Of a stretch of 64,000 bases of DNA, positions 1-64,000 are shown piece by piece. The stretch lies in NCBI GenBank assembly GCA_030039755.1, contig JASHUY010000074.1, positions 1 through 64,000 on the forward strand. Direction: 5' to 3'. A program made the position numbers and the translations under genes. The first letter of the stretch is position 1, and each line of letters begins with the position of its first letter. The notes under the pieces are model-generated. The model was not told the origin of the DNA. It did not search any database and worked only from the letters and a program-made list of their open reading frames with translations. The DNA is from Acidimicrobiales bacterium (GTDB taxonomy: Bacteria; Actinomycetota; Acidimicrobiia; Acidimicrobiales; RAAP-2).

Positions 1-155
1 GCGTAGGTTCGAATGAGACCAGCCACCCGAGCCCAATCGTGCGGCCGGAGCTCGATCATCTCGAAGACCCCCCCAGCACCGAACGACTCGAGAAAGTCGG
101 CTTCGGTCTCGGGGCCGCTGTCTCGCTCGATGAAGTCGGTGTCGACGACGATCAA
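1..155 (-). pseudogene. VapC-type PIN-domain toxin fragment with apparent internal deletion
   Basis: Reading from a TTG codon at 155 gives LIVVDT, the usual first strand of a PIN-domain toxin with its first catalytic Asp. It then jumps directly to a stretch (DFIERDSGPETEADFLES and onward to ARVAGLIRTY) that in family members lies roughly 50 residues further in. The intervening helices, including the expected second acidic residue, are absent. The reading frame leaves the window at base 1, so the C-terminus is unseen. The TTG overlaps the stop of the upstream antitoxin reading frame as TTGA, the coupling expected of a vapBC pair. VapC proteins are Mg-dependent RNases. This copy is probably inactive. 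The family call rests on pattern recognition of a partial sequence. Confidence 0.5.
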
Positions 156-379
156 CCGGTTCGGCTCAGCTCGCTTTTGAGGATTTCCTCGTGACGCTCA
201 GAGAGGTCCCGAGTGGGCGGCTCCCACCCACGACGGCAGCGAGCGGGTCTTCGGCGCCGTCGGCACGTGGGACACCAGCACCTCGGCGGCGATCTCCTCG
301 GCGGACGTGCCCCGCTCGGCAGCCTCGGAGACCAGGCGCTCGACGGTCTCTTCGGAACCACCACCCGGAGCTCGGTCAC
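152..379 (-). pseudogene. VapB-type antitoxin disrupted by two frameshifts
   Basis: Three segments of a typical 75-residue antitoxin can be read, but not in one frame. A GTG start at 379 gives VTELRVVVP. A one-base loss near 352/353 then moves the helix EETVERLVSEAAERGTSAEE and the segment up to SWVGAAHSG into another frame. A second shift of opposite sense near 210 returns to the first frame for RDLSERHEEILKSELSRTG and a stop at 152. The layout (DNA-binding strand, helix, then a toxin-wrapping tail ending in LSER-EEIL) fits VapB or related antitoxins. The total length is a whole number of codons, so the two lesions compensate. This is either a decayed module or two sequence errors. Confidence 0.5.
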
Positions 380-441
380 CCCCCAAACGAACCTGGTGGG
401 GCGTCCGGTCCCGAGCTGGACTCCTACACGGCCCTCGTCGC

Positions 442-1917
442 TCAGGCCGGCGGGCCGACGACGGTGACCACGGTTCCGATCGGCGTCGAGGGCCACACCC
501 TGCCGGCTGTGTAGATCGGCATCTCCACGCAGCCGTTGGACTGCGGGAAGCCGTACGAAGCCCTCGGATACCCGTGCAGAGCCTCCCCCCCGTCGAAATA
601 GCTCGCCCAGGGAACTGTCACGTCGTAACTCGTCCCTGTGACGTCGGTTCCCCGCATGTTGGAGACCTGCACGTGCGAGAAGACCTCGAACGTGCCGTCT
701 GTCGTTGTCGCGCCCGGCACACCGGTGTTGCACGGCACGTCGGCGAAGGTGAGCACGCCGTTCACCCAGACTGTGAGGTGCTCAGGAAGGTTCTTTGTGA
801 CGAGGACGTACGTCACCGGTTCGCCGTCTCGCTTCCCGGCGGCGGCGTCGGCCAGGAGGGAGGACCACACGGCTGGGCCGGCGGCCCCGTCGGCGTCGAC
901 GTCGAGTCCGTTCTGTGTCTCGAACGCCATGATCGCCGCGTCGGTGAGGGCGGAGGCTCGCGCGGGTGACCACAGGCTCGTGTACTGCGCGGGAAAGCCG
1001 CTGTCGCGCCAGAGGAACGTTCCCGGCTGTGGCAGGGCCATCTCGGACGGCTCCGGCGTGGGCCCGGAGAACGCGAGGGGCAGGTAGCCGAGCGTCGCGA
1101 GGAGCTGCTGGAGCCGGAGCACGCTGCCAGGTGCGATCGTGAACGACGCCGCGACGGGCTTCGTCAGCACGGACCCGTTGCTCGCCCGGACGCCGGAGGA
1201 CCCGGAGGGGACCGTCACCGTGTACGTCGTGGACGGCACGAACGACGCGGCCGGGGTGAAGAGCATCTCGTACGTACCCACGAGCTGCCAGGTCCCCGCG
1301 ACCGCCGGGTGCAACGACGGCGCGGGCGAACCGAAGAGGAGCGGTTGCGAGAAGCTCACCGCGATCGTGGTGTTCGGAGCGACTCCCCCGGTGCCACCGA
1401 CGGGGACCACGGACGTGACGGTCTCGATGCGCGGAGGGTCGGGCGCGTGCCGGCCGTCGCCCGACCGCCGCGCCGGCCGGTGCGCGTGGGCGTGCGACGT
1501 CCAGGGGAGCGTGAACCCGATCGCGACCCCTGCGCAGACGAAGAGGACCAGGAGGGCGACCATCGCGCGCAGGGCCCGATTGGTCGCCCTCGGCTTGTCG
1601 GTGGATCCGGCGTCATGAGGGAGCGCGCCGACGGCATGAGGGAGCGCGCCGGCGTCGTCAGGAGGTGCGCCGGCGGCATGAGGGAGTTCGCCGGCGTCCG
1701 GGTCCCCCGTCGCGTCATCGACGGGTCCCGGGGCCTCACGGGTTCCCGGCGACTCCCCGACAGGCGGTGCAGAGGCGACCGTTCCCGCGCGTCGCGCTCG
1801 GCGGAGCACCGCCCGCGAGACGACCACGACCACGGCGCCCGAGAGCGCGAGACCGAGGAGCCCCTTCATCCGCCACCACGCTCTCTTGGCCGACGGCCCC
1901 GGTTCGCTGGTCACCAC
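442..1917 (-). CDS. L,D-transpeptidase (YkuD family) with Ig-like and peptidoglycan-binding regions
   Basis: A 491-residue membrane-anchored cell-wall enzyme. Order: a hydrophobic stretch near residues 19-38, a Pro/Gly/Ala-rich linker with a seven-residue repeat, a second clear membrane anchor near 116-137, a beta-rich Ig-like region (about 165-260), a peptidoglycan-binding-like helical segment (about 265-355), then the catalytic domain. The active site reads HGYPRASYGFPQSNGCVEMP, with His near 448 and the nucleophilic Cys near 463. The usual SHGC is SNGC here. Family members make 3-3 cross-links between peptidoglycan stems. The first hydrophobic stretch may be an artefact of a start chosen too far upstream. 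The gene stands alone between the antitoxin remnant and a crotonase-fold gene. Confidence 0.85.
   Translation of the reverse strand: MVTSEPGPSAKRAWWRMKGLLGLALSGAVVVVVSRAVLRRARRAGTVASAPPVGESPGTREAPGPVDDATGDPDAGELPHAAGAPPDDAGALPHAVGALPHDAGSTDKPRATNRALRAMVALLVLFVCAGVAIGFTLPWTSHAHAHRPARRSGDGRHAPDPPRIETVTSVVPVGGTGGVAPNTTIAVSFSQPLLFGSPAPSLHPAVAGTWQLVGTYEMLFTPAASFVPSTTYTVTVPSGSSGVRASNGSVLTKPVAASFTIAPGSVLRLQQLLATLGYLPLAFSGPTPEPSEMALPQPGTFLWRDSGFPAQYTSLWSPARASALTDAAIMAFETQNGLDVDADGAAGPAVWSSLLADAAAGKRDGEPVTYVLVTKNLPEHLTVWVNGVLTFADVPCNTGVPGATTTDGTFEVFSHVQVSNMRGTDVTGTSYDVTVPWASYFDGGEALHGYPRASYGFPQSNGCVEMPIYTAGRVWPSTPIGTVVTVVGPPA
1612..1695. repeat. Four 21-bp in-frame tandem repeats in the transpeptidase linker
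   Basis: Units start at 1612, 1633, 1654 and 1675. Units 1, 2 and 4 are close copies and unit 3 is more diverged. On the minus strand they encode seven-residue repeats of the AGALPHA type in the linker between the two hydrophobic segments. Because 21 is a multiple of three, copy number can change without breaking the frame. Confidence 0.85.
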
Positions 1918-2003
1918 CCGTCACCGCCCCTCTCCGCCCATCATGCCCCCAGCCGACGGGCGAGTGAACGTCGCCTCCACGACAGGAGCGGCGTACCCTC
2001 CCG

Positions 2004-2897
2004 TCACGGGCGTGACGGCCGCCCCTTGCGCGGGACGCTTCGGGGACCTCCGGGCTCGGGGATGAACGGCGTGTCGCGCAGCTCGAGCGACGCCCTCAGG
2101 CCCCGTTGCGCCCGCACCCGGTTCAGCCCCTCGAGGTCGGGGGAGTCCGTCGAGCCCGAATGCAGGACCACCGAGACGAGCCCCGCCGTCTCGAGCGCGT
2201 TGCGCAGGCCCATCGCCTCGAGGCCGAGGGTCGTGATCATCTTGTTGAGCCGGACGGAGTCACGCGGCACGAGCGCGATCCGTCGGGCGAGCGCAGAGGC
2301 GCGCTCGAGGAGCTCGTCGTGAGGGACGACCTCGTTCACGACCCCCATCCGCAGCGCCTCCTGGGCGTCGAAATGGTCGCCCGTGAGCGCGTAGCGATGC
2401 GCGTTCTTCCACCCGACCAGCGCAGCGAGGAGGAACGTCGAGTTCTGGTTCTCCCGCACCTCTGGCTGGCCGAAGACGGCACGGTCCGAGGCGATGGTGA
2501 TGTCCGAGCAGAGCGCGTACCACAGGCCTCCGCCGAGGCACCACCCGTTCACTGCGGCGATCACCGGCAGCTCGAGTCGCATCAACGACAGGTGCCGCGA
2601 CGCTGCCGTGGTGTCCGCGTTCCACCATCGCATGACGACGTCGCGAACCGTGCGCTGTTCCCGGCTGACCGCATCGTCCTCGGACAGGTCGTAGCCCGCG
2701 CTGAACGCGTTGCCGGACCCGGTGAGCACGACGGCGCGGATCGTGGGGTCCTCGACGGCGAGCCGCAGCGCGGTATGGAGCTCGCGCTCCACCTCGGCGT
2801 TGAGCGCGTTCATCTGCTCCGGACGATCGAACGCGAGGACGAGCACGCCGTCTTCGGCGGCCCACGAAAGCGTGTCGAAACGGGGGATCTTGGCCAT
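2004..2897 (-). CDS. Enoyl-CoA hydratase/isomerase (crotonase) family protein
   Basis: A 297-residue crotonase-fold protein. The N-terminal strand LVLAFDRPEQMNALN, the first oxyanion-hole loop (NAFSAGYDLSEDD, about 64-76) and the second (GWCLGGGLWYALCSDITIAS, about 118-137) are intact. The FGQPEV segment keeps one of the two catalytic glutamates of true hydratases. The other, which follows the GGG turn as GGGCE in hydratases, is replaced by Trp (GGGLW). An isomerase-like, hydrolase-like or other acyl-CoA chemistry is therefore more likely than classical hydration. The C-terminal tail after about residue 275 is low-complexity. It is divergent from the acyl-CoA synthetase across a 333-bp gap, so the two may act on related CoA thioesters. 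Confidence 0.85.
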   Translation of the reverse strand: MAKIPRFDTLSWAAEDGVLVLAFDRPEQMNALNAEVERELHTALRLAVEDPTIRAVVLTGSGNAFSAGYDLSEDDAVSREQRTVRDVVMRWWNADTTAASRHLSLMRLELPVIAAVNGWCLGGGLWYALCSDITIASDRAVFGQPEVRENQNSTFLLAALVGWKNAHRYALTGDHFDAQEALRMGVVNEVVPHDELLERASALARRIALVPRDSVRLNKMITTLGLEAMGLRNALETAGLVSVVLHSGSTDSPDLEGLNRVRAQRGLRASLELRDTPFIPEPGGPRSVPRKGRPSRP

Positions 2898-3230
2898 TGT
2901 CCGGCGCCGGTCCTTTCGTCTGTGACCACTCGCGCTGCTCTCGAGTCTCCACGGCGCGGTCGTCGACGCCCGCTGGACCTGGCGCCGAGGTTATCCCGGC
3001 GTCGTGGCGATCCAAGAGTGGCGTTCGTACCCGGCTGCGGAGAACCGTCCGCCCCCTCGTCCGTCTCGCGTCCGTGACCCGTCAGTCACTTGTCCGTCAC
3101 GCCGCACGACCCCTACTCTTCCCATGACCTTCCGGCACCCGCTCCCCCGCTCTTCCCGCGACCTTCCGGCACCGGCTCACGGGAACGGAGAGTGGGACGA
3201 TGCGATGGTCCGCCCCGACGAAAGGCTTCG
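2898..3230. other. Divergent intergenic region, 333 bp
   Basis: Separates the crotonase gene (leftward) from the acyl-CoA synthetase (rightward) and should hold both promoters. It contains a dyad at 3074-3089 and two copies of a 14-base direct repeat (GACCTTCCGGCACC at 3126 and 3160). No convincing small gene is visible. Confidence 0.6.
3074..3089. promoter_or_regulatory. Candidate operator dyad
   Basis: GTGAC-CCGTCA-GTCAC has perfect 5-bp arms with a 6-bp spacer in the divergent promoter region. Dyads of this size fit TetR- or GntR-type regulators of fatty-acid genes, but no regulator gene is adjacent. The assignment is inference. Confidence 0.3.
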
Positions 3231-5345
3231 ATGACGTTGGCAGAGCCGCCCACGGCCGACCGGTTGACCGCGGTGATGAGCCCGCGGCACGTCGCCGTGC
3301 TCGGCGCCTCGAGCAAGCGCCGCACCCTCGGCAACCAGGTCCTGCGGAACCTCGCCCAGGAGGGGTACCCAGGGTCCGTCCTGGCCGTGAGCGCGCGTGC
3401 CGACCTCGTCGAGGGATATCCGGCCGTCCCCACGATCGAGGACCTGCCGGGCGGGCTCGACGTCGCGATGGTCTGCATCCCCGCTCCGTCACTGCCTACA
3501 GTCCTCCGGCGGCTGGACGCCACGGGATGCCACGCCGCGGTCGTGCCGACCGCCGGGTTCGGCCCCGGGCAGCTCCAGGAGCTGCAGGACGCCTGCGACG
3601 CGATCGCGATGACCGTCACCGGCCCCAACTGCCTCGGCGTCCTGAGCCTCGCGGGCGCCGCACCGCTGTGGACCGCGCGCTACCGCCGGACCGTGCCGCA
3701 CGGCGGCGTCAGCATCGTCGCCCAGTCCGGCTCGGCCGCGATCTCGATCATGAGCTCGCCCGGGCTCGCTTTCGCTCGGATCGTCTCGAGCGGGAGCGAG
3801 CTCGAGGTGACCTCCGCCCACTACGTCGAGTGGTTGGCCGCCGATCCCGAGACGACGTGCATCGGGCTGATCGTGGAGTCCATCAGGTCCCCGGTCGCCT
3901 TCGAGGCGGCCGCCGCCCGTGCCGAGCAGGCCGGAAAGCCGCTCGTCGCGCTCAAGGTCGGCCGCTCCAAGATCGGGGCGCGCGCCGCGCAGGCCCATAC
4001 CGGCGCCCTCGTGAGCGACTACGACGCCTACGTCGCCTACTTCGCGCGGCTCGGCGTCGCGACCGTGCTCGACTACGACGAGATGGTCGCGACCCTCCAG
4101 TGCTTCTCGAACCGGAGGCTGCCGAAGGCTCGCGGGGATCGTGTCGGGATCGTCGGGATCTCGGGGGGACAGACGGCGCTCGCCTGCGACCTCGCCGTCG
4201 AGTCGGGCCTGCAGCTGGCGGACTTCGCGCCGGGCACCGTCCGGCGCGTCGAGGCGGCGCTGCCCGGTGCGCCTGGATGGAACCCGGTCGACATCGGATC
4301 CAGCATCGACTTCGAACGACGCAAACCGCGCCAGGCGCTCACGGCCGTCGTCGACGACGCGCAGGTCGACTCCGTGCTCGTCATCCAGGACGCACAGGGC
4401 ACCATCCCGCTCACACCCGAGCACACATACCTCACACACGTGCGATCCGTGGAGGCTGTGAGCCGCGACAGCGACAAGCCGATCGTGATGGCGTCGAGCT
4501 CGAGCAGCGACACCCACCCGATGATCGAAGAGCTCGTCCAAGGCTCGGCCGTCCCGCTCGTCCGGGGCCTGCGCCCGGCGCTCGTGGCCCTGCGGAACCT
4601 CGCGGTGAAGGCGGCGCCGGCCGTTTCCGGCCCACGCGCCGCGCTCCCGGCGGATCTCGTGTCGCAGGTGGCTCGCTCGGGCGGGCCCCTCCGCCACGCC
4701 CTCGTGAGGTCGCTGCTCGAGCGCTACGACATCCCCTTCGTGCGCGCCGCGTTGGCGACGGACAGGGCCGAGGCGCTGGCTCTCGCCGACCAGATCGGGT
4801 TCCCGCTCGTCGTGAAGGTCGCCTCACCCGACGTCCCGCACCGGCTGGAGGTGGGCGCCGTCGTGACCGGCGTACAAGACGCCGCGTCGTTCGAGAAGGC
4901 GATCGAGCTGATCGACGAACGCGTAGCCGACGCCGTTCCCCACGCGCGCATCGAGGGGTACGAGGTCCAAGAGCAGGTTGCCGACGCCGTCGAGGCCATC
5001 GTGGGCTTCTCCTCGGCGCCTCCCTTCGGGCCGATGATGGTCGTCGGCTCGGGCGGCTCCTTCGTGGAGCTGGTCGCCGATCGGGCGACCGACCTCGCGC
5101 CGCTCTCGCTCGAGCGGTCCGGGCAGCTGATCGCCGGGACCGCCCTCGGCGAGCTGCTCGGCGGCTACCGCGGGAAGTTCCCGGCCACCGCGACGGACGG
5201 GCTCGCCGCGGTGCTGCACCGGTTCTCACGGCTCGCCGACGACTGGCGCGAGCTGCTCGTCGAAGGCGACCTGAACCCGGTGCTCGTCGAGATCGGATCG
5301 GGACGTGCCGTCGCGGTGGACGCGCTGCTCGTCTCCGCACCGTGA
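3231..5345 (+). CDS. NDP-forming acyl-CoA synthetase (acetate--CoA ligase, ADP-forming type), fused subunits
   Basis: A 704-residue protein that interconverts acyl-CoA plus ADP and phosphate with free acid plus CoA and ATP. Order: CoA-binding Rossmann domain (VAVLGASSKRRTLGNQV near the N-terminus), succinyl-CoA-ligase-like domain (about 155-450), and a C-terminal ATP-grasp domain (about 490-704). The phosphorylatable His lies in KIGARAAQAHTGALVSD, and the ATP-grasp swinging-loop region contains SPDVPHR. The ATG at 3231 is preferred because GAAAGG lies just upstream and homology to the CoA-binding domain starts shortly after. Longer in-frame starts lack support. It could assimilate or release short or branched acids. 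The substrate cannot be read from the sequence. Confidence 0.9.
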   Translation: MTLAEPPTADRLTAVMSPRHVAVLGASSKRRTLGNQVLRNLAQEGYPGSVLAVSARADLVEGYPAVPTIEDLPGGLDVAMVCIPAPSLPTVLRRLDATGCHAAVVPTAGFGPGQLQELQDACDAIAMTVTGPNCLGVLSLAGAAPLWTARYRRTVPHGGVSIVAQSGSAAISIMSSPGLAFARIVSSGSELEVTSAHYVEWLAADPETTCIGLIVESIRSPVAFEAAAARAEQAGKPLVALKVGRSKIGARAAQAHTGALVSDYDAYVAYFARLGVATVLDYDEMVATLQCFSNRRLPKARGDRVGIVGISGGQTALACDLAVESGLQLADFAPGTVRRVEAALPGAPGWNPVDIGSSIDFERRKPRQALTAVVDDAQVDSVLVIQDAQGTIPLTPEHTYLTHVRSVEAVSRDSDKPIVMASSSSSDTHPMIEELVQGSAVPLVRGLRPALVALRNLAVKAAPAVSGPRAALPADLVSQVARSGGPLRHALVRSLLERYDIPFVRAALATDRAEALALADQIGFPLVVKVASPDVPHRLEVGAVVTGVQDAASFEKAIELIDERVADAVPHARIEGYEVQEQVADAVEAIVGFSSAPPFGPMMVVGSGGSFVELVADRATDLAPLSLERSGQLIAGTALGELLGGYRGKFPATATDGLAAVLHRFSRLADDWRELLVEGDLNPVLVEIGSGRAVAVDALLVSAP

Positions 5346-5418
5346 GCCAGGCTGTGAGCCAGGGCCGTGAGCCAGGGCCGTGAGCCCAGACCGCGGGCCA
5401 GGGCCGTGAGCCAGGGCC
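5342..5418. repeat. Tandem repeat of a 13-bp unit at a convergent gene junction
   Basis: Six copies of GTGAGCCAGGGCC-like units starting at 5342, 5354, 5367, 5380, 5393 and 5406. The first is 12 bp and units 4 and 5 are diverged. The first unit contains the TGA stop of the acyl-CoA synthetase, and the array ends 6 bases before the stop codon of the convergent permease gene. It fills almost the whole junction and leaves no room for a conventional terminator. Confidence 0.9.
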
Positions 5419-5423
5419 GGGGC

Positions 5424-6341
5424 TCAGCGCTCCTGGAGCCGGGGGTCCAGGATGTTCCGGAGGGCGTCGCCGAGCAGGTTGAACCCGATCACCGTGATCA
5501 CGACCATGATCCCGGCCGGGTAGATCTCCCACCAGTAGCCGTTGAACATGTTGTTGAGCCCTGTCGAGAGCATCCCTCCCCACGAAGCGGTCGGCGGCGG
5601 CAGCCCGAATCCGAGGAACGAGAGGTAGGCGAGCAGCAGCACCGCTGTGGCGACCTGGAAGGTCGCGTTCACCACGATGACGCCGATGGCGTTCGGGACG
5701 ATGTGGCGGCGGAGCATCCAGTCCTTGCGGGCGCCGAAGCCGCGCGACGCCTCGACGAACGAGAGCGTGCGGATGGCGAGGCTCTCGCCGCGCACGAGGC
5801 GCGCGGGCACGAGCCAGGAGATCACCGCGATCACCCCGATGAGGGTCCAGACGTCCGGCTTCACGGCCGTGGCGAGGAAGATGACGATGAACAGACCGGG
5901 GATGCCGAGGAGGACGTCGACCGCCCGCATCATGACGGAGTCGAGCGCTCCGCCCGTGAGGGCCGCGAGCGAGCCCCAGATCGCCCCGACGGTCGTCGCG
6001 AGGAGTGCGACCGCGAGCGCGATCTCCATCGTGGACTGCCCGCCGGCCATCAGGCGGCCGACGATGTCGTAACCCAGGTCGTCGGTGCCGAGCAGGTGCT
6101 GCGAGCTCGGGGCCAGGTTGGCGATCACGACGTTGGTGTGGACCTGGTCGGTGCGGTAGACGAGCGGACCGACGAACGAGAAGAGCAGCACGAAGACGAC
6201 GAGCGTGAGTCCGATCAGGGCCGACTTGTCCGCCCGGACCTCCGCAGCGATCCGCCTCACGAGGCCGCCGCCACTCGGTGGCAGGAGATCCGCCACGACC
6301 ACGTCGCCACCGAGGACCTTGGAGACGGCTGCGTCAGTCAT
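5424..6341 (-). CDS. Peptide/nickel-type ABC transporter permease (DppC/OppC-like)
   Basis: A 305-residue inner-membrane permease with a cytoplasmic N-terminus, one membrane segment near residues 36-58, a periplasmic insert (VYRTDQVHTNVVIANL), and a five-helix transport core. The ATPase-docking EAA loop is EASRGFGARKDWMLRRHIVPN. The insert followed by HLLGTDDLGYDIVGRLM is typical of the DppC branch. The start ATG overlaps the end of the DppB-like gene by 8 bp, so the two are translationally coupled. Substrate specificity is set by the binding protein upstream. The gene ends next to a tandem repeat array shared with the convergent synthetase gene. Confidence 0.9.
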   Translation of the reverse strand: MTDAAVSKVLGGDVVVADLLPPSGGGLVRRIAAEVRADKSALIGLTLVVFVLLFSFVGPLVYRTDQVHTNVVIANLAPSSQHLLGTDDLGYDIVGRLMAGGQSTMEIALAVALLATTVGAIWGSLAALTGGALDSVMMRAVDVLLGIPGLFIVIFLATAVKPDVWTLIGVIAVISWLVPARLVRGESLAIRTLSFVEASRGFGARKDWMLRRHIVPNAIGVIVVNATFQVATAVLLLAYLSFLGFGLPPPTASWGGMLSTGLNNMFNGYWWEIYPAGIMVVITVIGFNLLGDALRNILDPRLQER

Positions 6342-7275
6342 AGCGGATGCGCGGGTCGAGTACGGCGTAGCCGATGTCGGCCATCAGGTTGCCGACGACG
6401 ACCGCGACGCCCACGAGCACGATGATGCCGAGCTCGAGGGGGTAGTCGTCGGTGACGGCGGCGTTGTAGAACGTGAGGCCGGTGCCGGGGTAGTTGAAGA
6501 CGTACTCGACGACGACGCCCCACGTGAAGAGCGCGGGGAGGGACAGGCCGACGAGGGTGACGACGGCGGCGAGCGAGTTGCGCAGCGTGTGCCAGAGGAG
6601 CACCCGCAGGTTGGAGGCGCCCTTCGCCCGGGCGGTCCGGATGAAGTCGCAGGCAAGGGTGTCGATGGCGGACGATCGCATGTAGCGGCTGAACAGCGCA
6701 TAGGTCACGAGCGTCATCGTCGCGATCGGGAGGACGAGGGCCCTCGGGTCGCCGAGGCTTGTGCCCTGCGGCGCCTCGGCGGGGAAGATCGACCAGTTCA
6801 CCGCGAGCAGCTGGATGAGCAGCAGGCCGAGCCAGAACGAGGGCATCGAGTAGAGGAAGAACGAGACGGCCGTCGCGCCGTGGTCGAACAACGTCCCGCG
6901 CCGGTACGCCTGGGTGATGCCGAGCGGAATCGCGATCGCGATGGCGACGACGAGGCCGACACCGACCAGAAGAAGGTCGTGCGGAAGGTCTCTCGCCAGG
7001 ATGGAGTCCACCGACCGGTGCAGTTTGTAGGAGTAGCCGAGGTTGCCGTGGGCAAGCTGCCAGAGGAACTTCCAGTACTGGTCGGGCAGCGACTGGTTGA
7101 GCCCGTACTGCCGGACGAAGGCGTCGATGCTGAGCGAGTTCGCCCTGGGCCCGAGCATCGCCCGCGCCAGCGTCGTCCCGCTCGCGATCGCGTGCTGGAG
7201 CAGGAAGGTCACGAGCGTGATCCCGAGCACGACGATGATCGCGTGGTAGAGGCGGCGGGACACGTAGGCCAGCAT
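6334..7275 (-). CDS. Peptide/nickel-type ABC transporter permease (DppB/OppB-like)
   Basis: A 313-residue permease that opens with YVSRRLYHAIIVVLGITLVTFLL, the canonical first helix of DppB proteins. A long periplasmic loop (RANSLSIDAFVRQYGLNQSL) and five further helices follow, with the EAA loop at IRTARAKGASNLRVLLWHTL. The methionine at 7275 is chosen because the 15 residues upstream are not conserved in character. The C-terminus ends DPRIRYD, as is common in the family. It pairs with the overlapping DppC-like gene. The two should form the channel for the solute-binding protein encoded at the head of the operon. No dppD or dppF ATPase gene follows. Confidence 0.9.
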   Translation of the reverse strand: MLAYVSRRLYHAIIVVLGITLVTFLLQHAIASGTTLARAMLGPRANSLSIDAFVRQYGLNQSLPDQYWKFLWQLAHGNLGYSYKLHRSVDSILARDLPHDLLLVGVGLVVAIAIAIPLGITQAYRRGTLFDHGATAVSFFLYSMPSFWLGLLLIQLLAVNWSIFPAEAPQGTSLGDPRALVLPIATMTLVTYALFSRYMRSSAIDTLACDFIRTARAKGASNLRVLLWHTLRNSLAAVVTLVGLSLPALFTWGVVVEYVFNYPGTGLTFYNAAVTDDYPLELGIIVLVGVAVVVGNLMADIGYAVLDPRIRYD

Positions 7276-7411
7276 CAGGCGCTCACCGGCATGGCTCGGA
7301 CCGGCGTACCGGCGCAGCATACGGGACTGCGCCGGCCGGGAAGGAACAGTCTGGCCGCTGCGTTCCGTCGCGTCCCATCGACCCCGGAGGCTGCCGGGCC
7401 TTCACCGTCTC

Positions 7412-8299
7412 CTAGCTGGTCCCGAAGAAGCGCGCGGCGTTGTGGTACAGCCACTTCTCCTTGACGGCGTCCTTCAACGGAAGGGCGAGGTACTCCTCGA
7501 TCGCCTCCTCCATCGTCATCCCGAGCAGCGCCCAGGAGAGGCCCACCATGATCTTGTCCTGGAGCAACGTGTTGCCGAACTGCAGGAGCTGCTCCCAGCC
7601 GGAGCCCTTCGTCGCGAAGTGCCGGGGCCGGTGGGCCGCGGTGTCGGCGTAGAGGTTCGGATGGCGGCGGAGCAGGCCGACCATCTCGTTCACCCAGGGC
7701 CACCCGGCCAGACCCGCGATCATCTTCAGCTCCGGGAAGTCGATGGCGACGCGGTCGAGCTCGCGCGGGTGCCCGAGGTCGTAGGGCCGGTCGTTGGCAT
7801 AGGTCATGGCCGTGTAGATCCGCACCGGGACGCCCAGCTCGACGCACTTCGCGTAGAGCGGGTAGTAGCGCGCGTCGCTCGCCCGGACCTGGTCGTAGAG
7901 GGACGCGACGCTGAGCCCCCCGAAACCCTCCTCGCGCACGAGGCGCTCGAGCTCGCGCACCGCCCTCATGCCGTCGTACGCGCTCAGGTGCGCGAACCCG
8001 ATCACGCGCGAGGGGAACAGGCTGACCACCTCGCTCGTGATGGTGTTCGCGCCGGTGGAGAGCACGCACTTCACCACGTTCGCCTTGTCCATGAGACCGA
8101 CCATTTCGGTCGCGCGCTCGGCGATCGGCCTCGTGTCGGGCTCGTTCTCGGCGGTCCGCGAGGAGAAGATCGTGGCGTAGTTCTGAAAGCCGTAGCCGGC
8201 CGGCGCCGGCAGGCGGTCCGGGCCGGCCGGGCCGTTGGTCTCCACGTAGGGAGACGGCGTTCTCCCCGGTAGGTAACCCTCCAAATCGATCACCTGCAA
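7412..8299 (-). CDS. Amidohydrolase-related (TIM-barrel) protein lacking the usual metal ligands
   Basis: A 295-residue protein of the amidohydrolase-2 superfamily (ACMSD/gamma-resorcylate decarboxylase type), judged by IGFAHLSAYDG, a fold-typical EGFGGLSV strand, IDFPELKMIAGLAGWPWV, NLYADTAA and a C-terminal WLYHNAARFFG. Two metal-binding landmarks are absent. The N-terminal HxH is replaced by IDLEGYLP, and the His of the usual GHxG-like strand is replaced by GLAG. It may be metal-independent, use other ligands, or be non-catalytic. It lies between the binding-protein gene and the two permease genes of the same ABC operon, so its substrate is probably the transported compound or a product of it. 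Confidence 0.75.
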   Translation of the reverse strand: MQVIDLEGYLPGRTPSPYVETNGPAGPDRLPAPAGYGFQNYATIFSSRTAENEPDTRPIAERATEMVGLMDKANVVKCVLSTGANTITSEVVSLFPSRVIGFAHLSAYDGMRAVRELERLVREEGFGGLSVASLYDQVRASDARYYPLYAKCVELGVPVRIYTAMTYANDRPYDLGHPRELDRVAIDFPELKMIAGLAGWPWVNEMVGLLRRHPNLYADTAAHRPRHFATKGSGWEQLLQFGNTLLQDKIMVGLSWALLGMTMEEAIEEYLALPLKDAVKEKWLYHNAARFFGTS

Positions 8300-8387
8300 C
8301 GGGCGAACCTCCTCTCTCGATCGAAGGAGCCGGCCGGCGCCTACCGGACGGGCGGCGTGCGCCGTGTGGACGGAGAGGGCCCCGGCG

Positions 8388-10295
8388 TCAGGACCCGCTG
8401 AGGTACCACAGCTGGGGGGTCATGTCCCCGGCGACGGGGTTCTGGGGGAGCGCGCCGTGCAGGTTCTTCTTGATCACCGAGATCTCGTAGTAGATGTTCG
8501 GGATCCACAGGTTCGGGTTGACCTGCTCGACGTACTTCTCGTACTTGTAGAGCAGGCTCGTGGCCTGGCTGGCCGGCGCCGTGCGGATCGCCTGGATGAG
8601 CTTGTCGAGTGTCGCGGAGTACGGCGCGTTGCCCTCGTACAGGGCGATGCCGGTGCCGAAGGCCGGGCCCCCGTCCGGGAAGGTGCCCGGGTCCCAGTAG
8701 TACGCGGTCTCGTAGTCGATGAGCGACCACTTGCAGGGGCTCCCCGCCTTGCACGGGGCAAGGATCGCCCCGATGCCGTTGTTGGTGAGGCCGCGGAGTG
8801 TCCACTTGATGCCGGCGGTGCTCATCGAGGACTGGATCGCCTGCATCATCTTGTCGATCTCGGGGAAGCCCGTCGGCTCGATGGCGATGAGCGAGAGCGG
8901 CATGCCCTTCGTGATGCCGGGGCCGCACTTGGACGGGTCTGCGCAGGTGGTCTGGCCTGTCGGCACGACCTTCCAGCCGTGGCTCTTCAGGAGCGCGATG
9001 GCCTTCGACGGGTCGTAGGGGTACGTCGCCTTCTTCTCGGTCGGGCTCGCGTAGCTCGTGAACGGCTCGGTCGGGACCGGCCCGTACGTCGGGTACGCGT
9101 AGCCCCCGTAGATGGTGTCGATGAGCTGCGGCTGGTTGATCAGCTCCTGCATGGCGACACGCACGTACTGCTGCTTCATGAACGGCGCGGCCGAGGGGTC
9201 CGTGTAGTTCACGTACAGGTAGTTGACCCCCCAGATGGGCCAGGGCTCGATCTCGTACCCCTCGCCCTTCAGCCTCGAGATCTCGGGGATGCTTGTGTTC
9301 GAGATGAACCCGTAGTCGACGCCCCCCGTGAGCAGCGCGTCGTTCTCTGCGGCGTAGCTCGTGTAGGGCAGCTCCACCAGCTTCGCGATGTGCGGCTTCG
9401 GGCCGAAGTACTTGCTGTTCGGCGCGAAGGTGAACTCGCCCGAGGAGCTGTTGCTGACGAGGCGGAACGGACCGTCGACCACCTTCCAGAGAGGACTCGA
9501 GGAATAACCGGCGGTTGTGTTCGACTGCGAATTGAGGAACTTGTAGACGGCTTCCGCGCCCTTCGTCGTGGTGTCGTCGTTGCCGACCTTGCCGGACATC
9601 GAGGTCTTGTCCCAGGCTTGCTGGGGCATGGGCGTGATCTCGGCCAGCGCCGTTCCGGTGAACCACTCCGGGTTGTACGACGCGGTCAGATGGAGGACGA
9701 CGGTCTGCGCGTTCGGGTAGTCGGCGCTCTTCAGGTCTGTGGGGAACGTGCCCGGGACGTAAGGCCCGTAGTTCGCCTTGTTGGCTTCCAGCATGTTGAT
9801 CCAGAACTCGACGTCGCGCGAGGTGATCGGCGCACCTGTCGACCACTCCATTCCCGTCTTCAGGTGGATCGTGACCGTCCGGTCGTTGTCGCTGTACACG
9901 GGCGCGCTCGCCATGCTGAGTGTGGGGTTGATGTCCAGGGTGTCGCCCTTCCCGAACCAGTAGAGCGGCTCGTAGAGCAGGTTCTGGAGCAAGGCCGTGT
10001 TGTTCGTGCTGTAGTCGGCGAGGGGGTACAGGGGGAAGATGTAGACGGGTGCGGAACCGGGCTCCTCGGCGAAGGTCACCGTGCCCCCCTTGGTCGCATT
10101 GGCCGCCTTGGCGCTGCCCGCCGAGGTGGGCGTCGCCCCCGTGCTCGGCCCGAGCAGCAACCAGACGGTCGCGGCGAGGCCGAGGACCGCCCCCCGTCTC
10201 GCCGCGTGCCTGGCGCTCCGACCGAACACCCGACCGGACAGCAGCTTGGCTGCGTCGCCAAGGCGGGATGACCGAGTTGCCCTCGCTGCAGGCAT
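8388..10295 (-). CDS. ABC transporter solute-binding protein, family 5 (peptide/nickel type)
   Basis: A 635-residue exported binding protein. A basic N-terminus (RSARHAARRG) precedes a hydrophobic signal segment (AVLGLAATVWLLLGP, about 36-50). There is no lipobox Cys, so it is secreted or anchored uncleaved. The family core is clear: NPTLSMASAPVYSDNDRTVT, HLKTGMEWSTGAPITSRDVEFW and later ALLKSHGWKV. The start has AAAGGA at a good distance. It heads an operon with the amidohydrolase-like protein and two permeases. Aromatic-rich segments around residues 330-420 form the ligand pocket in relatives, but they do not reveal the ligand here. ATPase subunits must come from elsewhere in the genome. 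Confidence 0.88.
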   Translation of the reverse strand: MPAARATRSSRLGDAAKLLSGRVFGRSARHAARRGAVLGLAATVWLLLGPSTGATPTSAGSAKAANATKGGTVTFAEEPGSAPVYIFPLYPLADYSTNNTALLQNLLYEPLYWFGKGDTLDINPTLSMASAPVYSDNDRTVTIHLKTGMEWSTGAPITSRDVEFWINMLEANKANYGPYVPGTFPTDLKSADYPNAQTVVLHLTASYNPEWFTGTALAEITPMPQQAWDKTSMSGKVGNDDTTTKGAEAVYKFLNSQSNTTAGYSSSPLWKVVDGPFRLVSNSSSGEFTFAPNSKYFGPKPHIAKLVELPYTSYAAENDALLTGGVDYGFISNTSIPEISRLKGEGYEIEPWPIWGVNYLYVNYTDPSAAPFMKQQYVRVAMQELINQPQLIDTIYGGYAYPTYGPVPTEPFTSYASPTEKKATYPYDPSKAIALLKSHGWKVVPTGQTTCADPSKCGPGITKGMPLSLIAIEPTGFPEIDKMMQAIQSSMSTAGIKWTLRGLTNNGIGAILAPCKAGSPCKWSLIDYETAYYWDPGTFPDGGPAFGTGIALYEGNAPYSATLDKLIQAIRTAPASQATSLLYKYEKYVEQVNPNLWIPNIYYEISVIKKNLHGALPQNPVAGDMTPQLWYLSGS

Positions 10296-10564
10296 GCCTG
10301 TCGTCCTTTCCGGTCAGAGGCGTTCGAGAACGACGGGCCGCACGATGCAGGAAGGCACGCCCGGACGTGGGCACGCCCCTCCGTCGGACTCCTGCCTCTG
10401 GCACCCCCCGTCACTCGGGCCGAACGATCGAATCGGCTCCGAGACAATGTGTCCTGTCGGTTGGTTAACTTACCGCGGCAGATTTCGATTTCAAGCCCGA
10501 GCGGAACCCGACCCACGAGCCCCGGAGGCCGGGAGCCGCCACTCGAGCCCTCCGCCGCGCGGCG

Positions 10565-11782
10565 TCACGGGGCGTCGGGCCTCTCGCCTGCAGCGAGCGC
10601 GACCGCCGACGACGCGAGCGCGGTGGCGCCGATCACGAGCGCGCGCTCGTCGACGGTGAACGCGGGGCTGTGGTGGAAGCGGACGACGCCGTCGTCGGGC
10701 GCGGCGCCCACCATCAGGTAGCAGCCCGGCACCGCGTCGAGGAGGACGGAGATGTCGTCCGAGGCGGGCACCGGCGCATCCATCTCCGTGACCGTGGCGT
10801 CCGGGCAAGCCTGCCGGGTGGCCGCGAGCACCGCCGCGGTCACGCCGGGGTCGTTGCGGACCGGCCCCGTGCCGTACTCGACGGACAACGAAGCCGAGAC
10901 GCCGAAGTCGTCCCCCACGTCCGCGACGAGAGAGGTCAGCCGACGCATCGACTCTTCGAGATCGCGCCGGTCGAACCACCGCAGCGTGGCGCACAGCTCC
11001 GCCCGCGTCGGCACCACGTTGAACGCCGTGCCCGCCGCGATCAGGCCTGGGCTGCAGACGGCGTCCGTGCCGTCGAGGTGCATGCCCTCCACGACCGTGT
11101 GCAGCCGGACGGCGATCGTGGACGCTGCCAGGACGACGTTGCCCTGACGCGGTTGCATCGCGCCGTGCCCCCCGGTGCTCGTGATCGAGATGCGCAGGCC
11201 GTGCGCACCGGCCATGCTCAGCCCCGGCCTGGTGAGCACCGTCCCGGTGGGCGCGGAGCTCACCACGTGCAACCCGACCACGGCAACCGGGTCCACGCCG
11301 GCGAGCAGCCCGCCGTCCACCATCGCCTGGGCCCCCGAGACGCGCTCCTCAGCCGGTTGGAACACGAACAGGAACCTTCCCGGGAGGTCCTCTGCGGTGG
11401 CGGCCAGCGCAGCCGCGACCTCGAGGAGGATGGCCGTGTGAGCGTCGTGACCGCACGCGTGCATGCATCCGGGCGCCTGCGAGGAGAACGCGAGACCGGT
11501 CTCCTCCTCGACCGGGAGCGCGTCGATGTCCGCTCGCAGGAGGACCGTGCCGCCCGGCCGCTCCCCGTCCACGACCGCCACCGCGCCCGTGGGCGTCGGG
11601 CAGGGCAGGAGGGTCGCACCGCACGCCGCGAGCTCGCCGCGCACGAACTGCGAGGTCCGCCGCTCCTCGAAGGAGAGCTCGGGGTGCGCATGCAGGTCCC
11701 GTCGCACGTCGACCATGCGATCGACGTTCCGGGCGATCTGGTCACGGACGTGCGTGCCGGCTGCGGCGATGCGACGTGTCAC
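10565..11782 (-). CDS. M20-family amidohydrolase (hippurate/N-acyl-amino-acid hydrolase type)
   Basis: A 405-residue peptidase-M20D-type enzyme that cleaves N-acyl or related amide bonds with a two-metal centre. Metal-site motifs are visible: RRDLHAHPELSFEE at the start, MHACGHDAHTA (about 105-115), VFQPAEER (Glu base and ligand), and VVGLHV. The dimerisation/lid domain occupies the middle, and PASDDISVLLDAVPG carries the late ligand region. GTG at 11782 is chosen because GGAGGG lies upstream and an ATG eight bases earlier runs straight into a stop. It starts 21 bp after the formate dehydrogenase Fe-S gene on the same strand, so it may ride on that transcript. The functional link, for instance release of formate from N-formyl amino acids, is speculative. 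Confidence 0.88.
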   Translation of the reverse strand: MTRRIAAAGTHVRDQIARNVDRMVDVRRDLHAHPELSFEERRTSQFVRGELAACGATLLPCPTPTGAVAVVDGERPGGTVLLRADIDALPVEEETGLAFSSQAPGCMHACGHDAHTAILLEVAAALAATAEDLPGRFLFVFQPAEERVSGAQAMVDGGLLAGVDPVAVVGLHVVSSAPTGTVLTRPGLSMAGAHGLRISITSTGGHGAMQPRQGNVVLAASTIAVRLHTVVEGMHLDGTDAVCSPGLIAAGTAFNVVPTRAELCATLRWFDRRDLEESMRRLTSLVADVGDDFGVSASLSVEYGTGPVRNDPGVTAAVLAATRQACPDATVTEMDAPVPASDDISVLLDAVPGCYLMVGAAPDDGVVRFHHSPAFTVDERALVIGATALASSAVALAAGERPDAP

Positions 11783-11803
11783 CTGGTCATGCCCTCCTGC
11801 CGT

Positions 11804-12736
11804 TCACTCTTGCGCGAACTCGAAGCCGAAGCGGCCCTTCACGCAGAGATTGCCGCTCGTCACGTCGTGATCGAGCGGGGAGGTGACCTTCACGATGCGG
11901 TTGTCCTGCACGTGCAGCTCGAGGTTGCAGCCGACGCCGCAGTACGGGCAGACGGTCCGGGTGACCTCCTGGCGGCTCTCGTCCCAATCGCCTCGCGCAC
12001 GGAGGTCGTGCTCGCTCACGAACATGAGCGCCCCGGTCGGGCAGACCCCGATGCAGTTGCCGCAGTACACGCAGGCAGAGTCGGGCAGCGCCGCGTCGAA
12101 CTCCGTCGAGATCCGGGCGTCGAACCCGCGGCCGGCCACCGCGATCGCGAAGGTGTTCTGCGCCTCCTCGCCGCACGCCTCGACGCACTTGTAGCAGAGG
12201 ATGCACTTTGCATAGTCGCGCACGTACTGGTCGTTGTCGCGCTTCACCGGCTGCGCCACGGTGGCCGCCGCACCGACCGCGGGGGCCTCGTGGTGGCCGG
12301 CGTGGGCGTGGTCCCGGTCAGCCGCCCGTGCCGCCGGACCGTGCCGCTCGGGGCGTGCGCCGTACTGCTCGATCCAGCGGTGGACGTCGCTCCCGGCGGT
12401 CGAGAGGTCGACGGAGGAGGCCAGCAGCTCGAGCACCATGCGGCGGCTGGTGCGGACGCGCTCGGAGTCCGTCCGCACCACCATGCCCGCGGCCACCGGG
12501 CGCGAGCACGACGGCACCAACGCGCGGGAGCCGTCCACCTCGACGACGCACACCCGGCACACGTTCACCGGCGCCAGCGTCTCGAGGTAGCAGAGGGTGG
12601 GCACCTCGATGCCGCGAGCCCGGCACGCCTGGAGGATCGTGGTCCCCTCCGGGGCGATGACCGGGTCGCCGTCGACGGTCAGCTCCACGCTCCGCCGCAA
12701 GGCGACCGGGGCCGGGGCCGGTGCCACCGTGTTCAC
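11804..12736 (-). CDS. Formate dehydrogenase iron-sulfur module (N-terminal part of FdhA as a separate protein)
   Basis: A 310-residue protein matching only the electron-transfer front end of NAD-dependent FdhA/NuoG. Order: a [2Fe-2S] ferredoxin domain (Cys in LCYLETLAPVNVCRVC and later SCSRP), a His-rich linker without the usual Cys set, two [4Fe-4S] motifs (KCILCYKCVEAC and CVYCGNCIGVCPTG), then the [4Fe-4S] motif that normally opens the molybdenum domain (VCPYCGVGC, with NLCVKG). It stops just after GRFGFEFAQE, where single-chain FdhA proteins continue into the catalytic domain. That remainder is encoded upstream at 14657-16573. GTG at 12736 overlaps the FdhB stop (GTGA). It should bridge the catalytic subunit and the flavin subunit in a cytoplasmic complex. 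Confidence 0.85.
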   Translation of the reverse strand: MNTVAPAPAPVALRRSVELTVDGDPVIAPEGTTILQACRARGIEVPTLCYLETLAPVNVCRVCVVEVDGSRALVPSCSRPVAAGMVVRTDSERVRTSRRMVLELLASSVDLSTAGSDVHRWIEQYGARPERHGPAARAADRDHAHAGHHEAPAVGAAATVAQPVKRDNDQYVRDYAKCILCYKCVEACGEEAQNTFAIAVAGRGFDARISTEFDAALPDSACVYCGNCIGVCPTGALMFVSEHDLRARGDWDESRQEVTRTVCPYCGVGCNLELHVQDNRIVKVTSPLDHDVTSGNLCVKGRFGFEFAQE

Positions 12737-14616
12737 GGTCTCCTCCCGTTCCCCGCCCCCGCACCGGTCGCCACCAGGCCCCGCCGGACGGCGGACATCA
12801 CGACGCTGCTCGCCGTCTGCCCGAGCCCGCAGATCGAGGCGTCGCGCATCACCTGGTCGACGTCGTCCAGGATCGCCAGCTCGTCGGCGATCGAGCCGAT
12901 CGGCCTTCCCGCGGCGAGGCGGCCGAGGACCTCCTCCTGGCGCTGGGTGCCGATCCGGCACGGCACGCACTGCCCGCAGGACTCGTCGCGGAAGAACCGC
13001 GCGACGCGGCCGACGAAGGCGGTCATGTCGACGGTGTCGTCCAGCACCACCATCACGCCGGATCCGAGCGTCGTGCCGGCGGCCCGGGCCCCCTCGAAGG
13101 AAAGCGGCAGGTCGAGCTCGTCGGGCCCGACGAAGCTGCCCGCGGCCCCGCCGAGCAGCACCGCCCTCAGCGGGCGGCCCTCGGCCACCCCGCCCGCGAG
13201 GTCCAGCAGGGCGCCGAGGGCGGTCCCCATCGGCACCTCGTAGAGCCCGCGGCGCGCGACGCGGCCCGACACGCAGAACAGCCTGGTGCCCGTCGAGTCC
13301 GGCGTCCCGAGCGCGGCGTACCCGGAACCTCCCATCGAGAGGACCTCGAGCACGGAGAGCAGGGTCTCGACGTTGTTCACCCCGGTCGGCTTGTCGAAGA
13401 GCCCGCGGTCCACCGGGTAGGGAGGCTTGTTGCGAGGCTCGGGCCGGCGACCCTCGATGGAGTTGAACAGCGCCGTCTCCTCCCCGGCGATGTACGCGCC
13501 CGCGCCGCGCCGCACCTCGAGGTCGAAGCCGATCCCCGAGCCCATGACGTCCTCGCCGAGAAGGCCCCGCTTCCTCGCCTCGGCCGCTGCGTGCTCGAGG
13601 CGTGCCGCGGCCACCGGGTACTCGCCCCGCAGGTACACGAACCCCTTCTGCGCACCCGTGGTGACACCGGCCACGGTCAGCGCCTCGACGAGCGCGTACG
13701 GGTCGTGGTCGAGCAGGACACGGTCCTTGAAGGTGCCCGGCTCGGACTCGTCGGCGTTGGCGACGAAGTAGTGGGGGCGCACCGGGTTGCGCGCGACCGC
13801 CTCCCATTTGGCACCCGTCGGGAAGGCGGCGCCGCCCCGCCCGAGCAGCTTGGCGTCCTTCAGCTCGGCGATCACGCCCGCCGGCCCGAGTTCGAGCGCC
13901 CGGCGGAGGCCCTGGTACCCGCCGGCCGCCCGGTACGCGTCGAGCGACGAGGGGTCCACCCGGCCCACCCGGCGCAGCAGCCGGGTGTCCTCCGCGCCGG
14001 CCTGGGGAACGAGCGCGAGGGGGACGGGCAGCTCGGCGAGCTCCAGGCCGGGACCGAGGGAAGCCAGCCGGTCCATGTCGCCGGCGGCGAACGGCGCGAG
14101 CGTTCCCCGACCGCCGTGCTCGCCGGCCACCTGGACGAGCGCCGCCGAGCCGTGCTCGCAGTGGCCGAGGCACGGGCTCGGCCGCCAGGTGACGGTCGTC
14201 CCCGACCCGGCCGGCCCGTGGCGCCGGGCCAGCTCCTCGGCCGGGTCCCCGCCGGAGGCCGCGAGGCACGCCACGTCGTCGCACACGTGCACCACGACGG
14301 GCGGCCCGGGTTCGAAGGTGAACAGCGCGTACGCGCTCGCCACCCCGAACGCCTCGGCCGGCGGCAGGTCGAGCCGGGTGCAGAGGTAGCCGAGGGCGGC
14401 CGGGCCGATCGAGCCGACCCGCTCCTGGACGGCGTGCAGCGCGGGGAGCAGGAGGTTGCGCCGGCTGCGGGCGAGCGCCGTCCCGCCGATGGCGACGTGC
14501 CCGTCGAGCGCCGTGCGCGTCCCGCCGAACCAACCCGATTCCGGCGGGCCGAGGACGGAATCGACGGCAAGTCGCTCGTCCGCGCTCGGGGTCGCCTCGG
14601 TCGTGGAGAGGTCCAT
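12733..14616 (-). CDS. NAD-dependent formate dehydrogenase flavoprotein subunit (NuoE-NuoF fusion)
   Basis: A 627-residue diaphorase subunit. Residues 1-190 resemble NuoE, with thioredoxin-fold [2Fe-2S] cysteines in VCDDVACLAA and SPCLGHCEHG. The rest resembles NuoF: the FMN site in KLLGRGGAAFPTGAKWE, the NAD site in GAGAYIAGEETALFNSIEG, and the [4Fe-4S] motif ESCGQCVPCRIGT with the fourth Cys in ASICGLGQ. It takes electrons from the Fe-S module and reduces NAD. The gene sits between the catalytic gene and the Fe-S module gene, with a 40-bp gap before it and a GTGA overlap after it. The NuoE/NuoF fusion is common in FDS-type formate dehydrogenases and in soluble hydrogenases. Confidence 0.9.
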   Translation of the reverse strand: MDLSTTEATPSADERLAVDSVLGPPESGWFGGTRTALDGHVAIGGTALARSRRNLLLPALHAVQERVGSIGPAALGYLCTRLDLPPAEAFGVASAYALFTFEPGPPVVVHVCDDVACLAASGGDPAEELARRHGPAGSGTTVTWRPSPCLGHCEHGSAALVQVAGEHGGRGTLAPFAAGDMDRLASLGPGLELAELPVPLALVPQAGAEDTRLLRRVGRVDPSSLDAYRAAGGYQGLRRALELGPAGVIAELKDAKLLGRGGAAFPTGAKWEAVARNPVRPHYFVANADESEPGTFKDRVLLDHDPYALVEALTVAGVTTGAQKGFVYLRGEYPVAAARLEHAAAEARKRGLLGEDVMGSGIGFDLEVRRGAGAYIAGEETALFNSIEGRRPEPRNKPPYPVDRGLFDKPTGVNNVETLLSVLEVLSMGGSGYAALGTPDSTGTRLFCVSGRVARRGLYEVPMGTALGALLDLAGGVAEGRPLRAVLLGGAAGSFVGPDELDLPLSFEGARAAGTTLGSGVMVVLDDTVDMTAFVGRVARFFRDESCGQCVPCRIGTQRQEEVLGRLAAGRPIGSIADELAILDDVDQVMRDASICGLGQTASSVVMSAVRRGLVATGAGAGNGRRP

Positions 14617-14627
14617 CAGCCCGGCGC

Positions 14628-14672
14628 GAGCTTACGCCGGCACGGCCCGCGGGAGCTTACGCCGGCACGGCC
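14628..14672. repeat. 25-bp-period direct repeat duplicating the 3' end of fdhA
   Basis: GAGCTTACGCCGGCACGGCC occurs at 14628-14647 and 14653-14672. The second copy holds the last codons and TAA stop of the catalytic FDH gene. The first lies in the gap before the flavoprotein gene and carries a duplicate of that stop region. It looks like a recent small tandem duplication. Confidence 0.85.
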
Positions 14673-16573
14673 TGCGCCTCGAGGGCGCCGGGCAGCCGCT
14701 CGACGCGGACCGCCGTCGCCTTGAACTCGGCCGTGCCCGACTTGGGGTCCCAGCTGTCGAGGGTGAGGACGTTCGTCTCGGCCTGGTCGGGAAAGTGCAG
14801 GGTCATGAACGCGAGGCCCGGCCGCAACGACCGGTCGAGGTGGACGGGCACGGTGATCGAGCCGCGCCGGGAGCTCACCTGCACCGTCTCACCCTCCGCC
14901 ACGCCGAGGCCCGCCATGTCCTCGGGGGAGAGGTCGAGGGTCTCGGGCCGCCGGAGGGGAGAGGCGTAGCCGCCGGTCTGGACACCCGTGTTGAAGGAGT
15001 CGAGCCGGCGACCCGTGGTGAGCCGCACCGGGAACTCGTCGCTCAGCTCGTCGAGCGGCGGCTCGAACTCCACCGGGCTGAACGGGGCGGCGGCGCCCCG
15101 CTCGGCAGGGTCCTCCTCCCAGAGCCGGGCGTGGAGGAACTGGGTGCCGGGATGGTCCTCGGTCGGGCACGGCCACTGGATCCCCCCCATCGCCTCGAGC
15201 CGGTCGTAACGCATCCCGGCGTGCATGGGAGAGAGGCTGCGGCACTCGTCCCATACCTCCTCGGCGCTCGGTTGGCCCCAGTCGTGGCCCAGGCGCCGGG
15301 CGACCTCGCAGATGATGTCGATGTCGTCGCGGGCCTCCCCGGGCGGGCGGCGCGCCGGGCGGAGCCGCTGGACCCGACGCTCGCTCGAGGTGACCGTGCC
15401 CTCGGACTCGAAGGAGGCGACGGCGGCCGGCAGCACCACGTCGGCGAGCTGCGCGGTCTTCGTGAGGAAGATGTCCTGGACGACGAGGTGGTCGAGCTCC
15501 CCGAGCAGCCGGACGGTCCGGTGCTTGTCGGCCTCCGACTGGGCGGGGTTCTCGCCGAGGACGTAGAGCGCCCGCAGCTCTGTGCGTTCGATCGCGTCGA
15601 ACATCTGGGCGAGGTGCCAGCCCGGCCCGCGTGGGACGGCCACCCCCCACCGGGCTTCGAACCGGGCGCGGACGGCGTCGTCCGCGACGTCCTGGAACCC
15701 CGGGAACTTGTTGGGCAGGGCGCCCATGTCCCCGCCGCCCTGGACGTTGTTCTGCCCCCGGAGCGGGACCAGCCCCGAGCCGAATCGCCCGACGTGCCCC
15801 GTCAGCAGCGCGAGGTTGCACAGCGCGAGGACGTTGTCGGTGGCGGTGTGGTGCTCGGTGATCCCCAGGGTCCAGCACAGCTGCGCGCGCCCCGCCCGCC
15901 CGTAGTCGTGCGCGAGGTCGGCGATGAGGTCGCCCGGCACCCGGGTGAGGCGCTCCCCCTCGGCAAGGGTGAACGGCTCGACGGAGGCGGCGTACTCCTC
16001 GAACCCCGAGGTCGCCCGCCTCACGAACTCGGTGTTCACGAGACCGGCGTGGATGATCTCCCGGGCCACGGCGTTGGCCAGGGCGATGTCCGACCCGACG
16101 TCGATGCCGAGCCAGACGTCCGCCCACTGCGCCGAGGTCGTGCGGCGAGGGTCGACGACGTACATCTTCGCCCCGCGCCGGAGCCCCTTCAGTAGGTGGT
16201 GGAAGAAGATGGGGTGCGCCTCGCGCGCGTTCGACCCCCACAGGACGACGAGGTCCGTCTGCTCGATCTCCTCGTAGGAGCTGGTGCCGCCCCCGGCACC
16301 GAACACTGCCGCCAGACCGGCGACGCTGGGAGCGTGTCAGGTGCGGTTGCAGGAGTCGATGTTGTTCGACCCCATGACCGAGCGCGTGAGCTTCTGGGCG
16401 AGGTAGTTCACCTCGTTGCTCGACTTCGAGCAGCTGAACATGCCGTACTCGCTGCCGCGGTGGAGCGCGAAGCCTGCGGCGGCGCGGTCGAGGGCTTCGT
16501 CCCAGGTGGCGGGGCGGAGCGCGCCGCCCTCTCGGACGAGCGGCTGAGTCAGGCGGGCGTAGTGGCGGGGCAT
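14657..16573 (-). CDS. fdhA: Formate dehydrogenase catalytic subunit, selenocysteine-containing
   Basis: A molybdenum (bis-MGD) oxidoreductase of 638 residues if the TGA at 16339-16337 is read as selenocysteine. The context is SCNRT-U-HAPSVAGLA, exactly where formate dehydrogenases carry Sec or Cys, with the essential His right after it. The frame is continuous on both sides: MPRHYARL upstream, and GAGGGTSSYEEIEQTDLVVLWGSN with the rest of the molybdopterin domain downstream. A SECIS-like hairpin follows the TGA. The protein ends with a molybdopterin-dinucleotide-binding domain (LTTGRRLDSFNTGVQT). The first [4Fe-4S] domain is missing and is supplied by the protein encoded at 11804-12736. AAAGGAGG precedes the ATG. 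It oxidises formate to CO2 with NAD via FdhB. Confidence 0.88.
16308..16339 (-). promoter_or_regulatory. Selenocysteine UGA codon with bacterial SECIS-like hairpin
   Basis: After the TGA (16339-16337) come 12 bases, then GTCGCC (16324-16319), loop GGTCT (16318-16314) and GGCGGC (16313-16308). The arms pair over six positions, with one U-G pair. Position and loop sequence match the E. coli fdhF SECIS, whose apical loop also carries GGUCU at the same codon offset. SelB would bind this hairpin. The sel genes are not in the window. Confidence 0.82.
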
Positions 16574-16742
16574 CGCGTCCTCCTTTCCCGGTGTCGGCCA
16601 CCGAGAACGCGCACCTGACGTTACCGCGTGGAATTGTCGCCTCGGGGCACGCTTCCGAGCTCCCGAACGCCTGCGGCCAGGGGGTGCCCGAGCCGTTGAT
16701 CTGCGTGTTCGGGTGGCGATCCGGCTGTAGCGTCGGTGGGGC

Positions 16743-18194
16743 ATGCGGGGTCGACCAGTGTCCGCCGACCCGCTCGTCGCCGCGCTCTGCGCGGTCCTCG
16801 GCCGTGACCGGGTCCGCGACGACGCCGCAGAGCGGGCGTTGCTCGCGCACGACGCCTCGGTCTTCGCCGGCGGCGCCGCCGGGCCGGTGTGCTTCCCGAC
16901 GAGCACCGAGGAGGTCCGGGCGGTCGTGCGGATCGCCGCCTCCCACGGCAGCGCCGTGGTGCCGCGCGGCGCGGGAACGGGCCTCGCCGGTGGGGCGATC
17001 CCACTCGGCCGGCCCGTGGTCGTGGTGACCACGAAGATGAACCGGATCCTCGAGGTCGACCGCGACGACCGGATCGCCTGGGTCGAGCCGGGAGTGGTGA
17101 ACCTCGACCTCACCAAGCACCTCCGCCCGCTCGGCTTCCACTTCGCACCCGACCCTTCGAGCCAGCAGGCGTGCACGATCGGGGGGAACGTCGCCAACAA
17201 CTCCGGCGGGCCCCACTGCCTCGCGTACGGCGTCACCAGCCAGCACGTGCTGGCGCTCGACGTGGTGCTCCCAGACGGGGAGGTCGTCAGGCTCGGCGGC
17301 CTCGACGCCGAGCCACCGGGCTACGACCTCCGGGGCGCCTTCATCGGCGGTGAAGGAACGCTCGGCATCGCGACGCGCATCGCCGTCCGCATCACGAAGA
17401 ACCCGCCCGCGGTCCGGACGCTCCTGCTCGCGTTCGACAGCATCGAGGAGGCCGCGACGGTGGTGGGGAGGGTCGTCGCGGCGGGCATCGTCCCCGCGGC
17501 CATGGAGGTCATGGACCGCGGCATCACCGTCGCGGTCGAGAACTTCGTGCACGCCGGCTACCCGGTGGACGCGGGGGCCGTGCTCCTCGTCGAGGTCGAC
17601 GGTCCCGAAGCCGGCACCGCCCTCGACGCCGAGCGCATCGCCGAGATCGGTCGGGCCGGCGGAGCGACGAGCGTCCGCACCGCCGCGGGCGAGGAGGAGC
17701 GCGCGCTGCTGTGGCGCGGGCGCAAGACCGCCTTCGGGGCGGTCGCCCAGATCGCTCCTTCTTATTACCTGCACGACACGGTGGTGCCCCGCGCCGCCCT
17801 GCCGCAGGTGTTGCGCGCCGTCTACGAGATCGCGGAGCGCCACGGCCTCATGGTGGTGAACGTCTTCCACGCAGGGGACGGGAACCTGCACCCGCTGCTG
17901 CTCTTCGACCCGCGAGAGCCGGGGACCCTCGCGCGGGTGCACGCCGCGGGCCGGGAGATCGTCGAGGTCTCGCTCGCCGCGGGGGGCGTCCTGTCCGGCG
18001 AGCACGGGGTCGGGGTCGAAAAGCGCGACTACATGCCGCTCCAGTTCTCCGACGTCGACCTGGACCACCAGAACCGGCTGCGCCGGGCGTTCGACCCCGC
18101 GTGCCGGGCGAACCCGGGCAAGGTCCTCCCGAGCGGCCACAGCTGCGCCGACATCCAGTCGCTCGAACGCCTGCCCGCCGGGGTGTGGGCGTGA
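16743..18194 (+). CDS. glcD: Glycolate oxidase-type FAD-linked subunit (GlcD)
   Basis: A 483-residue FAD-binding oxidoreductase. The PCMH-type FAD domain shows VVPRGAGTGLAGGAIPLG and GGNVANNSGGPHCLAYGVT, with GEGTLGIATRI closing it. The FAD-oxidase C-terminal domain carries the substrate/cofactor segment HAGDGNLHPLLLFD and SGEHGVGVEKRDYM. A GTG at 16758 is an alternative start, because the GG-rich segment before the ATG is too close to it. The stop overlaps the next gene as GTGA, and glcE and glcF follow, so the three-subunit enzyme is complete. It oxidises glycolate (or D-lactate or a similar 2-hydroxy acid) and passes electrons to the quinone pool via GlcF. It is divergent from the formate dehydrogenase operon across 169 bp. 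Confidence 0.9.
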   Translation: MRGRPVSADPLVAALCAVLGRDRVRDDAAERALLAHDASVFAGGAAGPVCFPTSTEEVRAVVRIAASHGSAVVPRGAGTGLAGGAIPLGRPVVVVTTKMNRILEVDRDDRIAWVEPGVVNLDLTKHLRPLGFHFAPDPSSQQACTIGGNVANNSGGPHCLAYGVTSQHVLALDVVLPDGEVVRLGGLDAEPPGYDLRGAFIGGEGTLGIATRIAVRITKNPPAVRTLLLAFDSIEEAATVVGRVVAAGIVPAAMEVMDRGITVAVENFVHAGYPVDAGAVLLVEVDGPEAGTALDAERIAEIGRAGGATSVRTAAGEEERALLWRGRKTAFGAVAQIAPSYYLHDTVVPRAALPQVLRAVYEIAERHGLMVVNVFHAGDGNLHPLLLFDPREPGTLARVHAAGREIVEVSLAAGGVLSGEHGVGVEKRDYMPLQFSDVDLDHQNRLRRAFDPACRANPGKVLPSGHSCADIQSLERLPAGVWA

Positions 18195-19237
18195 CGGCCC
18201 CGGCGCCCGACGGCGCGCTGGTCCGGTTTGCACGCGAGGTCGGCGCCACCGGCCCGGTCGCCGTGGAGGGGGGGCGCACGCGCTGGGACACCGGTGGCGA
18301 CCCCGCTGCGGGGACCCGGCTCCTTCGGGCCCCCGCAGGGATCGTCGAGCACCGGCCCGAGGAGATGACCGTGCGCGTCCGGGCGGGGACGGCGGTGGAC
18401 GAGCTGCACGACGAGCTCGCCGCCACGGGCCAGCGCACGGCGCTCCCCCGGCGCGGCGGGACCGTCGGCGGCGCGCTCGCGGTCGGCGAGAACGACGTGT
18501 GCGTCCTCGGCCGGGGACGGGTACGCGACGCGGTGCTCCAGGTCCGCTACGTGTCGGCCGACGGGGTCGTCGTGACCGGCGGCGGCCCGACCGTGAAGAA
18601 CGTCACGGGGTACGACCTCCCCCGGCTCCTCGTGGGCTCTCTCGGCACGCTCGGCCTCCTCGCCGAAGCGATCCTCCGCACGAACCCGGTCCCCGCCGTC
18701 TCGCGCTGGTTCCGCGCCGAAGGGGCCGTCCCCTTCAAGGCGTTCGACGCGCTGTTCCGTCCCTCCGCGGTCCTCTGGAACGGGTGCACCACCTGGGTGG
18801 AGCTCGAGGGGCACGCGGCCGACGTCGAGGCCGAGCGGCGCGCGCTCGTCGCGGCCACGGCGGTGGCCGGGGGCTGGTCGGAGTGCGACGCCGGACCGGT
18901 GCTCCCCCCCTACCGATGGTCGTTGCGGCCCTCCGAGCTCCGCAGGCTCCACGAGGCGGCTCCCGGCGGGCCCGGCGCGGCCGGCGGGGCCGGCGGGCCC
19001 GGCGAGGCCGGTGAGGCCGGCGGGCACGGCGCGTCGATCGGGGAGCCCAGCGGGCTCGGCGAGCTCGTCGCGTCGATCGGCGTCGGGACCGTCTTCTCGT
19101 CACGTCCGGCGCCGCCGCGTCCGCCGTCCCCCGCACTCGCGGCGCTCGCCGCGCGCGTCAAGCACGAGTTCGATCCCGGTGGCCGGCTGAACCCGGGGCG
19201 GTCGGTCGACCCCGCCGGCTCCGTGAGCCCACGGTGA
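18191..19237 (+). CDS. glcE: Glycolate oxidase FAD-binding subunit (GlcE)
   Basis: A 348-residue second FAD-binding subunit. The PCMH FAD core is recognisable in RVRAGTAVDELHDELAATGQ, LPRRGGTVGGALAVG, GPTVKNVTGYDLPRLLVGSLG and LGLLAEAILRTNPVP. The C-terminal portion is short and ends HEFDPGGRLNPGRS, a conserved ending. Between about residues 256 and 283 it carries a Gly/Ala/Glu-rich insert encoded by imperfect GCCGGC-type repeats (around 18961-19035), unlike the rest of the protein and probably a disordered loop made by repeat expansion. The GTG start is embedded in the glcD stop. It is expected to form a membrane-associated complex with GlcD and GlcF. Confidence 0.87.
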   Translation: MTAPAPDGALVRFAREVGATGPVAVEGGRTRWDTGGDPAAGTRLLRAPAGIVEHRPEEMTVRVRAGTAVDELHDELAATGQRTALPRRGGTVGGALAVGENDVCVLGRGRVRDAVLQVRYVSADGVVVTGGGPTVKNVTGYDLPRLLVGSLGTLGLLAEAILRTNPVPAVSRWFRAEGAVPFKAFDALFRPSAVLWNGCTTWVELEGHAADVEAERRALVAATAVAGGWSECDAGPVLPPYRWSLRPSELRRLHEAAPGGPGAAGGAGGPGEAGEAGGHGASIGEPSGLGELVASIGVGTVFSSRPAPPRPPSPALAALAARVKHEFDPGGRLNPGRSVDPAGSVSPR

Positions 19238-19244
19238 GGTCGGC

Positions 19245-20441
19245 GTGACCACCCTGGGGCTTGACCCCGAGGAGCTCGGCCGGTGCGTGCAGTGCGGGCT
19301 GTGCCTGCCTTCCTGCCCCACCTTCCGCGTGACGGGCGACGAGAGCCAGTCACCGCGCGGGCGGATCGCGCTGATGCGTGCGGTCGAGCACGAGGGCGCG
19401 CCCCTCAGCGCGCCGGTGCGCAGGTCGTTCGAAACGTGCGTGCAGTGCCGCGGCTGCGAGACGGCATGCCCGAGCGGGGTGCCCTTCGGGCACCTCATGG
19501 CGCGGACGCGCGAGGTCATCGTGCAGAGCGGCCTGTCGACCTCCCGGCCGGTCCGCGCGGGCTACGCCGCCCTCGGCCGTCCGCGGCTCGTGCGGGCGGC
19601 GGTCCGCGCCGCGGCCCTCGGCCAGCGGCTCCACGCGGTCCCGGCGTCGGCGGGACTGCCACCGCTTCCGCTCCGGCAGGCGCCGCTGCGCCGCACGGGG
19701 TCCGACGCGCACCTCTTCACGGGCTGCGTCATGGACGCGTGCCAACGCGACGTCCACCGCGACACGGTGCGCGTGCTGGCCGCGGCGGGGTTCGGCGTGG
19801 AGCCGACGGGTGACCGTGTGCCCTGCTGTGGCGCGCTGCACGCCCACGCGGGCCTCGGGAGGGCGGCGCGGAAGCTCGCCGCGGGTGCCGTGCGCGCGCT
19901 CGGCGACGGGCTCCCCGTGCTCGTCAACTCCGCGGGGTGCGGAGCCGCGATGAAGGAGTACGGCCGGCTCCTCGGGTCGGACGCGGCGCGCGAGCTCGCA
20001 GGGCGGGTCTTCGACGTCTCCGAGTGGCTCGCGCCCCGAATGGCGAACCTCCCGGAGGTCCGCCCGCTCGACCTCCGTGTCGCGGTCCAAGACCCGTGCC
20101 ATCTCCGCCACGTCCAGCGTGTCCACGCCGCCACCCGCGCGGTCCTCGCGCCGTTCGTCCGGGAGCTCCTCGAGCTCGACGACGACGGGCTGTGCTGCGG
20201 CGCCGGCGGCTCCTACGCGTTCTTCGAGCGGCGAGAGGCGCGCGCGATCCGAGCCCGAAAGCTGGCGTCGATCGCGCGGTCGGCGCCGGACGTCGTCGCG
20301 AGCGCCAACCCCGGCTGTTCCATGCACCTCGCGGCCGCGGGAGTTCCTGCGGTCCACCCGATGACGCTCGTCGCGCGGGCGCTCGGGGCGCAGGGAGGCG
20401 CTCGGGGCGCACAGGGCGCACAGGGTCGGCTAGGCAGCTGA
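19245..20441 (+). CDS. glcF: Glycolate oxidase iron-sulfur subunit (GlcF)
   Basis: A 398-residue Fe-S electron-transfer subunit. Two [4Fe-4S] ferredoxin motifs stand near the N-terminus (RCVQCGLCLPSCP and TCVQCRGCETACPSG). Two CCG domains follow, with cysteines in RVPCCGALHAHAG and GLCCGAGGSYAF plus ANPGCSMHL. This matches GlcF and related heterodisulfide-reductase-like subunits. GTG at 19245 is 7 bp after the glcE stop. The last 20 residues (ALGAQGGARGAQGAQG) are low-complexity, encoded by short GGCGCACAGG-type repeats at about 20386-20427, and probably extend beyond the folded domain. Confidence 0.9.
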   Translation: MTTLGLDPEELGRCVQCGLCLPSCPTFRVTGDESQSPRGRIALMRAVEHEGAPLSAPVRRSFETCVQCRGCETACPSGVPFGHLMARTREVIVQSGLSTSRPVRAGYAALGRPRLVRAAVRAAALGQRLHAVPASAGLPPLPLRQAPLRRTGSDAHLFTGCVMDACQRDVHRDTVRVLAAAGFGVEPTGDRVPCCGALHAHAGLGRAARKLAAGAVRALGDGLPVLVNSAGCGAAMKEYGRLLGSDAARELAGRVFDVSEWLAPRMANLPEVRPLDLRVAVQDPCHLRHVQRVHAATRAVLAPFVRELLELDDDGLCCGAGGSYAFFERREARAIRARKLASIARSAPDVVASANPGCSMHLAAAGVPAVHPMTLVARALGAQGGARGAQGAQGRLGS

Positions 20442-20527
20442 CGGCCACCGTCCGCCGGGCGTAGTTTCACGAGGATCGCAGTGAGCCGGCGGGAGGTGCA
20501 GGCACGAGGAGTCCACGAGGAGACGCG

Positions 20528-21328
20528 GTGGTGGACGAGACGGCCGGGCGGGGCACGCCGGGGGGCTTGCGGCTCCCCGGAGAGATCCGTGCGTGCCTGT
20601 TCGACCTGGACGGCGTCCTCACCGACACCGCGGCGATCCACGCAGCGGCGTGGAAGGAGACGTTCGACGAGCTCCTGCGCAGCCGTGCCTCGGCCTCGGG
20701 TGAACGGTTCGTGCCCTTCGACCCCGTGAGGGACTACGACGAGCACGTCGACGGCCGACCCCGGCTCGACGGCACCCGCGAGTTCCTGCGGGCCCGGGGG
20801 ATCGCCCTTCCCGAAGGATCCCCCGGGGACCCTCCCGGCGCGCAGACGGTCGCGGGCCTGTCCAATCGCGAGGACGAGCTGTTCCTCTCGCGTCTTCACC
20901 GCCAGGGCGTAGAGCCCTACCCGGGATCGGTGCGTTTCGTCCGAGCCGTCCGGAGGGCGGGGCTCCGGACGGCGGTCGTCTCTTCGAGCGCGAACGCCGG
21001 CGAGGTGCTGGCGGCGGCGGGCCTTGCCGACCTCATGGACGACCGCGTGGACGGAGCCGTCGCGGCCGCAGAGCACCTGGCCGGCAAGCCGGCCCCGGAC
21101 ACGTACCTCGCTGCGGCACGACGACTGGGCGTCGCGCCGTCGGCGTCCGCGGTGTTCGAAGACGCCTTGGCGGGGGTGGAGGCGGGGAAGGCGGGCGGGT
21201 TCGGATGGGTGGTCGGGATCGACCGCGTCGGGCAGGCGGCCGAGCTCGCCGCCCGTGGGGCCGATGTCGTCGTGCCCGACCTCGGCGACCTCATCGACGA
21301 ACGGCCCCAGCCGTTCCATCGTCACTGA
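20528..21328 (+). CDS. HAD-superfamily beta-phosphoglucomutase-like protein
   Basis: A 266-residue HAD hydrolase/mutase. Motif I is FDLDGVLTDT (near residue 25, two catalytic Asp), with a helical cap domain containing AAWKETFDELL. Motif II is VVSSS, motif III is the Lys in AGKPAPDTYLAAARRLG, and motif IV is FEDALAGVEAGKAGG. The cap sequence and its pairing with a GH65 gene only 2 bp downstream point to beta-phosphoglucomutase, which turns beta-glucose 1-phosphate into glucose 6-phosphate. GTG at 20528 has GAGGAG upstream and is one of two adjacent GTG codons. Confidence 0.87.
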   Translation: MVDETAGRGTPGGLRLPGEIRACLFDLDGVLTDTAAIHAAAWKETFDELLRSRASASGERFVPFDPVRDYDEHVDGRPRLDGTREFLRARGIALPEGSPGDPPGAQTVAGLSNREDELFLSRLHRQGVEPYPGSVRFVRAVRRAGLRTAVVSSSANAGEVLAAAGLADLMDDRVDGAVAAAEHLAGKPAPDTYLAAARRLGVAPSASAVFEDALAGVEAGKAGGFGWVVGIDRVGQAAELAARGADVVVPDLGDLIDERPQPFHRH

Positions 21329-21330
21329 TC

Positions 21331-23685
21331 GTGCTCGGTCACCCGTCCTTCAGCGTCGAGCCCTGGCAGCTGACCGAGGTCGCGCTGGACCTCGACGTCC
21401 TGGCGCAGACCGAGTCGCTGTTCGCGTTGTCCAACGGCCACCTCGGGATGCGCGGCAACTTGGACGAGGGCGAGCCCTACGGGTTGCCCGGGACGTACCT
21501 CAACTCGGTGTACGAGCTCCGGCCGTTGCCGTACGCCGAAGTCGGGTACGGGAACCCCGAGTCGCTGCAGTCGGTCGTGAACGTCACCAACGGCAAGGTC
21601 ATCCGGCTCCTGGTGAACGACGAGCCGCTCAACGTCCGCTACGGGAAGCTCCTGGCGCACCGGCGCTCCTTGGACTTCCGCACGGGGGTGCTCGACCGGG
21701 AGTTCGAATGGCAGAGCCCGTCCGGTGCCCGCGTCCGCGTGCGATCCAAGCGCATGGTGTCGCTGGTCCAGCGCGCCGTCGCCGCCATTCACTACGAGGT
21801 GGAGGGTGTCGACCGACCGGTGCGGGTCGCGATCCAGTCCGAGCTGATCGCCAACGAGACCGTGCCCGTCTTCGCCGACGACCCGAGGGCGGCGAGCGCG
21901 CCCGAATCGCCGCTCGAGCCGGAGGCGCACATCGCCAACGGCACGAGGGCGGCCCTCCTCCACCAGGTGCGGAGCAGCGGCTTGCGGGTCGCTGCGGCCA
22001 TGGACCACACGTACGTGGCGCCGGAGGAGACCGAGACGACCTCCGAGTCCTCCGCCGACGTCGCGCGTCTCACCGTGGTGAGCAGCCTCGCCCCCGGCGA
22101 GCGGCTCTCCCTCACGAAGTTCCTCGCCTATGGATGGTCCTCCGTGCGGTCGCGACCGGCTCTCCAGGACCAGGTCGCGGGCGCGCTGGAGGTGGCCCGC
22201 CACACGGGCTGGGACGCGTTGGCGGACGAGCAGCGCCGCGCCCTTGACGACTTCTGGGGAAGAGCCGACGTCGAGGTCGTCGGCGATCCCGAGATGCAGC
22301 AAGCGGTGCGTTTCGCCATGTTCCACCTCTACCAGGCCGCGGCGCGCGCCGAACTGCGACCCATCCCGGCGAAAGGGCTCACGGGGCCCGGCTACGACGG
22401 CCACACCTTCTGGGACATGGACGTCTTCGTGCTGGACTTCCTGACGGCCACGTCTCCGGGGACCGCGGCGGACGCGCTGCGTTGGCGTCGATCCCTCTTG
22501 CCCGACGCGCGCGCCCGGGCGCGCCAGCTCGGCCTGTCCGGGGCGGCTTTCCCGTGGCGGACGATCGACGGAAAGGAGAGCTCCGCGTACTGGCCCGCCG
22601 GGACGGCCGCCTTCCACATCGGGGCCGACGTCGCCTATGCCGTGGTGCGCTACCTGCGGGCCACCGAGGACCAGGACTTCGCGCGTGACGCCGGTCTCGA
22701 GCTCCTGGTGGAGACGGCGCGGCTCTGGCATTCGCTCGGCCACGAGGACGCCGGCGGCGGCTTCCGAATCGACGGCGTCACCGGACCGGACGAGTACAGC
22801 GCGCTGGGCGACAACAACGTGTACACGAACGTCATGGCGCAGCTGAACCTGGACGCGGCTGCCGCGTGCGCGACCCGCCATCCGGCGCGCGCCCACGAGC
22901 TCGGCGTCCTTCCCGGAGAGACCGGCGCCTGGCGTGGCGCCGCCAAGGCGATGGTGATCCCCTACGACAGGCGGCTCGGAGTCCATCCGCAGGCGGAGGG
23001 GTTCACGGACCACGAGGTGTGGGACTTCGCCGGGACCCGCCCCGACCAGTACCCGTTGCTGTTGCACTTCCCGTACTTCGACCTCTACCGCAAGCAGGTC
23101 GTGAAGCAAGCCGACCTGGTATTGGCGCTCCACCTGCGCGGCGACGCCTTCAGCGAAGAGGACAAGGTCCGCGACTTCGACTACTACGAGCGGATCACGG
23201 TGCGGGACTCGTCACTCTCCGCCTGCTGCCAGGCGGTCATCGCCGCCGAGGTGGGACCGCTCGAGCTCGCGTACCGCTACGCCGAGGAGTCGGCGCACAT
23301 GGACCTCTCGGACCTCGAGCACAACGTGCGCGACGGCCTGCACCTGGCGTCGCTCGCCGGCACGTGGATGGCCCTCGTCGACGGCTTCGGCGGGATGCGG
23401 TCGACGGACGAGGGCCTCTCGTTCCATCCCTCCCTTCCGAGGGCTCTCAGCCGACTCCGCTTCCGCGTGGTGTACCGGTCCAGGCAGCTCCGCGTGACCG
23501 TAGGCCGGCGTGAGGCGACGTACGAGTTGCTGAAGGGGGAGCGCCTGTCGTTCTCCCACTACTCCGACGTCGTGCAGCTCGAGGAGGGCGCCGGGGCACG
23601 GCGCGCGATCCCGTCCCGGCCCAGGCGGCCGAGCCCGAGCCAACCCGTGGGAAGGGAGCCGAGGCGGTTCAGGACCGAGACCTGA
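21331..23685 (+). CDS. Glycoside hydrolase family 65 disaccharide phosphorylase (trehalose/maltose/kojibiose type)
   Basis: A 784-residue enzyme with a beta-sandwich N-terminal domain (FALSNGHLGMRGNLDEG), an (alpha/alpha)6 barrel and a C-terminal domain (STDEGLSFHPSLP). The catalytic acid region of GH65 is GVTGPDEYSALGDNNVYTN, and the barrel motif TFWDMDVFVLDF is present. GH65 enzymes phosphorolyse alpha-glucosides to beta-glucose 1-phosphate, the substrate of the co-transcribed HAD mutase, so the pair makes a complete route to glucose 6-phosphate. The start is a GTG 2 bp after the HAD stop. Which disaccharide is used cannot be decided here. Trehalose is common for actinobacterial pairs. Confidence 0.88.
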   Translation: MLGHPSFSVEPWQLTEVALDLDVLAQTESLFALSNGHLGMRGNLDEGEPYGLPGTYLNSVYELRPLPYAEVGYGNPESLQSVVNVTNGKVIRLLVNDEPLNVRYGKLLAHRRSLDFRTGVLDREFEWQSPSGARVRVRSKRMVSLVQRAVAAIHYEVEGVDRPVRVAIQSELIANETVPVFADDPRAASAPESPLEPEAHIANGTRAALLHQVRSSGLRVAAAMDHTYVAPEETETTSESSADVARLTVVSSLAPGERLSLTKFLAYGWSSVRSRPALQDQVAGALEVARHTGWDALADEQRRALDDFWGRADVEVVGDPEMQQAVRFAMFHLYQAAARAELRPIPAKGLTGPGYDGHTFWDMDVFVLDFLTATSPGTAADALRWRRSLLPDARARARQLGLSGAAFPWRTIDGKESSAYWPAGTAAFHIGADVAYAVVRYLRATEDQDFARDAGLELLVETARLWHSLGHEDAGGGFRIDGVTGPDEYSALGDNNVYTNVMAQLNLDAAAACATRHPARAHELGVLPGETGAWRGAAKAMVIPYDRRLGVHPQAEGFTDHEVWDFAGTRPDQYPLLLHFPYFDLYRKQVVKQADLVLALHLRGDAFSEEDKVRDFDYYERITVRDSSLSACCQAVIAAEVGPLELAYRYAEESAHMDLSDLEHNVRDGLHLASLAGTWMALVDGFGGMRSTDEGLSFHPSLPRALSRLRFRVVYRSRQLRVTVGRREATYELLKGERLSFSHYSDVVQLEEGAGARRAIPSRPRRPSPSQPVGREPRRFRTET

Positions 23686-23742
23686 CGACGTCGCTCCCTC
23701 CTTCCGAACGCGTCCCGACGCGCCGCCGTCACCCGCGCACGC

Positions 23743-24426
23743 TCACGGCGCGCCTTCCTCGAAGCGCAGACCCGACCCCGGCTCGGTGAGGAAGTACCTC
23801 GGGCGTGACGGGTCCGGCTCAAGCTTGCGCCTGATCGAGACCATGTACACGCGCAGCAGGTTGCTCTTCGTGTTCTGGAGCCCCCAGATGTCGGCGAGCA
23901 GCTGCCGCTGGGTGAAGAGCTTGCCGGGGCTGCGCACGAGCCGCTCCACGACCTGCCACTCGGTCGCCGTCAGGTGCACCGCCTGCCCGTTGGTCAACTC
24001 GGCCCGGTGACGCTCCAGGTCGATCACGAAGTCCTTGGTCCGCACCAACGGTCGCTCACCGGCCACCTCGGGGCGCCGCAGCGCGACACGGATCCGGGCC
24101 ATGAGCTCGTCCATCCCGAACGGCTTGGTCACGTAGTCGTTCGCGCCGGCGTCCAAGGCGGCCACCTTCTCCGGCTCCCCCGCTCGGGCGGAGAGCACGA
24201 CGATCGGGGTTGTCGACCATCCCCGCAGCCCACGGATCACTTCGATCCCGTCCATGTCCGGCAACCCGAGGTCCAAGACGACGGCGTCGGGGTGGTGCCG
24301 CGCGGCGAGGGCCAGGGCCTGGTGGCCGCCCGTCGCGAGCAGGACCTTGTAGCCGCGTGCCTCCAGGTTCACGCCCATGGTCCGCAGGATCGGCCGCTCG
24401 TCGTCGACGACGAGGACGGAGCTCAC
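23743..24426 (-). CDS. kdpE: Two-component response regulator KdpE
   Basis: A 227-residue OmpR-type regulator. The receiver domain has the acidic pair in VVDDERP, the phosphorylated Asp in DAVVLDLGLPDMDG, the Thr/Ser switch in VVLSAR and the Lys in YVTKPFG. The winged-helix DNA-binding domain covers the C-terminal 100 residues (LTATEWQVVERLVRSPGKLFTQRQLL, then YMVSIRRKLE). GTG at 24426 overlaps the kdpD stop as GTGA. A longer frame exists upstream but only reads through kdpD in another frame. It activates kdpFABC under K+ limitation or osmotic stress in known systems. Here it is the last gene of the same operon. Confidence 0.93.
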   Translation of the reverse strand: MSSVLVVDDERPILRTMGVNLEARGYKVLLATGGHQALALAARHHPDAVVLDLGLPDMDGIEVIRGLRGWSTTPIVVLSARAGEPEKVAALDAGANDYVTKPFGMDELMARIRVALRRPEVAGERPLVRTKDFVIDLERHRAELTNGQAVHLTATEWQVVERLVRSPGKLFTQRQLLADIWGLQNTKSNLLRVYMVSIRRKLEPDPSRPRYFLTEPGSGLRFEEGAP

Positions 24427-26945
24427 GACCCTTCCGCCGATCTCTTCAGGGTCACGACCATCGTGGTCCCACCTCCCGGCGTGTCTTCGATCGCGAGGCG
24501 GCCGCTCATCGCCTCGACGAAGCCCTTTGCCAACGCTAGACCCAGACCCAGACCTTGAGGACCCTGCCCGACGCCGTCTCCGAGCTGCTGGAAGGGGACG
24601 AAGACGCTCTCCCTTCGCGCGACGGGGATGCCCGGGCCCTCGTCGATCACGCGGATCTCCACCTCGCCGTCGACCGCGCCGACCTCCACCCGTGCGGGCT
24701 TTCCGGGCGGCGCCCACTTCTGCGCGTTGGAGACGAGGTTGGCCACCGCCCGTTCCAGCAGACCGGGATCGGCGCTCGCCGGAGGGACGTCACCGTTGAA
24801 GTGGACGACGACGCCCGTGGCTGCCGACGCCAGGCTGGCGATCGCGTTGTCCAGCACGTCGTGCACCGAGGTGGGCTCCTCGACGACCGGCAGCATCCCG
24901 GACTGCAGCCGGGTCATGTCGAGCAGGCTCGCGATGAGGTCGTTCAGGCGGTCCGCTTCGGAGTCGATGGTCTCGCAGAACTGCCTCACCTGTTCGGGCT
25001 CCCAGGCCACCTCCTTCGAGAGGATGCTCGTCACCGCGGCCTTGATCGAGGCGAGCGGCGTCCGGAGATCGTGGGAGACCGCCGCCAGCAGTGCGGAGCG
25101 CAACGTGTTGGCCTCGGCCAGCTCCACCGCGGCCTTGGCCTCCACCTCGAGGCGTTCTCGCGTCTGGGCGGTCCGAAGCTGCGCCACGAATGCGTCCAGC
25201 AGCCGCACGTCGTCGGCGGACAGCGTGTGGCCGGAGAGCACCAGGGACGCCCCGCCGTCGAGCTCGACCGCGTAACTCCCCTCCTCCGGCGACGACGGCG
25301 CCGGGGCGCCCTCCGCCACTGCCGCCGTCCATCCCCCTTCGCGGCGCGTGAGGATGGCCGCCGAGTCCAGCCCGAACGTCCGGCGCACGTCCGCGACGAT
25401 GTCGGGAAGTGCCTGGGCGCCGGCCAGCACGGAGGCGCCGGCGAGGCGCGCCAGTGACTCCGACTCGGCCTGCGCGCGCGCCACCTGCACGCCCCGCCTC
25501 GTGAGCGAGTCGACGAGCGCGCTGACGATCCCGGCAACGGCGAAGAAGACGACGAGCGCCACCGCCTCGACCGGATGATCGACCCGGAAACTGTCGAGAG
25601 GAGGTGCGAAGAAGAAGTCGCCGAACAACGCGCCGGTGACCGCGGCGGCGACGCCCGCGACGACGCCGCCGAGGGTCGCCACGCACGTGACGGCGAGCAG
25701 CAGGACGAGAAGCGCGCCCGGCAGCCCGAGCTGCTGGTGGATCGGCGAGATGCCGAACGCGAGGAGGGGCACACCCAGGATCGCGAGGACGAGCGCGGCG
25801 TTGCGGCGTCGAGCCGGCACCAGGGCCGGTCGGTGCCGCCGTGCCAGCTGGGGGACTGGCGGCGACGGCGCGTCGGGCGCGGAGATCACGTGCACGTCGA
25901 TGGGGGCGGCGTCCCTCACGACCCGGTTGATGACGGAACCGTGGAGCAGCTCGTAGGCCCAGGACCGGCGGCTCGCGCCGAGCAGGAGCTGCGTGGCGTT
26001 CTCCGTCTTGGCGAACCGCACCAACCCCTTGGCCTCGTCGACACCGCCCACTTCCACGAAGCGGCCGCCGAGCTCGCCGACCAGCCGCCTTTGGTCCTCG
26101 AGCGCCGGCGGCTCGTCCCGCGCCCGCCCGTCTGTCACCCGCACGTGGACGCCGATCACCTCCGCGCTGGTGCGCGCGGCCATTCGGAAGGCCCTGCGCA
26201 AGAGGTGCTCGGAGCCCGGCGCGCCGCTCAGCGCCACGACGATGCGCTCCTTCGTCTCCCAGGGTTGCCGGATCCCGTGGCGCTCCCGGTAGTCGGCAAG
26301 CTCGTCGTCGACACGGTCCGCCACCCAGAGCAGGGCGAGCTCGCGCAACGCGGCGAGATTGCCGACCCGGAAGTAGAAGGCGAGCGCGGTGTCGACCTGG
26401 TTCGGTGGGTAGACGTTGCCGTGCGCCATGCGTCGACGGAGCGCCTCGGGCGACATGTCGACGAGCTCGATCTGGTCGGCGGCTCTCACCACCGCGTCCG
26501 GGACCGTCTCGCGTTGACCGACTCCGGTGATGCGCTCGACGATGTCGTTCAGCGTGGCGAGGTGTTGGATGTTGACGGTGGAGATGACGTCGATGCCCGA
26601 CGCGAGGAGCTCCTCGATGTCCTGCCAGCGCTTCTCGTTCTTGCTGCCGGGGATGTTCGTGTGCGCGAGCTCGTCGACCAGCGCCACCTGTGGGCGCCGC
26701 GCCAGGATGGCGTCGACGTCCATCTCCTCGAGGGTCTGCCCGTGGTAGCGGATCTGCCGCCTCGGCACGATCGGCAGGTCACGCAGCTGCGCCACCGTGT
26801 TGGGCCGGTCGTGCGTCTCGACATAGCCGACGACGACGTCGGCACCGCGACTGCGGCGGCGCCACCCCTCCGCCAACATGGCATAGGTCTTGCCCACCCC
26901 CGGCGCCGCACCGAGGTAGATGCGGAGATGGCCCCTTCGCTGCAC
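24423..26945 (-). CDS. kdpD: Osmosensitive K+ channel sensor histidine kinase KdpD
   Basis: An 840-residue membrane sensor. Order: cytoplasmic KdpD domain with Walker A GAAPGVGKTYAML (about 12-24) and DELAHTNIPGSKNEKRW; a universal-stress-type domain (about 245-365, ending VINRVVRDAAPIDVHVI); four membrane helices (about 380-475); a GAF-like region; then HisKA with SHDLRTPLASIKAA (the phospho-acceptor His) and HATPase with VSNAQKWAP, DEGPGIP and GLGLGLALAKG. The start is GTG with GGAGG upstream, 11 bp after the kdpC stop. All kinase boxes are intact, so the protein should be functional with KdpE. Confidence 0.93.
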   Translation of the reverse strand: MQRRGHLRIYLGAAPGVGKTYAMLAEGWRRRSRGADVVVGYVETHDRPNTVAQLRDLPIVPRRQIRYHGQTLEEMDVDAILARRPQVALVDELAHTNIPGSKNEKRWQDIEELLASGIDVISTVNIQHLATLNDIVERITGVGQRETVPDAVVRAADQIELVDMSPEALRRRMAHGNVYPPNQVDTALAFYFRVGNLAALRELALLWVADRVDDELADYRERHGIRQPWETKERIVVALSGAPGSEHLLRRAFRMAARTSAEVIGVHVRVTDGRARDEPPALEDQRRLVGELGGRFVEVGGVDEAKGLVRFAKTENATQLLLGASRRSWAYELLHGSVINRVVRDAAPIDVHVISAPDAPSPPVPQLARRHRPALVPARRRNAALVLAILGVPLLAFGISPIHQQLGLPGALLVLLLAVTCVATLGGVVAGVAAAVTGALFGDFFFAPPLDSFRVDHPVEAVALVVFFAVAGIVSALVDSLTRRGVQVARAQAESESLARLAGASVLAGAQALPDIVADVRRTFGLDSAAILTRREGGWTAAVAEGAPAPSSPEEGSYAVELDGGASLVLSGHTLSADDVRLLDAFVAQLRTAQTRERLEVEAKAAVELAEANTLRSALLAAVSHDLRTPLASIKAAVTSILSKEVAWEPEQVRQFCETIDSEADRLNDLIASLLDMTRLQSGMLPVVEEPTSVHDVLDNAIASLASAATGVVVHFNGDVPPASADPGLLERAVANLVSNAQKWAPPGKPARVEVGAVDGEVEIRVIDEGPGIPVARRESVFVPFQQLGDGVGQGPQGLGLGLALAKGFVEAMSGRLAIEDTPGGGTTMVVTLKRSAEGS

Positions 26946-26956
26946 CGAGCCTCCCG

Positions 26957-27748
26957 CTACCTCCGCATGTTCTCGAGCGCGAGATTCAGCTCCAGGACGT
27001 TCACGTACGGTGTCCCGAGGAACCCCCAGGTCGAACCGATGGTGTACTTGCGCACGAGGGCGAGGACGGTGCGAAGCGGGAGGTGCCGGGCCTTCGCCAC
27101 CCTTGGCGCCTGCAGGTCCGCGTTGGCGATCGAGATCCCGGCGTCGAGGCCGGACGCGGATGTCGTCACCGCGTCCACCGGCACCTTCGCGTCCGGCGCG
27201 AGCCCGTTGAGCTTCCGGTAGGCCATCGCCCGTTCGGGCACCGTTGTCGGGTCACACACGTAGGAACCTGTCTTCGTCTTCTCGTATTTCTCCCCGGGCT
27301 CCGGGCTGATCACCGGCTTTCCGGTGGACTTTGTCAATGGTACGCAGTAGGGGTCCGCCTTGGTCGCGAAGGGGTTCGTCGCCGACGGCTCTCCGTTCAG
27401 CCCGACCGTGTTGAACCCGGGGATGAAGCCCACGAGGCGGGGGTCGCTGGGCCCGTAGTTGGAGGCCGCGCTGTCGGTCGAGTTGTACGCGTATGTCCCC
27501 GTTCCCGACGGCCTCGACTGGAAGTACTGGGGCAGAGGCGTCCCTGTCTTGGAGGTGAACGACTGCCCGATGAGGGCGGAGCCCACCACCTTCCCGTCGC
27601 GATAGAGAAGGGATCCGTTCGCCTGGTTCTTGAACGCCACCTGGCCGATCCCCCAGACGACGATCGGGTACGCGAGCCCGACCACCACGGCCACGACGGC
27701 CGTGAGCGCGATCGACGGGAGCAGGTGTTGGCGGAGTGCCCTCAGCAT
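26957..27748 (-). CDS. kdpC: Potassium-transporting ATPase subunit KdpC, extended form
   Basis: A 263-residue single-pass subunit, longer than the roughly 190 residues of E. coli KdpC. The N-terminal helix (IALTAVVAVVVGLAYPIVVWGI) is followed by the conserved GSALIGQSF, YFQSRPS, AASNYGPS and, at the end, DAGISIANADLQAPRVAKAR and PYVNVLELNLAL. The additional length lies around residues 110-175 and holds two cysteines (DPYCVPLT and SYVCDPTT) about 40 residues apart, possibly an extracytoplasmic disulfide loop. KdpC stabilises the KdpA-KdpB complex. The gene sits 10 bp after kdpB. Confidence 0.92.
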   Translation of the reverse strand: MLRALRQHLLPSIALTAVVAVVVGLAYPIVVWGIGQVAFKNQANGSLLYRDGKVVGSALIGQSFTSKTGTPLPQYFQSRPSGTGTYAYNSTDSAASNYGPSDPRLVGFIPGFNTVGLNGEPSATNPFATKADPYCVPLTKSTGKPVISPEPGEKYEKTKTGSYVCDPTTVPERAMAYRKLNGLAPDAKVPVDAVTTSASGLDAGISIANADLQAPRVAKARHLPLRTVLALVRKYTIGSTWGFLGTPYVNVLELNLALENMRR

Positions 27749-27758
27749 CTGGACCTCC

Positions 27759-29849
27759 TCAGTGGATCCCGGCCGGACCGACGATGCACACGTCGATCAG
27801 TTTGATGAGCACGAACGGCGTGATGAGACCGCCGACGCCGTAGATGAGCAGGTTCCGGCGGAGCTGGCGCGTCGCGTCCATCGCCTTCACCCGGACGCCG
27901 CGCAACGCCAGCGGGATCATGAGCACGATGATGATCGCGTTGAAGATGACGGCGGACAGGATCGCGGACTGAGGCGTGTGCAGATGCAGGATGTCGAGGT
28001 CGGTGAGTGCCGGGAAGACACCGTGCAGCATCGCCGGGATGGCGATGAAGTACTTCGCGACGTCGTTCGTGATGGAGAACGTCGTCAACGCGCCCCGGGT
28101 GATGAGCAGCTGTTTGCCGACCTCGACGACGTCCATGATCTTCGTGGGGTTGCTGTCGAGGTCCACCATGTTCCCGGCCTCCTTTGCGGCCTGGGTCCCG
28201 GTGTTCATCGCGACGCCCACGTCGGCGAGCGCGAGCGCCGGCGCGTCGTTGGTGCCGTCGCCGGTCATCGCCACGAGCTGCCCGCCGGCCTGCTCGCGGC
28301 GGATCCTCTTCATCTTGTCCTCGGGCGTCGCCTCGGCCATGAACTCGTCGACGCCCGCCTCCTTGGCGATGGCGGCGGCGGTGAGCGGGTTGTCACCGGT
28401 GACCATGACCGTCCTGATGCCGAGGGCGCGCATCTCTGCGAACTTCTGCGCGATACCCGGCTTGACGGTGTCCTTCAGGTGCACGACGCCGAGCACCCTC
28501 GGCCCCTCGGCCACGACGAGCGGCGTGCCACCGTCCTTGGCGATGCGCTCGACGACCGGTGCGAGGTCGTCCGGGACGGTGCCGCCCTGTTCCTCCACCC
28601 AGGCGCGCACGGCGTCGCTCGCTCCCTTGCGGATCGAGCGACCGTCCCATTCGATCCCCGACATCCGGGTCTGGGCCGTGAAGGGGACGAGCGACGCGCC
28701 GGGGGTGTCCGGCGCGCGCACGTCGTAGGTGAGCTCGGCGAGGTCGACGATCGAGCGCCCCTCGGGGGTGTCGTCGGACAGGGACGACAACAGGGCCGCG
28801 TCCGCGAGCTGTCGCTCCGTGACGCCGGCCACCGGGATCAGCTCGGACGCGATCCGGTTGCCGTAGGTGATGGTGCCGGTCTTGTCCAGGAGAAGCGTGG
28901 TCACGTCTCCTGCCGCCTCCACCGCGCGTCCGGACGTGGCGAGGACGTTGTGCTGCACCATGCGGTCCATCCCGGCGATGCCGATCGCCGAGAGGAGCGC
29001 CCCGATCGTCGTCGGGGACAACAGGACCAGGAGCGCGACGAGCAGGATGATCGGCTGCGGCGAGTGCGAGTAGATGGCGAACGGCTGGAAGGTCGACACG
29101 GCCACGATGAAGATGAAGGTCAGGCTCACCAGCACGACCTGCAGCGCCAGCTCGTTCGGCGTCTTCTGGCGGTTCGCGCCCTCGACCAGCGAGATCATCC
29201 GGTCCAGGAACGTCTCGCCGGGCTTGGCGGTGATCTGCACGACCAGCCGGTCGGAGAGCACCCGGGTGCCACCCGTCACCGCAGACCGGTCACCCCCAGC
29301 CTCACGGATGACCGGTGCCGACTCGCCGGTGATCGCCGACTCGTCGACGAGCGCCGTCCCCTCCACGACGTCACCGTCGCCCGGGATCAGCTCGCCGGCG
29401 TCGACCACGCACCGGTCCCCCACCTTCAACTCCGCCGACGCCCGGTCGACCGTCGACCCGTCCGGGAGGAGGACGTGGCCCACCGTCTCCTGGCGGGACC
29501 GCCGCAGCGTGTCCGCCTGCGCCTTCCCGCGACCTTCCGCCATCGCGTCGGCGAAGGTGGAGAACAACACGGTCAACCACAACCACAGGACCACCAGGCC
29601 CGAGAAGACGTTGTTGGCCGCCGTCGTGTGGGGCGCGTCGCGCAGGAAGATGACCGACGTCCAGATGCTCCCCACGTACACCACGAAGATGACCGGCTTC
29701 TTGATCATGTAGCGCGGGTCGAGCTTCAAGAAGGTGTCGACGAGGGCGCGCCGCACGATCGGGCCGTTGAAGAGCGAGACCCCGCGCGTCGGTCGGTTCG
29801 GCTTTTGCGGGGGAGCCGACTCAGGCGGTGCCAGCGTTCCGATGGTCAT
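27759..29849 (-). CDS. kdpB: Potassium-transporting P-type ATPase catalytic subunit KdpB
   Basis: A 696-residue P-type ATPase. The actuator loop is present ([19 protein letters not shown]), the phosphorylated Asp lies in [13 protein letters not shown], the nucleotide domain has KGASDAV and [12 protein letters not shown], and the hinge is [23 protein letters not shown]. Helices flank as in the Kdp clade, with [10 protein letters not shown] near the C-terminus. The N-terminus (about 35 residues) is Pro-rich and variable. It energises K+ transfer from KdpA into the cell and follows kdpA with a 10-bp gap. Confidence 0.95.
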
Positions 29850-29859
29850 TTCTCAGTTC

Positions 29860-31611
29860 CTACAGTCCGAAGTGGCCCGCGAAGTGCTCGGCGAGAGGAC
29901 CGAGCGCCAGGGCGGGGAAGTACGTGAGCCCAACCAGAATGATCACGATGCCCATCAGCATGACCGCGAAGAGCGGCTTGTCCGTTCGCAACGTTCCAGC
30001 CGTCACCGCGTAGGTCCGCTTCCTGACGAGCGACCCGGCCAAGGCGAGCGCGGGGATGATCTCGAAGTACCGACCGATCCACATGCAGAGAGCGAGCGAG
30101 AAGTTGTACCAGTTCGTGTTGCCGTCGAAGCCCGCGAACGCCGACCCGTTGTTGTGCGCCGCCGAGGTGAACGCGTAGACGATCTCGGTCAGGCCGTGTG
30201 GCCCGGTCGTCGATATCGAACTCGCGGTGGACGGGACCAGGATGGAGATGCTGGCAAGCACGAGCACCGTCGCCGGCAGCACGAGGATGTAGATGGCGGC
30301 CAGTTTCATATCTCGTGCCGTGATCTGTTTACCGAGGTACATCGGCGTTCGTCCGACCATGAGGCTGCCTATGAAGACGCCTATCAAGACGAATATCAAC
30401 ATGCCGTACAACCCGGTGCCCGTTCCCCCGGGGATCACCTCCCCGAGCATCATGTTGAAGAGCGGCACGGCGCCGCCGATGGGCGTGTAGCTCTCTTCGG
30501 CCGAGTTCACGCCACCGGTGGAGGTGGCGGTGATGGCGGCCGCATTGAGCGCGGATCCCGTGGTGCCGAGTCGAATGTCCTTGCCTTCCAGGTTGCCTCC
30601 TGGATTGGTCGACGTGATCGACTGACTGACGCCGGCGTAGTTCAGCTTCACGTTCCCCCGGGCCTCGAGCGGCGCCACGATGAGGATCGAGATCGTGAAG
30701 AGGATCGCCATCGCGCTCAGGACCACGGCCGCCTGACGCATCGACTTGATCATCTTGCCGAAGGTCCAGGCGAAGGCGAACGGGATCATGCACAACATCC
30801 AGAGGACGAGGATGTTCGTGAGGCCGTTCGGGTTCTCGAGGGCGTTCGCGAAGTTGGCGTCGAAGTACCCCCCACCGTTGTCGCCGAGGGCCTCGATCGG
30901 CGCCATGCTCGCCACCGGCCCTCGCGGCAGTGTCTGGGTGAGGGTCTTGACGCCGGTGGAGTGCGTCGTCTGCGCGGCGAGCATGGACAAGTGCGTGTCG
31001 GCCCCGAAGCTCTGGATCGCCCCCTGGCTCATCAGGATGATGGCGAAGATGAAGGCCAGCGGGATCAGGATCCTGGTGCAGGAGCGGACCGTGTCGACCC
31101 AGAAGGTGCCGATGGTCGTCTGCCGGCGCCTGATCAGCGCGCGGATGAACGCTGCGGCCAGTGCCATCCCGACCGCTGCCGAGATGAACTGGTGCCAGAC
31201 GAGCCCGAACATCTGGCTCAGCTGGCTCATCGTGTTCTCGCCCGCGTAGTTCTGCCAGTTCGTGTTGGTCATGAAGCTGATCGTCGTGTTGAACGACAGC
31301 CCCGACGGAACACCCGGGAAGTGGTTCGGGTCGGCCGGCAGATGCGCCTGGACCCTCAGGATCAGGTAGGTGAGGAGCCCGCCGACGAGCGTGTAGACGA
31401 GGAGCGACATGAGGTAGCTCCGCCACCGCTGCTCGCGGTCGGGGTCGATGCGGCAGATCCGGTAGGTGAACCGCTCGATCGGCAGGAAGAACCGGTCGCC
31501 GGGCGCGTGCCCTCCGGAGTAGACCTTGGCCATGTAGTTGCCGAGGAGCGGCGTGCTGACGGCGAGCAGCGCCAGGAAGAAGACGATCTCGGCCCAGCTG
31601 GAACCGGACAT
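29860..31611 (-). CDS. kdpA: Potassium-transporting ATPase K+-binding subunit KdpA
   Basis: A 583-residue polytopic protein of the K+-transporter superfamily. Selectivity-filter-type segments are visible: GLSFNTTISFMTNTNWQNYAG (first), GDNGGGYFDANFANALENP (second), FTSAAHNNGSAFAGF (later) and VGRTPMYLGKQI. Ten hydrophobic helices are expected. The start ATG lies immediately before the kdpF stop region on the minus strand, so translation is coupled. The length and motif order match complete KdpA proteins. Confidence 0.95.
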   Translation of the reverse strand: MSGSSWAEIVFFLALLAVSTPLLGNYMAKVYSGGHAPGDRFFLPIERFTYRICRIDPDREQRWRSYLMSLLVYTLVGGLLTYLILRVQAHLPADPNHFPGVPSGLSFNTTISFMTNTNWQNYAGENTMSQLSQMFGLVWHQFISAAVGMALAAAFIRALIRRRQTTIGTFWVDTVRSCTRILIPLAFIFAIILMSQGAIQSFGADTHLSMLAAQTTHSTGVKTLTQTLPRGPVASMAPIEALGDNGGGYFDANFANALENPNGLTNILVLWMLCMIPFAFAWTFGKMIKSMRQAAVVLSAMAILFTISILIVAPLEARGNVKLNYAGVSQSITSTNPGGNLEGKDIRLGTTGSALNAAAITATSTGGVNSAEESYTPIGGAVPLFNMMLGEVIPGGTGTGLYGMLIFVLIGVFIGSLMVGRTPMYLGKQITARDMKLAAIYILVLPATVLVLASISILVPSTASSISTTGPHGLTEIVYAFTSAAHNNGSAFAGFDGNTNWYNFSLALCMWIGRYFEIIPALALAGSLVRKRTYAVTAGTLRTDKPLFAVMLMGIVIILVGLTYFPALALGPLAEHFAGHFGL

Positions 31612-31728
31612 CTAGAAATGCTCCGGCTTGATGAGGACGTAGACCAGGTAGACGGCCAGAAGGACTGCCACGATGATGGCGACGAGGTCGTCGCCACTGA
31701 TCGCCCAGCCGAAGATGGCGATGAGCAT
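31612..31728 (-). CDS. kdpF: Small Kdp subunit KdpF
   Basis: A 38-residue single-helix peptide: a short N-terminus, a membrane span (AIIVAVLLAVYLVYVLI) and the conserved end KPEHF followed directly by the stop. The KPE-F ending and the position immediately upstream of kdpA identify KdpF, which stabilises the Kdp complex in the membrane. The ATG overlaps the stop of the preceding 55-residue gene (TGATG), and the TAG stop is immediately adjacent to the kdpA start. Confidence 0.9.
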   Translation of the reverse strand: MLIAIFGWAISGDDLVAIIVAVLLAVYLVYVLIKPEHF

Positions 31729-31895
31729 CAGGCCGCCACCTCGTCGACGTCGGCTTCGGCCTCCACGCCGATTCGCTCCGACTCCTCGGCGATCGCCTCG
31801 TCGTCCGACCCGATGAGGTGGTCGCAGAAGATGACGAAGAGAATCGCAAGGAGCGTGAAGCCGAGAATGATCGCAACGTAGATGACGTCGTCCAC
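31728..31895 (-). CDS. Small single-helix membrane protein at the head of the kdp operon
   Basis: A 55-residue peptide starting at a GTG with a strong GGAGGAG site. It has one membrane helix (VIYVAIILGFTLLAILFVIF, residues 3-22) followed by a very acidic cytoplasmic tail (DDEAIAEESERIGVEAEADVDE). Its stop overlaps the kdpF start, so it is translated with the operon. Small membrane genes at this position occur in other actinobacterial kdp operons, but I know of no assigned function. An accessory subunit or leader role for KdpFABC is inferred from context. An ATG further upstream would add an implausible non-hydrophobic N-terminus. Confidence 0.75.
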   Translation of the reverse strand: MDDVIYVAIILGFTLLAILFVIFCDHLIGSDDEAIAEESERIGVEAEADVDEVAA

Positions 31896-31949
31896 AGCTC
31901 CTCCAACCAATGTGTGCTCGAGCGGTCCTGCTCGCTGCAACGGCAAGCG

Positions 31950-31962
31950 TAAGGATCTCTTA
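31950..31962. promoter_or_regulatory. Candidate KdpE site or operator upstream of the kdp operon
   Basis: TAAG-GATCT-CTTA forms a short inverted repeat about 55 bases before the first kdp-operon start codon, in a locally A/T-richer segment of the 220-bp gap. KdpE is the obvious candidate binder because it is encoded in the same operon. This is inferred from position and symmetry only. Confidence 0.3.
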
Positions 31963-32224
31963 GTGGAGGCGGAATACCTTTAGCGCGTCCTTGATGGGCA
32001 ACGCTCGGACTTTTGCGCGCCCTTAGCGCGCTTCGCACGCTTCGCGCGGCCGGGTCGCTTGACGGTCCCGCGGTGCGGCGAACGTGCGGTGTCGGCGCAG
32101 GACCCCGCGACGTCAGGCCGAGAGCCGCGATCGGTCTGCCGACGAGGGGGTCCCGCGCAACAGCGACGTCAATTCGGTCGCCGGGCGCGTCAACAGAACA
32201 GAAACGGAGACTCTCGGGCGGAGC

Positions 32225-33004
32225 TCAGCCGTCGCCGTCTTGAACGGCGCCGATCAAGGGGACCTGCGCATCCTCCACCACGGACCAGCTCACGGAGCTC
32301 ACACCGGGCTCGAGACTGAGACGGCTGACCGCGGCTTCGAGGGCGACGTCGTCCCGCCCGTTGAGGCCGATCTCGGCCTCCACCATGACGAGGTCGCCGC
32401 CTTCGATGTCGCTGCTGCGGATCGCCCGCAGGTGGAACTCGCCGTTCGTGAGCGTCTGGACGATGAGCGCACGGACGTGTGCTTCGTGCTTGGCCCGGCA
32501 CACCGCCCGGAACCGGTACACGGTCTGCAGCTCGTCGGCCATCGGAAGACTGTCGATGTGGCGGGCGACGGGACGGAGCAGGAGGTGGACCGAGACGACG
32601 AGAATCGCCCCGATCGTGGCTTCCACCGGGTACCCGGCGCCTGCCAGGGTGCCGACGGCGGCGGAGCACCAGATGGTGGCGGCCGTGTTGATGCCACGGA
32701 CGTTGACCCCGTCGCGCAGGATCACGCCCGCCCCGAGGAATCCGACCCCGGACACGATGTAGGCCGCGATGCGGGTCGGGTCGGCTCCGTGCATGCCCTC
32801 GAGGAACACCGAGAGGAGCTCGAAGAGGGAGGCGCCCAGGGCAACCAGGGCGTTGGTGCGCAGGCCGGCACCGCGTTGGCGCCATTGGCGCTCCGCGCCG
32901 ATGACGGCACCGAGCGCCACCGCCAAGAGGGCTCGGCCGGCGAAGTACACCGTCTCCGAGGTGGAGATCGATGAGCCGAAGCTGCTCAAACCGCTGCTCA
33001 TCAC
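32225..33004 (-). CDS. MgtC/SapB-family membrane protein
   Basis: A 259-residue protein. The N-terminal half is the MgtC membrane domain: GRALLAVALGAVIGAERQWRQ, GLRTNALVALGASLF, YIVSGVGFLGAGVILRDG, VRGINTAATIWCSAAVG and a further helix to about residue 150. The C-terminal cytoplasmic part (about 165-259) is ACT-like, as in larger MgtC proteins. MgtC family members support growth at low Mg2+ and modulate membrane ATP synthase. Its ATG overlaps the end of the universal stress protein gene, which in turn follows an NRAMP-like gene, so a divalent-cation role fits. Confidence 0.88.
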   Translation of the reverse strand: MMSSGLSSFGSSISTSETVYFAGRALLAVALGAVIGAERQWRQRGAGLRTNALVALGASLFELLSVFLEGMHGADPTRIAAYIVSGVGFLGAGVILRDGVNVRGINTAATIWCSAAVGTLAGAGYPVEATIGAILVVSVHLLLRPVARHIDSLPMADELQTVYRFRAVCRAKHEAHVRALIVQTLTNGEFHLRAIRSSDIEGGDLVMVEAEIGLNGRDDVALEAAVSRLSLEPGVSSVSWSVVEDAQVPLIGAVQDGDG

Positions 33005-33555
33005 GGACCTCTCGGGGACAGGCGAGGCGCGGCCGACCTCGTCGTGTCCCGCCCCGGCGTGACGGGTCGCGCACTCGCGGGGCGCGAAGGGCCCTTGGCC
33101 GACGGGTCATTGCGTGGTCCCTCCCGGTGCGGAACCAGCACGAGAGGGCAAGGAGCGCGGTGGATGACCGCGTAGTCGGTCGAGCCCGCGAGGACGCCCA
33201 TGATCCCGGGAGCGCCCGAGGAGCCGAGCACGAGGAGGTCGGCGCCTCGAGCCGCGTCCACCAGGACGTCCACCGGCCGGCCCCTCATGACGGAGCTCCT
33301 CACCCGCACCTTCTCGTCCGGGTCGAGCTGCGCGGCGATCGCTTGGTCGAGCTCCGCCTGGGCGTCGGTGGCGATCTCGGCGGCGGGGACGCGGACGAGC
33401 GGGGAGTAGGGAACCGGCATCGGGACCTCGAACGCGTGGAAGACCTCGACGATCGCTCTCGTCAGGCGCGCCTGCCGGATCGCCCATCTCAATGCGGCGA
33501 CGCTCACCTCGGAGTCGTCCATCCCGACGACGATCCTTCGTGTCCTTTGGGCCAT
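33001..33555 (-). CDS. Universal stress protein (UspA family)
   Basis: A 184-residue protein. The alpha/beta core spans about residues 7-140, starting RIVVGMDDSEVSVAALRWAI. The nucleotide-binding signature is LVLGSSGAPGIMGVLAGSTDYAVIHRAPCPLVLV, read as G-x2-G then a Gly-Ser pair. The C-terminal 40 residues are basic, Pro/Arg-rich and probably unstructured, which is longer than usual. It sits 28 bp after the NRAMP-like gene and overlaps mgtC by 4 bp, so it is probably co-expressed with metal transport genes. Confidence 0.88.
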   Translation of the reverse strand: MAQRTRRIVVGMDDSEVSVAALRWAIRQARLTRAIVEVFHAFEVPMPVPYSPLVRVPAAEIATDAQAELDQAIAAQLDPDEKVRVRSSVMRGRPVDVLVDAARGADLLVLGSSGAPGIMGVLAGSTDYAVIHRAPCPLVLVPHREGPRNDPSAKGPSRPASARPVTPGRDTTRSAAPRLSPRGP

Positions 33556-33583
33556 GGCGCCTTCTTTCCGTCGCCCGGTCCCG

Positions 33584-35343
33584 TCAGTGGACGAAACCGC
33601 TGAAGAGCTTGACCGCGACGAGAACCGCCGCGATCACGAGGTACCCGCGAAGGGTCAGAAGGCCCAGTCTCCGCATGCTCGACATCTTGGGAGCAGCCAG
33701 CAGCTCGAGGCGTGGCATTCGCCACGTCTTGCGGTCGAGCTCGCGGACGTCCGCCAACCTGTCGCGTGATCCCCCGGCCTTCACCCGCCGCGACCGCATG
33801 ATCAGAAGTGCGGGCGTGACGACGAACAGCGCGACGGCGAAGCCCGCCGCGAAGAAGACCTCGGTAAGCAGCTTCCCCGAGACGGACGGGAACAGTGCGC
33901 TGACGACCAGGATGAAGCTCAGGATGACGAGCACGCCGACGATCGTGAAGACGAGGACGTTCTGCCACGACTTGTTGACCCAAGGGCCGAGCACGTCCTT
34001 GTCGTTGCACAGCAGCGCGAGGAACAACACCGCCGAGGGAAGCAGGATCCCCGCCAGGACCTGGACATACTCGGTCAGCACCCCGAGGAAATGGCTGCTC
34101 CCCAGAAGCACCACCGTGCACGCGAGGAGGATCTGCCCGCCGTACGCGGCATAGAAGAACGGCGCGGTCCGGATGTTGCGGTGCAGCGAGTGCTTCTTGT
34201 CGAAGCTGTCCCCGAACGCGTAGGACGTGGCCAGCGACACCGCGCCCGCCCCGATCAGGGCCGCGAACAGCAGCATCAACGCGGCGAGTGGCCGGCGGTG
34301 TGGCCCATCGTGGCGCGGATGGCGTCGTCGAACCAGCCCGAGTCCGTGTACGTGGCGGATCGGCCGTAGAGCCTGGTGCCGTTGAGGGCCATGGCGGCGA
34401 AGATGATCATTCCTGCTGCGGCGACGGTCGTGATGATGCAGCCGAAGAACGTGTCGGCTCGCTCGTAGCCGAGCCAGCGGGGTGAGATCCTCTTGTCCAG
34501 GATGTTGGACTGCTGGAAGAACAGCTGCCAGGGTGCCACCGTCGTGCCGACGATGGCGACGATGAGAAGGATGGCTGCGCTCGACACGCCGCCTTCGACG
34601 CCCGGGATGACGAATCCGTGCACGACGGGCCCCGCAGTCGGGTGCGACATCACGACGAGGGGCACGAAGACGAAGCTGCCCACGATGAGAAGGAACATCG
34701 CCCTCTCCCAGCGCCGGAAGCTGCCGGTAGCGGCGAAGGTGAACATGAGCGCCCCTGCGGTGGGCACGCTCGCCCACTTCGACACGCCGAAGTAGGCCAG
34801 AGCGAAATTGACCCCGATGAACTCGGTCAGAAGCGTGAGGAAGTTCAAGACGAAGAGGTCTCCGACCGAGAAGAGGTTCCAGAACCTTCCGAAGCGCTCC
34901 CGGATGAGGCGGGCGTGGCCGACGCCGGTCACGGCGCCGAGCCGGGTGACCATCTCCTGGGCCGTGAAGAGCACGACGAAGAGGGCCAGCATCACCCACA
35001 GCATCGTGTCGCCGTACTGCTGACCCGCCTGGGTGTAGGTCTGCACGCCTCCGGCGTCGTTGTCCCCGACCATCACGATGATGCCGGGGCCCATGATGAC
35101 GGCGAACGTGAGGAAGCGCTTCAGCCACGTCGTGCGCGCGGCGCGGTCGCGCATCGAGATCGTGCCGAGCGACCCCCGGATGTCGCCGATGTGCTTCGGG
35201 TCCAGCACCGCCGGACCGAAGTCGAGGTCCCCGGCGTCGCGGAGGCGGGTGATGACACCGGCGCGGTCCTCGGCGAACTCCTCGTCGGTGATGGCGACGC
35301 CATCGTGCGCCCGGCCGGGCGGGGCGAGCTCCTTGTACGCCAT
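33584..35343 (-). pseudogene. NRAMP-family divalent metal transporter, frameshifted
   Basis: Two frames together encode one 586-residue NRAMP-like protein. The N-terminal part (MAYKELAPPG to IRATMGHTAG) covers TM1-TM7. Continuation PLAALMLLFAALIGAGAVSLATSY to the C-terminus lies in another frame. A one-base loss within the GGCC run near 34291-34296 explains the break, since restoring one base gives a whole number of codons. The paralogue at 36196-37869 aligns through the break. TM1 reads GDNDAGGVQTYTQ in place of the canonical DPGN, and TM6 reads VAPWQLFFQQS in place of MPHN, so it belongs to a divergent NRAMP clade. It is followed by usp and mgtC. It is either a true pseudogene or carries a sequence error. 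Confidence 0.8.
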
Positions 35344-35611
35344 GACAGTGCTCCTTTGCGAACACGACCCGTCCGCACCCTGACCTCGCGGTAAGTGGGC
35401 GCGACGGGACGAACCGAGCCCGGAGCGCGCGGAGACGCGGACTCAGGCTCGCCGAATTGGTGACGGTGGACGGCCGACGTCGTCACGACGTCTCAGGCTT
35501 CCAGGCGCCGAGCATGGGGCCCGGTGCTGTGCGCGACCGGCGCTGACGCCGCGCTGCGCAGGGAACCTACGCGCCGGGCTGCGGGCGGGTACCCGCAGGG
35601 TCAGGGAATCG

Positions 35612-35674
35612 TCAGACCGCCCTCGGTGACAGCCTGACGTCGGTACTGTGGGGTTTGTCGGGGTCCGAGCTCAC
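35612..35674 (-). CDS. Possible 20-residue leader peptide upstream of the NRAMP operon
   Basis: A GTG start preceded by an almost perfect ribosome-binding site (AAAGGAGGTGACA) opens a 20-codon frame, VSSDPDKPHSTDVRLSPRAV. About 270 bases separate its stop from the NRAMP-like ATG. The strength of the site relative to the tiny frame suggests a translated leader, perhaps for attenuation. There is no codon run that names an inducer. A chance frame cannot be excluded. Confidence 0.35.
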   Translation of the reverse strand: MSSDPDKPHSTDVRLSPRAV

Positions 35675-35746
35675 GACTGTCACCTCCTTTTGTCGATCTC
35701 CGGGCTTCGGTTGATCTCCGAGTCGTACGGGACGACCCCGTAGAAG

Positions 35747-35764
35747 CATGAACAGCTTATCATG
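35747..35764. promoter_or_regulatory. ArsR/SmtB-type operator candidate
   Basis: CATGAACAGCTTATCATG is an imperfect 18-bp palindrome (14 of 18 positions symmetrical) 42 bases before the arsR start and 72 bases before the leader-peptide start. It resembles the TGAACA-N2-3-TATTCA half-site pattern bound by SmtB/ArsR-family sensors. Placed between two divergent operons, it could control both. Confidence 0.55.
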
Positions 35765-35806
35765 GATTGTCAAGTCGGGTGACGCCGAAAGGTCGATGGT
35801 GACGCG

Positions 35807-36199
35807 ATGAAGCCGCGGCCGGCACCGGGTTCCGTCGGTGACGCGCTCGCAATCAGCAACCCGGTGGCGGAGCGACTCGCCGACACGATGTTCGCGCTCT
35901 CGACGCCGAGCCGGGTGTTGATCCTGGGGCGCCTCCTCGGTGGCTCCTGCTCGGTGAGCGACCTGACCGACGCGCTCGGCATGGAGCAGTCGGCGGTGTC
36001 CCACCAGCTGCGGGTGCTGCGTGAGCACAGTCTGGTGCGTGCGGAGAAGGTCGGGAGAAAACGTCTTTACGCCCTGTACGACGAGCACGTCGCCACGCTG
36101 CTCAAGGCCGGGCTGAAGCACGTCGACCGGGAGGGGCGTTCCCGTGCCCCGAAGACCCATCTCCACCGGGCTCGGGGCCCGGGCGGGGGTGCGTCGTGA
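35807..36199 (+). CDS. ArsR/SmtB-family metal-sensing repressor
   Basis: A 130-residue winged-helix regulator. The HTH is SVSDLTDALGMEQSAVSHQLRVLREHSLV, followed by the beta-wing EKVGRKRLYALYDEHV. The Cys-rich alpha3 site of ArsR/CadC (ELCVCDL) is absent (GSCSVSDL). The alpha5 helix reads DEHVATLLKAGLKHVDR, retaining Asp, His and a His 11 residues later of the D-x-H-x10-H-x2-H site used by NmtR/CzrA, with the last His replaced by Arg. Ni/Co/Zn-type or other divalent metal sensing is therefore likely. Its stop overlaps the downstream NRAMP-like start (GTGA), and an SmtB-like palindrome lies in its promoter. Confidence 0.85.
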   Translation: MKPRPAPGSVGDALAISNPVAERLADTMFALSTPSRVLILGRLLGGSCSVSDLTDALGMEQSAVSHQLRVLREHSLVRAEKVGRKRLYALYDEHVATLLKAGLKHVDREGRSRAPKTHLHRARGPGGGAS

Positions 36200-37869
36200 A
36201 CGTGACCACCGACGGCCGGCATCGGGTCGACCGCGCGGAGGCGGCCCTGACGCGCGCCTCCTTCGCGCCGCCCGGCGACCGTCGCTCGCTGTTGGACCGG
36301 GCACACCGCGGCGACATCATCGGCGCGCTCGGCAAGGTGGCTTCCGTCGACGCCGCACCTCGCAGCGGCGTGCGGCGGCGGTTGCTCGCGCTCCTGGCGG
36401 TGATGGGTCCCGGGGTCGTGGTACTGGTGGCCGACAACGACGCCGGGGGAATCTCCACCTACGCCCAGGTCGGTCAGGACTACGGCACGAGGTTCCTGTG
36501 GCTGCTCGCGATACTCAGCGCAGCACTTCTCGTCAACCAGGAGATGGTCGGACGCCTGGGCGCGGTGACGGGAGCGGGCCACGCCCGGTTGATCTTTGAG
36601 CGCTTCGGACGACGGTGGGGATCTTTCGCGCTCGCCGATCTGCTGGTGGTCAACTTCCTCCTCATCGTCACGGAGTTCATCGGCGTCGCCTTCGGGCTCG
36701 GGTACTTCGGCATAAGTCGAGACGTGTCGGTGCCGCTCGCCGCGCTCCTCCTGATCTCGGTCACCGCCACCGGCAGCTTCCGCCGCTGGGAGCGGGCGAT
36801 GTACCTGTTTGTCGTGCTCAGCCTCGCGGCGGTGCCTCTGGCAGTGGTCGCCCATTCGGGCGCCGGGACGGGGTCCTTTGGAGCTGCGACGGGGCGACTC
36901 CCAGCTGAAAGTCCCGTGCTCGTCGCCGTCGCGCTCGTCGGCACCACGGTGGCGCCGTGGCAGCTGTTCTTCCAGCAATCCAACGTCGTGGACAAGCGGA
37001 TCACCACCCGATGGCTCTCGTACGAGCGGGCGGACACCACCATCGGGACCGTGCTCTTCGTCGTGGGCGCCATCGCGGTTCTCACCGCCTGCGCGTTCGC
37101 GTTCGACGGCACCTCGCTCCACGGCGCGTACGTCGACGCCGGTACTCTGGCCGACGCCCTCCGCCACCGGGTCGGTGAGTGGGCCGGAGCATTGTTCGCC
37201 GTCATCCTGCTCAACGGCTCCATCCTCGGTGCCTGCGCCGTCACGCTCTCCACTTCGTACGCGATCGGGGACGCGAGCGGCACGAAGCACTCGCTTCACC
37301 GGTCCTGGCGCGACGCCCGCCGGTTCCATGGGAGTTATGCGGCACTCATCGTCCTCGCCGGCGCGATCGTGCTGATACCCGGAGCGCCTCTGGGCATCGT
37401 CACCCTGGGCGTCCAGGCGTTGGCGGGGATCCTCCTTCCCAGTGCACTGGTGTTCTTGCTCCTGCTGAGCAACGACCGAACCGTGCTCGGCCCCTGGGTC
37501 AACCCGCGGTGGCTCAACGTCGTCACCGGCGCGCTCGTGGCCGACTTTCTCGTCCTGTCCGGGCTGCTCGTGGTCTCGACCCTGTTTCCGAGCTTCGCGA
37601 CCGGATGGCCGGTCGCCATCTCCAGCCTTGCCGGCGCCGGTGCCCTGGGCGCGGTCGCAGGTTTCCGCCTCGGCCGCGGGACTGGTGACGGACACGCCTC
37701 CAACTCCGACGCGGCACGCCGCGACTGGTCGATGCCGCGGATCGACAGCCTGGCTCCACCGCTCACGTCTCGGGCCCGAACGGTCGGGCTCGTGCTGCTT
37801 CGCTCGTACCTGGTCCTTGCAGCGGTCGCGGTCATCGTGAAGGTCATCCGCTTGCTGGTCGGCGCATGA
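36196..37869 (+). CDS. NRAMP-family divalent cation transporter, non-canonical clade
   Basis: A 557-residue transporter with about 11-12 helices. TM1 is VMGPGVVVLVADNDAGGISTY, where the canonical metal-site DPGN is replaced by DNDAGG. TM6 is VGTTVAPWQLFFQQSN, where the canonical MPH with its thioether ligand is replaced by APW. Loss of that Met is a feature of NRAMP-related Mg2+ transporters, so Mg2+ or another hard cation is a reasonable guess. The first 55 residues are soluble and include the LDRAHRGDIIGALG segment. It is co-transcribed with the ArsR sensor (GTGA overlap) and is a paralogue of the frameshifted gene at 33584-35343. Confidence 0.85.
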   Translation: MNVTTDGRHRVDRAEAALTRASFAPPGDRRSLLDRAHRGDIIGALGKVASVDAAPRSGVRRRLLALLAVMGPGVVVLVADNDAGGISTYAQVGQDYGTRFLWLLAILSAALLVNQEMVGRLGAVTGAGHARLIFERFGRRWGSFALADLLVVNFLLIVTEFIGVAFGLGYFGISRDVSVPLAALLLISVTATGSFRRWERAMYLFVVLSLAAVPLAVVAHSGAGTGSFGAATGRLPAESPVLVAVALVGTTVAPWQLFFQQSNVVDKRITTRWLSYERADTTIGTVLFVVGAIAVLTACAFAFDGTSLHGAYVDAGTLADALRHRVGEWAGALFAVILLNGSILGACAVTLSTSYAIGDASGTKHSLHRSWRDARRFHGSYAALIVLAGAIVLIPGAPLGIVTLGVQALAGILLPSALVFLLLLSNDRTVLGPWVNPRWLNVVTGALVADFLVLSGLLVVSTLFPSFATGWPVAISSLAGAGALGAVAGFRLGRGTGDGHASNSDAARRDWSMPRIDSLAPPLTSRARTVGLVLLRSYLVLAAVAVIVKVIRLLVGA

Positions 37870-37893
37870 CGGGCGGGACCCCTCGACGGTGCC

Positions 37894-37961
37894 CCGCCGG
37901 CAGGGTCATGCCGCTGGCAGGGTCATCCCGCTGGCAGGGTCATCCCGCCGGCAGGGTCACG
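37894..37961. repeat. Four 17-bp tandem repeats between NRAMP and cupin genes
   Basis: Units of CCGCTGGCAGGGTCATC start at 37894, 37911, 37928 and 37945. The middle two are identical. The last unit includes the stop codon of the convergent cupin gene, and the array nearly fills the gap between the two 3' ends. Confidence 0.9.
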
Positions 37962-38319
37962 AGGTGGGCCACAGTGGTGGACACGGATCTTCCTGCGGAA
38001 GGCTCATCCAGTCGCCGCGCACGGGTGCATAGCACTCGGCCACCACCGCTCCTTCCTCACCGGCTGTGACATGGTGGGGGACGTCGGGGCCCACCCGCCA
38101 GGAGCCGCCGGGACCGAGCGTTCTCGTCTCGCCCCCGATGGTGAAGGTGAGCGCGCCTTCGATGACGAATCCCATCTGCTCGTTGTCATGCGTGTGCTCC
38201 GGGACGCGCTCACCCGGGCCGATCTCGACGATGGCAAGGGTCATTCTTTCGCCGTCGACGATTCTCGCCCTCACCCCTTCCCAGATCGATCGGGGATGCA
38301 CGTCGCGCAACTCGCTCAT
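37957..38319 (-). CDS. Cupin-domain protein
   Basis: A 120-residue single-domain cupin. Motif 1 is PEHTHDNEQMGFVIEGALTF, with the His-x-His and Glu metal ligands. Motif 2 is VGPDVPHHVTAGEEG, with the late His. Both motifs are complete, so a bound metal is likely. ATG at 38319 (MSELRDVHPRSIWEG) is preferred over longer options because the cupin strands begin soon after. Small cupins of this type serve as sugar isomerases, dioxygenases or ligand sensors, and nothing adjacent fixes the role. Confidence 0.8.
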   Translation of the reverse strand: MSELRDVHPRSIWEGVRARIVDGERMTLAIVEIGPGERVPEHTHDNEQMGFVIEGALTFTIGGETRTLGPGGSWRVGPDVPHHVTAGEEGAVVAECYAPVRGDWMSLPQEDPCPPLWPTS

Positions 38320-38435
38320 CGAAGTCACAGGATTCAAACCCTCAAACCCTCCCGTCCAACCTGCGGGCAACGACCGGGTGAACCCTATCCGCACGGGGGT
38401 CGTCCCCCCGTCAAGCCCGTGACCTCCGGGACGAG

Positions 38436-39785
38436 CTACGAGGCCAGCTCCTCATCGCGGCGCTCGAGCTTCAGCTGCCCCGTGTTCGCGTCGAAGTCGA
38501 AGAGCTCACCGAAACGTCCCCAGTCGATGGCGATCCTCATCTGCTCGCGCGCCTCCTCCTCGGAGAAACCCCGGCGCAACAGGTCGAGGAAGAACTCCTC
38601 GCTCAGCGTCCCGTCCTTCGTCGTCAGCAACGACTGGCAGATCGCCCGCACGAGCGGTGCCCGCTCGCGCGCGCGTTCGGCGAAGATCATCTTCGACTCG
38701 ACGATGTTGGCTGCGACGAACTTGCGGCCGTCTTCTGCAACCTGGATGTCGGCATCTTGCACCTCGGCCAGCCCCAACAGCTGGGCGGCGTCGACGAGGG
38801 GGAGGAGGTCGTCGACTTCGAAGGTCAAGGTGTGGGCAAGTTGCGGCAGGTCGTCGCGTCCGCCGTGTGCGATCAGGATCTCGAGGAGCCCGGACATGCC
38901 TCCCACCGTCGCCTGGGGAAGCGGGGTGTCGATCGGCGTCCCTTCCGGAGCCGGTGCCGCCGTCCAGATGTGCGCCGGCGGCCTCGTGTCCGGCCCGGTC
39001 ATGAGGGTGTAGATGTGGTCGACCAGCCCCTGGAAGGATTCATCGTGCCGTGCGCGCGGGTGGGGCAGGTGGCAGTCGATCTCGGTGCGGATGCGTCCCG
39101 GGTTCGCACCGAGGACGAAGATCCGGTCGGCCAGCAGCACCGCCTCTTCGATGTTGTGGGTCACGATGAGCATGGCCTTCGTCGGGAAATCCTTCTCCTG
39201 CCAGAGCCGCAGGAGCTCAGCCCGGAGGTTCTGCGCCGTGAGCACGTCGAGGGCCGAGAACGGCTCGTCCATCAGCAACGCCTCCGGCTCCACCACGAGT
39301 GCGCGGGCGAACCCGACCCGCTGGCGCATCCCACCCGAAAGCTCTCTCGGATAGGCGAGCTCGAAGCCGTCGAGGCCGATGGTGTCGATGGCACGCTCAG
39401 CCCGGGAGCGGCGGTCGGCGGGCGGGACGCCGAGGGCTTCCAGACCGAGCTCCACGTTCTGGCGGACGGTGAGCCACGGCAAGAGGGCAAAACTCTGGAA
39501 CACCATCGCGACACCCGGATTGGCGCCGTTGAGGGTCTGGCCGCGGTAGCGGACGATGCCCGAGGTCGGGGCGATCAACCCCGCGATACAGCGCAGAAGC
39601 GTGCTCTTGCCCGACCCGGAGCGCCCGAGAAGGGCGACGATCTCGCCTTCGCGTAAGTCGAGAGAGATGTCGTCGAGCACCGCGAGGGGACTGCCGTCGG
39701 GAGACACGAAGGACTTGGTGACGTGCGAGACCTCGATGATCGGTTCGGCTCCGCTCTTGTTCGGCGAATTCGCTGCCGAGGTCAC
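38436..39785 (-). CDS. ABC transporter ATP-binding protein with C-terminal AAA-associated domain
   Basis: A 449-residue protein. The ATPase half belongs to the nitrate/sulfonate/taurine class: Walker A GRSGSGKST, Q-loop VFQSFALLPWLTV, signature ELSGGMRQR, Walker B ALLMDEPFSALD and the H-loop His in THNIEEAV. After about residue 275 comes an additional helical domain (QATVGGMSGLLEILIAHGG to RRGFSEEEAREQM) of the AAA-associated type that is fused to some anion importers. The GTG start overlaps the stop of the permease gene (GTGA). No periplasmic binding protein gene accompanies the pair. Confidence 0.85.
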   Translation of the reverse strand: MTSAANSPNKSGAEPIIEVSHVTKSFVSPDGSPLAVLDDISLDLREGEIVALLGRSGSGKSTLLRCIAGLIAPTSGIVRYRGQTLNGANPGVAMVFQSFALLPWLTVRQNVELGLEALGVPPADRRSRAERAIDTIGLDGFELAYPRELSGGMRQRVGFARALVVEPEALLMDEPFSALDVLTAQNLRAELLRLWQEKDFPTKAMLIVTHNIEEAVLLADRIFVLGANPGRIRTEIDCHLPHPRARHDESFQGLVDHIYTLMTGPDTRPPAHIWTAAPAPEGTPIDTPLPQATVGGMSGLLEILIAHGGRDDLPQLAHTLTFEVDDLLPLVDAAQLLGLAEVQDADIQVAEDGRKFVAANIVESKMIFAERARERAPLVRAICQSLLTTKDGTLSEEFFLDLLRRGFSEEEAREQMRIAIDWGRFGELFDFDANTGQLKLERRDEELAS

Positions 39786-41571
39786 AGCGAGTACCTTGAC
39801 TCGGCCACCCCGTAGAGGCGCCGCCAGAACAGGCGGTTCACGACCACGACGAAGGCGCTCATGACGATGCCCCCTGCGACGAGGCTGGAGAAGGCGCCTT
39901 GGTTCGACGACGTCGCGATGTAGTTACCGAGCCCGTACGCGTTGAGGGTGTGGTGGTGCCAACTCACCAGCTCAGCCACGATCGAGGCGTTCCACGCGCC
40001 GCCGGCAGCGGTGATCCCGCCGGTGACGTAGGCCGGGAACACCGCCGGGAGGATGACCTGACTCCACCGCTGGCGTCGGTTCAGTCGGAGGTTCACCATC
40101 ATCTCGCGCAAGTCGTTGGGGATGGCGCTGGCGCCGGCGATGACGTTGAACAGGATGTACCACTGCGCTCCAGCATCATGAGGACGATCGCCCCGATGTC
40201 GAGCGGGATGCCGAGATCGATGAAGACAAGCGTGGCGAAGGGGAACAGCAAGATCGCTGGGAAGCTGGCGAGCACCTGCACGACCGGCTGCGCGTACCGG
40301 GACAGTTTCGGGCTCATCCCGATCTTCACCCCGATGGGGACCCAGATCAGGGTCGAGATGACGAGCAGGACGACGACACGGGCGAACGTGGCGAACCCCT
40401 CGCCGACCAGCTCGGGGAACCGGCCGAAGCCAAGGTGGGAATTCAGGTAGCGAACACCGATGACGACGACGGCCGCCGAGATCACGAGTACCACCACCCA
40501 GAAGACGAGGTCGCCGGTCCGTCGTCGGCGGACGTTCCCGTGGAGCGGGTACTCCGCCAAGCCGAAGGGGCGGGTCGCCCTGTCGAGTGCGCGTCCGGCC
40601 GGCCGCACGGCCGTCCCCGCGATGTGCGGGATCGACGAGCGGCGCAGAAAGTTCAGCACCACGCTCTTGGGGGGGTCGCCCGATTCGGAGCTCTCCATGC
40701 GGAACTTGTCCGCCCACGCCACGAGGGGGCGGAAGACGAAGAAGTTCGTCCCCACCACGAGGATCACCATGACACCGATGGCCACGCCCACCTTCGAGTA
40801 CGAGCCGGCGGCCACGGCGGCCGCCATGTAGCTGCCGATGCCCGGAAGGCTCTCTGGGACGCCCTTGCCGTGGACGAACACGGTGACCGCCTCCGAAGCC
40901 GTGAGGAAGAACCATCCCCCGCCCATGGACATCATCATGTTCCACACCAGGCCGATCATCGAGCTGGGCACGTCGAGCTTCCAGAACCGCTGCCACTTGG
41001 TGAGCCTCGACATGCGCGCCGCCTCGTCCAGCTCGGAGGGCTGGGCGACGAGCGAGTGGTAGAAGCTGAAGGTCATGTTCCATGCCTGCGACGTGAAGAT
41101 GACGAAGATCGAAGCGAGCTCCAGGCCGAGGACGCTGTTGGGGAAGAGCTTGATGAAGAACGTGAGGGCGATCGGCAGGAAGACGAGGATCGGTATCGAC
41201 TGGAGGATGTCGAGGACGGGGATGAGCACCTTCCTCGCCCGGCGCATTCGAGCGGCCGCGGTCCCGTAGACGAGGGTGAAGACGAACGAAAGGCCGAGCG
41301 CCAGGAACATCCGCAGGAGGGAGCGGGCGGCGTAGTAGGGAACGTCGGCCAAGTTGGTCGAGATGGTGATCGTGCTGCGTCCCGGGGTGAAGTTGATCGC
41401 CATCGACCGGCCGAGTCGCACGACGACATAGAGCACCACGACGACGCCGACGGCGACGACCAGGTCGACCCAGCTCAACTTCCGGCCGCGAAGGACCGGG
41501 CGGATCGGCAGGAAGCGCGAGTCCGCGGTGGAGCCGCCGCGCCGACTCGCCTCCACCTCGACCGGTGCCAC
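39782..41571 (-). pseudogene. ABC transporter permease, fused two-domain type, frameshifted
   Basis: The N-terminal frame (from MAPVEVEASR) encodes one complete permease domain (EAA loop DEAARMSRLTKWQRFWKLDVPS) and most of a second. At about 40169-40172 it loses register within IGAIVLMML. The continuation AQWYILFNVIAGASAIPNDL, with the second EAA loop NLRLNRRQRWSQVILPAVFP, is in another frame and runs to 39782. Adding one G there restores a 596-residue protein, so a single-base deletion is the simplest explanation. Such fused permeases pair with the adjacent AAA-associated ATPase. The clean remainder of the coding sequence suggests either very recent inactivation or a base-calling error. Confidence 0.82.
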
Positions 41572-41808
41572 CGGCGCACTCTACTGATCGGTCCTGTTCA
41601 ACCGCCGACTTCGAACGCCGCCCGGCGGCCCGTCGGCCCGTCGAGGCGTCCGAGGGGCCCGGACAGCAAGGCACCGAGCACGAGAGGCGCTCGACCAGGG
41701 GTGGAACCTTCGTAGCGTGGGGATGCCCGGCGCGATCCGGCCAGCCGGACGCAGGCCTTAGTCTTGGACGAGACGTCAGCTTCCGGAACCGAGAGCAGGA
41801 GGTAACCC

Positions 41809-42021
41809 GTGGCCGTCTCGTTGGTCCTTTACGTCGTTTCATTCGTCCTTGTCGGATGGGCGATCTTCGACATCGTCCGTCAGCCGGCTTGGAAGATGAG
41901 CAGGAATCGCAAGCTGGCATGGGGCCTCGGCGCAGGCGTCGGCTGGTTCTTCCTGGGCTTCGTCGGTGCGATCGTGGCTGCGATCTACCTCTTCGGTGTC
42001 CGACCTCGGCTCGCAAGGTAG
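41809..42021 (+). CDS. Small two-helix membrane protein
   Basis: A 70-residue protein with a strong AGGAGG site before its GTG start. Helix 1 is VLYVVSFVLVGWAIFDIV. A basic loop (KMSRNRKLAWG) follows, then helix 2, AGVGWFFLGFVGAIVAAIYLFGV. The arrangement resembles the membrane-anchoring N-terminal domain of PLD/cardiolipin-synthase-like proteins, but there is no catalytic part. It stands alone, divergent from the permease gene. Function unknown. Confidence 0.7.
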   Translation: MAVSLVLYVVSFVLVGWAIFDIVRQPAWKMSRNRKLAWGLGAGVGWFFLGFVGAIVAAIYLFGVRPRLAR

Positions 42022-42116
42022 GGCGCGCGGCCACCGACCGAGGCCCGGCCTGGCTCTCGACCGCGGGGTGAACTGCGAGGTGACCAGCGCGAGAGGGCCT
42101 CGGATCCGACGCGTTG

Positions 42117-43283
42117 TCAGGTCGTAATTGCGCGTCGAGGAACTCGACGTGAAGGCTCCGATGACCGCGTGTTGCCGGTAGGGCTTGTGAGGCGACGTTC
42201 AAGTTCGGTGAACTGCTGGATCAATTCTGGTGCCTCGAAGGCACGGTTGCGACGCCCGACATTTACCTGATTGAGGATGCCGACCTTCTCCAGTTGCGTA
42301 ATGGCTACGTTGGTCGCCTGGAAGGAGCGGCCAATCACGGCCGCGGCACCCTTGACAGTTACGATCGGTGCGCCGGGCAGGGCGTTGATCAGACGCTCGG
42401 CAGCCGAGCCGGACCTGAATCGACCGAGCCGACTGCGCCATTCGGCCTGCAGGGCCGAGACCTGATTCTCAAAGTCTTCGGCATCGCCGATCGCGCGACG
42501 ACACGCAGTCGCGAAGAGCCCCACCCAGCGGTTCATGCCGACCCTCGCCGCCTCCGAATCAGACCTCCCGACGTAACGAGTGGCCGTTAGACCTGCGACG
42601 TAATCCTGCGACCAAGTCGCGAGTACCAGGGAAATCGGCGCCACAACGCGAGCCGCGAGCCCCCGACGCCTAAGGACCAGATGAACGAGCGTGCGCCCGA
42701 TGCGACCGTTGCCATCCACGAAAGGGTGGATGGTCTCAAACTGGCAATGGGCCATCGCCGCCTGGGTGATCGCTGGCAATGAGGCCGTATTGCAAAATGT
42801 GGAGAGGTCGTTCAGCAGCCTGTCGACCTCCTCGGGCGGCGGCGGCACGAACACTGCTGAGCATGGGTTGTCACTGCTGCCTCCGATCCAGTTTTGCTCG
42901 GTGCGTACCCTGCCGGCCATCCCTTCGAGGGGCCCTCCAGCAAGTAGCCGTCTGTGCGCCTCCAAAAGGGTGTTGAGGGTGATTTCGTCTCCCGGAGCGA
43001 CAGTGGAGAGCGCCCATGACGTCGCCTGGATGTTCCCCAGGACCTCGACCGCGGTCACGTCGTTCGTTACGTCACCCAGCGCCTGGCCGGCCTCGGCCCG
43101 AAGCAGGCGCCGACCGCCTACTTCAAGTCCCTCGATCCTGGACGAGGCGATTGATTCCGCTCGCAGCAGTAACCGTGCAAGCGCCTCGGTGTCGGCCAGC
43201 GCGGTCGCGGCTGCGTCGAAGCGGGCGATGGCAATCTCCGCGTCGGCGACGTCGGCGGCGACGTCACCGTCGAGCCGTATCAC
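42117..43283 (-). CDS. Fic-family protein (AMPylase type)
   Basis: A 388-residue protein. The catalytic motif HPFVDGNGRIGR is complete (His base and GNGR anion hole), so nucleotide transfer to a target hydroxyl is plausible. An inhibitory helix near the N-terminus reads SSRIEG, the (S/T)xxxE(G/N) pattern of class II Fic proteins. The flap precedes it as AVFVPPPPEEV. A C-terminal winged-helix segment (GAAAVIGRSFQATNVAITQLEKVGIL) may bind DNA. The frame stays open upstream of the GTG at 43283 and reads YEAYIPDPLVGRV, which looks like genuine Fic N-terminus, yet has no clear start codon, so the true 5' end is unresolved. Base composition is slightly less GC-rich than its neighbours. Confidence 0.82.
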   Translation of the reverse strand: MIRLDGDVAADVADAEIAIARFDAAATALADTEALARLLLRAESIASSRIEGLEVGGRRLLRAEAGQALGDVTNDVTAVEVLGNIQATSWALSTVAPGDEITLNTLLEAHRRLLAGGPLEGMAGRVRTEQNWIGGSSDNPCSAVFVPPPPEEVDRLLNDLSTFCNTASLPAITQAAMAHCQFETIHPFVDGNGRIGRTLVHLVLRRRGLAARVVAPISLVLATWSQDYVAGLTATRYVGRSDSEAARVGMNRWVGLFATACRRAIGDAEDFENQVSALQAEWRSRLGRFRSGSAAERLINALPGAPIVTVKGAAAVIGRSFQATNVAITQLEKVGILNQVNVGRRNRAFEAPELIQQFTELERRLTSPTGNTRSSEPSRRVPRRAITT

Positions 43284-43393
43284 CCGCCCGACCAGGGGGT
43301 CGGGGATGTACGCTTCGTAATCACAGGAGGCTCGGTCCCTTCGGGGCGACCCCGTGGCGACGGTCGAGCGGAGAGCAGGTTCGCGGCAGGTCG

Positions 43394-44476
43394 CTACGGC
43401 CTCTCCCGAAGCGCGCCGATGCCGAGCGACCCTTGTGCGGCCGAGCCGCTCGGGGCGGCCGGCGGGGCGACCGGGCTGCCACTTGCAACGGCTCGCGCAC
43501 CCCCGGCGTCACCCGGCAACGGTGGGGGGTCGTCGAGGAAGTCCGCCGTCGGCACGAAGAACAGCGTGCCCGTGACGGGGGTGGAGAAGTCGAGGATCCG
43601 GTCGTAGTTCCCGGGCGGATCTCCGAGGAACATGCGCTGAAGCATCAGTTCCGTGACCGACGGGCTGGCGGAGTATCCGATGAAGTACGTGCCGACCTCG
43701 CCGGACCTCAGTGAACCGAACGGCATGTTGTCGCGGACGATCTGGCGCTGCGTTCCGTCCGACCCGACGATGGTGTTCAGGGCGACGTGCGAGTTGGTCG
43801 GTTTGACGTCGTCCTCCAACTCGACGTTCGAAAGCTTTTCCCGCCCGATCACCTTCTCCTGCTCTTCGACCTCGAGCGCGTTCCAGGCGACGACGTCGTG
43901 CAGGTACTTCTGGACGATGACATAGCTCCCGCCGGAGAAGGCCGGGTCCTCGGAGCCGACGAACGCCGCGGCGTCAGCTGCCGGTCCAGTCGGGTTCTCG
44001 GTTCCGTCGACGAAGCCGAGCAGGTCCCGCTCGTCGAAGTACTTGAAGCCGTGCACCTCGTCGACCACCGTGGCGGCGCCGGCCAGCCGTTCCACCACCA
44101 ACGAGCCGAGCTCCCAACAGAGATCCATCCTCACCGCGCGAACGTGGACCAGAAGATCGCCCGGGGTGCTCACGGCCCGACGCCGAACACCGTCGAGGGA
44201 ACGGAAGGGGTGCAACTCGGCGGGTCGTGGGCCGGAGAAGAGGCGATCCCACGCGTCCGAACCGACCCCGACCACGACTGCGAGGCCACCGTGGAGCGCA
44301 CGGAAGCCGACCGTGCGCGCCAGGCCGGAAAGGTCGGCGAGCAGGTCGTGGGCGACCCGCTCACCTCCTTCGTCGATCGAAAGGACGAGAAACAGGGCAC
44401 TCCCGGTCAGCGGCGTCACCACCGGTTGGGCGACCGGCGGTTGGACACCCGTCGGGCTTTGCTCACCGATCGCCAT
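43394..44476 (-). CDS. DyP-type heme peroxidase with encapsulin cargo-loading tail
   Basis: A 360-residue dye-decolorising peroxidase. The catalytic loop GFVDGTENP carries the DyP Asp, the proximal heme His lies in KPTNSHVALN, and an Arg follows in the IVRDNMPFGS region, with YFIGYSASPSVTELML later. After about residue 310 the chain becomes a Pro/Ala/Gly linker ending GSLGIGALRERP. That tail matches the GSLGIGSL-type targeting peptide that packages DyP into encapsulin shells. ATG at 44476 is favoured over the GTG directly before it because of spacing to GAGGGAGG. No encapsulin shell gene lies in the flanking sequence. Confidence 0.9.
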   Translation of the reverse strand: MAIGEQSPTGVQPPVAQPVVTPLTGSALFLVLSIDEGGERVAHDLLADLSGLARTVGFRALHGGLAVVVGVGSDAWDRLFSGPRPAELHPFRSLDGVRRRAVSTPGDLLVHVRAVRMDLCWELGSLVVERLAGAATVVDEVHGFKYFDERDLLGFVDGTENPTGPAADAAAFVGSEDPAFSGGSYVIVQKYLHDVVAWNALEVEEQEKVIGREKLSNVELEDDVKPTNSHVALNTIVGSDGTQRQIVRDNMPFGSLRSGEVGTYFIGYSASPSVTELMLQRMFLGDPPGNYDRILDFSTPVTGTLFFVPTADFLDDPPPLPGDAGGARAVASGSPVAPPAAPSGSAAQGSLGIGALRERP

Positions 44477-44514
44477 CACGGTCCTCCCTCGTGTCCTCGC
44501 CGGTGAACTTTCGA

Positions 44515-45135
44515 CTACTCGCGGGTGGACCCCGTTCCCGCTCCCCGTTCAGCCTCGTGGCGTCGGGTCAGTTCGATCAGCTCGTCTCGATAGCGGTGGT
44601 CGGCCCTGTCCGACTCGTCGCTGACGCGGGCACCGTTCTCCCACCACTGCATGAGCCCGCGCCCCATCTCCTGGCCGGCACGCGTGTGAACGCAGAGGGC
44701 GTAATCGGGGACGCCCACGGACAATTCCCCCCTCTCGACCAGATTGGCGACCAATTCGGAATGCTCAGAACTGGTTCGGTCCTTCTTGGCCTTGGCGAGG
44801 AACCTGACCGCGTGGACGGCCATCATGGTGCGCTCGCCACCCGTGGCGACACGATAGTTGTCGTGCAGGCAGTTGATCAGCAGCGGCGCCAGCGGTTCGC
44901 CCATCCCGACGTCCTCGACGGCGATGACCTTGAGCCGGTACCACAGATGCTCGCCAACCTCCTCCGAGGTCGACAACATCTCATAGGCGGCCACTACCGC
45001 ATTGTCGACGTTCCCTCGCCGTATCTCCTTCTGCAGGACCGACACCAACTGGTCCACCGGAACGCCCCGGGGGGAGGTCATCCTCGTCCACGGGTCCTCT
45101 TCGTGCGGCGGTGGTCCCATCCGACGTTCAGCCAT
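44515..45135 (-). CDS. RarA/MgsA C-terminal-like helical protein
   Basis: A 206-residue, all-helical protein with AAAGGAG before its ATG. The central part (VLQKEIRRGNVDNAVVAAYEML, LWYRLKVIAVEDVGMG, NCLHDNYR) resembles the C-terminal tetramerisation/cofactor-loading region of the RarA/MgsA AAA+ family, where arrays of two-helix units precede IASEDVG-like segments. There is no Walker motif, so it is not a full ATPase. It lies 36 bp upstream of the DyP gene on the same strand and could be co-transcribed. The resemblance is by eye, and the function is unknown. Confidence 0.6.
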   Translation of the reverse strand: MAERRMGPPPHEEDPWTRMTSPRGVPVDQLVSVLQKEIRRGNVDNAVVAAYEMLSTSEEVGEHLWYRLKVIAVEDVGMGEPLAPLLINCLHDNYRVATGGERTMMAVHAVRFLAKAKKDRTSSEHSELVANLVERGELSVGVPDYALCVHTRAGQEMGRGLMQWWENGARVSDESDRADHRYRDELIELTRRHEAERGAGTGSTRE

Positions 45136-45381
45136 GCGGCACTCCTTTGGTGTGGTGGTTCAGGCGCGCCCGCGACGGAAAGGAGCTCGAATCGGTCGAA
45201 TGGTACGCGATCGGTGTCGCAGCGGGCAAACCGTCGCCACGCGCGGCGTGCAACGACCCGAACGCGCTGCGATAGCGTACGGCTGCGTCGAAGACGACCG
45301 CGTGAAGGCCTTCCTGCACCGCAGGCTCGTGCCGGGGCCTGGAAGGTGCTGTCGACGGATGCACAAGACGAGGGAGTCGCG

Positions 45382-46266
45382 ATGACGGCCTACACGGTGC
45401 CGAGTGACGCATGCCGTCGCCCGATCGCAATCGACGGAGCGGGGACGATCGGAAGGCAGATCGCCACGGCCTATGCCGCCGGCGGGAGCGACGTCCGGCT
45501 CTTCGACCTCTCCCAGAGCCAGCGCGAAGCAGCAGGCGACTACGTGCGCGAACACGTCGGGCGGTTCCGCACGAAGCTCAACCCCGACGGACCACGGACC
45601 GGTCGAGCGACGGTGTGCGGGAGCCTGGACGAGGCCGTCGACGGCGCTTGGATGGTGGTCGAGGCCATCTCCGAGAAGCTCGAGCTGAAGCAGGCGACGT
45701 TCGCGCTCCTCGACGAAACTGCGGACGACGATGCGATCCTGGCGAGCAACTCCTCGTCGATACCCACGAGTCAGTTGGTCGGAAGCGTCCGGCACCGCGA
45801 GAGGGTCCTGAACACGCATTACTTCATGCTGCCGGACATCAATGCCGTCGAGCTGATGTCCTGCGGCGAGACCGACGAAGGCGTGATCACCGGCCTGATG
45901 GAAGAGATCCCGCACTACGGGCTCGCACCGTTCCGCGTGCGCAGAGAGAGCGACGGGTTCATCTTCAACCGCATCTGGGCCGCGGTCAAGCGTGAGTGCC
46001 TCATGGTGGTCCAAGAAGGGGTCGCGGCGCCCGAGGACGTGGACGAGATGTGGAAGATCTTCACGTCGCCCGGCATCCCGCCGTTCCGGTTCATGGACCA
46101 GGTCGGGCTCGACGTGGTGCTGGACATCGAGGAGCACTATGCGTCCGTGCGGCCCGGGCTGCCCGAAGGCCCGCGGCAGCTGCTGAAGATGCTGATCGAC
46201 GAGGGAAGGCTCGGGGTCAAGAGCGGCCGAGGCTTCTACGGTGATCCGTCCGTCGTCCGAGCCTGA
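45382..46266 (+). CDS. 3-hydroxyacyl-CoA dehydrogenase family protein
   Basis: A 294-residue NAD-dependent dehydrogenase. The Rossmann fold opens with PIAIDGAGTIGRQIATAYAAGG; the first Gly of the usual GxGxxG is Asp-Gly-Ala-Gly, still GAGTIG. The nucleotide domain contains VVEAISEKLELKQ and the Ser-rich ILASNSSSIPTSQL. The catalytic His lies in RVLNTHYFMLPDINAVEL, spaced by about one helix from the C-terminal domain, which has GFIFNRIWAAVKRE and ends GVKSGRGFYG. Its 3' end overlaps the convergent PfkB gene by 31 bp. GAGGGAG precedes the ATG. The acyl substrate is unknown. Confidence 0.87.
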   Translation: MTAYTVPSDACRRPIAIDGAGTIGRQIATAYAAGGSDVRLFDLSQSQREAAGDYVREHVGRFRTKLNPDGPRTGRATVCGSLDEAVDGAWMVVEAISEKLELKQATFALLDETADDDAILASNSSSIPTSQLVGSVRHRERVLNTHYFMLPDINAVELMSCGETDEGVITGLMEEIPHYGLAPFRVRRESDGFIFNRIWAAVKRECLMVVQEGVAAPEDVDEMWKIFTSPGIPPFRFMDQVGLDVVLDIEEHYASVRPGLPEGPRQLLKMLIDEGRLGVKSGRGFYGDPSVVRA

Positions 46267-47198
46267 TCCCACGGCACCGCCGTTTCGAGTTCCCCGGAAG
46301 TGGCGAGGCCGTCGATGACCCCTCGCCGCGTCACGCAGAACGCTCCCGAGCGGCATCCTGCGTCGATCGCGTCGTCCATCGTGCTTCCCCGGGCGAGCGC
46401 CGCGACGAGACCGGCGGTGAAGGCGTCTCCGGCGCCGGTCGTGTCGAGCACCTCGACCGCGTAGGCGGGGAACCGCTCGACGCCGTCCACCGACGCCCGG
46501 AGCGCACCCTTCGCGCCGAGGGTGGCGACCACCGTTCCGACGCCCCAGTCGACCAGGGCGAGCGCCTGTGTCTCGACCCGGGCGGTTTCGACTCCGAGGT
46601 GGCGCGCAAGCGTTGCGAGCTCGACCTCGTTCGGCGTCAGCACGTCGAAGAGGTGGAGGTCCCCACGGTCGATGGGACGAGCAGGGGCGGGGTTCAGCAC
46701 GACGCCTTTCCCTCCTTCGTGCGCCCAGACCGCAAGTCCGGCTGCGAGCTCCGAGGGGCACTCCAGCTGGCAGACGATGTAGCTGCACTTCTCGAGCTCG
46801 TCGCCCAGCGCCAGGATGACGTCACGGCTCGTCAGCTCGAGGTTGGCTCCCGGTGCAACGCTGATCGCATTGTCGCCCGATGTGTCGACCAGGATCACCG
46901 CGACACCCGTCGGCCCGGACCCCGTCATGATGCCGTGAGGGGGAAGGCCTTCAGAGACCAAGGTCGCCCGCGCCTGGCTCCCGAAGACGTCGTCGCCAAG
47001 CTTCGTCGCGAACGCGACGTCGACACCGAGCCGGGCGATCCCGATCGCCTGGTTGGCGCCCTTGCCCCCGGGGCCCGCCTCGAAGCGGTGAGCGAGAACG
47101 GTCTCACCGGCTGCCGGGAGACCACCCCCGTACACGGTGAGACCGGCGTTGTAGGAACCCGCGACGACGACAGACGCCGTGCGGCTCGCCCTATTCAT
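46236..47198 (-). CDS. PfkB-family carbohydrate/nucleoside kinase (ribokinase-like)
   Basis: A 320-residue kinase. The N-terminal substrate motif is GGGLPAAGETVLAHRFEAGPGGKGANQA, typical of ribokinase (GGKGANQA). The catalytic end is DTTGAGDAFTAGLVAAL, with the Asp base and anion hole, and TLGAKGAL precedes it. Ribose is the default guess, giving ribose 5-phosphate. Nucleoside kinases of the family look similar. It is the last gene of a strand-uniform run after adenosine and adenine deaminase, so it could phosphorylate a sugar released from a nucleoside. The ATG at 47198 follows a TTG that is less likely to start. Confidence 0.87.
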   Translation of the reverse strand: MNRASRTASVVVAGSYNAGLTVYGGGLPAAGETVLAHRFEAGPGGKGANQAIGIARLGVDVAFATKLGDDVFGSQARATLVSEGLPPHGIMTGSGPTGVAVILVDTSGDNAISVAPGANLELTSRDVILALGDELEKCSYIVCQLECPSELAAGLAVWAHEGGKGVVLNPAPARPIDRGDLHLFDVLTPNEVELATLARHLGVETARVETQALALVDWGVGTVVATLGAKGALRASVDGVERFPAYAVEVLDTTGAGDAFTAGLVAALARGSTMDDAIDAGCRSGAFCVTRRGVIDGLATSGELETAVPWDQARTTDGSP

Positions 47199-47276
47199 CA
47201 ACTGTTCGTCTCACTGTCGCTCCGGGGAAGTCGCTCCGCGAACCGCTTCAGCTCGGCGACCGGTGACGTCGTCGCC

Positions 47277-49073
47277 TCAGTCGACGACGGGGATCGAACC
47301 GAGAAGCTCTCCCGTCGTACCGTCGGCGATCCCGAGGTCCGTGACGTGCGGTCCGGGGAGGCACGGCAAGGTCGCCGTCATTACCTGGAAGAGCGGCTGG
47401 CTCAAGAGCGACGGCCGCAGCCCGACGGAGAGCGCGGCCCGCTCGACCCGGTCTTGGGCGGCCGCCACCGCACGGGGCTCATCCGTCGAGAGGAGACCGG
47501 CGATCGGTAGCCGGACCATCGCGAGCACCTCGCCTCGGGCTGCGACGGCTACGCCACCGCCGGCCGCGATCACCGAATTGGCGGCCGCGGCCATGTCGGC
47601 GGGGTCGCGTCCGAAGACGACGAGGTTGTGCGAGTCGTGCGAGACGGTGGTCGCGACCGCTCCACGCCACCTCCCCCAACCGCTCAGCACGCCTACGCCC
47701 GGCGCGCTCGAACGGCGCCCGTGCCGATGGACGACCGCCTGGTAGATGCAGTCCTCGGGGAGCTCCAGCCGTCCACGGGAGCAGCCGACGGTCCTCGTCT
47801 CCCAGTTCGTGGTCACGACGCCGTGGACCACGCGGACCTCGACGTCGCCCGGCGCGGCGTCCACGGTGAACGCGAAGTCGTCGGACGACATCGGCGACAG
47901 GCGGACGGTCCGGAGCGGCGGCGCGCTCGGGCTCTCCCCCACCGGCACGACGAGCTGACCGTCGACCGCGACCTCGACCCCCCGTGAGAACACGCGATGG
48001 ACGGCGAGCGACCGGAGGTCCGAAAGCACGAGCACGTTCGCGAGCCGCCCCGGCGATACGAGACCGAGGTCGCGCCGGCCGAGGCGGTAGGCGGCGTTGT
48101 AGGTCGCCATCCGCACCGCGACGCTCGCGTCGACGCCGGCTTCGACCAGGCGCCTCAGGAGATGGTCGACCCCACCGTGCCGTAGGAGCGTCGACGCGAA
48201 GAGGTCGTCGGTCGCCGCGACGACGTGGACCGGGAGCTGGGGGAAGTCCTGCAGCGCGGAAGCGACCCCCGGGATGAGCGACTCGAACGCGCCGCGTAGC
48301 TCCACGGTCAAGCCCGCCTGGACCCGGGCCAGGAAGTCGCCATCGACCATGAGCTCGTGGTCGGACGTGATGCCCGCCGCCGCGTACGCCTGCAGGTCCG
48401 CACCGCCGAGCCCTGCGGCGTGCCCGTTGACCAACTTGTCGCTCGCGATGCCGGCGTCCACGATCCCGCCCATCCGTTCGTCGAGCGCAAGGACCCCTCG
48501 CATGTCCATGACCTCGGCGAGCCCGACCACCTCCGGCCAGCGCAGCATCTCGGCGATCTCAGCAGGGCCGAGGTCTGCACCGGAGAGCTCACGCCCCGGG
48601 ACGGGCGGCACGCACGACGGCGCCTGCACGAGGAACTCGACGGGCAGGCCCCGGCTGGCGTCGATGGCGTAGCGAACCCCGTCGAGGCCCGCGACGTTCG
48701 CGAGCTCGTGCGGATCGCAGTGAACGGTGGTGGTTCCCCTCGGGCAGACCGACGCGGCGTACGACGCCGGGGTGAGCATGGAGCTTTCGAAATGCACGTG
48801 CATGTCGACGAAGCCAGGGCAGACGACTTCGCCGGTTGCGTCGACGAGCTTCCGCGCGTCCGTTCGTGACCCGGTCGGGTGGACGCTGGCGATCAACTCG
48901 CCCGAAATGCCGACATCCGCACGGCGGAGCTCGCAGGTGCCGACGTCCAGAACCGCACCGTTTGCGATCATCACGTCGAAGGGGCGGTCTCCACGTGCCG
49001 CGGCCACCGCCTCGCGCCGAGACCCGAGAGGAGGCGTCGTAGGAGCGTGATCGCTCCTCGTTGAGCCGGTCAT
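47277..49073 (-). CDS. ade: Adenine deaminase
   Basis: A 598-residue amidohydrolase that converts adenine to hypoxanthine. Metal ligands: CPGFVDMHVHFESSMLTP (HxH), TTTVHCDPHELANVAG, GHAAGLGGADLQAYAAAG and ITSDHELM, all characteristic of Ade. The C-terminal adenine-deaminase-specific domain is present (VSHDSHNLVVFGRDPADMAAAAN, then PCLPGPHVTDLGIADG). The ATG overlaps the adenosine deaminase stop (ATGA). It is part of a run that includes an ABC importer, so its nucleobase may be imported or formed from a nucleoside. Confidence 0.9.
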   Translation of the reverse strand: MTGSTRSDHAPTTPPLGSRREAVAAARGDRPFDVMIANGAVLDVGTCELRRADVGISGELIASVHPTGSRTDARKLVDATGEVVCPGFVDMHVHFESSMLTPASYAASVCPRGTTTVHCDPHELANVAGLDGVRYAIDASRGLPVEFLVQAPSCVPPVPGRELSGADLGPAEIAEMLRWPEVVGLAEVMDMRGVLALDERMGGIVDAGIASDKLVNGHAAGLGGADLQAYAAAGITSDHELMVDGDFLARVQAGLTVELRGAFESLIPGVASALQDFPQLPVHVVAATDDLFASTLLRHGGVDHLLRRLVEAGVDASVAVRMATYNAAYRLGRRDLGLVSPGRLANVLVLSDLRSLAVHRVFSRGVEVAVDGQLVVPVGESPSAPPLRTVRLSPMSSDDFAFTVDAAPGDVEVRVVHGVVTTNWETRTVGCSRGRLELPEDCIYQAVVHRHGRRSSAPGVGVLSGWGRWRGAVATTVSHDSHNLVVFGRDPADMAAAANSVIAAGGGVAVAARGEVLAMVRLPIAGLLSTDEPRAVAAAQDRVERAALSVGLRPSLLSQPLFQVMTATLPCLPGPHVTDLGIADGTTGELLGSIPVVD

Positions 49074-50176
49074 CTCCCGGCGTGTGCCTTGCGCCACTCG
49101 GTGAACTCCTGCACGTACCTGGCCCGGTCGACGTGATCGAGGAACGACGCTTCGACGGCCCGGATGCTCGAGTCGAGCAACTCGTCCACGCTGAGGCCGA
49201 GGCCGTCGTCGGCGTTCGCCAGCAGGTACTCCTGGGTGAGCGAGAAACGGAAGAGCGCGGGATCGTCCGAGTTGATCGTGACGAAGAGGCCGGCGGCGAG
49301 CATCTCGCGGATCGCGCCGAGCCGCCACTTGCGGGTCGCCCGGCGGCTCGTGGTGGGGATGACGTTGAAGGGGATTCCCTCGTCCCGGCACCGGGCGACG
49401 ACGCGTCGGTCCGACAGCACGTGGTAGCCGTGGTCGATCCGCTCGCACCCGAGGGCGTCGAGGCAGGTGGTGACGTTCCGTGCCCACCGGTCGTGCTCAG
49501 CGGCATGCGCCGTGCGGTGCAAGCCTCGCCGCTTCGCCGTCACGAACGCGTCGGCGAACTGCTCGGGAGGTCCCGCGATCTCTTCGTAGTCGAGCCCGAC
49601 GCCGACGATCTCCTCCTTGGGGTAGGCGACCACCTCCTCCACCATCGCCCGCGCCACCTCCCCCGTGTCCTCCCTGTCGACCGCCGCGATCACCGCTGCC
49701 TGTACGCCGAGGTCGTGGACGGCAGCCCGGATTCCTTCGACGAGGCCGTCGGCCATCGTCCGGTAGGAGACGCCGTGGCCGAAATGGACGCTCGGGCTGA
49801 ACGCGAGCTCGTGGTACCGCGTGTTGTTGATCGTCACGCCGTCCTCGATCGCCTCGTACGCGGCCCGCGCGAAGTCCTCCTGGTCCCTCAGGCACGCGCA
49901 GATGTCGTCGTACACGTCGAGCAAGCCGAACCAGGGTCCCTCGTCACGCTCTTCGGGAAGCGGGTCGCTGTTGATGTGGTCGTAGAGCTCGTCCGCCGGC
50001 AGAGGGAGCTCGATCCCGTGCTTCTTCGCGAGCTCGCCGAAGGTCCCGCTCCGGACGCAGCCGATCAGGTGGACGTGGAGGTCGACCTTCGGAGCAGCGC
50101 GGAGGATCGAGCGTGCGTCCGGACCGCTCCTCTGGTTCCTCTCGTTCCTCTGGTTCCTCGTGGTCGCAGTCGACAT
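49070..50176 (-). CDS. add: Adenosine deaminase-family hydrolase
   Basis: A 368-residue zinc deaminase. The first ligands are KVDLHVHLIGC (HxH, with Cys where the family often has Ser). The catalytic Glu is in RTAHAAEHDRW, a further ligand is in RIDHGYHVL, and the Asp pair is in VTINSDDPALF. This is the ADA signature order. It converts adenosine to inosine, or a related 6-amino purine derivative. The N-terminus carries the repeat NQRNERNQR encoded by tandem 9-bp units near 50126-50152, probably disordered. ATG at 50176 is preferred over an upstream ATG. It is coupled to ade by ATGA. Confidence 0.88.
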   Translation of the reverse strand: MSTATTRNQRNERNQRSGPDARSILRAAPKVDLHVHLIGCVRSGTFGELAKKHGIELPLPADELYDHINSDPLPEERDEGPWFGLLDVYDDICACLRDQEDFARAAYEAIEDGVTINNTRYHELAFSPSVHFGHGVSYRTMADGLVEGIRAAVHDLGVQAAVIAAVDREDTGEVARAMVEEVVAYPKEEIVGVGLDYEEIAGPPEQFADAFVTAKRRGLHRTAHAAEHDRWARNVTTCLDALGCERIDHGYHVLSDRRVVARCRDEGIPFNVIPTTSRRATRKWRLGAIREMLAAGLFVTINSDDPALFRFSLTQEYLLANADDGLGLSVDELLDSSIRAVEASFLDHVDRARYVQEFTEWRKAHAGR

Positions 50177-50261
50177 TGTCGCAGTCAACGCTCGACGCTC
50201 CTTCCGCACGACGGACGTGCCTCGAGTCGGCAGGTCACCGGGTCTGACGGGTCACACGGCG

Positions 50262-51944
50262 TCAACGGGCCTCGAGCCAGGCCTTGCCGAGCTGCGCGGT
50301 CTCCACCGGGGGGCGCTCGCGTCGGGCCCCCAAGCGGGCGAGCACCGTACGCCAAGCCCGCGCGCCGGACGACCCGGCACCCGCGACGCCCAGGCGACGG
50401 AGCGCCACCCGTTCCACCGCGCTCAACACCGAATAGAAGAGGATCGAGAGGATCGTCAGGACGACGGCCGCCGCCCACATCTGTGTGTAATTCGAATTGA
50501 CGAACGCCGTGACGATCAGGTACCCGAGTCCCCGCCCCGTGGCGAGCCACTCCGCGAGGGTGGCGCCGAGCACGGCGAGCGGAGCGGATATCCGGGCGGC
50601 GGCCAGCATCGCGGGCATTCCGATCGGCAGCCGAAGCCGCCACAGCGTCTGCCAGAGCGAGGCGTCGTGGGCGCGGAAGAAGAGGAGCGTGTCGCCGGAA
50701 GCCGAGCGCAGCCCGAACATCGTGTTCACGAGAACCGGGAAGAACGTCACGATGGCCGCGATCGCCCCCGCGGAAAGCCGCCCCCTGCCGAGCACGAGCG
50801 TCACGATGGGCACGAAGACGATCGCCGGGATCGAGCTCACGATGAACGCGAGCGGTATGACGGCACGCCCCGTCGCCGGGGAGACCACGAAAAGGACGCC
50901 GAGGACCCAGCCGACGGCGATGCCGACGCAGAAGCCGAGTCCCGCGTCGGCGAGCGTGATGCCGATCTGCGACAGTACGACGGATCCGGCGCTTCCGACG
51001 AAGAGGTAGTTGAAGACGTCCGCGGGGTTCTTCACCACATAGGTCGAGAGGTCGAACACCGGGATCGCAGCCCACCACACCAGCAGGATCAGGCCGATCG
51101 ACGCGACCGTCTCGACGCTCCGGACGATGCGCGACCGGCTGTCGCGCCTGGTGAGGTCCAACGCGGTCGCGGTCGCCGACGCATCGAGCGGGGGGCTCCA
51201 CGGGTTCAGCAGGCGCCCGATGTACCGGACGAGGTAGTACCCGGCCAACGCGAGCGCCGTCGTGACCGCTGCCACGCCCCACACTCGGTCGACCTGTGCG
51301 CCGTACATCGCGTCGATGAGCATGACGCCGAGCCCGCTGCTCGCCCCGATGAACTCGCCGAGGATGGCACCGACGAGAGCGGCCGGAACCGTCAAGCTGA
51401 GCCCGGTGACGATCCCCGGAAGCGCAGCCCTTGCTCGGACCTTCGTCAGCGTCCTCCATCGTCCGGCGCCGTACGCGCGGGCGACGAGCAAGGCTCCGGG
51501 GTCCGCCTGACGGAGCCCCAAGAGCGTGAGGATGAGCGTCGGGAAGAAGACGAAGAATCCGGCCAGCACCGCTCCGGGCGCGTCGCCGGAGAGGGTCACC
51601 TCGAGCACCGGTGCCAGAGCGACTCCCGGGATGCTGAAGACGGTCAGCCCCAGGAGGAGGGCGGGACGCTCGGTCCGCGCGACGGACTGCGCGATCCCTG
51701 CGACGACGATCGCGGCGGCGTTCCCGATCGCCCAGCCCTTCGCAGCCGTCTCCAGCGTTGTCGGGACGTTGGCCCCGTACAGCGCCCGGTCGTCCCACAG
51801 ACCCGCGACGACGTGGGTCGGCGCGGCGATGATGCCCTTTCCGGCGAGCACCCACTCGCCGAGCACCTCCAGCACCAAGAGGATCAGAAGAGCGAGGCCC
51901 GCCGTCCCTCCCCACCGTCTCACCGCGGCGCGGAGCGTGCTCAT
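50262..51944 (-). CDS. ABC transporter permease with two fused transmembrane domains (SsuC/ThiX type)
   Basis: A 560-residue protein with about 12 helices, consisting of two BPD permease domains in tandem. EAA loops are ARAYGAGRWRTLTKVRARAALPG (first) and FRAHDASLWQTLWRLRLPIGMPA (second). The linker near residues 250-285 is charged (TRRDSRSRIVR). One chain therefore supplies both halves of the channel. It lies between the ATPase gene and the adenosine deaminase gene on the same strand. The SsuC/TauC/ThiX subclass transports sulfonates, nitrate, pyrimidine precursors or nucleobase-like compounds. The purine deaminases downstream favour a nucleobase-type ligand. Confidence 0.87.
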   Translation of the reverse strand: MSTLRAAVRRWGGTAGLALLILLVLEVLGEWVLAGKGIIAAPTHVVAGLWDDRALYGANVPTTLETAAKGWAIGNAAAIVVAGIAQSVARTERPALLLGLTVFSIPGVALAPVLEVTLSGDAPGAVLAGFFVFFPTLILTLLGLRQADPGALLVARAYGAGRWRTLTKVRARAALPGIVTGLSLTVPAALVGAILGEFIGASSGLGVMLIDAMYGAQVDRVWGVAAVTTALALAGYYLVRYIGRLLNPWSPPLDASATATALDLTRRDSRSRIVRSVETVASIGLILLVWWAAIPVFDLSTYVVKNPADVFNYLFVGSAGSVVLSQIGITLADAGLGFCVGIAVGWVLGVLFVVSPATGRAVIPLAFIVSSIPAIVFVPIVTLVLGRGRLSAGAIAAIVTFFPVLVNTMFGLRSASGDTLLFFRAHDASLWQTLWRLRLPIGMPAMLAAARISAPLAVLGATLAEWLATGRGLGYLIVTAFVNSNYTQMWAAAVVLTILSILFYSVLSAVERVALRRLGVAGAGSSGARAWRTVLARLGARRERPPVETAQLGKAWLEAR

Positions 51945-51981
51945 CCAGAGAGGTGGCGTCGAGGTCGGTTGGACACGTCGA

Positions 51982-52806
51982 TCACGCGACGGTCTCCTCC
52001 ACCGCCTGTGCCCGGGAGCCCCCTGAGAAGAGCTTCTCCATCAGTTCGTCACAGATCGCGTGGAACTCGGGGCTGCGCAGCACCGAGACGGTCCTCGGCC
52101 GAGGAAGGTCGACCGAGCGGACCGCGAGGATCCGTCCCGGCCTTCCGGACATCACGACGACCTGGTCCGCGAGAAAGACCGCCTCCTGCATCGAGTGCGT
52201 CACGAGCACCGTCGTCGTCGGACGCTCGGTCCAGATGCGCAGCAACTCGAGGTTCAGCCGCTGCCGGGTCATCTCGTCGAGAGCGCCGAAGGGTTCGTCG
52301 AGCAGCAGGAGCTGGGGGTTCGAGATCAGTGCCCGCGCGATCGCGACGCGCTGGCGCATCCCTCCAGAGAGCTGTGCCGGGCGCGCGTCCGCGAAGTGCT
52401 CGAGCTCCACGAGCGCGATCAGGTCGTCCACGACGGTGGGACTGACACGCTCCCGCGCCAGTTCCATTGGCAGCGAGATGTTGCGTCTCACGGTGCGCCA
52501 CGGGAGAAGAGCGGGGTCCTGCAGCGCGAGCCCGATCGCGTGACGCCGTCGCAGGATGTGCGGTGCGCACCCGTCGACCTCGACGCGTCCCGTGTCGAAC
52601 GTCTCGAGGTCGCACAGAATCCGCAGGAGCGTTGACTTCCCGCAGCCCGACGGCCCGACCAGCGACGTGAAGCTGCGCGACGCGGCCGTCAAGCTGATGC
52701 CTTGAAGCGCCTCGAACGACCGGCCGCCGACACGGTAAGACTTGTGCAGCCCCTCGATCACGACGCCGTCGGTCGCCGCACGGCCGACGTCCGCGGCACG
52801 GTTCAT
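51982..52806 (-). CDS. ABC transporter ATP-binding protein (SsuB/TauB type)
   Basis: A 274-residue ATPase with all motifs: Walker [11 protein letters not shown]-loop [14 protein letters not shown], signature LSGGMRQR, Walker [14 protein letters not shown] and the His switch in [13 protein letters not shown]. The DPALLPW Q-loop is typical of the nitrate/sulfonate/taurine/pyrimidine class. The start lies 10 bp after the binding-protein stop. It powers the two-domain permease encoded just downstream. Confidence 0.92.
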
Positions 52807-52816
52807 CTCCGGATCC

Positions 52817-53932
52817 TCACTTCAACTTGTACGCCGCCTCGAGGATCTTGTTTGTGAAGATGCTCGATGGCACGCCGGTGATGCCGGCGGCAGCCATCGT
52901 CTCGATGTTCTGACGCGCCTCGCCCATCCACAGCAGCCCGTGAACTTCCGTTGTGTGGCTCACCATGATCTCGGCGTACTTGCGAGCAGCCAACACCGCG
53001 CCCTTCGCTGTGATCACGCCCGAGGACTCGTAGAAGCTCTTCACGAGGCTGATCGTGGCCGTGGGGTTCTTCGAGTAGAACTCCGCTCCCTCCACGACGC
53101 CCGCCATCAGTTCCACGAGCTCCTCCTTCTGGTCCTGCAGCGAGGAGGTGAGGGTGAAGTAGCAGTGCTGGTACTGGTTGAAGTTGAAGTCGGCCCAGAT
53201 CATTGTGATGGTCTTGTGGCCTGCCACCTGCAGCGACACCGACTGTGTCGTGAAGAAGACCACCAGGCCGTCGACCTGACCGCTCGTGAGAGGCGTCGTT
53301 GTGAAGCTGATCGGGACGATCGTCACGGAGCTCTCGGGGACGCCGTTGATCTTCAGGAACGCCTTGAAGCTCGTCACGTCGCCCGCCGCCACGCCTATCT
53401 TCGTCCCCTTCAGGTCGGCGGGTTTGCGAAGCGGCTTCGTCGGGAGGGAGACGACCGCGTACGGCGAGATCTGGAATTCGGCACCGATGATGCAGAACTT
53501 CTGGCTGTGGGCGGACAGGTTCGCCTCTGCCACCGCTGTCACCGAGTCCATGGCCACCAACGCCTTGCCGGATGCCACCACGGCGGACAAGGCGACGTTG
53601 GGCCCACCCGGCAGGAGGGTGACCTGCAGGCCGTTCTTCGTCCAGTAGCCCTTCTTCTCGGCGACGTAGAGCGAGCCGAACTCGGGATTGGGCACCCAGC
53701 TCGTCTGCAGCGTCACGCTCTGCAAGCTTCTCTTCACCGCCGGCGTGCTCGCGCCCGCCGTTCGCGCCCCTCCGACTGACGCCAGCGCACCCGCGGCGAT
53801 CGTCCCGGCCACGCTCCCGAGCGCAAGCTTGCTGAAATCCCGTCGAGTGAGACGCAGGTCACCGGATCGCTCCGAGCCGCTTGACGGGCCGCCTGACAAG
53901 TGGCCTTGTGCCTCGTCCTCAGGTGAATGCAT
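52817..53932 (-). CDS. ABC transporter solute-binding protein (SsuA/NMT1-THI5 type), Tat-exported
   Basis: A 371-residue binding protein. The N-terminal signal contains the twin-arginine motif [10 protein letters not shown] followed by a hydrophobic segment with small residues, so Tat export of a folded protein is expected. The mature part begins near [27 protein letters not shown], the typical opening of SsuA/THI5-like proteins, and includes [17 protein letters not shown]. The start at 53932 has AAGGGGGG upstream. The family binds sulfonates, nitrate, HMP-like pyrimidines and other small aromatic compounds. The linked deaminases suggest a nitrogen heterocycle. Confidence 0.88.
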
Positions 53933-54067
53933 GGAACCCCCCTTGCTTTTCCGTCGTGCCTTCATCGGCGTCTCGTTGCGGATGGGAACGGTCGGTACGT
54001 CACCGCTCGCGAACCGCCAACTCGAAGAGCGTAACCGGGGCAGAGAACGTGCACGGGCTGCACGGTG

Positions 54068-55477
54068 TCACGCTGCTCCGATCAATGTCTCGAACCTGCT
54101 CATGATGACGGGGAGCCGCTCCGCGAGCCGCGCCCGTAGCCGTTCCTCGTCCACGTGCACGAGCTCGCGACCGTCGAGGACGACCTTCCCGTCGACGACG
54201 ACGGTGTCGACGTCCCGGCCCGTGACGCTTCTCGCGACGGTGAACGCCGCGTCGGTGACGGGTTGGAGATCCCAGGTCTGGGACTGCACCAGGATCACGT
54301 CGGCTCGTTTCCCCACTTCGAGGCTCCCGGTCCAGGCGCCCAGTCCGAGCGCCCTCGCTCCTCCGATCGTCGCCGCTGCGAACAGCGACTCGAGGGAGAT
54401 CTCGCCGCGCGCGTGCCACGGCGTCGCGAAGTGGCTCTGCAGCGCGACCCACGAGGCGCGGACGGCCTGGAAGAGGTCGAGGCTGCCGGACGACGCCCCG
54501 TCGGTGCCCAACCCCACCTCGATCCCGAGGCGGAGCATCTGTGGGATCTTCGGAGGGCCGATCAGAAAGTTGCCCATCGGGCAGTGCGCGACGCTGACCT
54601 TGTTCGACTGGTACATCCGGAGCTCGTCGTCCGTGAGGAGGACCGAGTGCGCCGCATGCACCCCTGGACCCAGGAACCCGGTCGCGTCGAGGTGCTCGGC
54701 CGGCCGTTGGCCCCAGTGCTCGGTGGCGTAGTCGACTTCGTACGTACCTTCCGCGAGGTGGATGTGGATCCGCGCGCCCGTCTCCTTCGACAGGTCGGCG
54801 AACGTGTCCCACAGCTCGGCCGAAGAGACGATCAACTGGCGGAGCGCGAGCCATGCACCGACCCGGTTCTCCTCCGACGGCACGCCCCAGTTCTTCACGA
54901 GCCGCAGGTTCTCTTCGACCGCCTGCCCGGTCGAGAGGGTGGCGCCGTCGGGCAGGCCGTCCGCGTCGTCCAGCGTCGACCTGGCGATGATCCCCCTGAT
55001 GCCGATCTCGCGCGCCGCGAGACCCATCTCGTCCGGGTGCGGACCGCCTGCCTCCGCGAAGCAGGTGGTCCCGACGGAGAGCAGGTTCCCATAGCCGACG
55101 AGCCCGGAGAGATGTACGTCCTCCTCGCTGAGCGCCGCCTCGAACGGGATGAGGTAATTTCGCCAGATCGGGATCTTCAGCTGCCGCCGTCGCGCGAGCT
55201 GGGCAAGCTTCCCCCTCAGGAGCTGCTGGCCCGTGTGAAAGTGGGTGTCGACGAGGCCGGGAAGCATGAAGTGCCCGCCCGCGTCGATCGTTCGTGCCGC
55301 CGTGAACCGCCCGTCGGCGTCCGACGACGCACCGATCCAGACGATCGTTCCGTGTCTGACCGCGAGGGCGGCGTCCGGGAGCACCGTTCCCGCGGCATCC
55401 ATGGTGACGGCGCTGCCACCTCGCAATAGGAGGTCGACCGGCTCTGGAGCTCCCCGTACGCCGCCGGCGGGGCTCAC
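54068..55477 (-). CDS. Amidohydrolase, chlorohydrolase/aminohydrolase (TrzA/AtzB, MtaD) type
   Basis: A 469-residue TIM-barrel hydrolase. Metal motifs: MLPGLVDTHFHTGQQLLRG (HxH, first His after Asp-Thr), HIHLAEGTYEV, GVHAAHSVLLTDDEL and GLGTDGASSGSLDLF (Asp). The ordering matches S-adenosylhomocysteine/cytosine/triazine deaminases. The product is likely a deaminated or dehalogenated heterocycle. The gene starts with GTG after GGGAGGAC and precedes the binding-protein gene by 135 bp, so it leads the ABC/purine gene run. A LacI-type operator lies about 270 bp upstream. Confidence 0.88.
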   Translation of the reverse strand: MSPAGGVRGAPEPVDLLLRGGSAVTMDAAGTVLPDAALAVRHGTIVWIGASSDADGRFTAARTIDAGGHFMLPGLVDTHFHTGQQLLRGKLAQLARRRQLKIPIWRNYLIPFEAALSEEDVHLSGLVGYGNLLSVGTTCFAEAGGPHPDEMGLAAREIGIRGIIARSTLDDADGLPDGATLSTGQAVEENLRLVKNWGVPSEENRVGAWLALRQLIVSSAELWDTFADLSKETGARIHIHLAEGTYEVDYATEHWGQRPAEHLDATGFLGPGVHAAHSVLLTDDELRMYQSNKVSVAHCPMGNFLIGPPKIPQMLRLGIEVGLGTDGASSGSLDLFQAVRASWVALQSHFATPWHARGEISLESLFAAATIGGARALGLGAWTGSLEVGKRADVILVQSQTWDLQPVTDAAFTVARSVTGRDVDTVVVDGKVVLDGRELVHVDEERLRARLAERLPVIMSRFETLIGAA

Positions 55478-55873
55478 CGGGTCGTCCTCCCCCGTCTCGC
55501 GCTATCGCGCTCGGTCCACCCGGTCACCCGAGGCGCGGGCTTCTCTCGCGGACCTGGGACGGATGCGCCCCTCTTCTTGCGGCTCCCGACCGAGCTTGCG
55601 CGGCCCCGGACCGGGCGACGGGCGCTCCGAGCCGTGCACGCACCCTCGTGCCCGGCACCGTTCTTCGCCTCGGTGGTCGTCCCGAAGCGGCACCCACACG
55701 CACCCCCCAGACCGCCCCCGGCGCACCCGCCGAAAGCCATATCGGTAACGTTTTCAGAAACGGTACTCGTTCCGACGAACCACGTCAACGGCCCGTCCGT
55801 CCGGCCTGTCGGGACGGCGCACACGCGTGATCGGCCGCAACGCCGGGTGGGGACCAGCCGACGACGGTGCGTC
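55478..55873. other. 396-bp intergenic region upstream of the amidohydrolase/ABC gene run
   Basis: Lies between the end of the LacI-family gene and the start of the amidohydrolase gene, both leftward. It contains the dyad operator at 55743-55769 and a local A/T-rich patch around it, consistent with a promoter. No further gene is supported. The long stretch between operator and start codon (about 265 bases) may be an untranslated leader. Confidence 0.5.
55743..55769. promoter_or_regulatory. LacI-family operator candidate 1
   Basis: CGGTAACGTTTTC-AGAA-ACGGTACTCG. The core GTAACGTTT and AAACGGTAC are inverted copies (8 of 9 positions) separated by TCAG. The central-CG half-sites are typical of LacI regulators. 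A 20-of-27 match, including an identical CGTTTTC block, occurs at 63561-63587 ahead of the second operon. The adjacent LacI-family gene is the natural binder. Confidence 0.6.
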
Positions 55874-56977
55874 TCACGAAGCCTTCTCGGCCCGGCCCTT
55901 CCTCCCGCCGGCTGGGGACGCCCCGCCACGACCCGGTACGAGGCCCTGAAGGGGTGGCCGGAGCGTGGAGTCGGTGCTCCCACGGACGAGGAGCTGGGTG
56001 GGGAGCACCTCCGACGCGGTCGGACCCGCCCGCCGGCCGAGCTGGCGCAGGAGGACCCTGACCGCCCGCCGCCCCATCCGGTCGATGTGCTGGTCGACCG
56101 TCGTGAGGTTGACGAGCGGCGAAGCCGCGAGCTGGACGCCGTCGAACCCCGCGAGAGCCACGTCGTCGGGAACCTTGAGCCCCCGATCGATGAGCGCCTC
56201 GAGGGCACCGAGGGCGACCGAGTCATTGACCGCGATCAGTGCGGTCGGCGGGTGCGGGATTTCCCTCCACGCGATCGCGGCCTTGCCGCCGTGCTCGGCC
56301 GAGAAGTCGCCTTCGGCGACGAGCGGGTCGGGCTCCCCCGCCTCGGTCATCACGCGTCGAAACCCTTCGACACGCGCGACCGCGTTCGTCGCGAACTTGG
56401 GACCTCCGATGAAGCCGATCCGGCGGTGGCCGATCGAGAGGAGGTAGCGCGTCAGGTCCTCGGCGCCGCCCGCGTTGTCGGACACCACGTAGCTCGCCTG
56501 CGGATCGGTGGGCGGCCGGTTCGTGAAGACCACCCGTCGTCGGTCCGGAAGCAGTTCGTGAACGACCGCCTCGTCGTGGGAGACGGAGGCGTGGATGACG
56601 CCGTCCAGCCCCTGCAGGAGGAGCCGCTCGAGGTAACGCCGGGTTTCCACGGCCCGGTCGTCCGTGTTGCAGATCACCACCGTGTAATCCCCGCGTTTCG
56701 CCTCCTGCTCGACGCTCCGGGCGAGCTGGGGGTAGAAGGGGTTGGCGATGTCGCTCACCAACAGCGCGAGGAGCCGCGTCCGGCCTGCGACCAGCGCCCG
56801 TGCGATGGGGGACGGCTGATAGCCGAGCGAGTCGATGGCGGCCTGGACCCGGGCGCGGGTCTCGTCTTTCACGTCCGCGTGCTTGCGCACGACCCGTGAG
56901 ACGGTCGAGACGGAGACCTGCGCCAGATCGGCGACATCGACGATCGTCGGGCCTCGCTCCTGTCTGGGGACGCTCAC
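55874..56977 (-). CDS. LacI-family transcriptional regulator
   Basis: A 367-residue repressor. The helix-turn-helix is IVDVADLAQVSVSTVSRVV with hinge helix YQPSPIARALVAGRT (minor-groove reader). The periplasmic-binding-like effector domain follows (LLALLVSDIANPFYPQLARS, HRRIGFIGGP, ALIAVNDSVALGALEAL, VALAGFDG). The C-terminal 25 residues are basic and low-complexity. The GTG start follows a short gap after the aminotransferase operon end. The gene lies between the two gene sets and matches the two shared operator-like dyads, so it probably represses both until an inducer (a sugar or nucleoside-like metabolite) binds. Confidence 0.9.
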   Translation of the reverse strand: MSVPRQERGPTIVDVADLAQVSVSTVSRVVRKHADVKDETRARVQAAIDSLGYQPSPIARALVAGRTRLLALLVSDIANPFYPQLARSVEQEAKRGDYTVVICNTDDRAVETRRYLERLLLQGLDGVIHASVSHDEAVVHELLPDRRRVVFTNRPPTDPQASYVVSDNAGGAEDLTRYLLSIGHRRIGFIGGPKFATNAVARVEGFRRVMTEAGEPDPLVAEGDFSAEHGGKAAIAWREIPHPPTALIAVNDSVALGALEALIDRGLKVPDDVALAGFDGVQLAASPLVNLTTVDQHIDRMGRRAVRVLLRQLGRRAGPTASEVLPTQLLVRGSTDSTLRPPLQGLVPGRGGASPAGGRKGRAEKAS

Positions 56978-57050
56978 GGACGCATTGTCGCACCGGACGT
57001 AGCCTCCCGACGGGTTCTCGCGCCTCGGGTCCGCTCGTGGCCCCGGGGAT

Positions 57051-58409
57051 TCAGCTCTTCAGGTCGTCACTCAGCCGCCGCAGTGCACGCCCAAGCCTCG
57101 CCGTCATCTCGGTGAGCTCCTCGGTCGTCGACACGAAGGGTGGCATCAAGAGCAGGTAGTCGCCCTTCTCGCCGTCGACGCCGCCGTTGCAGGGGTAGAC
57201 GACGACCCCCTCCTCCATTGCGTAGCGCGCGGCGGTCGACGCCGTCCCGGCACGCGCGGGGAAAGGGGCCTTCGTCGCCCTGTTCGACACCAGCTCCACG
57301 CCTGCAAGGAGCCCGCACCCGCGCACGTCCCCGACGAGGTCGACGTCGCCGAGAACGTCGCGCAGCGCGTCGAAAAACGGGGTCTCGAGCGCCGCGACAC
57401 GCTCCACCAATCTCTCGCGAATCAGGATCTTCAGCACGGCCGCGCCCGCCGCGCAGGCAACGGGGTGCCCCGCGTAGGTGAAGTTGTGCTCGAAGCGTCC
57501 CGACCCCTCCACGAACGGCTCGAGGAGCTCCGCACGAACTGCGAACCCTCCCAGCGGCGCGTAGCCGCCGGACACACCCTTGGCGAAGACGAGGAGGTCG
57601 GGCTGGACGTCGAAGCGCTCGACGCCGAACCACCGTCCGAGACGGCCGAACCCGGTGATCACCTCGTCCGCGACGAGGAGCACCCCGTAGCGGTCGCAGA
57701 TGTCCCGGACCACCTGGAAGTACCCGTCTGGCGGGGTCAGCGCCCCGGCTGCGGCCCCGACGACCGGCTCGACGACGAAGGCGGCGACCGATTCGGGCCC
57801 GACCTCGAGGATGCGGCGCTCCAGCTCTTCGGCGCATTCGAGCGTGCAACTTCCCGCTCGCGCGCAATGGCCGCACCCGCGATACCTGTTCGGAGCCTCG
57901 ACGTGGGGGAAGGGCAGGAGAAGCGGCGCATGGCGCTTCCTCCGGATGGCGTGCCAGCCGGCCGCGAGCGTGGCGAGCGAGTTTCCGTGGAAGCTCGGCC
58001 ACCGACCGATCACGCGCCACCGCTCCGGCTCGCCTCGTTCGAGCCAGTACTGCCGTGCGAACTTGAAGGCGCTCTCGTTGGCCTCGGAGCCGCCGGACAC
58101 GAAGAAGACCCGGTCGAGGTCCCCGGGCATGACGGACGAGACAAGACCGGCGAGCTCGCGGGCGGGGAGCGACTCGAAACGAAGGGCGTGGACGTAGGGA
58201 ATCCGCTCGGCCTGGTCGCGCATCGCGTCGGCCACCTCGGACACTCCGTAGCCCAGGCTTGCCACGCCGACACCTGCCGCGGCGTCCAGGTAGCGACGGC
58301 CGTCCTCGTCGACGAGCTCGACCCCCTCACCCCGGACGAACGCCCTCGGCGGCCCTGAGAGCTCGGCCTTGAGGAGGTGGCCGGGCGCGCCGAGAGCCGA
58401 CCCGGTCAA
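57051..58409 (-). CDS. Class III pyridoxal-phosphate aminotransferase
   Basis: A 452-residue PLP enzyme. Fold landmarks: VELVDEDGRRYLDAAAGVGVASLGYG, VFFVSGGSEANESAFKFAR (phosphate site), VVEPVVGAAAGALTPP, LLVADEVITGFGRLG (Asp to the pyridine N) and LLVFAKGVSGGYAPLGG (Schiff-base Lys). It belongs to the omega-aminotransferase group. It contains a Cys-rich insertion (CGHCARAGSCTLEC, near 180-193), unusual and possibly metal-binding. The start is a TTG overlapping the stop of the upstream gene as TTGA. It is the last gene of the catabolic operon. Confidence 0.87.
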   Translation of the reverse strand: MTGSALGAPGHLLKAELSGPPRAFVRGEGVELVDEDGRRYLDAAAGVGVASLGYGVSEVADAMRDQAERIPYVHALRFESLPARELAGLVSSVMPGDLDRVFFVSGGSEANESAFKFARQYWLERGEPERWRVIGRWPSFHGNSLATLAAGWHAIRRKRHAPLLLPFPHVEAPNRYRGCGHCARAGSCTLECAEELERRILEVGPESVAAFVVEPVVGAAAGALTPPDGYFQVVRDICDRYGVLLVADEVITGFGRLGRWFGVERFDVQPDLLVFAKGVSGGYAPLGGFAVRAELLEPFVEGSGRFEHNFTYAGHPVACAAGAAVLKILIRERLVERVAALETPFFDALRDVLGDVDLVGDVRGCGLLAGVELVSNRATKAPFPARAGTASTAARYAMEEGVVVYPCNGGVDGEKGDYLLLMPPFVSTTEELTEMTARLGRALRRLSDDLKS

Positions 58410-59683
58410 CGTGCGCCCTCGGCGACCGCCTCGGGCAACGCGTCCCGGACGCGGACGAAGGCGTGCTCGTAGCCCGAAGCGACTCTCGCGAGGTGGTCGT
58501 CGGTCATCGCGGTCGACAGGTTGAGCATGCCCCTCGGCGCCGCGTACACGCCTTCGAGCAGGAGGGCGAGATGGAGCGCGGCGAGCCCCTGGCGTTCCAC
58601 CGACCCGGGGCTGGCGGCGACCGTCGGGCGCGCGCTCGCAAGGTGAACCTGCAAGATCGAACCCGCCCGGCTCACGACCGCCTGCACGCCGGCGCGCGCG
58701 GCTCCAGACTCGATCTCGTCTGCGAGCGTCGCCGCTCGCCCGTTCAGTTGCTCGATCGCTCCGGCGTCCAGCATCCGCAGCGACACGACGCCGGCGCTCG
58801 CGGTCACGACGTTGCCGTTGAACGTGCCGGAGTGCGAGAGGGCACGCGGGTGGAGAGGGTCGGTGTACCCGAGCAGCTCAGCCCGTCCGAGAACCCCGCC
58901 GACCGGAAAGCCACCACCCACGATCTTCCCCACCAGGACGAGATCCGGGGAGAGATCCAGCTTCCCGTGCACGCCGCCGAAGGAGTTCCGAAGGCTCTGG
59001 ACCTCGTCGAGGACGAACAACGCGCCCACCTCGGCTGCACGAGCGCGGACACGTTGCAGGAACCCGGGTAGTGCGGGCACCACGCCACCGTTCCCGAGGA
59101 AGGGCTCGACGACGACGGCAGCCGCCGACGGGCCCAGCACGGACTCGACCCCTCGCAGGTCGTTGTACGCGGCCCGGACCAGGTCCGGGCCGCCGTCGGC
59201 GAGCTCGGGCACCGAGCCGTGATAGCCGCCCTCGAACGCCACGACGACACGCCGCCCGGTCGCCGCCCGTGCGATGCGCAGCGCGAGCAGCGTCGCCTCG
59301 GACCCCGAGTTCGTGAACCTGACCTGCTCGGCGGCGGGATACCGTTCGCGGAGCAGGTCCGCGAGCTCGAGTTGGCTCAGGTGCGGCGCGGGGAACACCG
59401 TTCCCGACTCGAGCGCTCTCCGCACCGCGTCGAGGATCTCGGGGTGCCGGTGGCCGTGGACGAGGGACGTGTAGTTGTTCAGGACGTCCACGTACTCGCG
59501 GCCGTCGACATCTCGGACCACAGCGCCGTTTCCGTCGTCGAGCACGACGGGATAGGGGTCGAAGTGCGCGATGGTGCGCGTCTGCCCGCGCGGCATCACC
59601 CGGCGGAACCGCTCGTGCAGCGCCCGCGAGCGCTCGGTCTTCTCGAGGTAGTCGCGGACGAGCTCTTCCGAGCTCCCGGGCAT
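58406..59683 (-). CDS. Class III aminotransferase, glutamate-1-semialdehyde aminomutase-like
   Basis: A 425-residue PLP enzyme. Landmarks: VVRDVDGREYVDVLNNYTSLVHGHRHP, VRFTNSGSEATLLALRIARAAT, VVAFEGGYHGS (aminomutase-like), VVVEPFLGNGGVVPALPG, LFVLDEVQSLRNSFGG and LVLVGKIVGGGFPVGGVLG (Lys). The GGYHG and GGGFPVGG elements place it with GSA-aminomutase-like proteins rather than standard transaminases, so it may move or remove an amino group on a small substrate. ATG at 59683 has AAGGATGG upstream and is favoured over an earlier GTG. Two class III enzymes in tandem suggest two nitrogen-handling steps. Confidence 0.86.
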   Translation of the reverse strand: MPGSSEELVRDYLEKTERSRALHERFRRVMPRGQTRTIAHFDPYPVVLDDGNGAVVRDVDGREYVDVLNNYTSLVHGHRHPEILDAVRRALESGTVFPAPHLSQLELADLLRERYPAAEQVRFTNSGSEATLLALRIARAATGRRVVVAFEGGYHGSVPELADGGPDLVRAAYNDLRGVESVLGPSAAAVVVEPFLGNGGVVPALPGFLQRVRARAAEVGALFVLDEVQSLRNSFGGVHGKLDLSPDLVLVGKIVGGGFPVGGVLGRAELLGYTDPLHPRALSHSGTFNGNVVTASAGVVSLRMLDAGAIEQLNGRAATLADEIESGAARAGVQAVVSRAGSILQVHLASARPTVAASPGSVERQGLAALHLALLLEGVYAAPRGMLNLSTAMTDDHLARVASGYEHAFVRVRDALPEAVAEGAR

Positions 59684-59756
59684 GCGTCCATCCTTCACGC
59701 CACGACCTCCGTGGGCACGTGGGGACGCCGGGGGGCGCGGATCGCACGGCTCGTCG

Positions 59757-60476
59757 TCAAGGCTTGCCGATGCATGTCGGGTGCGCGCGCAGCTCGGGGT
59801 CGTGGCTCGGGATCATCTCCCACCCGCCGGCGCGGGCGGTCTCGAGGAAGTGCTCGGTCTCCGCGGTCCGTGGGCACGACGGGGCCACGATCCCGGTGTT
59901 GGCGTACATCGGCACGATGTCGCCGCAGACGCAGACCGGGCCCGAAGGACGTGTGAGGACGACCGACTGGTGCCCGGGGGTGTGGCCGCCGTTCCACAAG
60001 ACCTGAAGGCCGGGGAGCAGCTCGACGTCCCCTTCGACGGTTCGCACGCGCTCGCCGAGCATCTCGAGGAACTTTGCGACTTCGACGTAGTAGGGCCCGC
60101 TTCCGGGCCCGGTCGCCCAGCGCACCTCCGACCGTTGGACGACGACTTCGGCCTTGGGGAAGCAGGTGTCGTTGCCCACGTGGTCGTAGTGAAGATGGGT
60201 GTGGACGACGAGTGTCACGTCGCCGGGCTCCACGCCGCAGGCGCGCAACCCCTCGTGGAGGAGCGCGGAAGTGTCGCCTTCGATGGTGAAGCCCGCCGCG
60301 GCCGAAGCCCGTGCGTTGGCGCCCGTGTCGACGATGACGTGATGCGGTCCGTCCGTGAGCAGGAAGCAGTAGCACGGCAAGGCGACGAGAAGATCGGGCG
60401 GAGCCCCGGGCAGATGGGAAGCGAGCGGCACGCCCGGGATCACCCCGACCTCGAGGATGGAGAAGCTCCAGTGCAC
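59757..60476 (-). CDS. Metallo-beta-lactamase-fold hydrolase (lactonase-like)
   Basis: A 239-residue metal hydrolase. The motif HTHLHYDH (residues 92-99, HxHxDH) is preceded by VIVDTGANA and followed by GHTPGHQSVVL, CVCGDIVPMY and a terminal IPSHDPEL. The spacing fits the N-acyl-homoserine-lactonase-like group, whose members open lactones or cleave esters. The GTG start has GAGG upstream and lies 11 bp after the SDR stop. In this operon, lactone opening after sugar-lactone formation by the SDR is a reasonable role. Confidence 0.85.
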   Translation of the reverse strand: MHWSFSILEVGVIPGVPLASHLPGAPPDLLVALPCYCFLLTDGPHHVIVDTGANARASAAAGFTIEGDTSALLHEGLRACGVEPGDVTLVVHTHLHYDHVGNDTCFPKAEVVVQRSEVRWATGPGSGPYYVEVAKFLEMLGERVRTVEGDVELLPGLQVLWNGGHTPGHQSVVLTRPSGPVCVCGDIVPMYANTGIVAPSCPRTAETEHFLETARAGGWEMIPSHDPELRAHPTCIGKP

Positions 60477-60487
60477 CGCATCCGCCT

Positions 60488-61258
60488 CTACGTGTGCGCG
60501 GTGAGGAGCATGCCGCCGTCGACGTAGATCATCGACCCGGTCACGTAGGCGGCGTCGGGCGAGCAGAGGAACGACACGGCTCCGGCGACGTCCGAGGGCT
60601 CCCCGGCACGCCCGAGGGGGATCGTGGGGACCGTGCGGTCGAGGTACTCCTGGCCGCTGCCGCCCCCGAGCTTCGTGTGCACGATCAGGCCGGGCCCGAC
60701 CGCGTTGACCGTTATCCGGTACGGCGCGAGCTCCAAGGCCAGATTGCGGGTCAACATCCAGACCCCGCCCTTGCTCGCGTCGTACGCGGCGAGCCCACGC
60801 CCGGGCGCGCTCGCGTGGACCGACGCGACGTTGACGATCCTGCCCTCGCTTCCGGCATCCACCATCAGCCTGGCGGCCGCGAGGTCGCAATGGAACGTTC
60901 CGGTCAGGTTCACGTCGATCACCTGGCGCCACGCGTCCTCGCGGAGGTCCAGGGGGGGTGAGGACGCGAGGATGCCCGCCGAATGGACCAGCGCGAAGAG
61001 CGGTCCGCCTCCCTCGCAGACCTGGGCGAACGCGCTCGCCACCTGACCCTCGTCGCGCACGTCGGCCTGCGCCGCGACGGCGTCCCCGCCCGCGGACCGG
61101 ATCGCATCGGCAACCTCCTCGACGGCGGCCACGTCGCGGTCGACGACGCCGACGAGGAACCCGTCTCGGGCGAGCCGCAACGCCGCCGCCCGGCCGATGC
61201 CGCTGCCGGCGCCGGTGACGACCGCACTCCTCTTGCGACCGTTGCCGCCTGCGCTCAT
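60488..61258 (-). CDS. Short-chain dehydrogenase/reductase
   Basis: A 256-residue classical SDR. The cofactor motif TGAGSGIG sits near residue 17, with Asp-rich VVDRDVAAVEEV suggesting NAD preference. The NNAG equivalent is VHSAGILAS, with a His-Ser-Ala-Gly variant. The catalytic Ser lies in VNVASVHAS and the Tyr/Lys in YDASKGG. The terminus YVTGSMIYVDGGM is conserved. A GTG at 61270, overlapping the transketolase stop as GTGA, is an alternative start that adds four residues. It should oxidise a hydroxyl on a sugar or amino-sugar-like substrate. Confidence 0.88.
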   Translation of the reverse strand: MSAGGNGRKRSAVVTGAGSGIGRAAALRLARDGFLVGVVDRDVAAVEEVADAIRSAGGDAVAAQADVRDEGQVASAFAQVCEGGGPLFALVHSAGILASSPPLDLREDAWRQVIDVNLTGTFHCDLAAARLMVDAGSEGRIVNVASVHASAPGRGLAAYDASKGGVWMLTRNLALELAPYRITVNAVGPGLIVHTKLGGGSGQEYLDRTVPTIPLGRAGEPSDVAGAVSFLCSPDAAYVTGSMIYVDGGMLLTAHT

Positions 61259-61266
61259 CGCGCCGT

Positions 61267-62247
61267 TCACCCGCGCGACCGCGCCGCGGCCGGGCCCTTG
61301 CGGGTGCGGATCGTCGAAAAGACCCGCTCCACGTCGTCCGCGACGCGGGCCGCGGAGAGGCGGTACTTCTCCAGCAGGGCCTCGTTGGGACCGCTCTCCC
61401 CGTAGCAGTCCTGGATCCCGAGCCGCTTCACGGGCACGGGGGCCTTGTCGGCGAGGACTTCGGCGACCGCGCCCCCCAGCCCACCGAGCACGCTCTGCTC
61501 CTCGACGGTCACGACGAGCCCCACGCCGAGCGCGGCCTCGACGAGGGCGTCCTCGTCGATCGGCTTGACCGTGGGGCAGTGCAGCACCGCCGCGCTGACG
61601 CCGCGCGCGGCCAGGAGCTCGGCGGCTTCGACGACCCGGGTCGTCTGCACCCCGGTCGACACGAGCACGAGGTCGTCGCCGTCGCGCAGCACGACCGCGC
61701 GCCCGAGCTCGAAGTGGTAGTCCTCGTCGAAGATCGCAGGCGAAGGCTCCCTCGTGATCTGGATGTACGCGGGGCCGTCCAGAGCCGCGAGGCGCTCGAC
61801 GGCCTGTCGGGCCTCGATCTGGTCCGCCGGGGCGACGACGGTCATGCGGGCGAGGGAACGCATGACCGCGACGTCGTTGAAGATCTGATGCGTCTTTCCC
61901 GTCATGCCGGTCAGAAGGCCGGCATACCCGCCGACGATCGTGACCGGCAGCCCGGGCTGTGCGACGAGCACCCGGATCGAGTCCAGCGCGCGGGCAACGG
62001 CGAAGCAGGCGAACGTCGTGACGAACGGGACGAACCCGACGGTCGCGAGGCCCGCCGCCATGGCGACCATGTTCTGCTCCGCGATGCCCGCCTGCAGATA
62101 GCGACCCGGGTGGGCGGTCTCGACCGCCGCCCCACCCGTCGAGCTGCCGACGTCCCCGTCGAGGACGACGATCCTCGTGTCGCGGCCCGCCAGCTCCGAG
62201 AGCGTCTCGCCGAGCACCTGTCGAAGCGGGGGGCCCACCACCCTCAT
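61267..62247 (-). CDS. Transketolase C-terminal subunit (split transketolase)
   Basis: A 326-residue protein. The pyrimidine domain has the TPP-activating Glu in AGIAEQNMVAMAAGLA and SIRVLVAQPGLPVTIVGG. The C-terminal domain follows (LVLVSTGVQTTRVVEAAELL, TVKPIDEDALVEAAL, EEQSVLGGLGG). It needs the N-terminal subunit encoded just upstream for a complete active site. The ATG overlaps that gene's stop (ATGA). Split transketolases are frequent in specialised sugar catabolic operons, where the substrate differs from pentose-phosphate-pathway sugars. Confidence 0.9.
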   Translation of the reverse strand: MRVVGPPLRQVLGETLSELAGRDTRIVVLDGDVGSSTGGAAVETAHPGRYLQAGIAEQNMVAMAAGLATVGFVPFVTTFACFAVARALDSIRVLVAQPGLPVTIVGGYAGLLTGMTGKTHQIFNDVAVMRSLARMTVVAPADQIEARQAVERLAALDGPAYIQITREPSPAIFDEDYHFELGRAVVLRDGDDLVLVSTGVQTTRVVEAAELLAARGVSAAVLHCPTVKPIDEDALVEAALGVGLVVTVEEQSVLGGLGGAVAEVLADKAPVPVKRLGIQDCYGESGPNEALLEKYRLSAARVADDVERVFSTIRTRKGPAAARSRG

Positions 62248-63116
62248 CGCGCGCGCTCGAGGGCACGTCGTGCGACATCGATCTCCTCGAGCGCACACGC
62301 CAGCTCGTCGGCGGTGGGGACACGGCTGTGCCAGCTGAAGTCGTCCTCCATGAACGACACGCCCTTCCCCTTCACGGTGTGCGCGACGACGACGGTCGGG
62401 GCGCCGGTCCGCGCCCGCGACTCCCGGAGGACCGCCGTGAGCGCACGGAGGTCGTGACCGTCGACCTCCAGGACCCGCCACCCGAACGCGCGCCAGCGAT
62501 CGGCCAGCTCGGCAGCCTCGTAGGGTCGGGCCCGTCGGCCGGTCGCGGGGTCGCGCCACCCGAATTGCTGCAACCCGTTCTCGTCCACGACGGCGACGAG
62601 GTTGTCGAGGCGGTAGCGACGGGCTACGTGCGCGCCCTCCCAGACCGTGCCCTCGTTGCACTCGCCGTCGCCGACCATGACGAAGGTCGTGAAGCTGCTC
62701 CCTCTGAGACTCGCGCCCAGGGCGATCCCGACCGCAGCCGAGAAGCCCAGTCCGAGCGACCCGGTGGACATGTCGAGGCCGGGCAGCATCGTCATGTCGG
62801 GGTGCCCCTGCAGGCGCGAGTCGATCGCGTCGAACGTCATCACCTCTTCGAGCGGGAAGTAGCCGCGGAGCGCCATGACTGCGTAGAGGGCGACGGAGCT
62901 GTGCCCCTTGGAAAGCACGAAGCGGTCGCGCTCGGGCCATGTGGGCTCCTCGGGGCGGATCCGCAAGACTCGGAAGTACAGCACGACGAGGGCGTCGACG
63001 GCGGACAGCGGACCTCCGAGATGGCCGCCCCGCGCGGTCGCCACGGCACGGACCACGGTCTCACGTGCGTCGCACGCGAGCGCCCGGAGTTCACCCTCCT
63101 CGGCGCCCTCGCTCAC
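62244..63116 (-). CDS. Transketolase N-terminal subunit (split transketolase)
   Basis: A 290-residue protein. It has the substrate His in TARGGHLGGPLSAVDALV, the phosphate-site-like RDRFVLSKGHSSVALYAV, GHPDMTMLPGLDMSTGSLG, and the TPP/Mg2+ motif GDGECNEGTVWEGAHVA to the Asn in VAVVDENGLQQ. VKGKGVSFMED closes the domain. The GTG start overlaps the cupin stop as GTGA. With the C-terminal subunit it should move a two-carbon ketol unit from an unknown donor in this operon. Confidence 0.9.
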   Translation of the reverse strand: MSEGAEEGELRALACDARETVVRAVATARGGHLGGPLSAVDALVVLYFRVLRIRPEEPTWPERDRFVLSKGHSSVALYAVMALRGYFPLEEVMTFDAIDSRLQGHPDMTMLPGLDMSTGSLGLGFSAAVGIALGASLRGSSFTTFVMVGDGECNEGTVWEGAHVARRYRLDNLVAVVDENGLQQFGWRDPATGRRARPYEAAELADRWRAFGWRVLEVDGHDLRALTAVLRESRARTGAPTVVVAHTVKGKGVSFMEDDFSWHSRVPTADELACALEEIDVARRALERAR

Positions 63117-63505
63117 GTGCCAGTTCTCGCCTCGTACGATCCGGGCACGACCGGCGGCGAGAAGATCGACAGGAGCTCGAGAGGCCCTGGGCCGGCCGAC
63201 ACCGTGGCGTGATGCAGACCGGGCGGGATGTAGACCGAGACCCCCGGCTCGAGGTCGACCGACCCGTCGGGCGTGACGAGCCGCCCGCGCCCCTCGAGGA
63301 TGTACACGACCTCCTCTTCGCGTTCGTGCACGTGCCCGTCCGGCGCCGAGCCCTCGGGGAACGTCGCGACCCCGACGGTCACGCGCTGCGCACCGGTGTT
63401 CTCCGGTCCCACACACAGACGCCAGTCCCTGCCAGGGAGCGGGAACACCTGGGCGTCGTCCCGGTGGACCCGCTGTAGTCCCCCTTCCCGCGCGACCTCA
63501 GCCAC
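63113..63505 (-). CDS. Cupin-domain protein at the head of the transketolase operon
   Basis: A 130-residue cupin. Motif 1 is GHVHEREEEVVYILEGRGRL, with His-x-His and Glu. Motif 2 is VYIPPGLHHATVSAGPGPLE, with the late His. The strong AGGAGGGGGC before the GTG at 63505 decides the start; longer frames upstream lack conservation. Because it leads the operon and is coupled to the transketolase (GTGA), it may be a sugar isomerase or epimerase for the pathway substrate. A role as an effector-binding protein is also possible. Confidence 0.85.
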   Translation of the reverse strand: MAEVAREGGLQRVHRDDAQVFPLPGRDWRLCVGPENTGAQRVTVGVATFPEGSAPDGHVHEREEEVVYILEGRGRLVTPDGSVDLEPGVSVYIPPGLHHATVSAGPGPLELLSIFSPPVVPGSYEARTGT

Positions 63506-63888
63506 AGCACGCCCCCTCCTGATGAGCCCCGTCGGTCTGACGGGAGCATCGGCATCGTTACCGGTAGCGTTTTCGACGACGCTACTCCGCCGGCGTGGCA
63601 GCGTCAACGGTCGCCGGCGCGGGGGATGGTGCTCGCCACCGTCGTGCGCGTGCGGAAGACGCCCGAGCCAGCGAACACCGCCTGGGTCCCGTCGCGTTGA
63701 TGGCGTGGGGCCGAGTTGACGCCTTCGGTTCAGTGACCTAATAATTGGACGATGGCCAACTTGGGGGGTGACCGCCTTCACCTCCGTGCAGGTGAAGGGC
63801 AGAGTCAAGGCATCTGCATCAGTTGGAGGAACTCCGGGGGCTCTCCGTGCGATCGTTGGTAGCGCCCGAAGCGGAAGGGCATTCGCAG
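63506..63888. other. Promoter region of the transketolase operon and gene-free stretch
   Basis: 383 bases. The part next to the cupin start contains the LacI-type operator at 63561-63587. The remainder includes an A/T-rich spot (CCTAATAATTGGAC near 63738). A short rightward frame from 63768 has atypical composition and is not accepted as a gene. Confidence 0.5.
63561..63587. promoter_or_regulatory. LacI-family operator candidate 2
   Basis: CGGTAGCGTTTTC-GACG-ACGCTACTCC, with perfect GTAGCG...CGCTAC arms. It lies 55 bases before the cupin start codon, a suitable spot for repression of the cupin-transketolase-SDR-lactonase-aminotransferase operon. It shares 20 of 27 bases with the site at 55743. 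Confidence 0.62.
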
Positions 63889-64000
63889 CTACTTGTGGGC
63901 CCTCTCGAACTTCAGCCTGTCCACCTCGTCGCTTGGACGGCTGCCTTGGTGCATCGCTCCCGCTTCGCGCGCATGGTATGCGGAAGTGATCTTCGTCACG
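63889..64000 (-). CDS. Possible C-terminal end of a gene entering from the right edge
   Basis: A leftward frame open from the window edge ends at a TAG at 63889 with residues ...HQGSRPSDEVDRLKFERAHK. The charged helical ending looks protein-like, and the frame is open across its visible 37 codons, but no family is recognisable. It could equally be noncoding. Confidence 0.25.
   Translation of the reverse strand, partial: VTKITSAYHAREAGAMHQGSRPSDEVDRLKFERAHK

Follow-up and report, generated by a model that had tools for sequence, protein, structure and literature searches.

NRAMP-related Mg2+ transporters (NRMTs) carry a published binding-site signature, DxxG-TxxA/T, and also transport Mn2+ (Ramanadane 2022, PMC8806188), and NrmT genes with MgtE_N companion genes have been described (Shin 2014, PMC4072509). 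EleNRMT (PDB 7QIA) and Ca_c0685 and Ca_c3329 of C. acetobutylicum served as the members for comparison. On the regulatory side, the closest described systems are NmtR, the Ni/Co sensor of M. tuberculosis (2LKP); Salmonella mgtQ and related translation-aborting leaders (PMC8092293); and Rv1805A (uORF2), an unexplained, M-box-controlled mycobacterial uORF that was reported to be mycobacteria-specific (PMC12810186).

We analyzed a locus within a 64,000-nt stretch of DNA from an Acidimicrobiales bacterium (hereafter, the window) in which two NRMT units diverge around a control region with an arsR gene. The features of the locus are as follows.

32225 to 33004, minus strand: mgtC, with MgtC and MgtC_SapB_C domains (PF02308, 128.8 bits; PF21770, 93.8 bits)
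33001 to 33555, minus strand: usp, universal stress protein (Pfam Usp, 90.7 bits)
33584 to 35343, minus strand: NRMT-A, the second NRMT, in two pieces (34276 to 35343 and 33584 to 34291)
35612 to 35674, minus strand: leader ORF VSSDPDKPHSTDVRLSPRAV, 20 codons, preceding NRMT-A and kept in L036 and L037
35683 to 35689, minus strand: Shine-Dalgarno sequence AAGGAGG of the leader ORF
35748 to 35763, plus strand: candidate ArsR operator ATGAACAGCTTATCAT, 43 nt upstream of the arsR start
35807 to 36199, plus strand: arsR, NmtR-like ArsR/SmtB repressor (NCBIfam HTH_metalloreg; 2LKP match)
36196 to 37869, plus strand: NRMT-B (best PDB match EleNRMT, 7QIA)

The initial annotation had described two paralogous NRAMP-superfamily proteins, one of them coupled to an ArsR-type gene. 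Both points hold: Pfam Nramp scored 216 bits for NRMT-B and 182 and 45 bits for the two NRMT-A pieces, and NRMT-B shares its first 4 nt with the end of arsR, stop codon included. The operon of NRMT-A, usp, and mgtC that had also been proposed was recovered in gene order, with a 28-nt gap and then a 4-nt overlap on the minus strand, but its NRMT-A ORF is not intact, and mgtC, running from 33004 down to 32225, does not lie within 33001 to 37869, where it had been placed. NRMT-A is broken in this assembly by a single-base deletion at about 34287 to 34290, which leads to an in-frame TGA at 34276 to 34278, with the remainder of the protein (33584 to 34291) in another frame. Because the 79% identical ortholog in L036 (L036:1020-2867) is intact, the lesion may be an assembly error or a real one. 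Both MgtC models exceeded their cut-offs, and the mgtC product scored 192.8 bits against the NCBIfam MgtC family equivalog, under the cut-off of 255. MgtC linkage was considered as a mark of one NRMT clade and rejected, as the tree places NRMT-A in a lineage apart from the L037/L056/L075 clade. Two more NRAMP-superfamily genes occur in the same genome: NRMT-C, which adjoins an MgtE_N-PRC-CBS gene, and gene D, whose site differs. Two distant NRMT-like matches were seen on viral contigs.

Judged from their sequences, NRMT-A and NRMT-B belong to the known NRMT family. TM1 of both reads DND-AGG, in which DAGG aligns with EleNRMT D55-G58 (DxxG instead of DxxN), and TM6 reads TTVAPW, in which TTVA aligns with T224-A227 (TxxA/T instead of A/CxxM), as expected from the replacements of DPGN by DNDAGG and of MPH by APW pointed out in the initial annotation. 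The equivalents of EleNRMT D55, G58, T224, A227, W229, E133, and Q379 are all kept in A and B, and the alpha-6b histidine of NRAMPs is Trp in both. NRMT-B matched EleNRMT with 214 bits and canonical NRAMPs with 46 bits, and curated cut-offs were missed by far (MntH, 78 versus 430; nramp, 40 versus 272.5). In the tree, a 100% branch separates DraNramp and BfraNramp from A and B, so that the canonical NRAMPs fall outside, which is not the placement inside classical Mn/Fe NRAMPs that would have spoken against the initial annotation; EleNRMT itself is on a long branch. Signature, scores, and tree thus agree in separating A and B from the classical Mn/Fe NRAMPs, and their likely substrate is Mg2+. 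Since the NRMT family is already known (PMC4072509, PMC8806188), the binding site is not new; what is new here is the regulatory variant.

A and B share with EleNRMT, Ca_c0685, and Ca_c3329 the DxxG-TxxA signature, the His-to-Trp change, and strong sequence similarity. Their relatives resemble described NrmT genes in context as well: MgtE_N-CBS companion genes adjoin most homologs, and M-box Mg2+ riboswitches precede the related NRMTs of L102, L110, and L075. The window genes, in contrast, lie on either side of a control region that contains an NmtR-like arsR and a leader ORF, usp and mgtC follow A, and neither A nor B adjoins an MgtE_N gene. No M-box was found in positions 31000 to 38500, even at E values up to 1, and no credible Rfam element was found in the window.

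A search for CorA and MgtE channels found neither in the window's genome (70% complete) or in 12 congeners, and strong NRMTs were present in 12 of these 13 genomes; among 61 genomes, MgtE and a strong NRMT co-occurred in none. NRMTs may therefore be the main Mg2+ importers of the window's genome and the 12 congeners. If so, actinobacterial lineages seemingly without CorA and MgtE depend on NRMTs for Mg2+.

Metal-sensing ArsR/SmtB proteins that respond to transition metals have a standard alpha-5 site, D-x-H...H, and metal normally releases rather than recruits them. The ArsR of the window, which passes HTH_metalloreg (79 bits; cut-off, 55), has this site, as the initial annotation had seen: its alpha-5 reads D92-E-H94 ... 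H105, corresponding to NmtR Asp91, His93, and His104. NmtR is also its closest solved relative (138 bits by profile, 85.6 by single sequence). It differs from NmtR in having R108 at the place of the fourth alpha-5 histidine, His107, and in missing the N-terminal His3 (the N-terminus reads MKPRPAP), so that three of the six ligand groups are kept. By these features the protein is NmtR-like, not NmtR itself and not like any Mg2+ sensor. The ligand sensed may have changed, because the site is reduced and the ArsR of L040, a member of the same module, does not have the alpha-5 Asp. Non-NRMT relatives of this ArsR scoring over 120 bits mostly adjoin P1B-ATPase or CDF efflux genes. Unlike nmtR, which is paired with an efflux ATPase, the window arsR has Mg2+-type NRMT genes on both sides and no adjoining efflux gene.

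ArsR-NRMT-B is a conserved module: seven ArsR-adjacent NRMTs, including NRMT-B, form one clade (100/100). One member, L038, is arranged CDF-arsR-nrmT, with a divergent CDF efflux gene, and is the sole member with such a gene. The module also occurs in a named strain, Metallococcus carri. No paper naming both ArsR and NRMT was found in the literature, and the earlier description of the pairing as unusual seems apt. ArsR most likely binds the palindrome ATGAACAGCTTATCAT, which occurs once in the window against 0.05 expected. A candidate operator is found at the same place in L036 and in weaker form in L037. Similar ATGAACA-N4-TTCAT sites precede the NmtR-type efflux loci L150, L151, L152, L156, and L160; the motif was not recognized in L038, L039, L040, and L056.

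The leader ORF, which like the candidate operator was absent from the initial annotation, ends 268 nt before the NRMT-A start and is a member of a conserved family. Its members lie 0.14 to 0.5 kb upstream of NRMT genes in several actinobacterial classes and share a P-x-S-T core with codons AGT ACC; the start of the window leader is acidic/proline-rich. Salmonella mgtQ and related leaders are likewise very short ORFs with a strong Shine-Dalgarno sequence, acidic residues, and an early proline, placed upstream of or between Mg2+-transport genes; the likeness is one of ORF features and position, and no sequence homology is claimed.

These features are probably those of a divergent divalent-cation locus, in which NRMT Mg2+ importers are controlled by an NmtR-like ArsR at its operator and by a Mg2+-linked leader. 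NRMT-A and NRMT-B, from their family and site residues, would be importers of Mg2+, and of some Mn2+, that are not coupled to protons. ArsR, the product of the first gene of an arsR-nrmB operon, would bind the palindrome between the two divergent units and be released by Ni2+, Co2+, or Zn2+ at D92/H94/H105. Release by a transition metal would increase Mg2+ import, and MgtC and Usp with it, at times when Mg2+ faces competition from toxic divalent metals. The NRMT-A unit would begin with translation of the short leader ORF, whose acidic/proline-rich start hints that a further control, linked to Mg2+, acts through translation of the leader in the manner of mgtQ. If true, some Actinobacteria would have the supply of Mg2+ directly tied, at the genetic level, to Ni/Co/Zn stress.

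NRMT-B could instead have switched substrate and carry the metal sensed by its ArsR (Ni, Co, Zn, or Mn), making the locus a transition-metal module. The NmtR-like character of ArsR, its efflux-linked relatives, the CDF gene of L038, and the Mn2+ transport known for NRMTs (PMC8806188) all fit this, yet we consider it unlikely: the NRMT-B site residues are all as in Mg2+-carrying EleNRMT, changes specific to the B clade (e.g., V100A, F123L, and Y350H, EleNRMT numbering) spare the compared site residues, and NRMTs are importers, so that inducing import of a sensed toxic metal makes little sense. The initial annotation had favored Mg2+ or another hard cation, and its Mg2+ part agrees with the NRMT site. 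Its other part, an ArsR that senses such a cation and represses the importers at ample Mg2+, is very improbable. The pairing of arsR with a Mg2+-type transporter gene and the loss of one of four alpha-5 ligands from ArsR might speak for it, but the remaining site is the transition-metal one, the closest relatives are Ni/Co/Zn sensors, and with a sensor released by metal, Mg2+ would raise its own import. Least probable of all is a pair of ordinary Mn2+/Fe2+ NRAMP importers controlled by a regulator of the Mn/Zn type. General models do label A and B as Nramp or divalent metal transporters; DxxN and the site methionine are nevertheless missing, and the scores and tree given above speak against a canonical identity.

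For the leader, the alternative to translation is that a structured non-coding RNA, or chance, accounts for it, the open frame having arisen incidentally. In favor of this, the nucleotides AGTACC do not vary within the core set, and for most members a hairpin can be drawn in which the Shine-Dalgarno sequence is paired; in the window, positions 35683 to 35689 and their neighbors could base-pair with the leader's 3' portion (35625 to 35632), with weak structural support. We nonetheless regard a non-coding leader as doubtful, since members retain the Shine-Dalgarno sequence, the start codon, and the reading frame even as the spacing from start to core shifts by whole codons (9, 12, 15, and 18 nt), closely related members differ mainly by synonymous changes, and AGTACC is in frame at 13 loci versus 1-2 in shifted frames. 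Folding scores were unremarkable (z from -2.5 to +1.3), with one compensatory pair, and ten leader loci gave no Rfam match at the gathering threshold. RNA structure was accordingly rejected as the main cause of leader conservation.

A wider reading, possible but tentative, is that Mg2+-linked leader peptides with an acidic start are widespread before actinobacterial NRMTs, with Rv1805A as one branch, and that here the leader is combined with an NmtR-like repressor, making Mg2+ import answer both Mg2+ shortage and transition-metal excess. Rv1805A, compared by its published description (PMC12810186), is likewise a small ORF that has a Shine-Dalgarno sequence, lies in the leader of a Mg2+ gene, and shows a conserved N-terminus with proline, but the window leader has no M-box aptamer, and NRMT leaders occur outside mycobacteria with a P-x-S-T core and invariant AGT ACC codons. 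If the reading is correct, the family extends Rv1805A to several other actinobacterial classes and offers natural M-box-free versions of this type of leader for functional study.

No leader was found upstream of NRMT-C. A strict DNA-pattern scan of 397 genomes across the phylum returned only the window and four chance-like matches. When a looser pattern was applied to 395 genomes from the class, most matches were due to chance (the reversed pattern gave similar numbers), but two genuine members were added: L186/L215, which precedes an MgtE_N-NRMT operon, and L204. A leader-like match in L188 had no recognized Mg2+ gene nearby. Five ORFs following M-boxes were read against the NRMT-leader profile: two, those of L109 (SSDDSPYSRST) and L108 (STSDKPPSAG), fell just below the training set, ranking 17 and 18 of 624 short ORFs, and the other three did not.

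By sequence, the two paralogous transporters of the window are members of a known family, the NRAMP-related Mg2+ transporters (NRMTs), and are called NRMT-A and NRMT-B here. In a phmmer search of the PDB, the solved NRMT EleNRMT (7QIA) scored 214 bits, whereas no canonical NRAMP exceeded 46. Residues D55, G58, T224, A227, W229, E133, and Q379 of EleNRMT have identical equivalents in both proteins and were kept nearly always across 118 homologs. The site residues match the published signature DxxG-TxxA/T of NRMTs, which carry Mg2+ and Mn2+, but not Ca2+, without proton coupling (PMC8806188). The signature, the PDB scores, and a tree with the canonical DraNramp and BfraNramp outside the NRMTs all uphold the initial annotation in separating these proteins from classical Mn/Fe NRAMPs; membership in a known family also removes most of the surprise of that finding. 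A gene for an MgtE N-terminal domain (MgtE_N) commonly adjoins NrmT genes (PMC4072509), and this was the rule among the homologs fetched. In the window's genome, a third gene, NRMT-C (G000:C228:1-5051; L001/L175), immediately follows a gene for an MgtE_N-PRC-CBS-like protein, which is the companion arrangement published for NrmT. A further NRAMP-superfamily protein of this genome (G000:C240:16539-17771; L003/L176) has a hybrid site, with DTDAGS in TM1 and AVVMPW in TM6: the methionine is kept, Asn is replaced by Ser, His by Trp, and Gln379 by Glu. NRAMP-family proteins with 35-38% identity to NRMT-B are also encoded on two IMG/VR contigs (L182, L183), each ~108 kb long.

Searches of the window's genome and of 12 congeners detected neither CorA nor an MgtE channel domain, and 12 of these 13 genomes encode a strong NRMT. 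Over 61 genomes, strong NRMTs and CorA/MgtE avoided each other (Fisher p = 1e-4; for MgtE alone, 0/34 vs 12/27, p = 1e-5), with p-values that overstate independence because the genomes are related. This pattern fits NRMTs serving in place of the usual Mg2+ importers.

Gene content of the locus was established by ORF and family scans (window GC, ~66-75%; source assembly, 70% complete):

27759-31611, minus strand: ORFs reading as kdpB and kdpA
32225-33004, minus strand: mgtC
33001-33555, minus strand: usp
33584-35343, minus strand: NRMT-A, its frame broken by a single-base deletion at ~34287-34290
35807-36199, plus strand: arsR, with a 4-nt overlap with NRMT-B
36196-37869, plus strand: NRMT-B

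L036 (Acidimicrobiales), L037 (Metallococcus carri), and L038 (Acidimicrobiia) carry the closest NRMT-B homologs, pointing to an acidimicrobial host. The NRMT-A ortholog in L036 is intact and 79% identical. The kdp ORFs lie on the mgtC strand, no more than ~0.6 kb further on, and the genes for K+ and Mg2+ import may be under common regulation.

The ArsR protein exceeded the cut-off of a metalloregulator model, and its closest solved relative was the M. tuberculosis Ni/Co sensor NmtR (138 bits vs 89 for SmtB, by family profile). NmtR binds Ni2+ through its N-terminal amine, His3, Asp91, His93, His104, and His107, and metal frees it from DNA, lifting repression of an efflux ATPase (PMC7055735). 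Of these ligands, the window protein has counterparts in Asp92, His94, and His105; Arg108 stands in place of His107 and the N-terminal His is missing, and we therefore call it NmtR-like. Relatives above ~120 bits without an adjoining NRMT were mostly beside P1B-ATPase or CDF genes. With these neighbors and NmtR as the closest structure, the proposal that this ArsR senses a hard cation was unsupported.

Seven NRMTs adjoining an NmtR-like ArsR (window, L036-L040, and L056) form one clade (100/100); another ArsR-adjacent NRMT, in L107, is convergent and lies elsewhere in the tree. The divergent gene in L038 encodes a CDF transporter. Within a class sample of 395 genomes, the module was seen only in the window's genome and in G151, whose copy is apparently the L038 locus; in a phylum sample, no ArsR locus read had an NRMT beside it. 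The window contains a single copy (0.05 expected) of a candidate operator, ATGAACAGCTTATCAT (35748-35763), which is also conserved in L036 and, in weaker form, in L037. Similar sites lie upstream of efflux-linked NmtR relatives; the motif was unrecognized in the other four module loci (L038, L039, L040, and L056). No paper in the literature searched named NRMT and ArsR together.

Between the candidate operator and NRMT-A lies a 20-codon leader ORF (35612-35674, minus strand) with a strong Shine-Dalgarno sequence (VSSDPDKPHSTDVRLSPRAV). It is kept in L036 and L037, its first part showing mostly synonymous changes; L037 retains both leader and operator even though its divergent NRMT falls in a different clade. 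Similar ORFs (acidic start, P-x-S-T, codons AGT ACC) precede NRMT genes by 0.14-0.5 kb in same-family relatives, Solirubrobacterales, and others, including one before an MgtE_N-NRMT operon in genome G408. Upstream of 114 NRMT genes, short ORFs preceded by a Shine-Dalgarno sequence carried AGTACC in frame at 13 loci, vs 1 and 2 loci for the shifted frames. Base pairing between the Shine-Dalgarno region and the 3' part of the leader is possible, but the folding statistics are weak, and no Rfam family matches the leader. The leader-ORF family and the conserved NmtR-like ArsR-NRMT pairing are new variants that merit testing. Possible divergent leader ORFs precede NRMT genes at L074:5587 (MRSQPPNTTLLPV...), L054:5641 (MKRGEPPSSRLID...), and L089:5830 (MESDDPSSSTSARAL...); if real, they would widen the family. 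ORFs 5' of MgtE_N genes at L051:4403 and L063:2618 (...QPPST, AGT ACC codons, little or no Shine-Dalgarno) are possibly its leaderless relatives.

We propose that the NRMTs of the locus import Mg2+ and that ArsR represses both divergent units, from which a transition metal would release it. With Ni/Co/Zn in excess, greater Mg2+ import would curb Mg2+ displacement and uptake competition. By analogy, leader translation may have an Mg2+-linked role like that of mgtQ, whose Asp and Glu codons destabilize the ribosome and enhance translation of an Mg2+ transporter (PMC8092293).

M-box Mg2+ riboswitches precede related NRMTs in Mycobacterium and Kitasatospora (L102, L110, and L075). In loci of these genera with NRMT genes, each of five M-boxes (L102:5214-5435, L110:5236-5409, L108:2664-2847, L109:1091-917, and L075:11448-11268) is followed by a short ORF that has a Shine-Dalgarno sequence. 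A 2026 study (PMC12810186) reports that one M-box of M. tuberculosis governs Rv1805A, a small, conserved uORF of unknown function described as mycobacteria-specific, most of its peptides having proline at position 7. When 624 short ORFs were ranked by a profile of NRMT leaders, those of L110, L102, and L075 did not stand out; those of L109, reading (x)SSDDSPYSRSTT... and followed by a PE-like protein, and L108, reading MSTSDKPPSAG..., ranked 17 and 18, just below the training set. For some M-box ORFs, homology to the NRMT leaders is likely.
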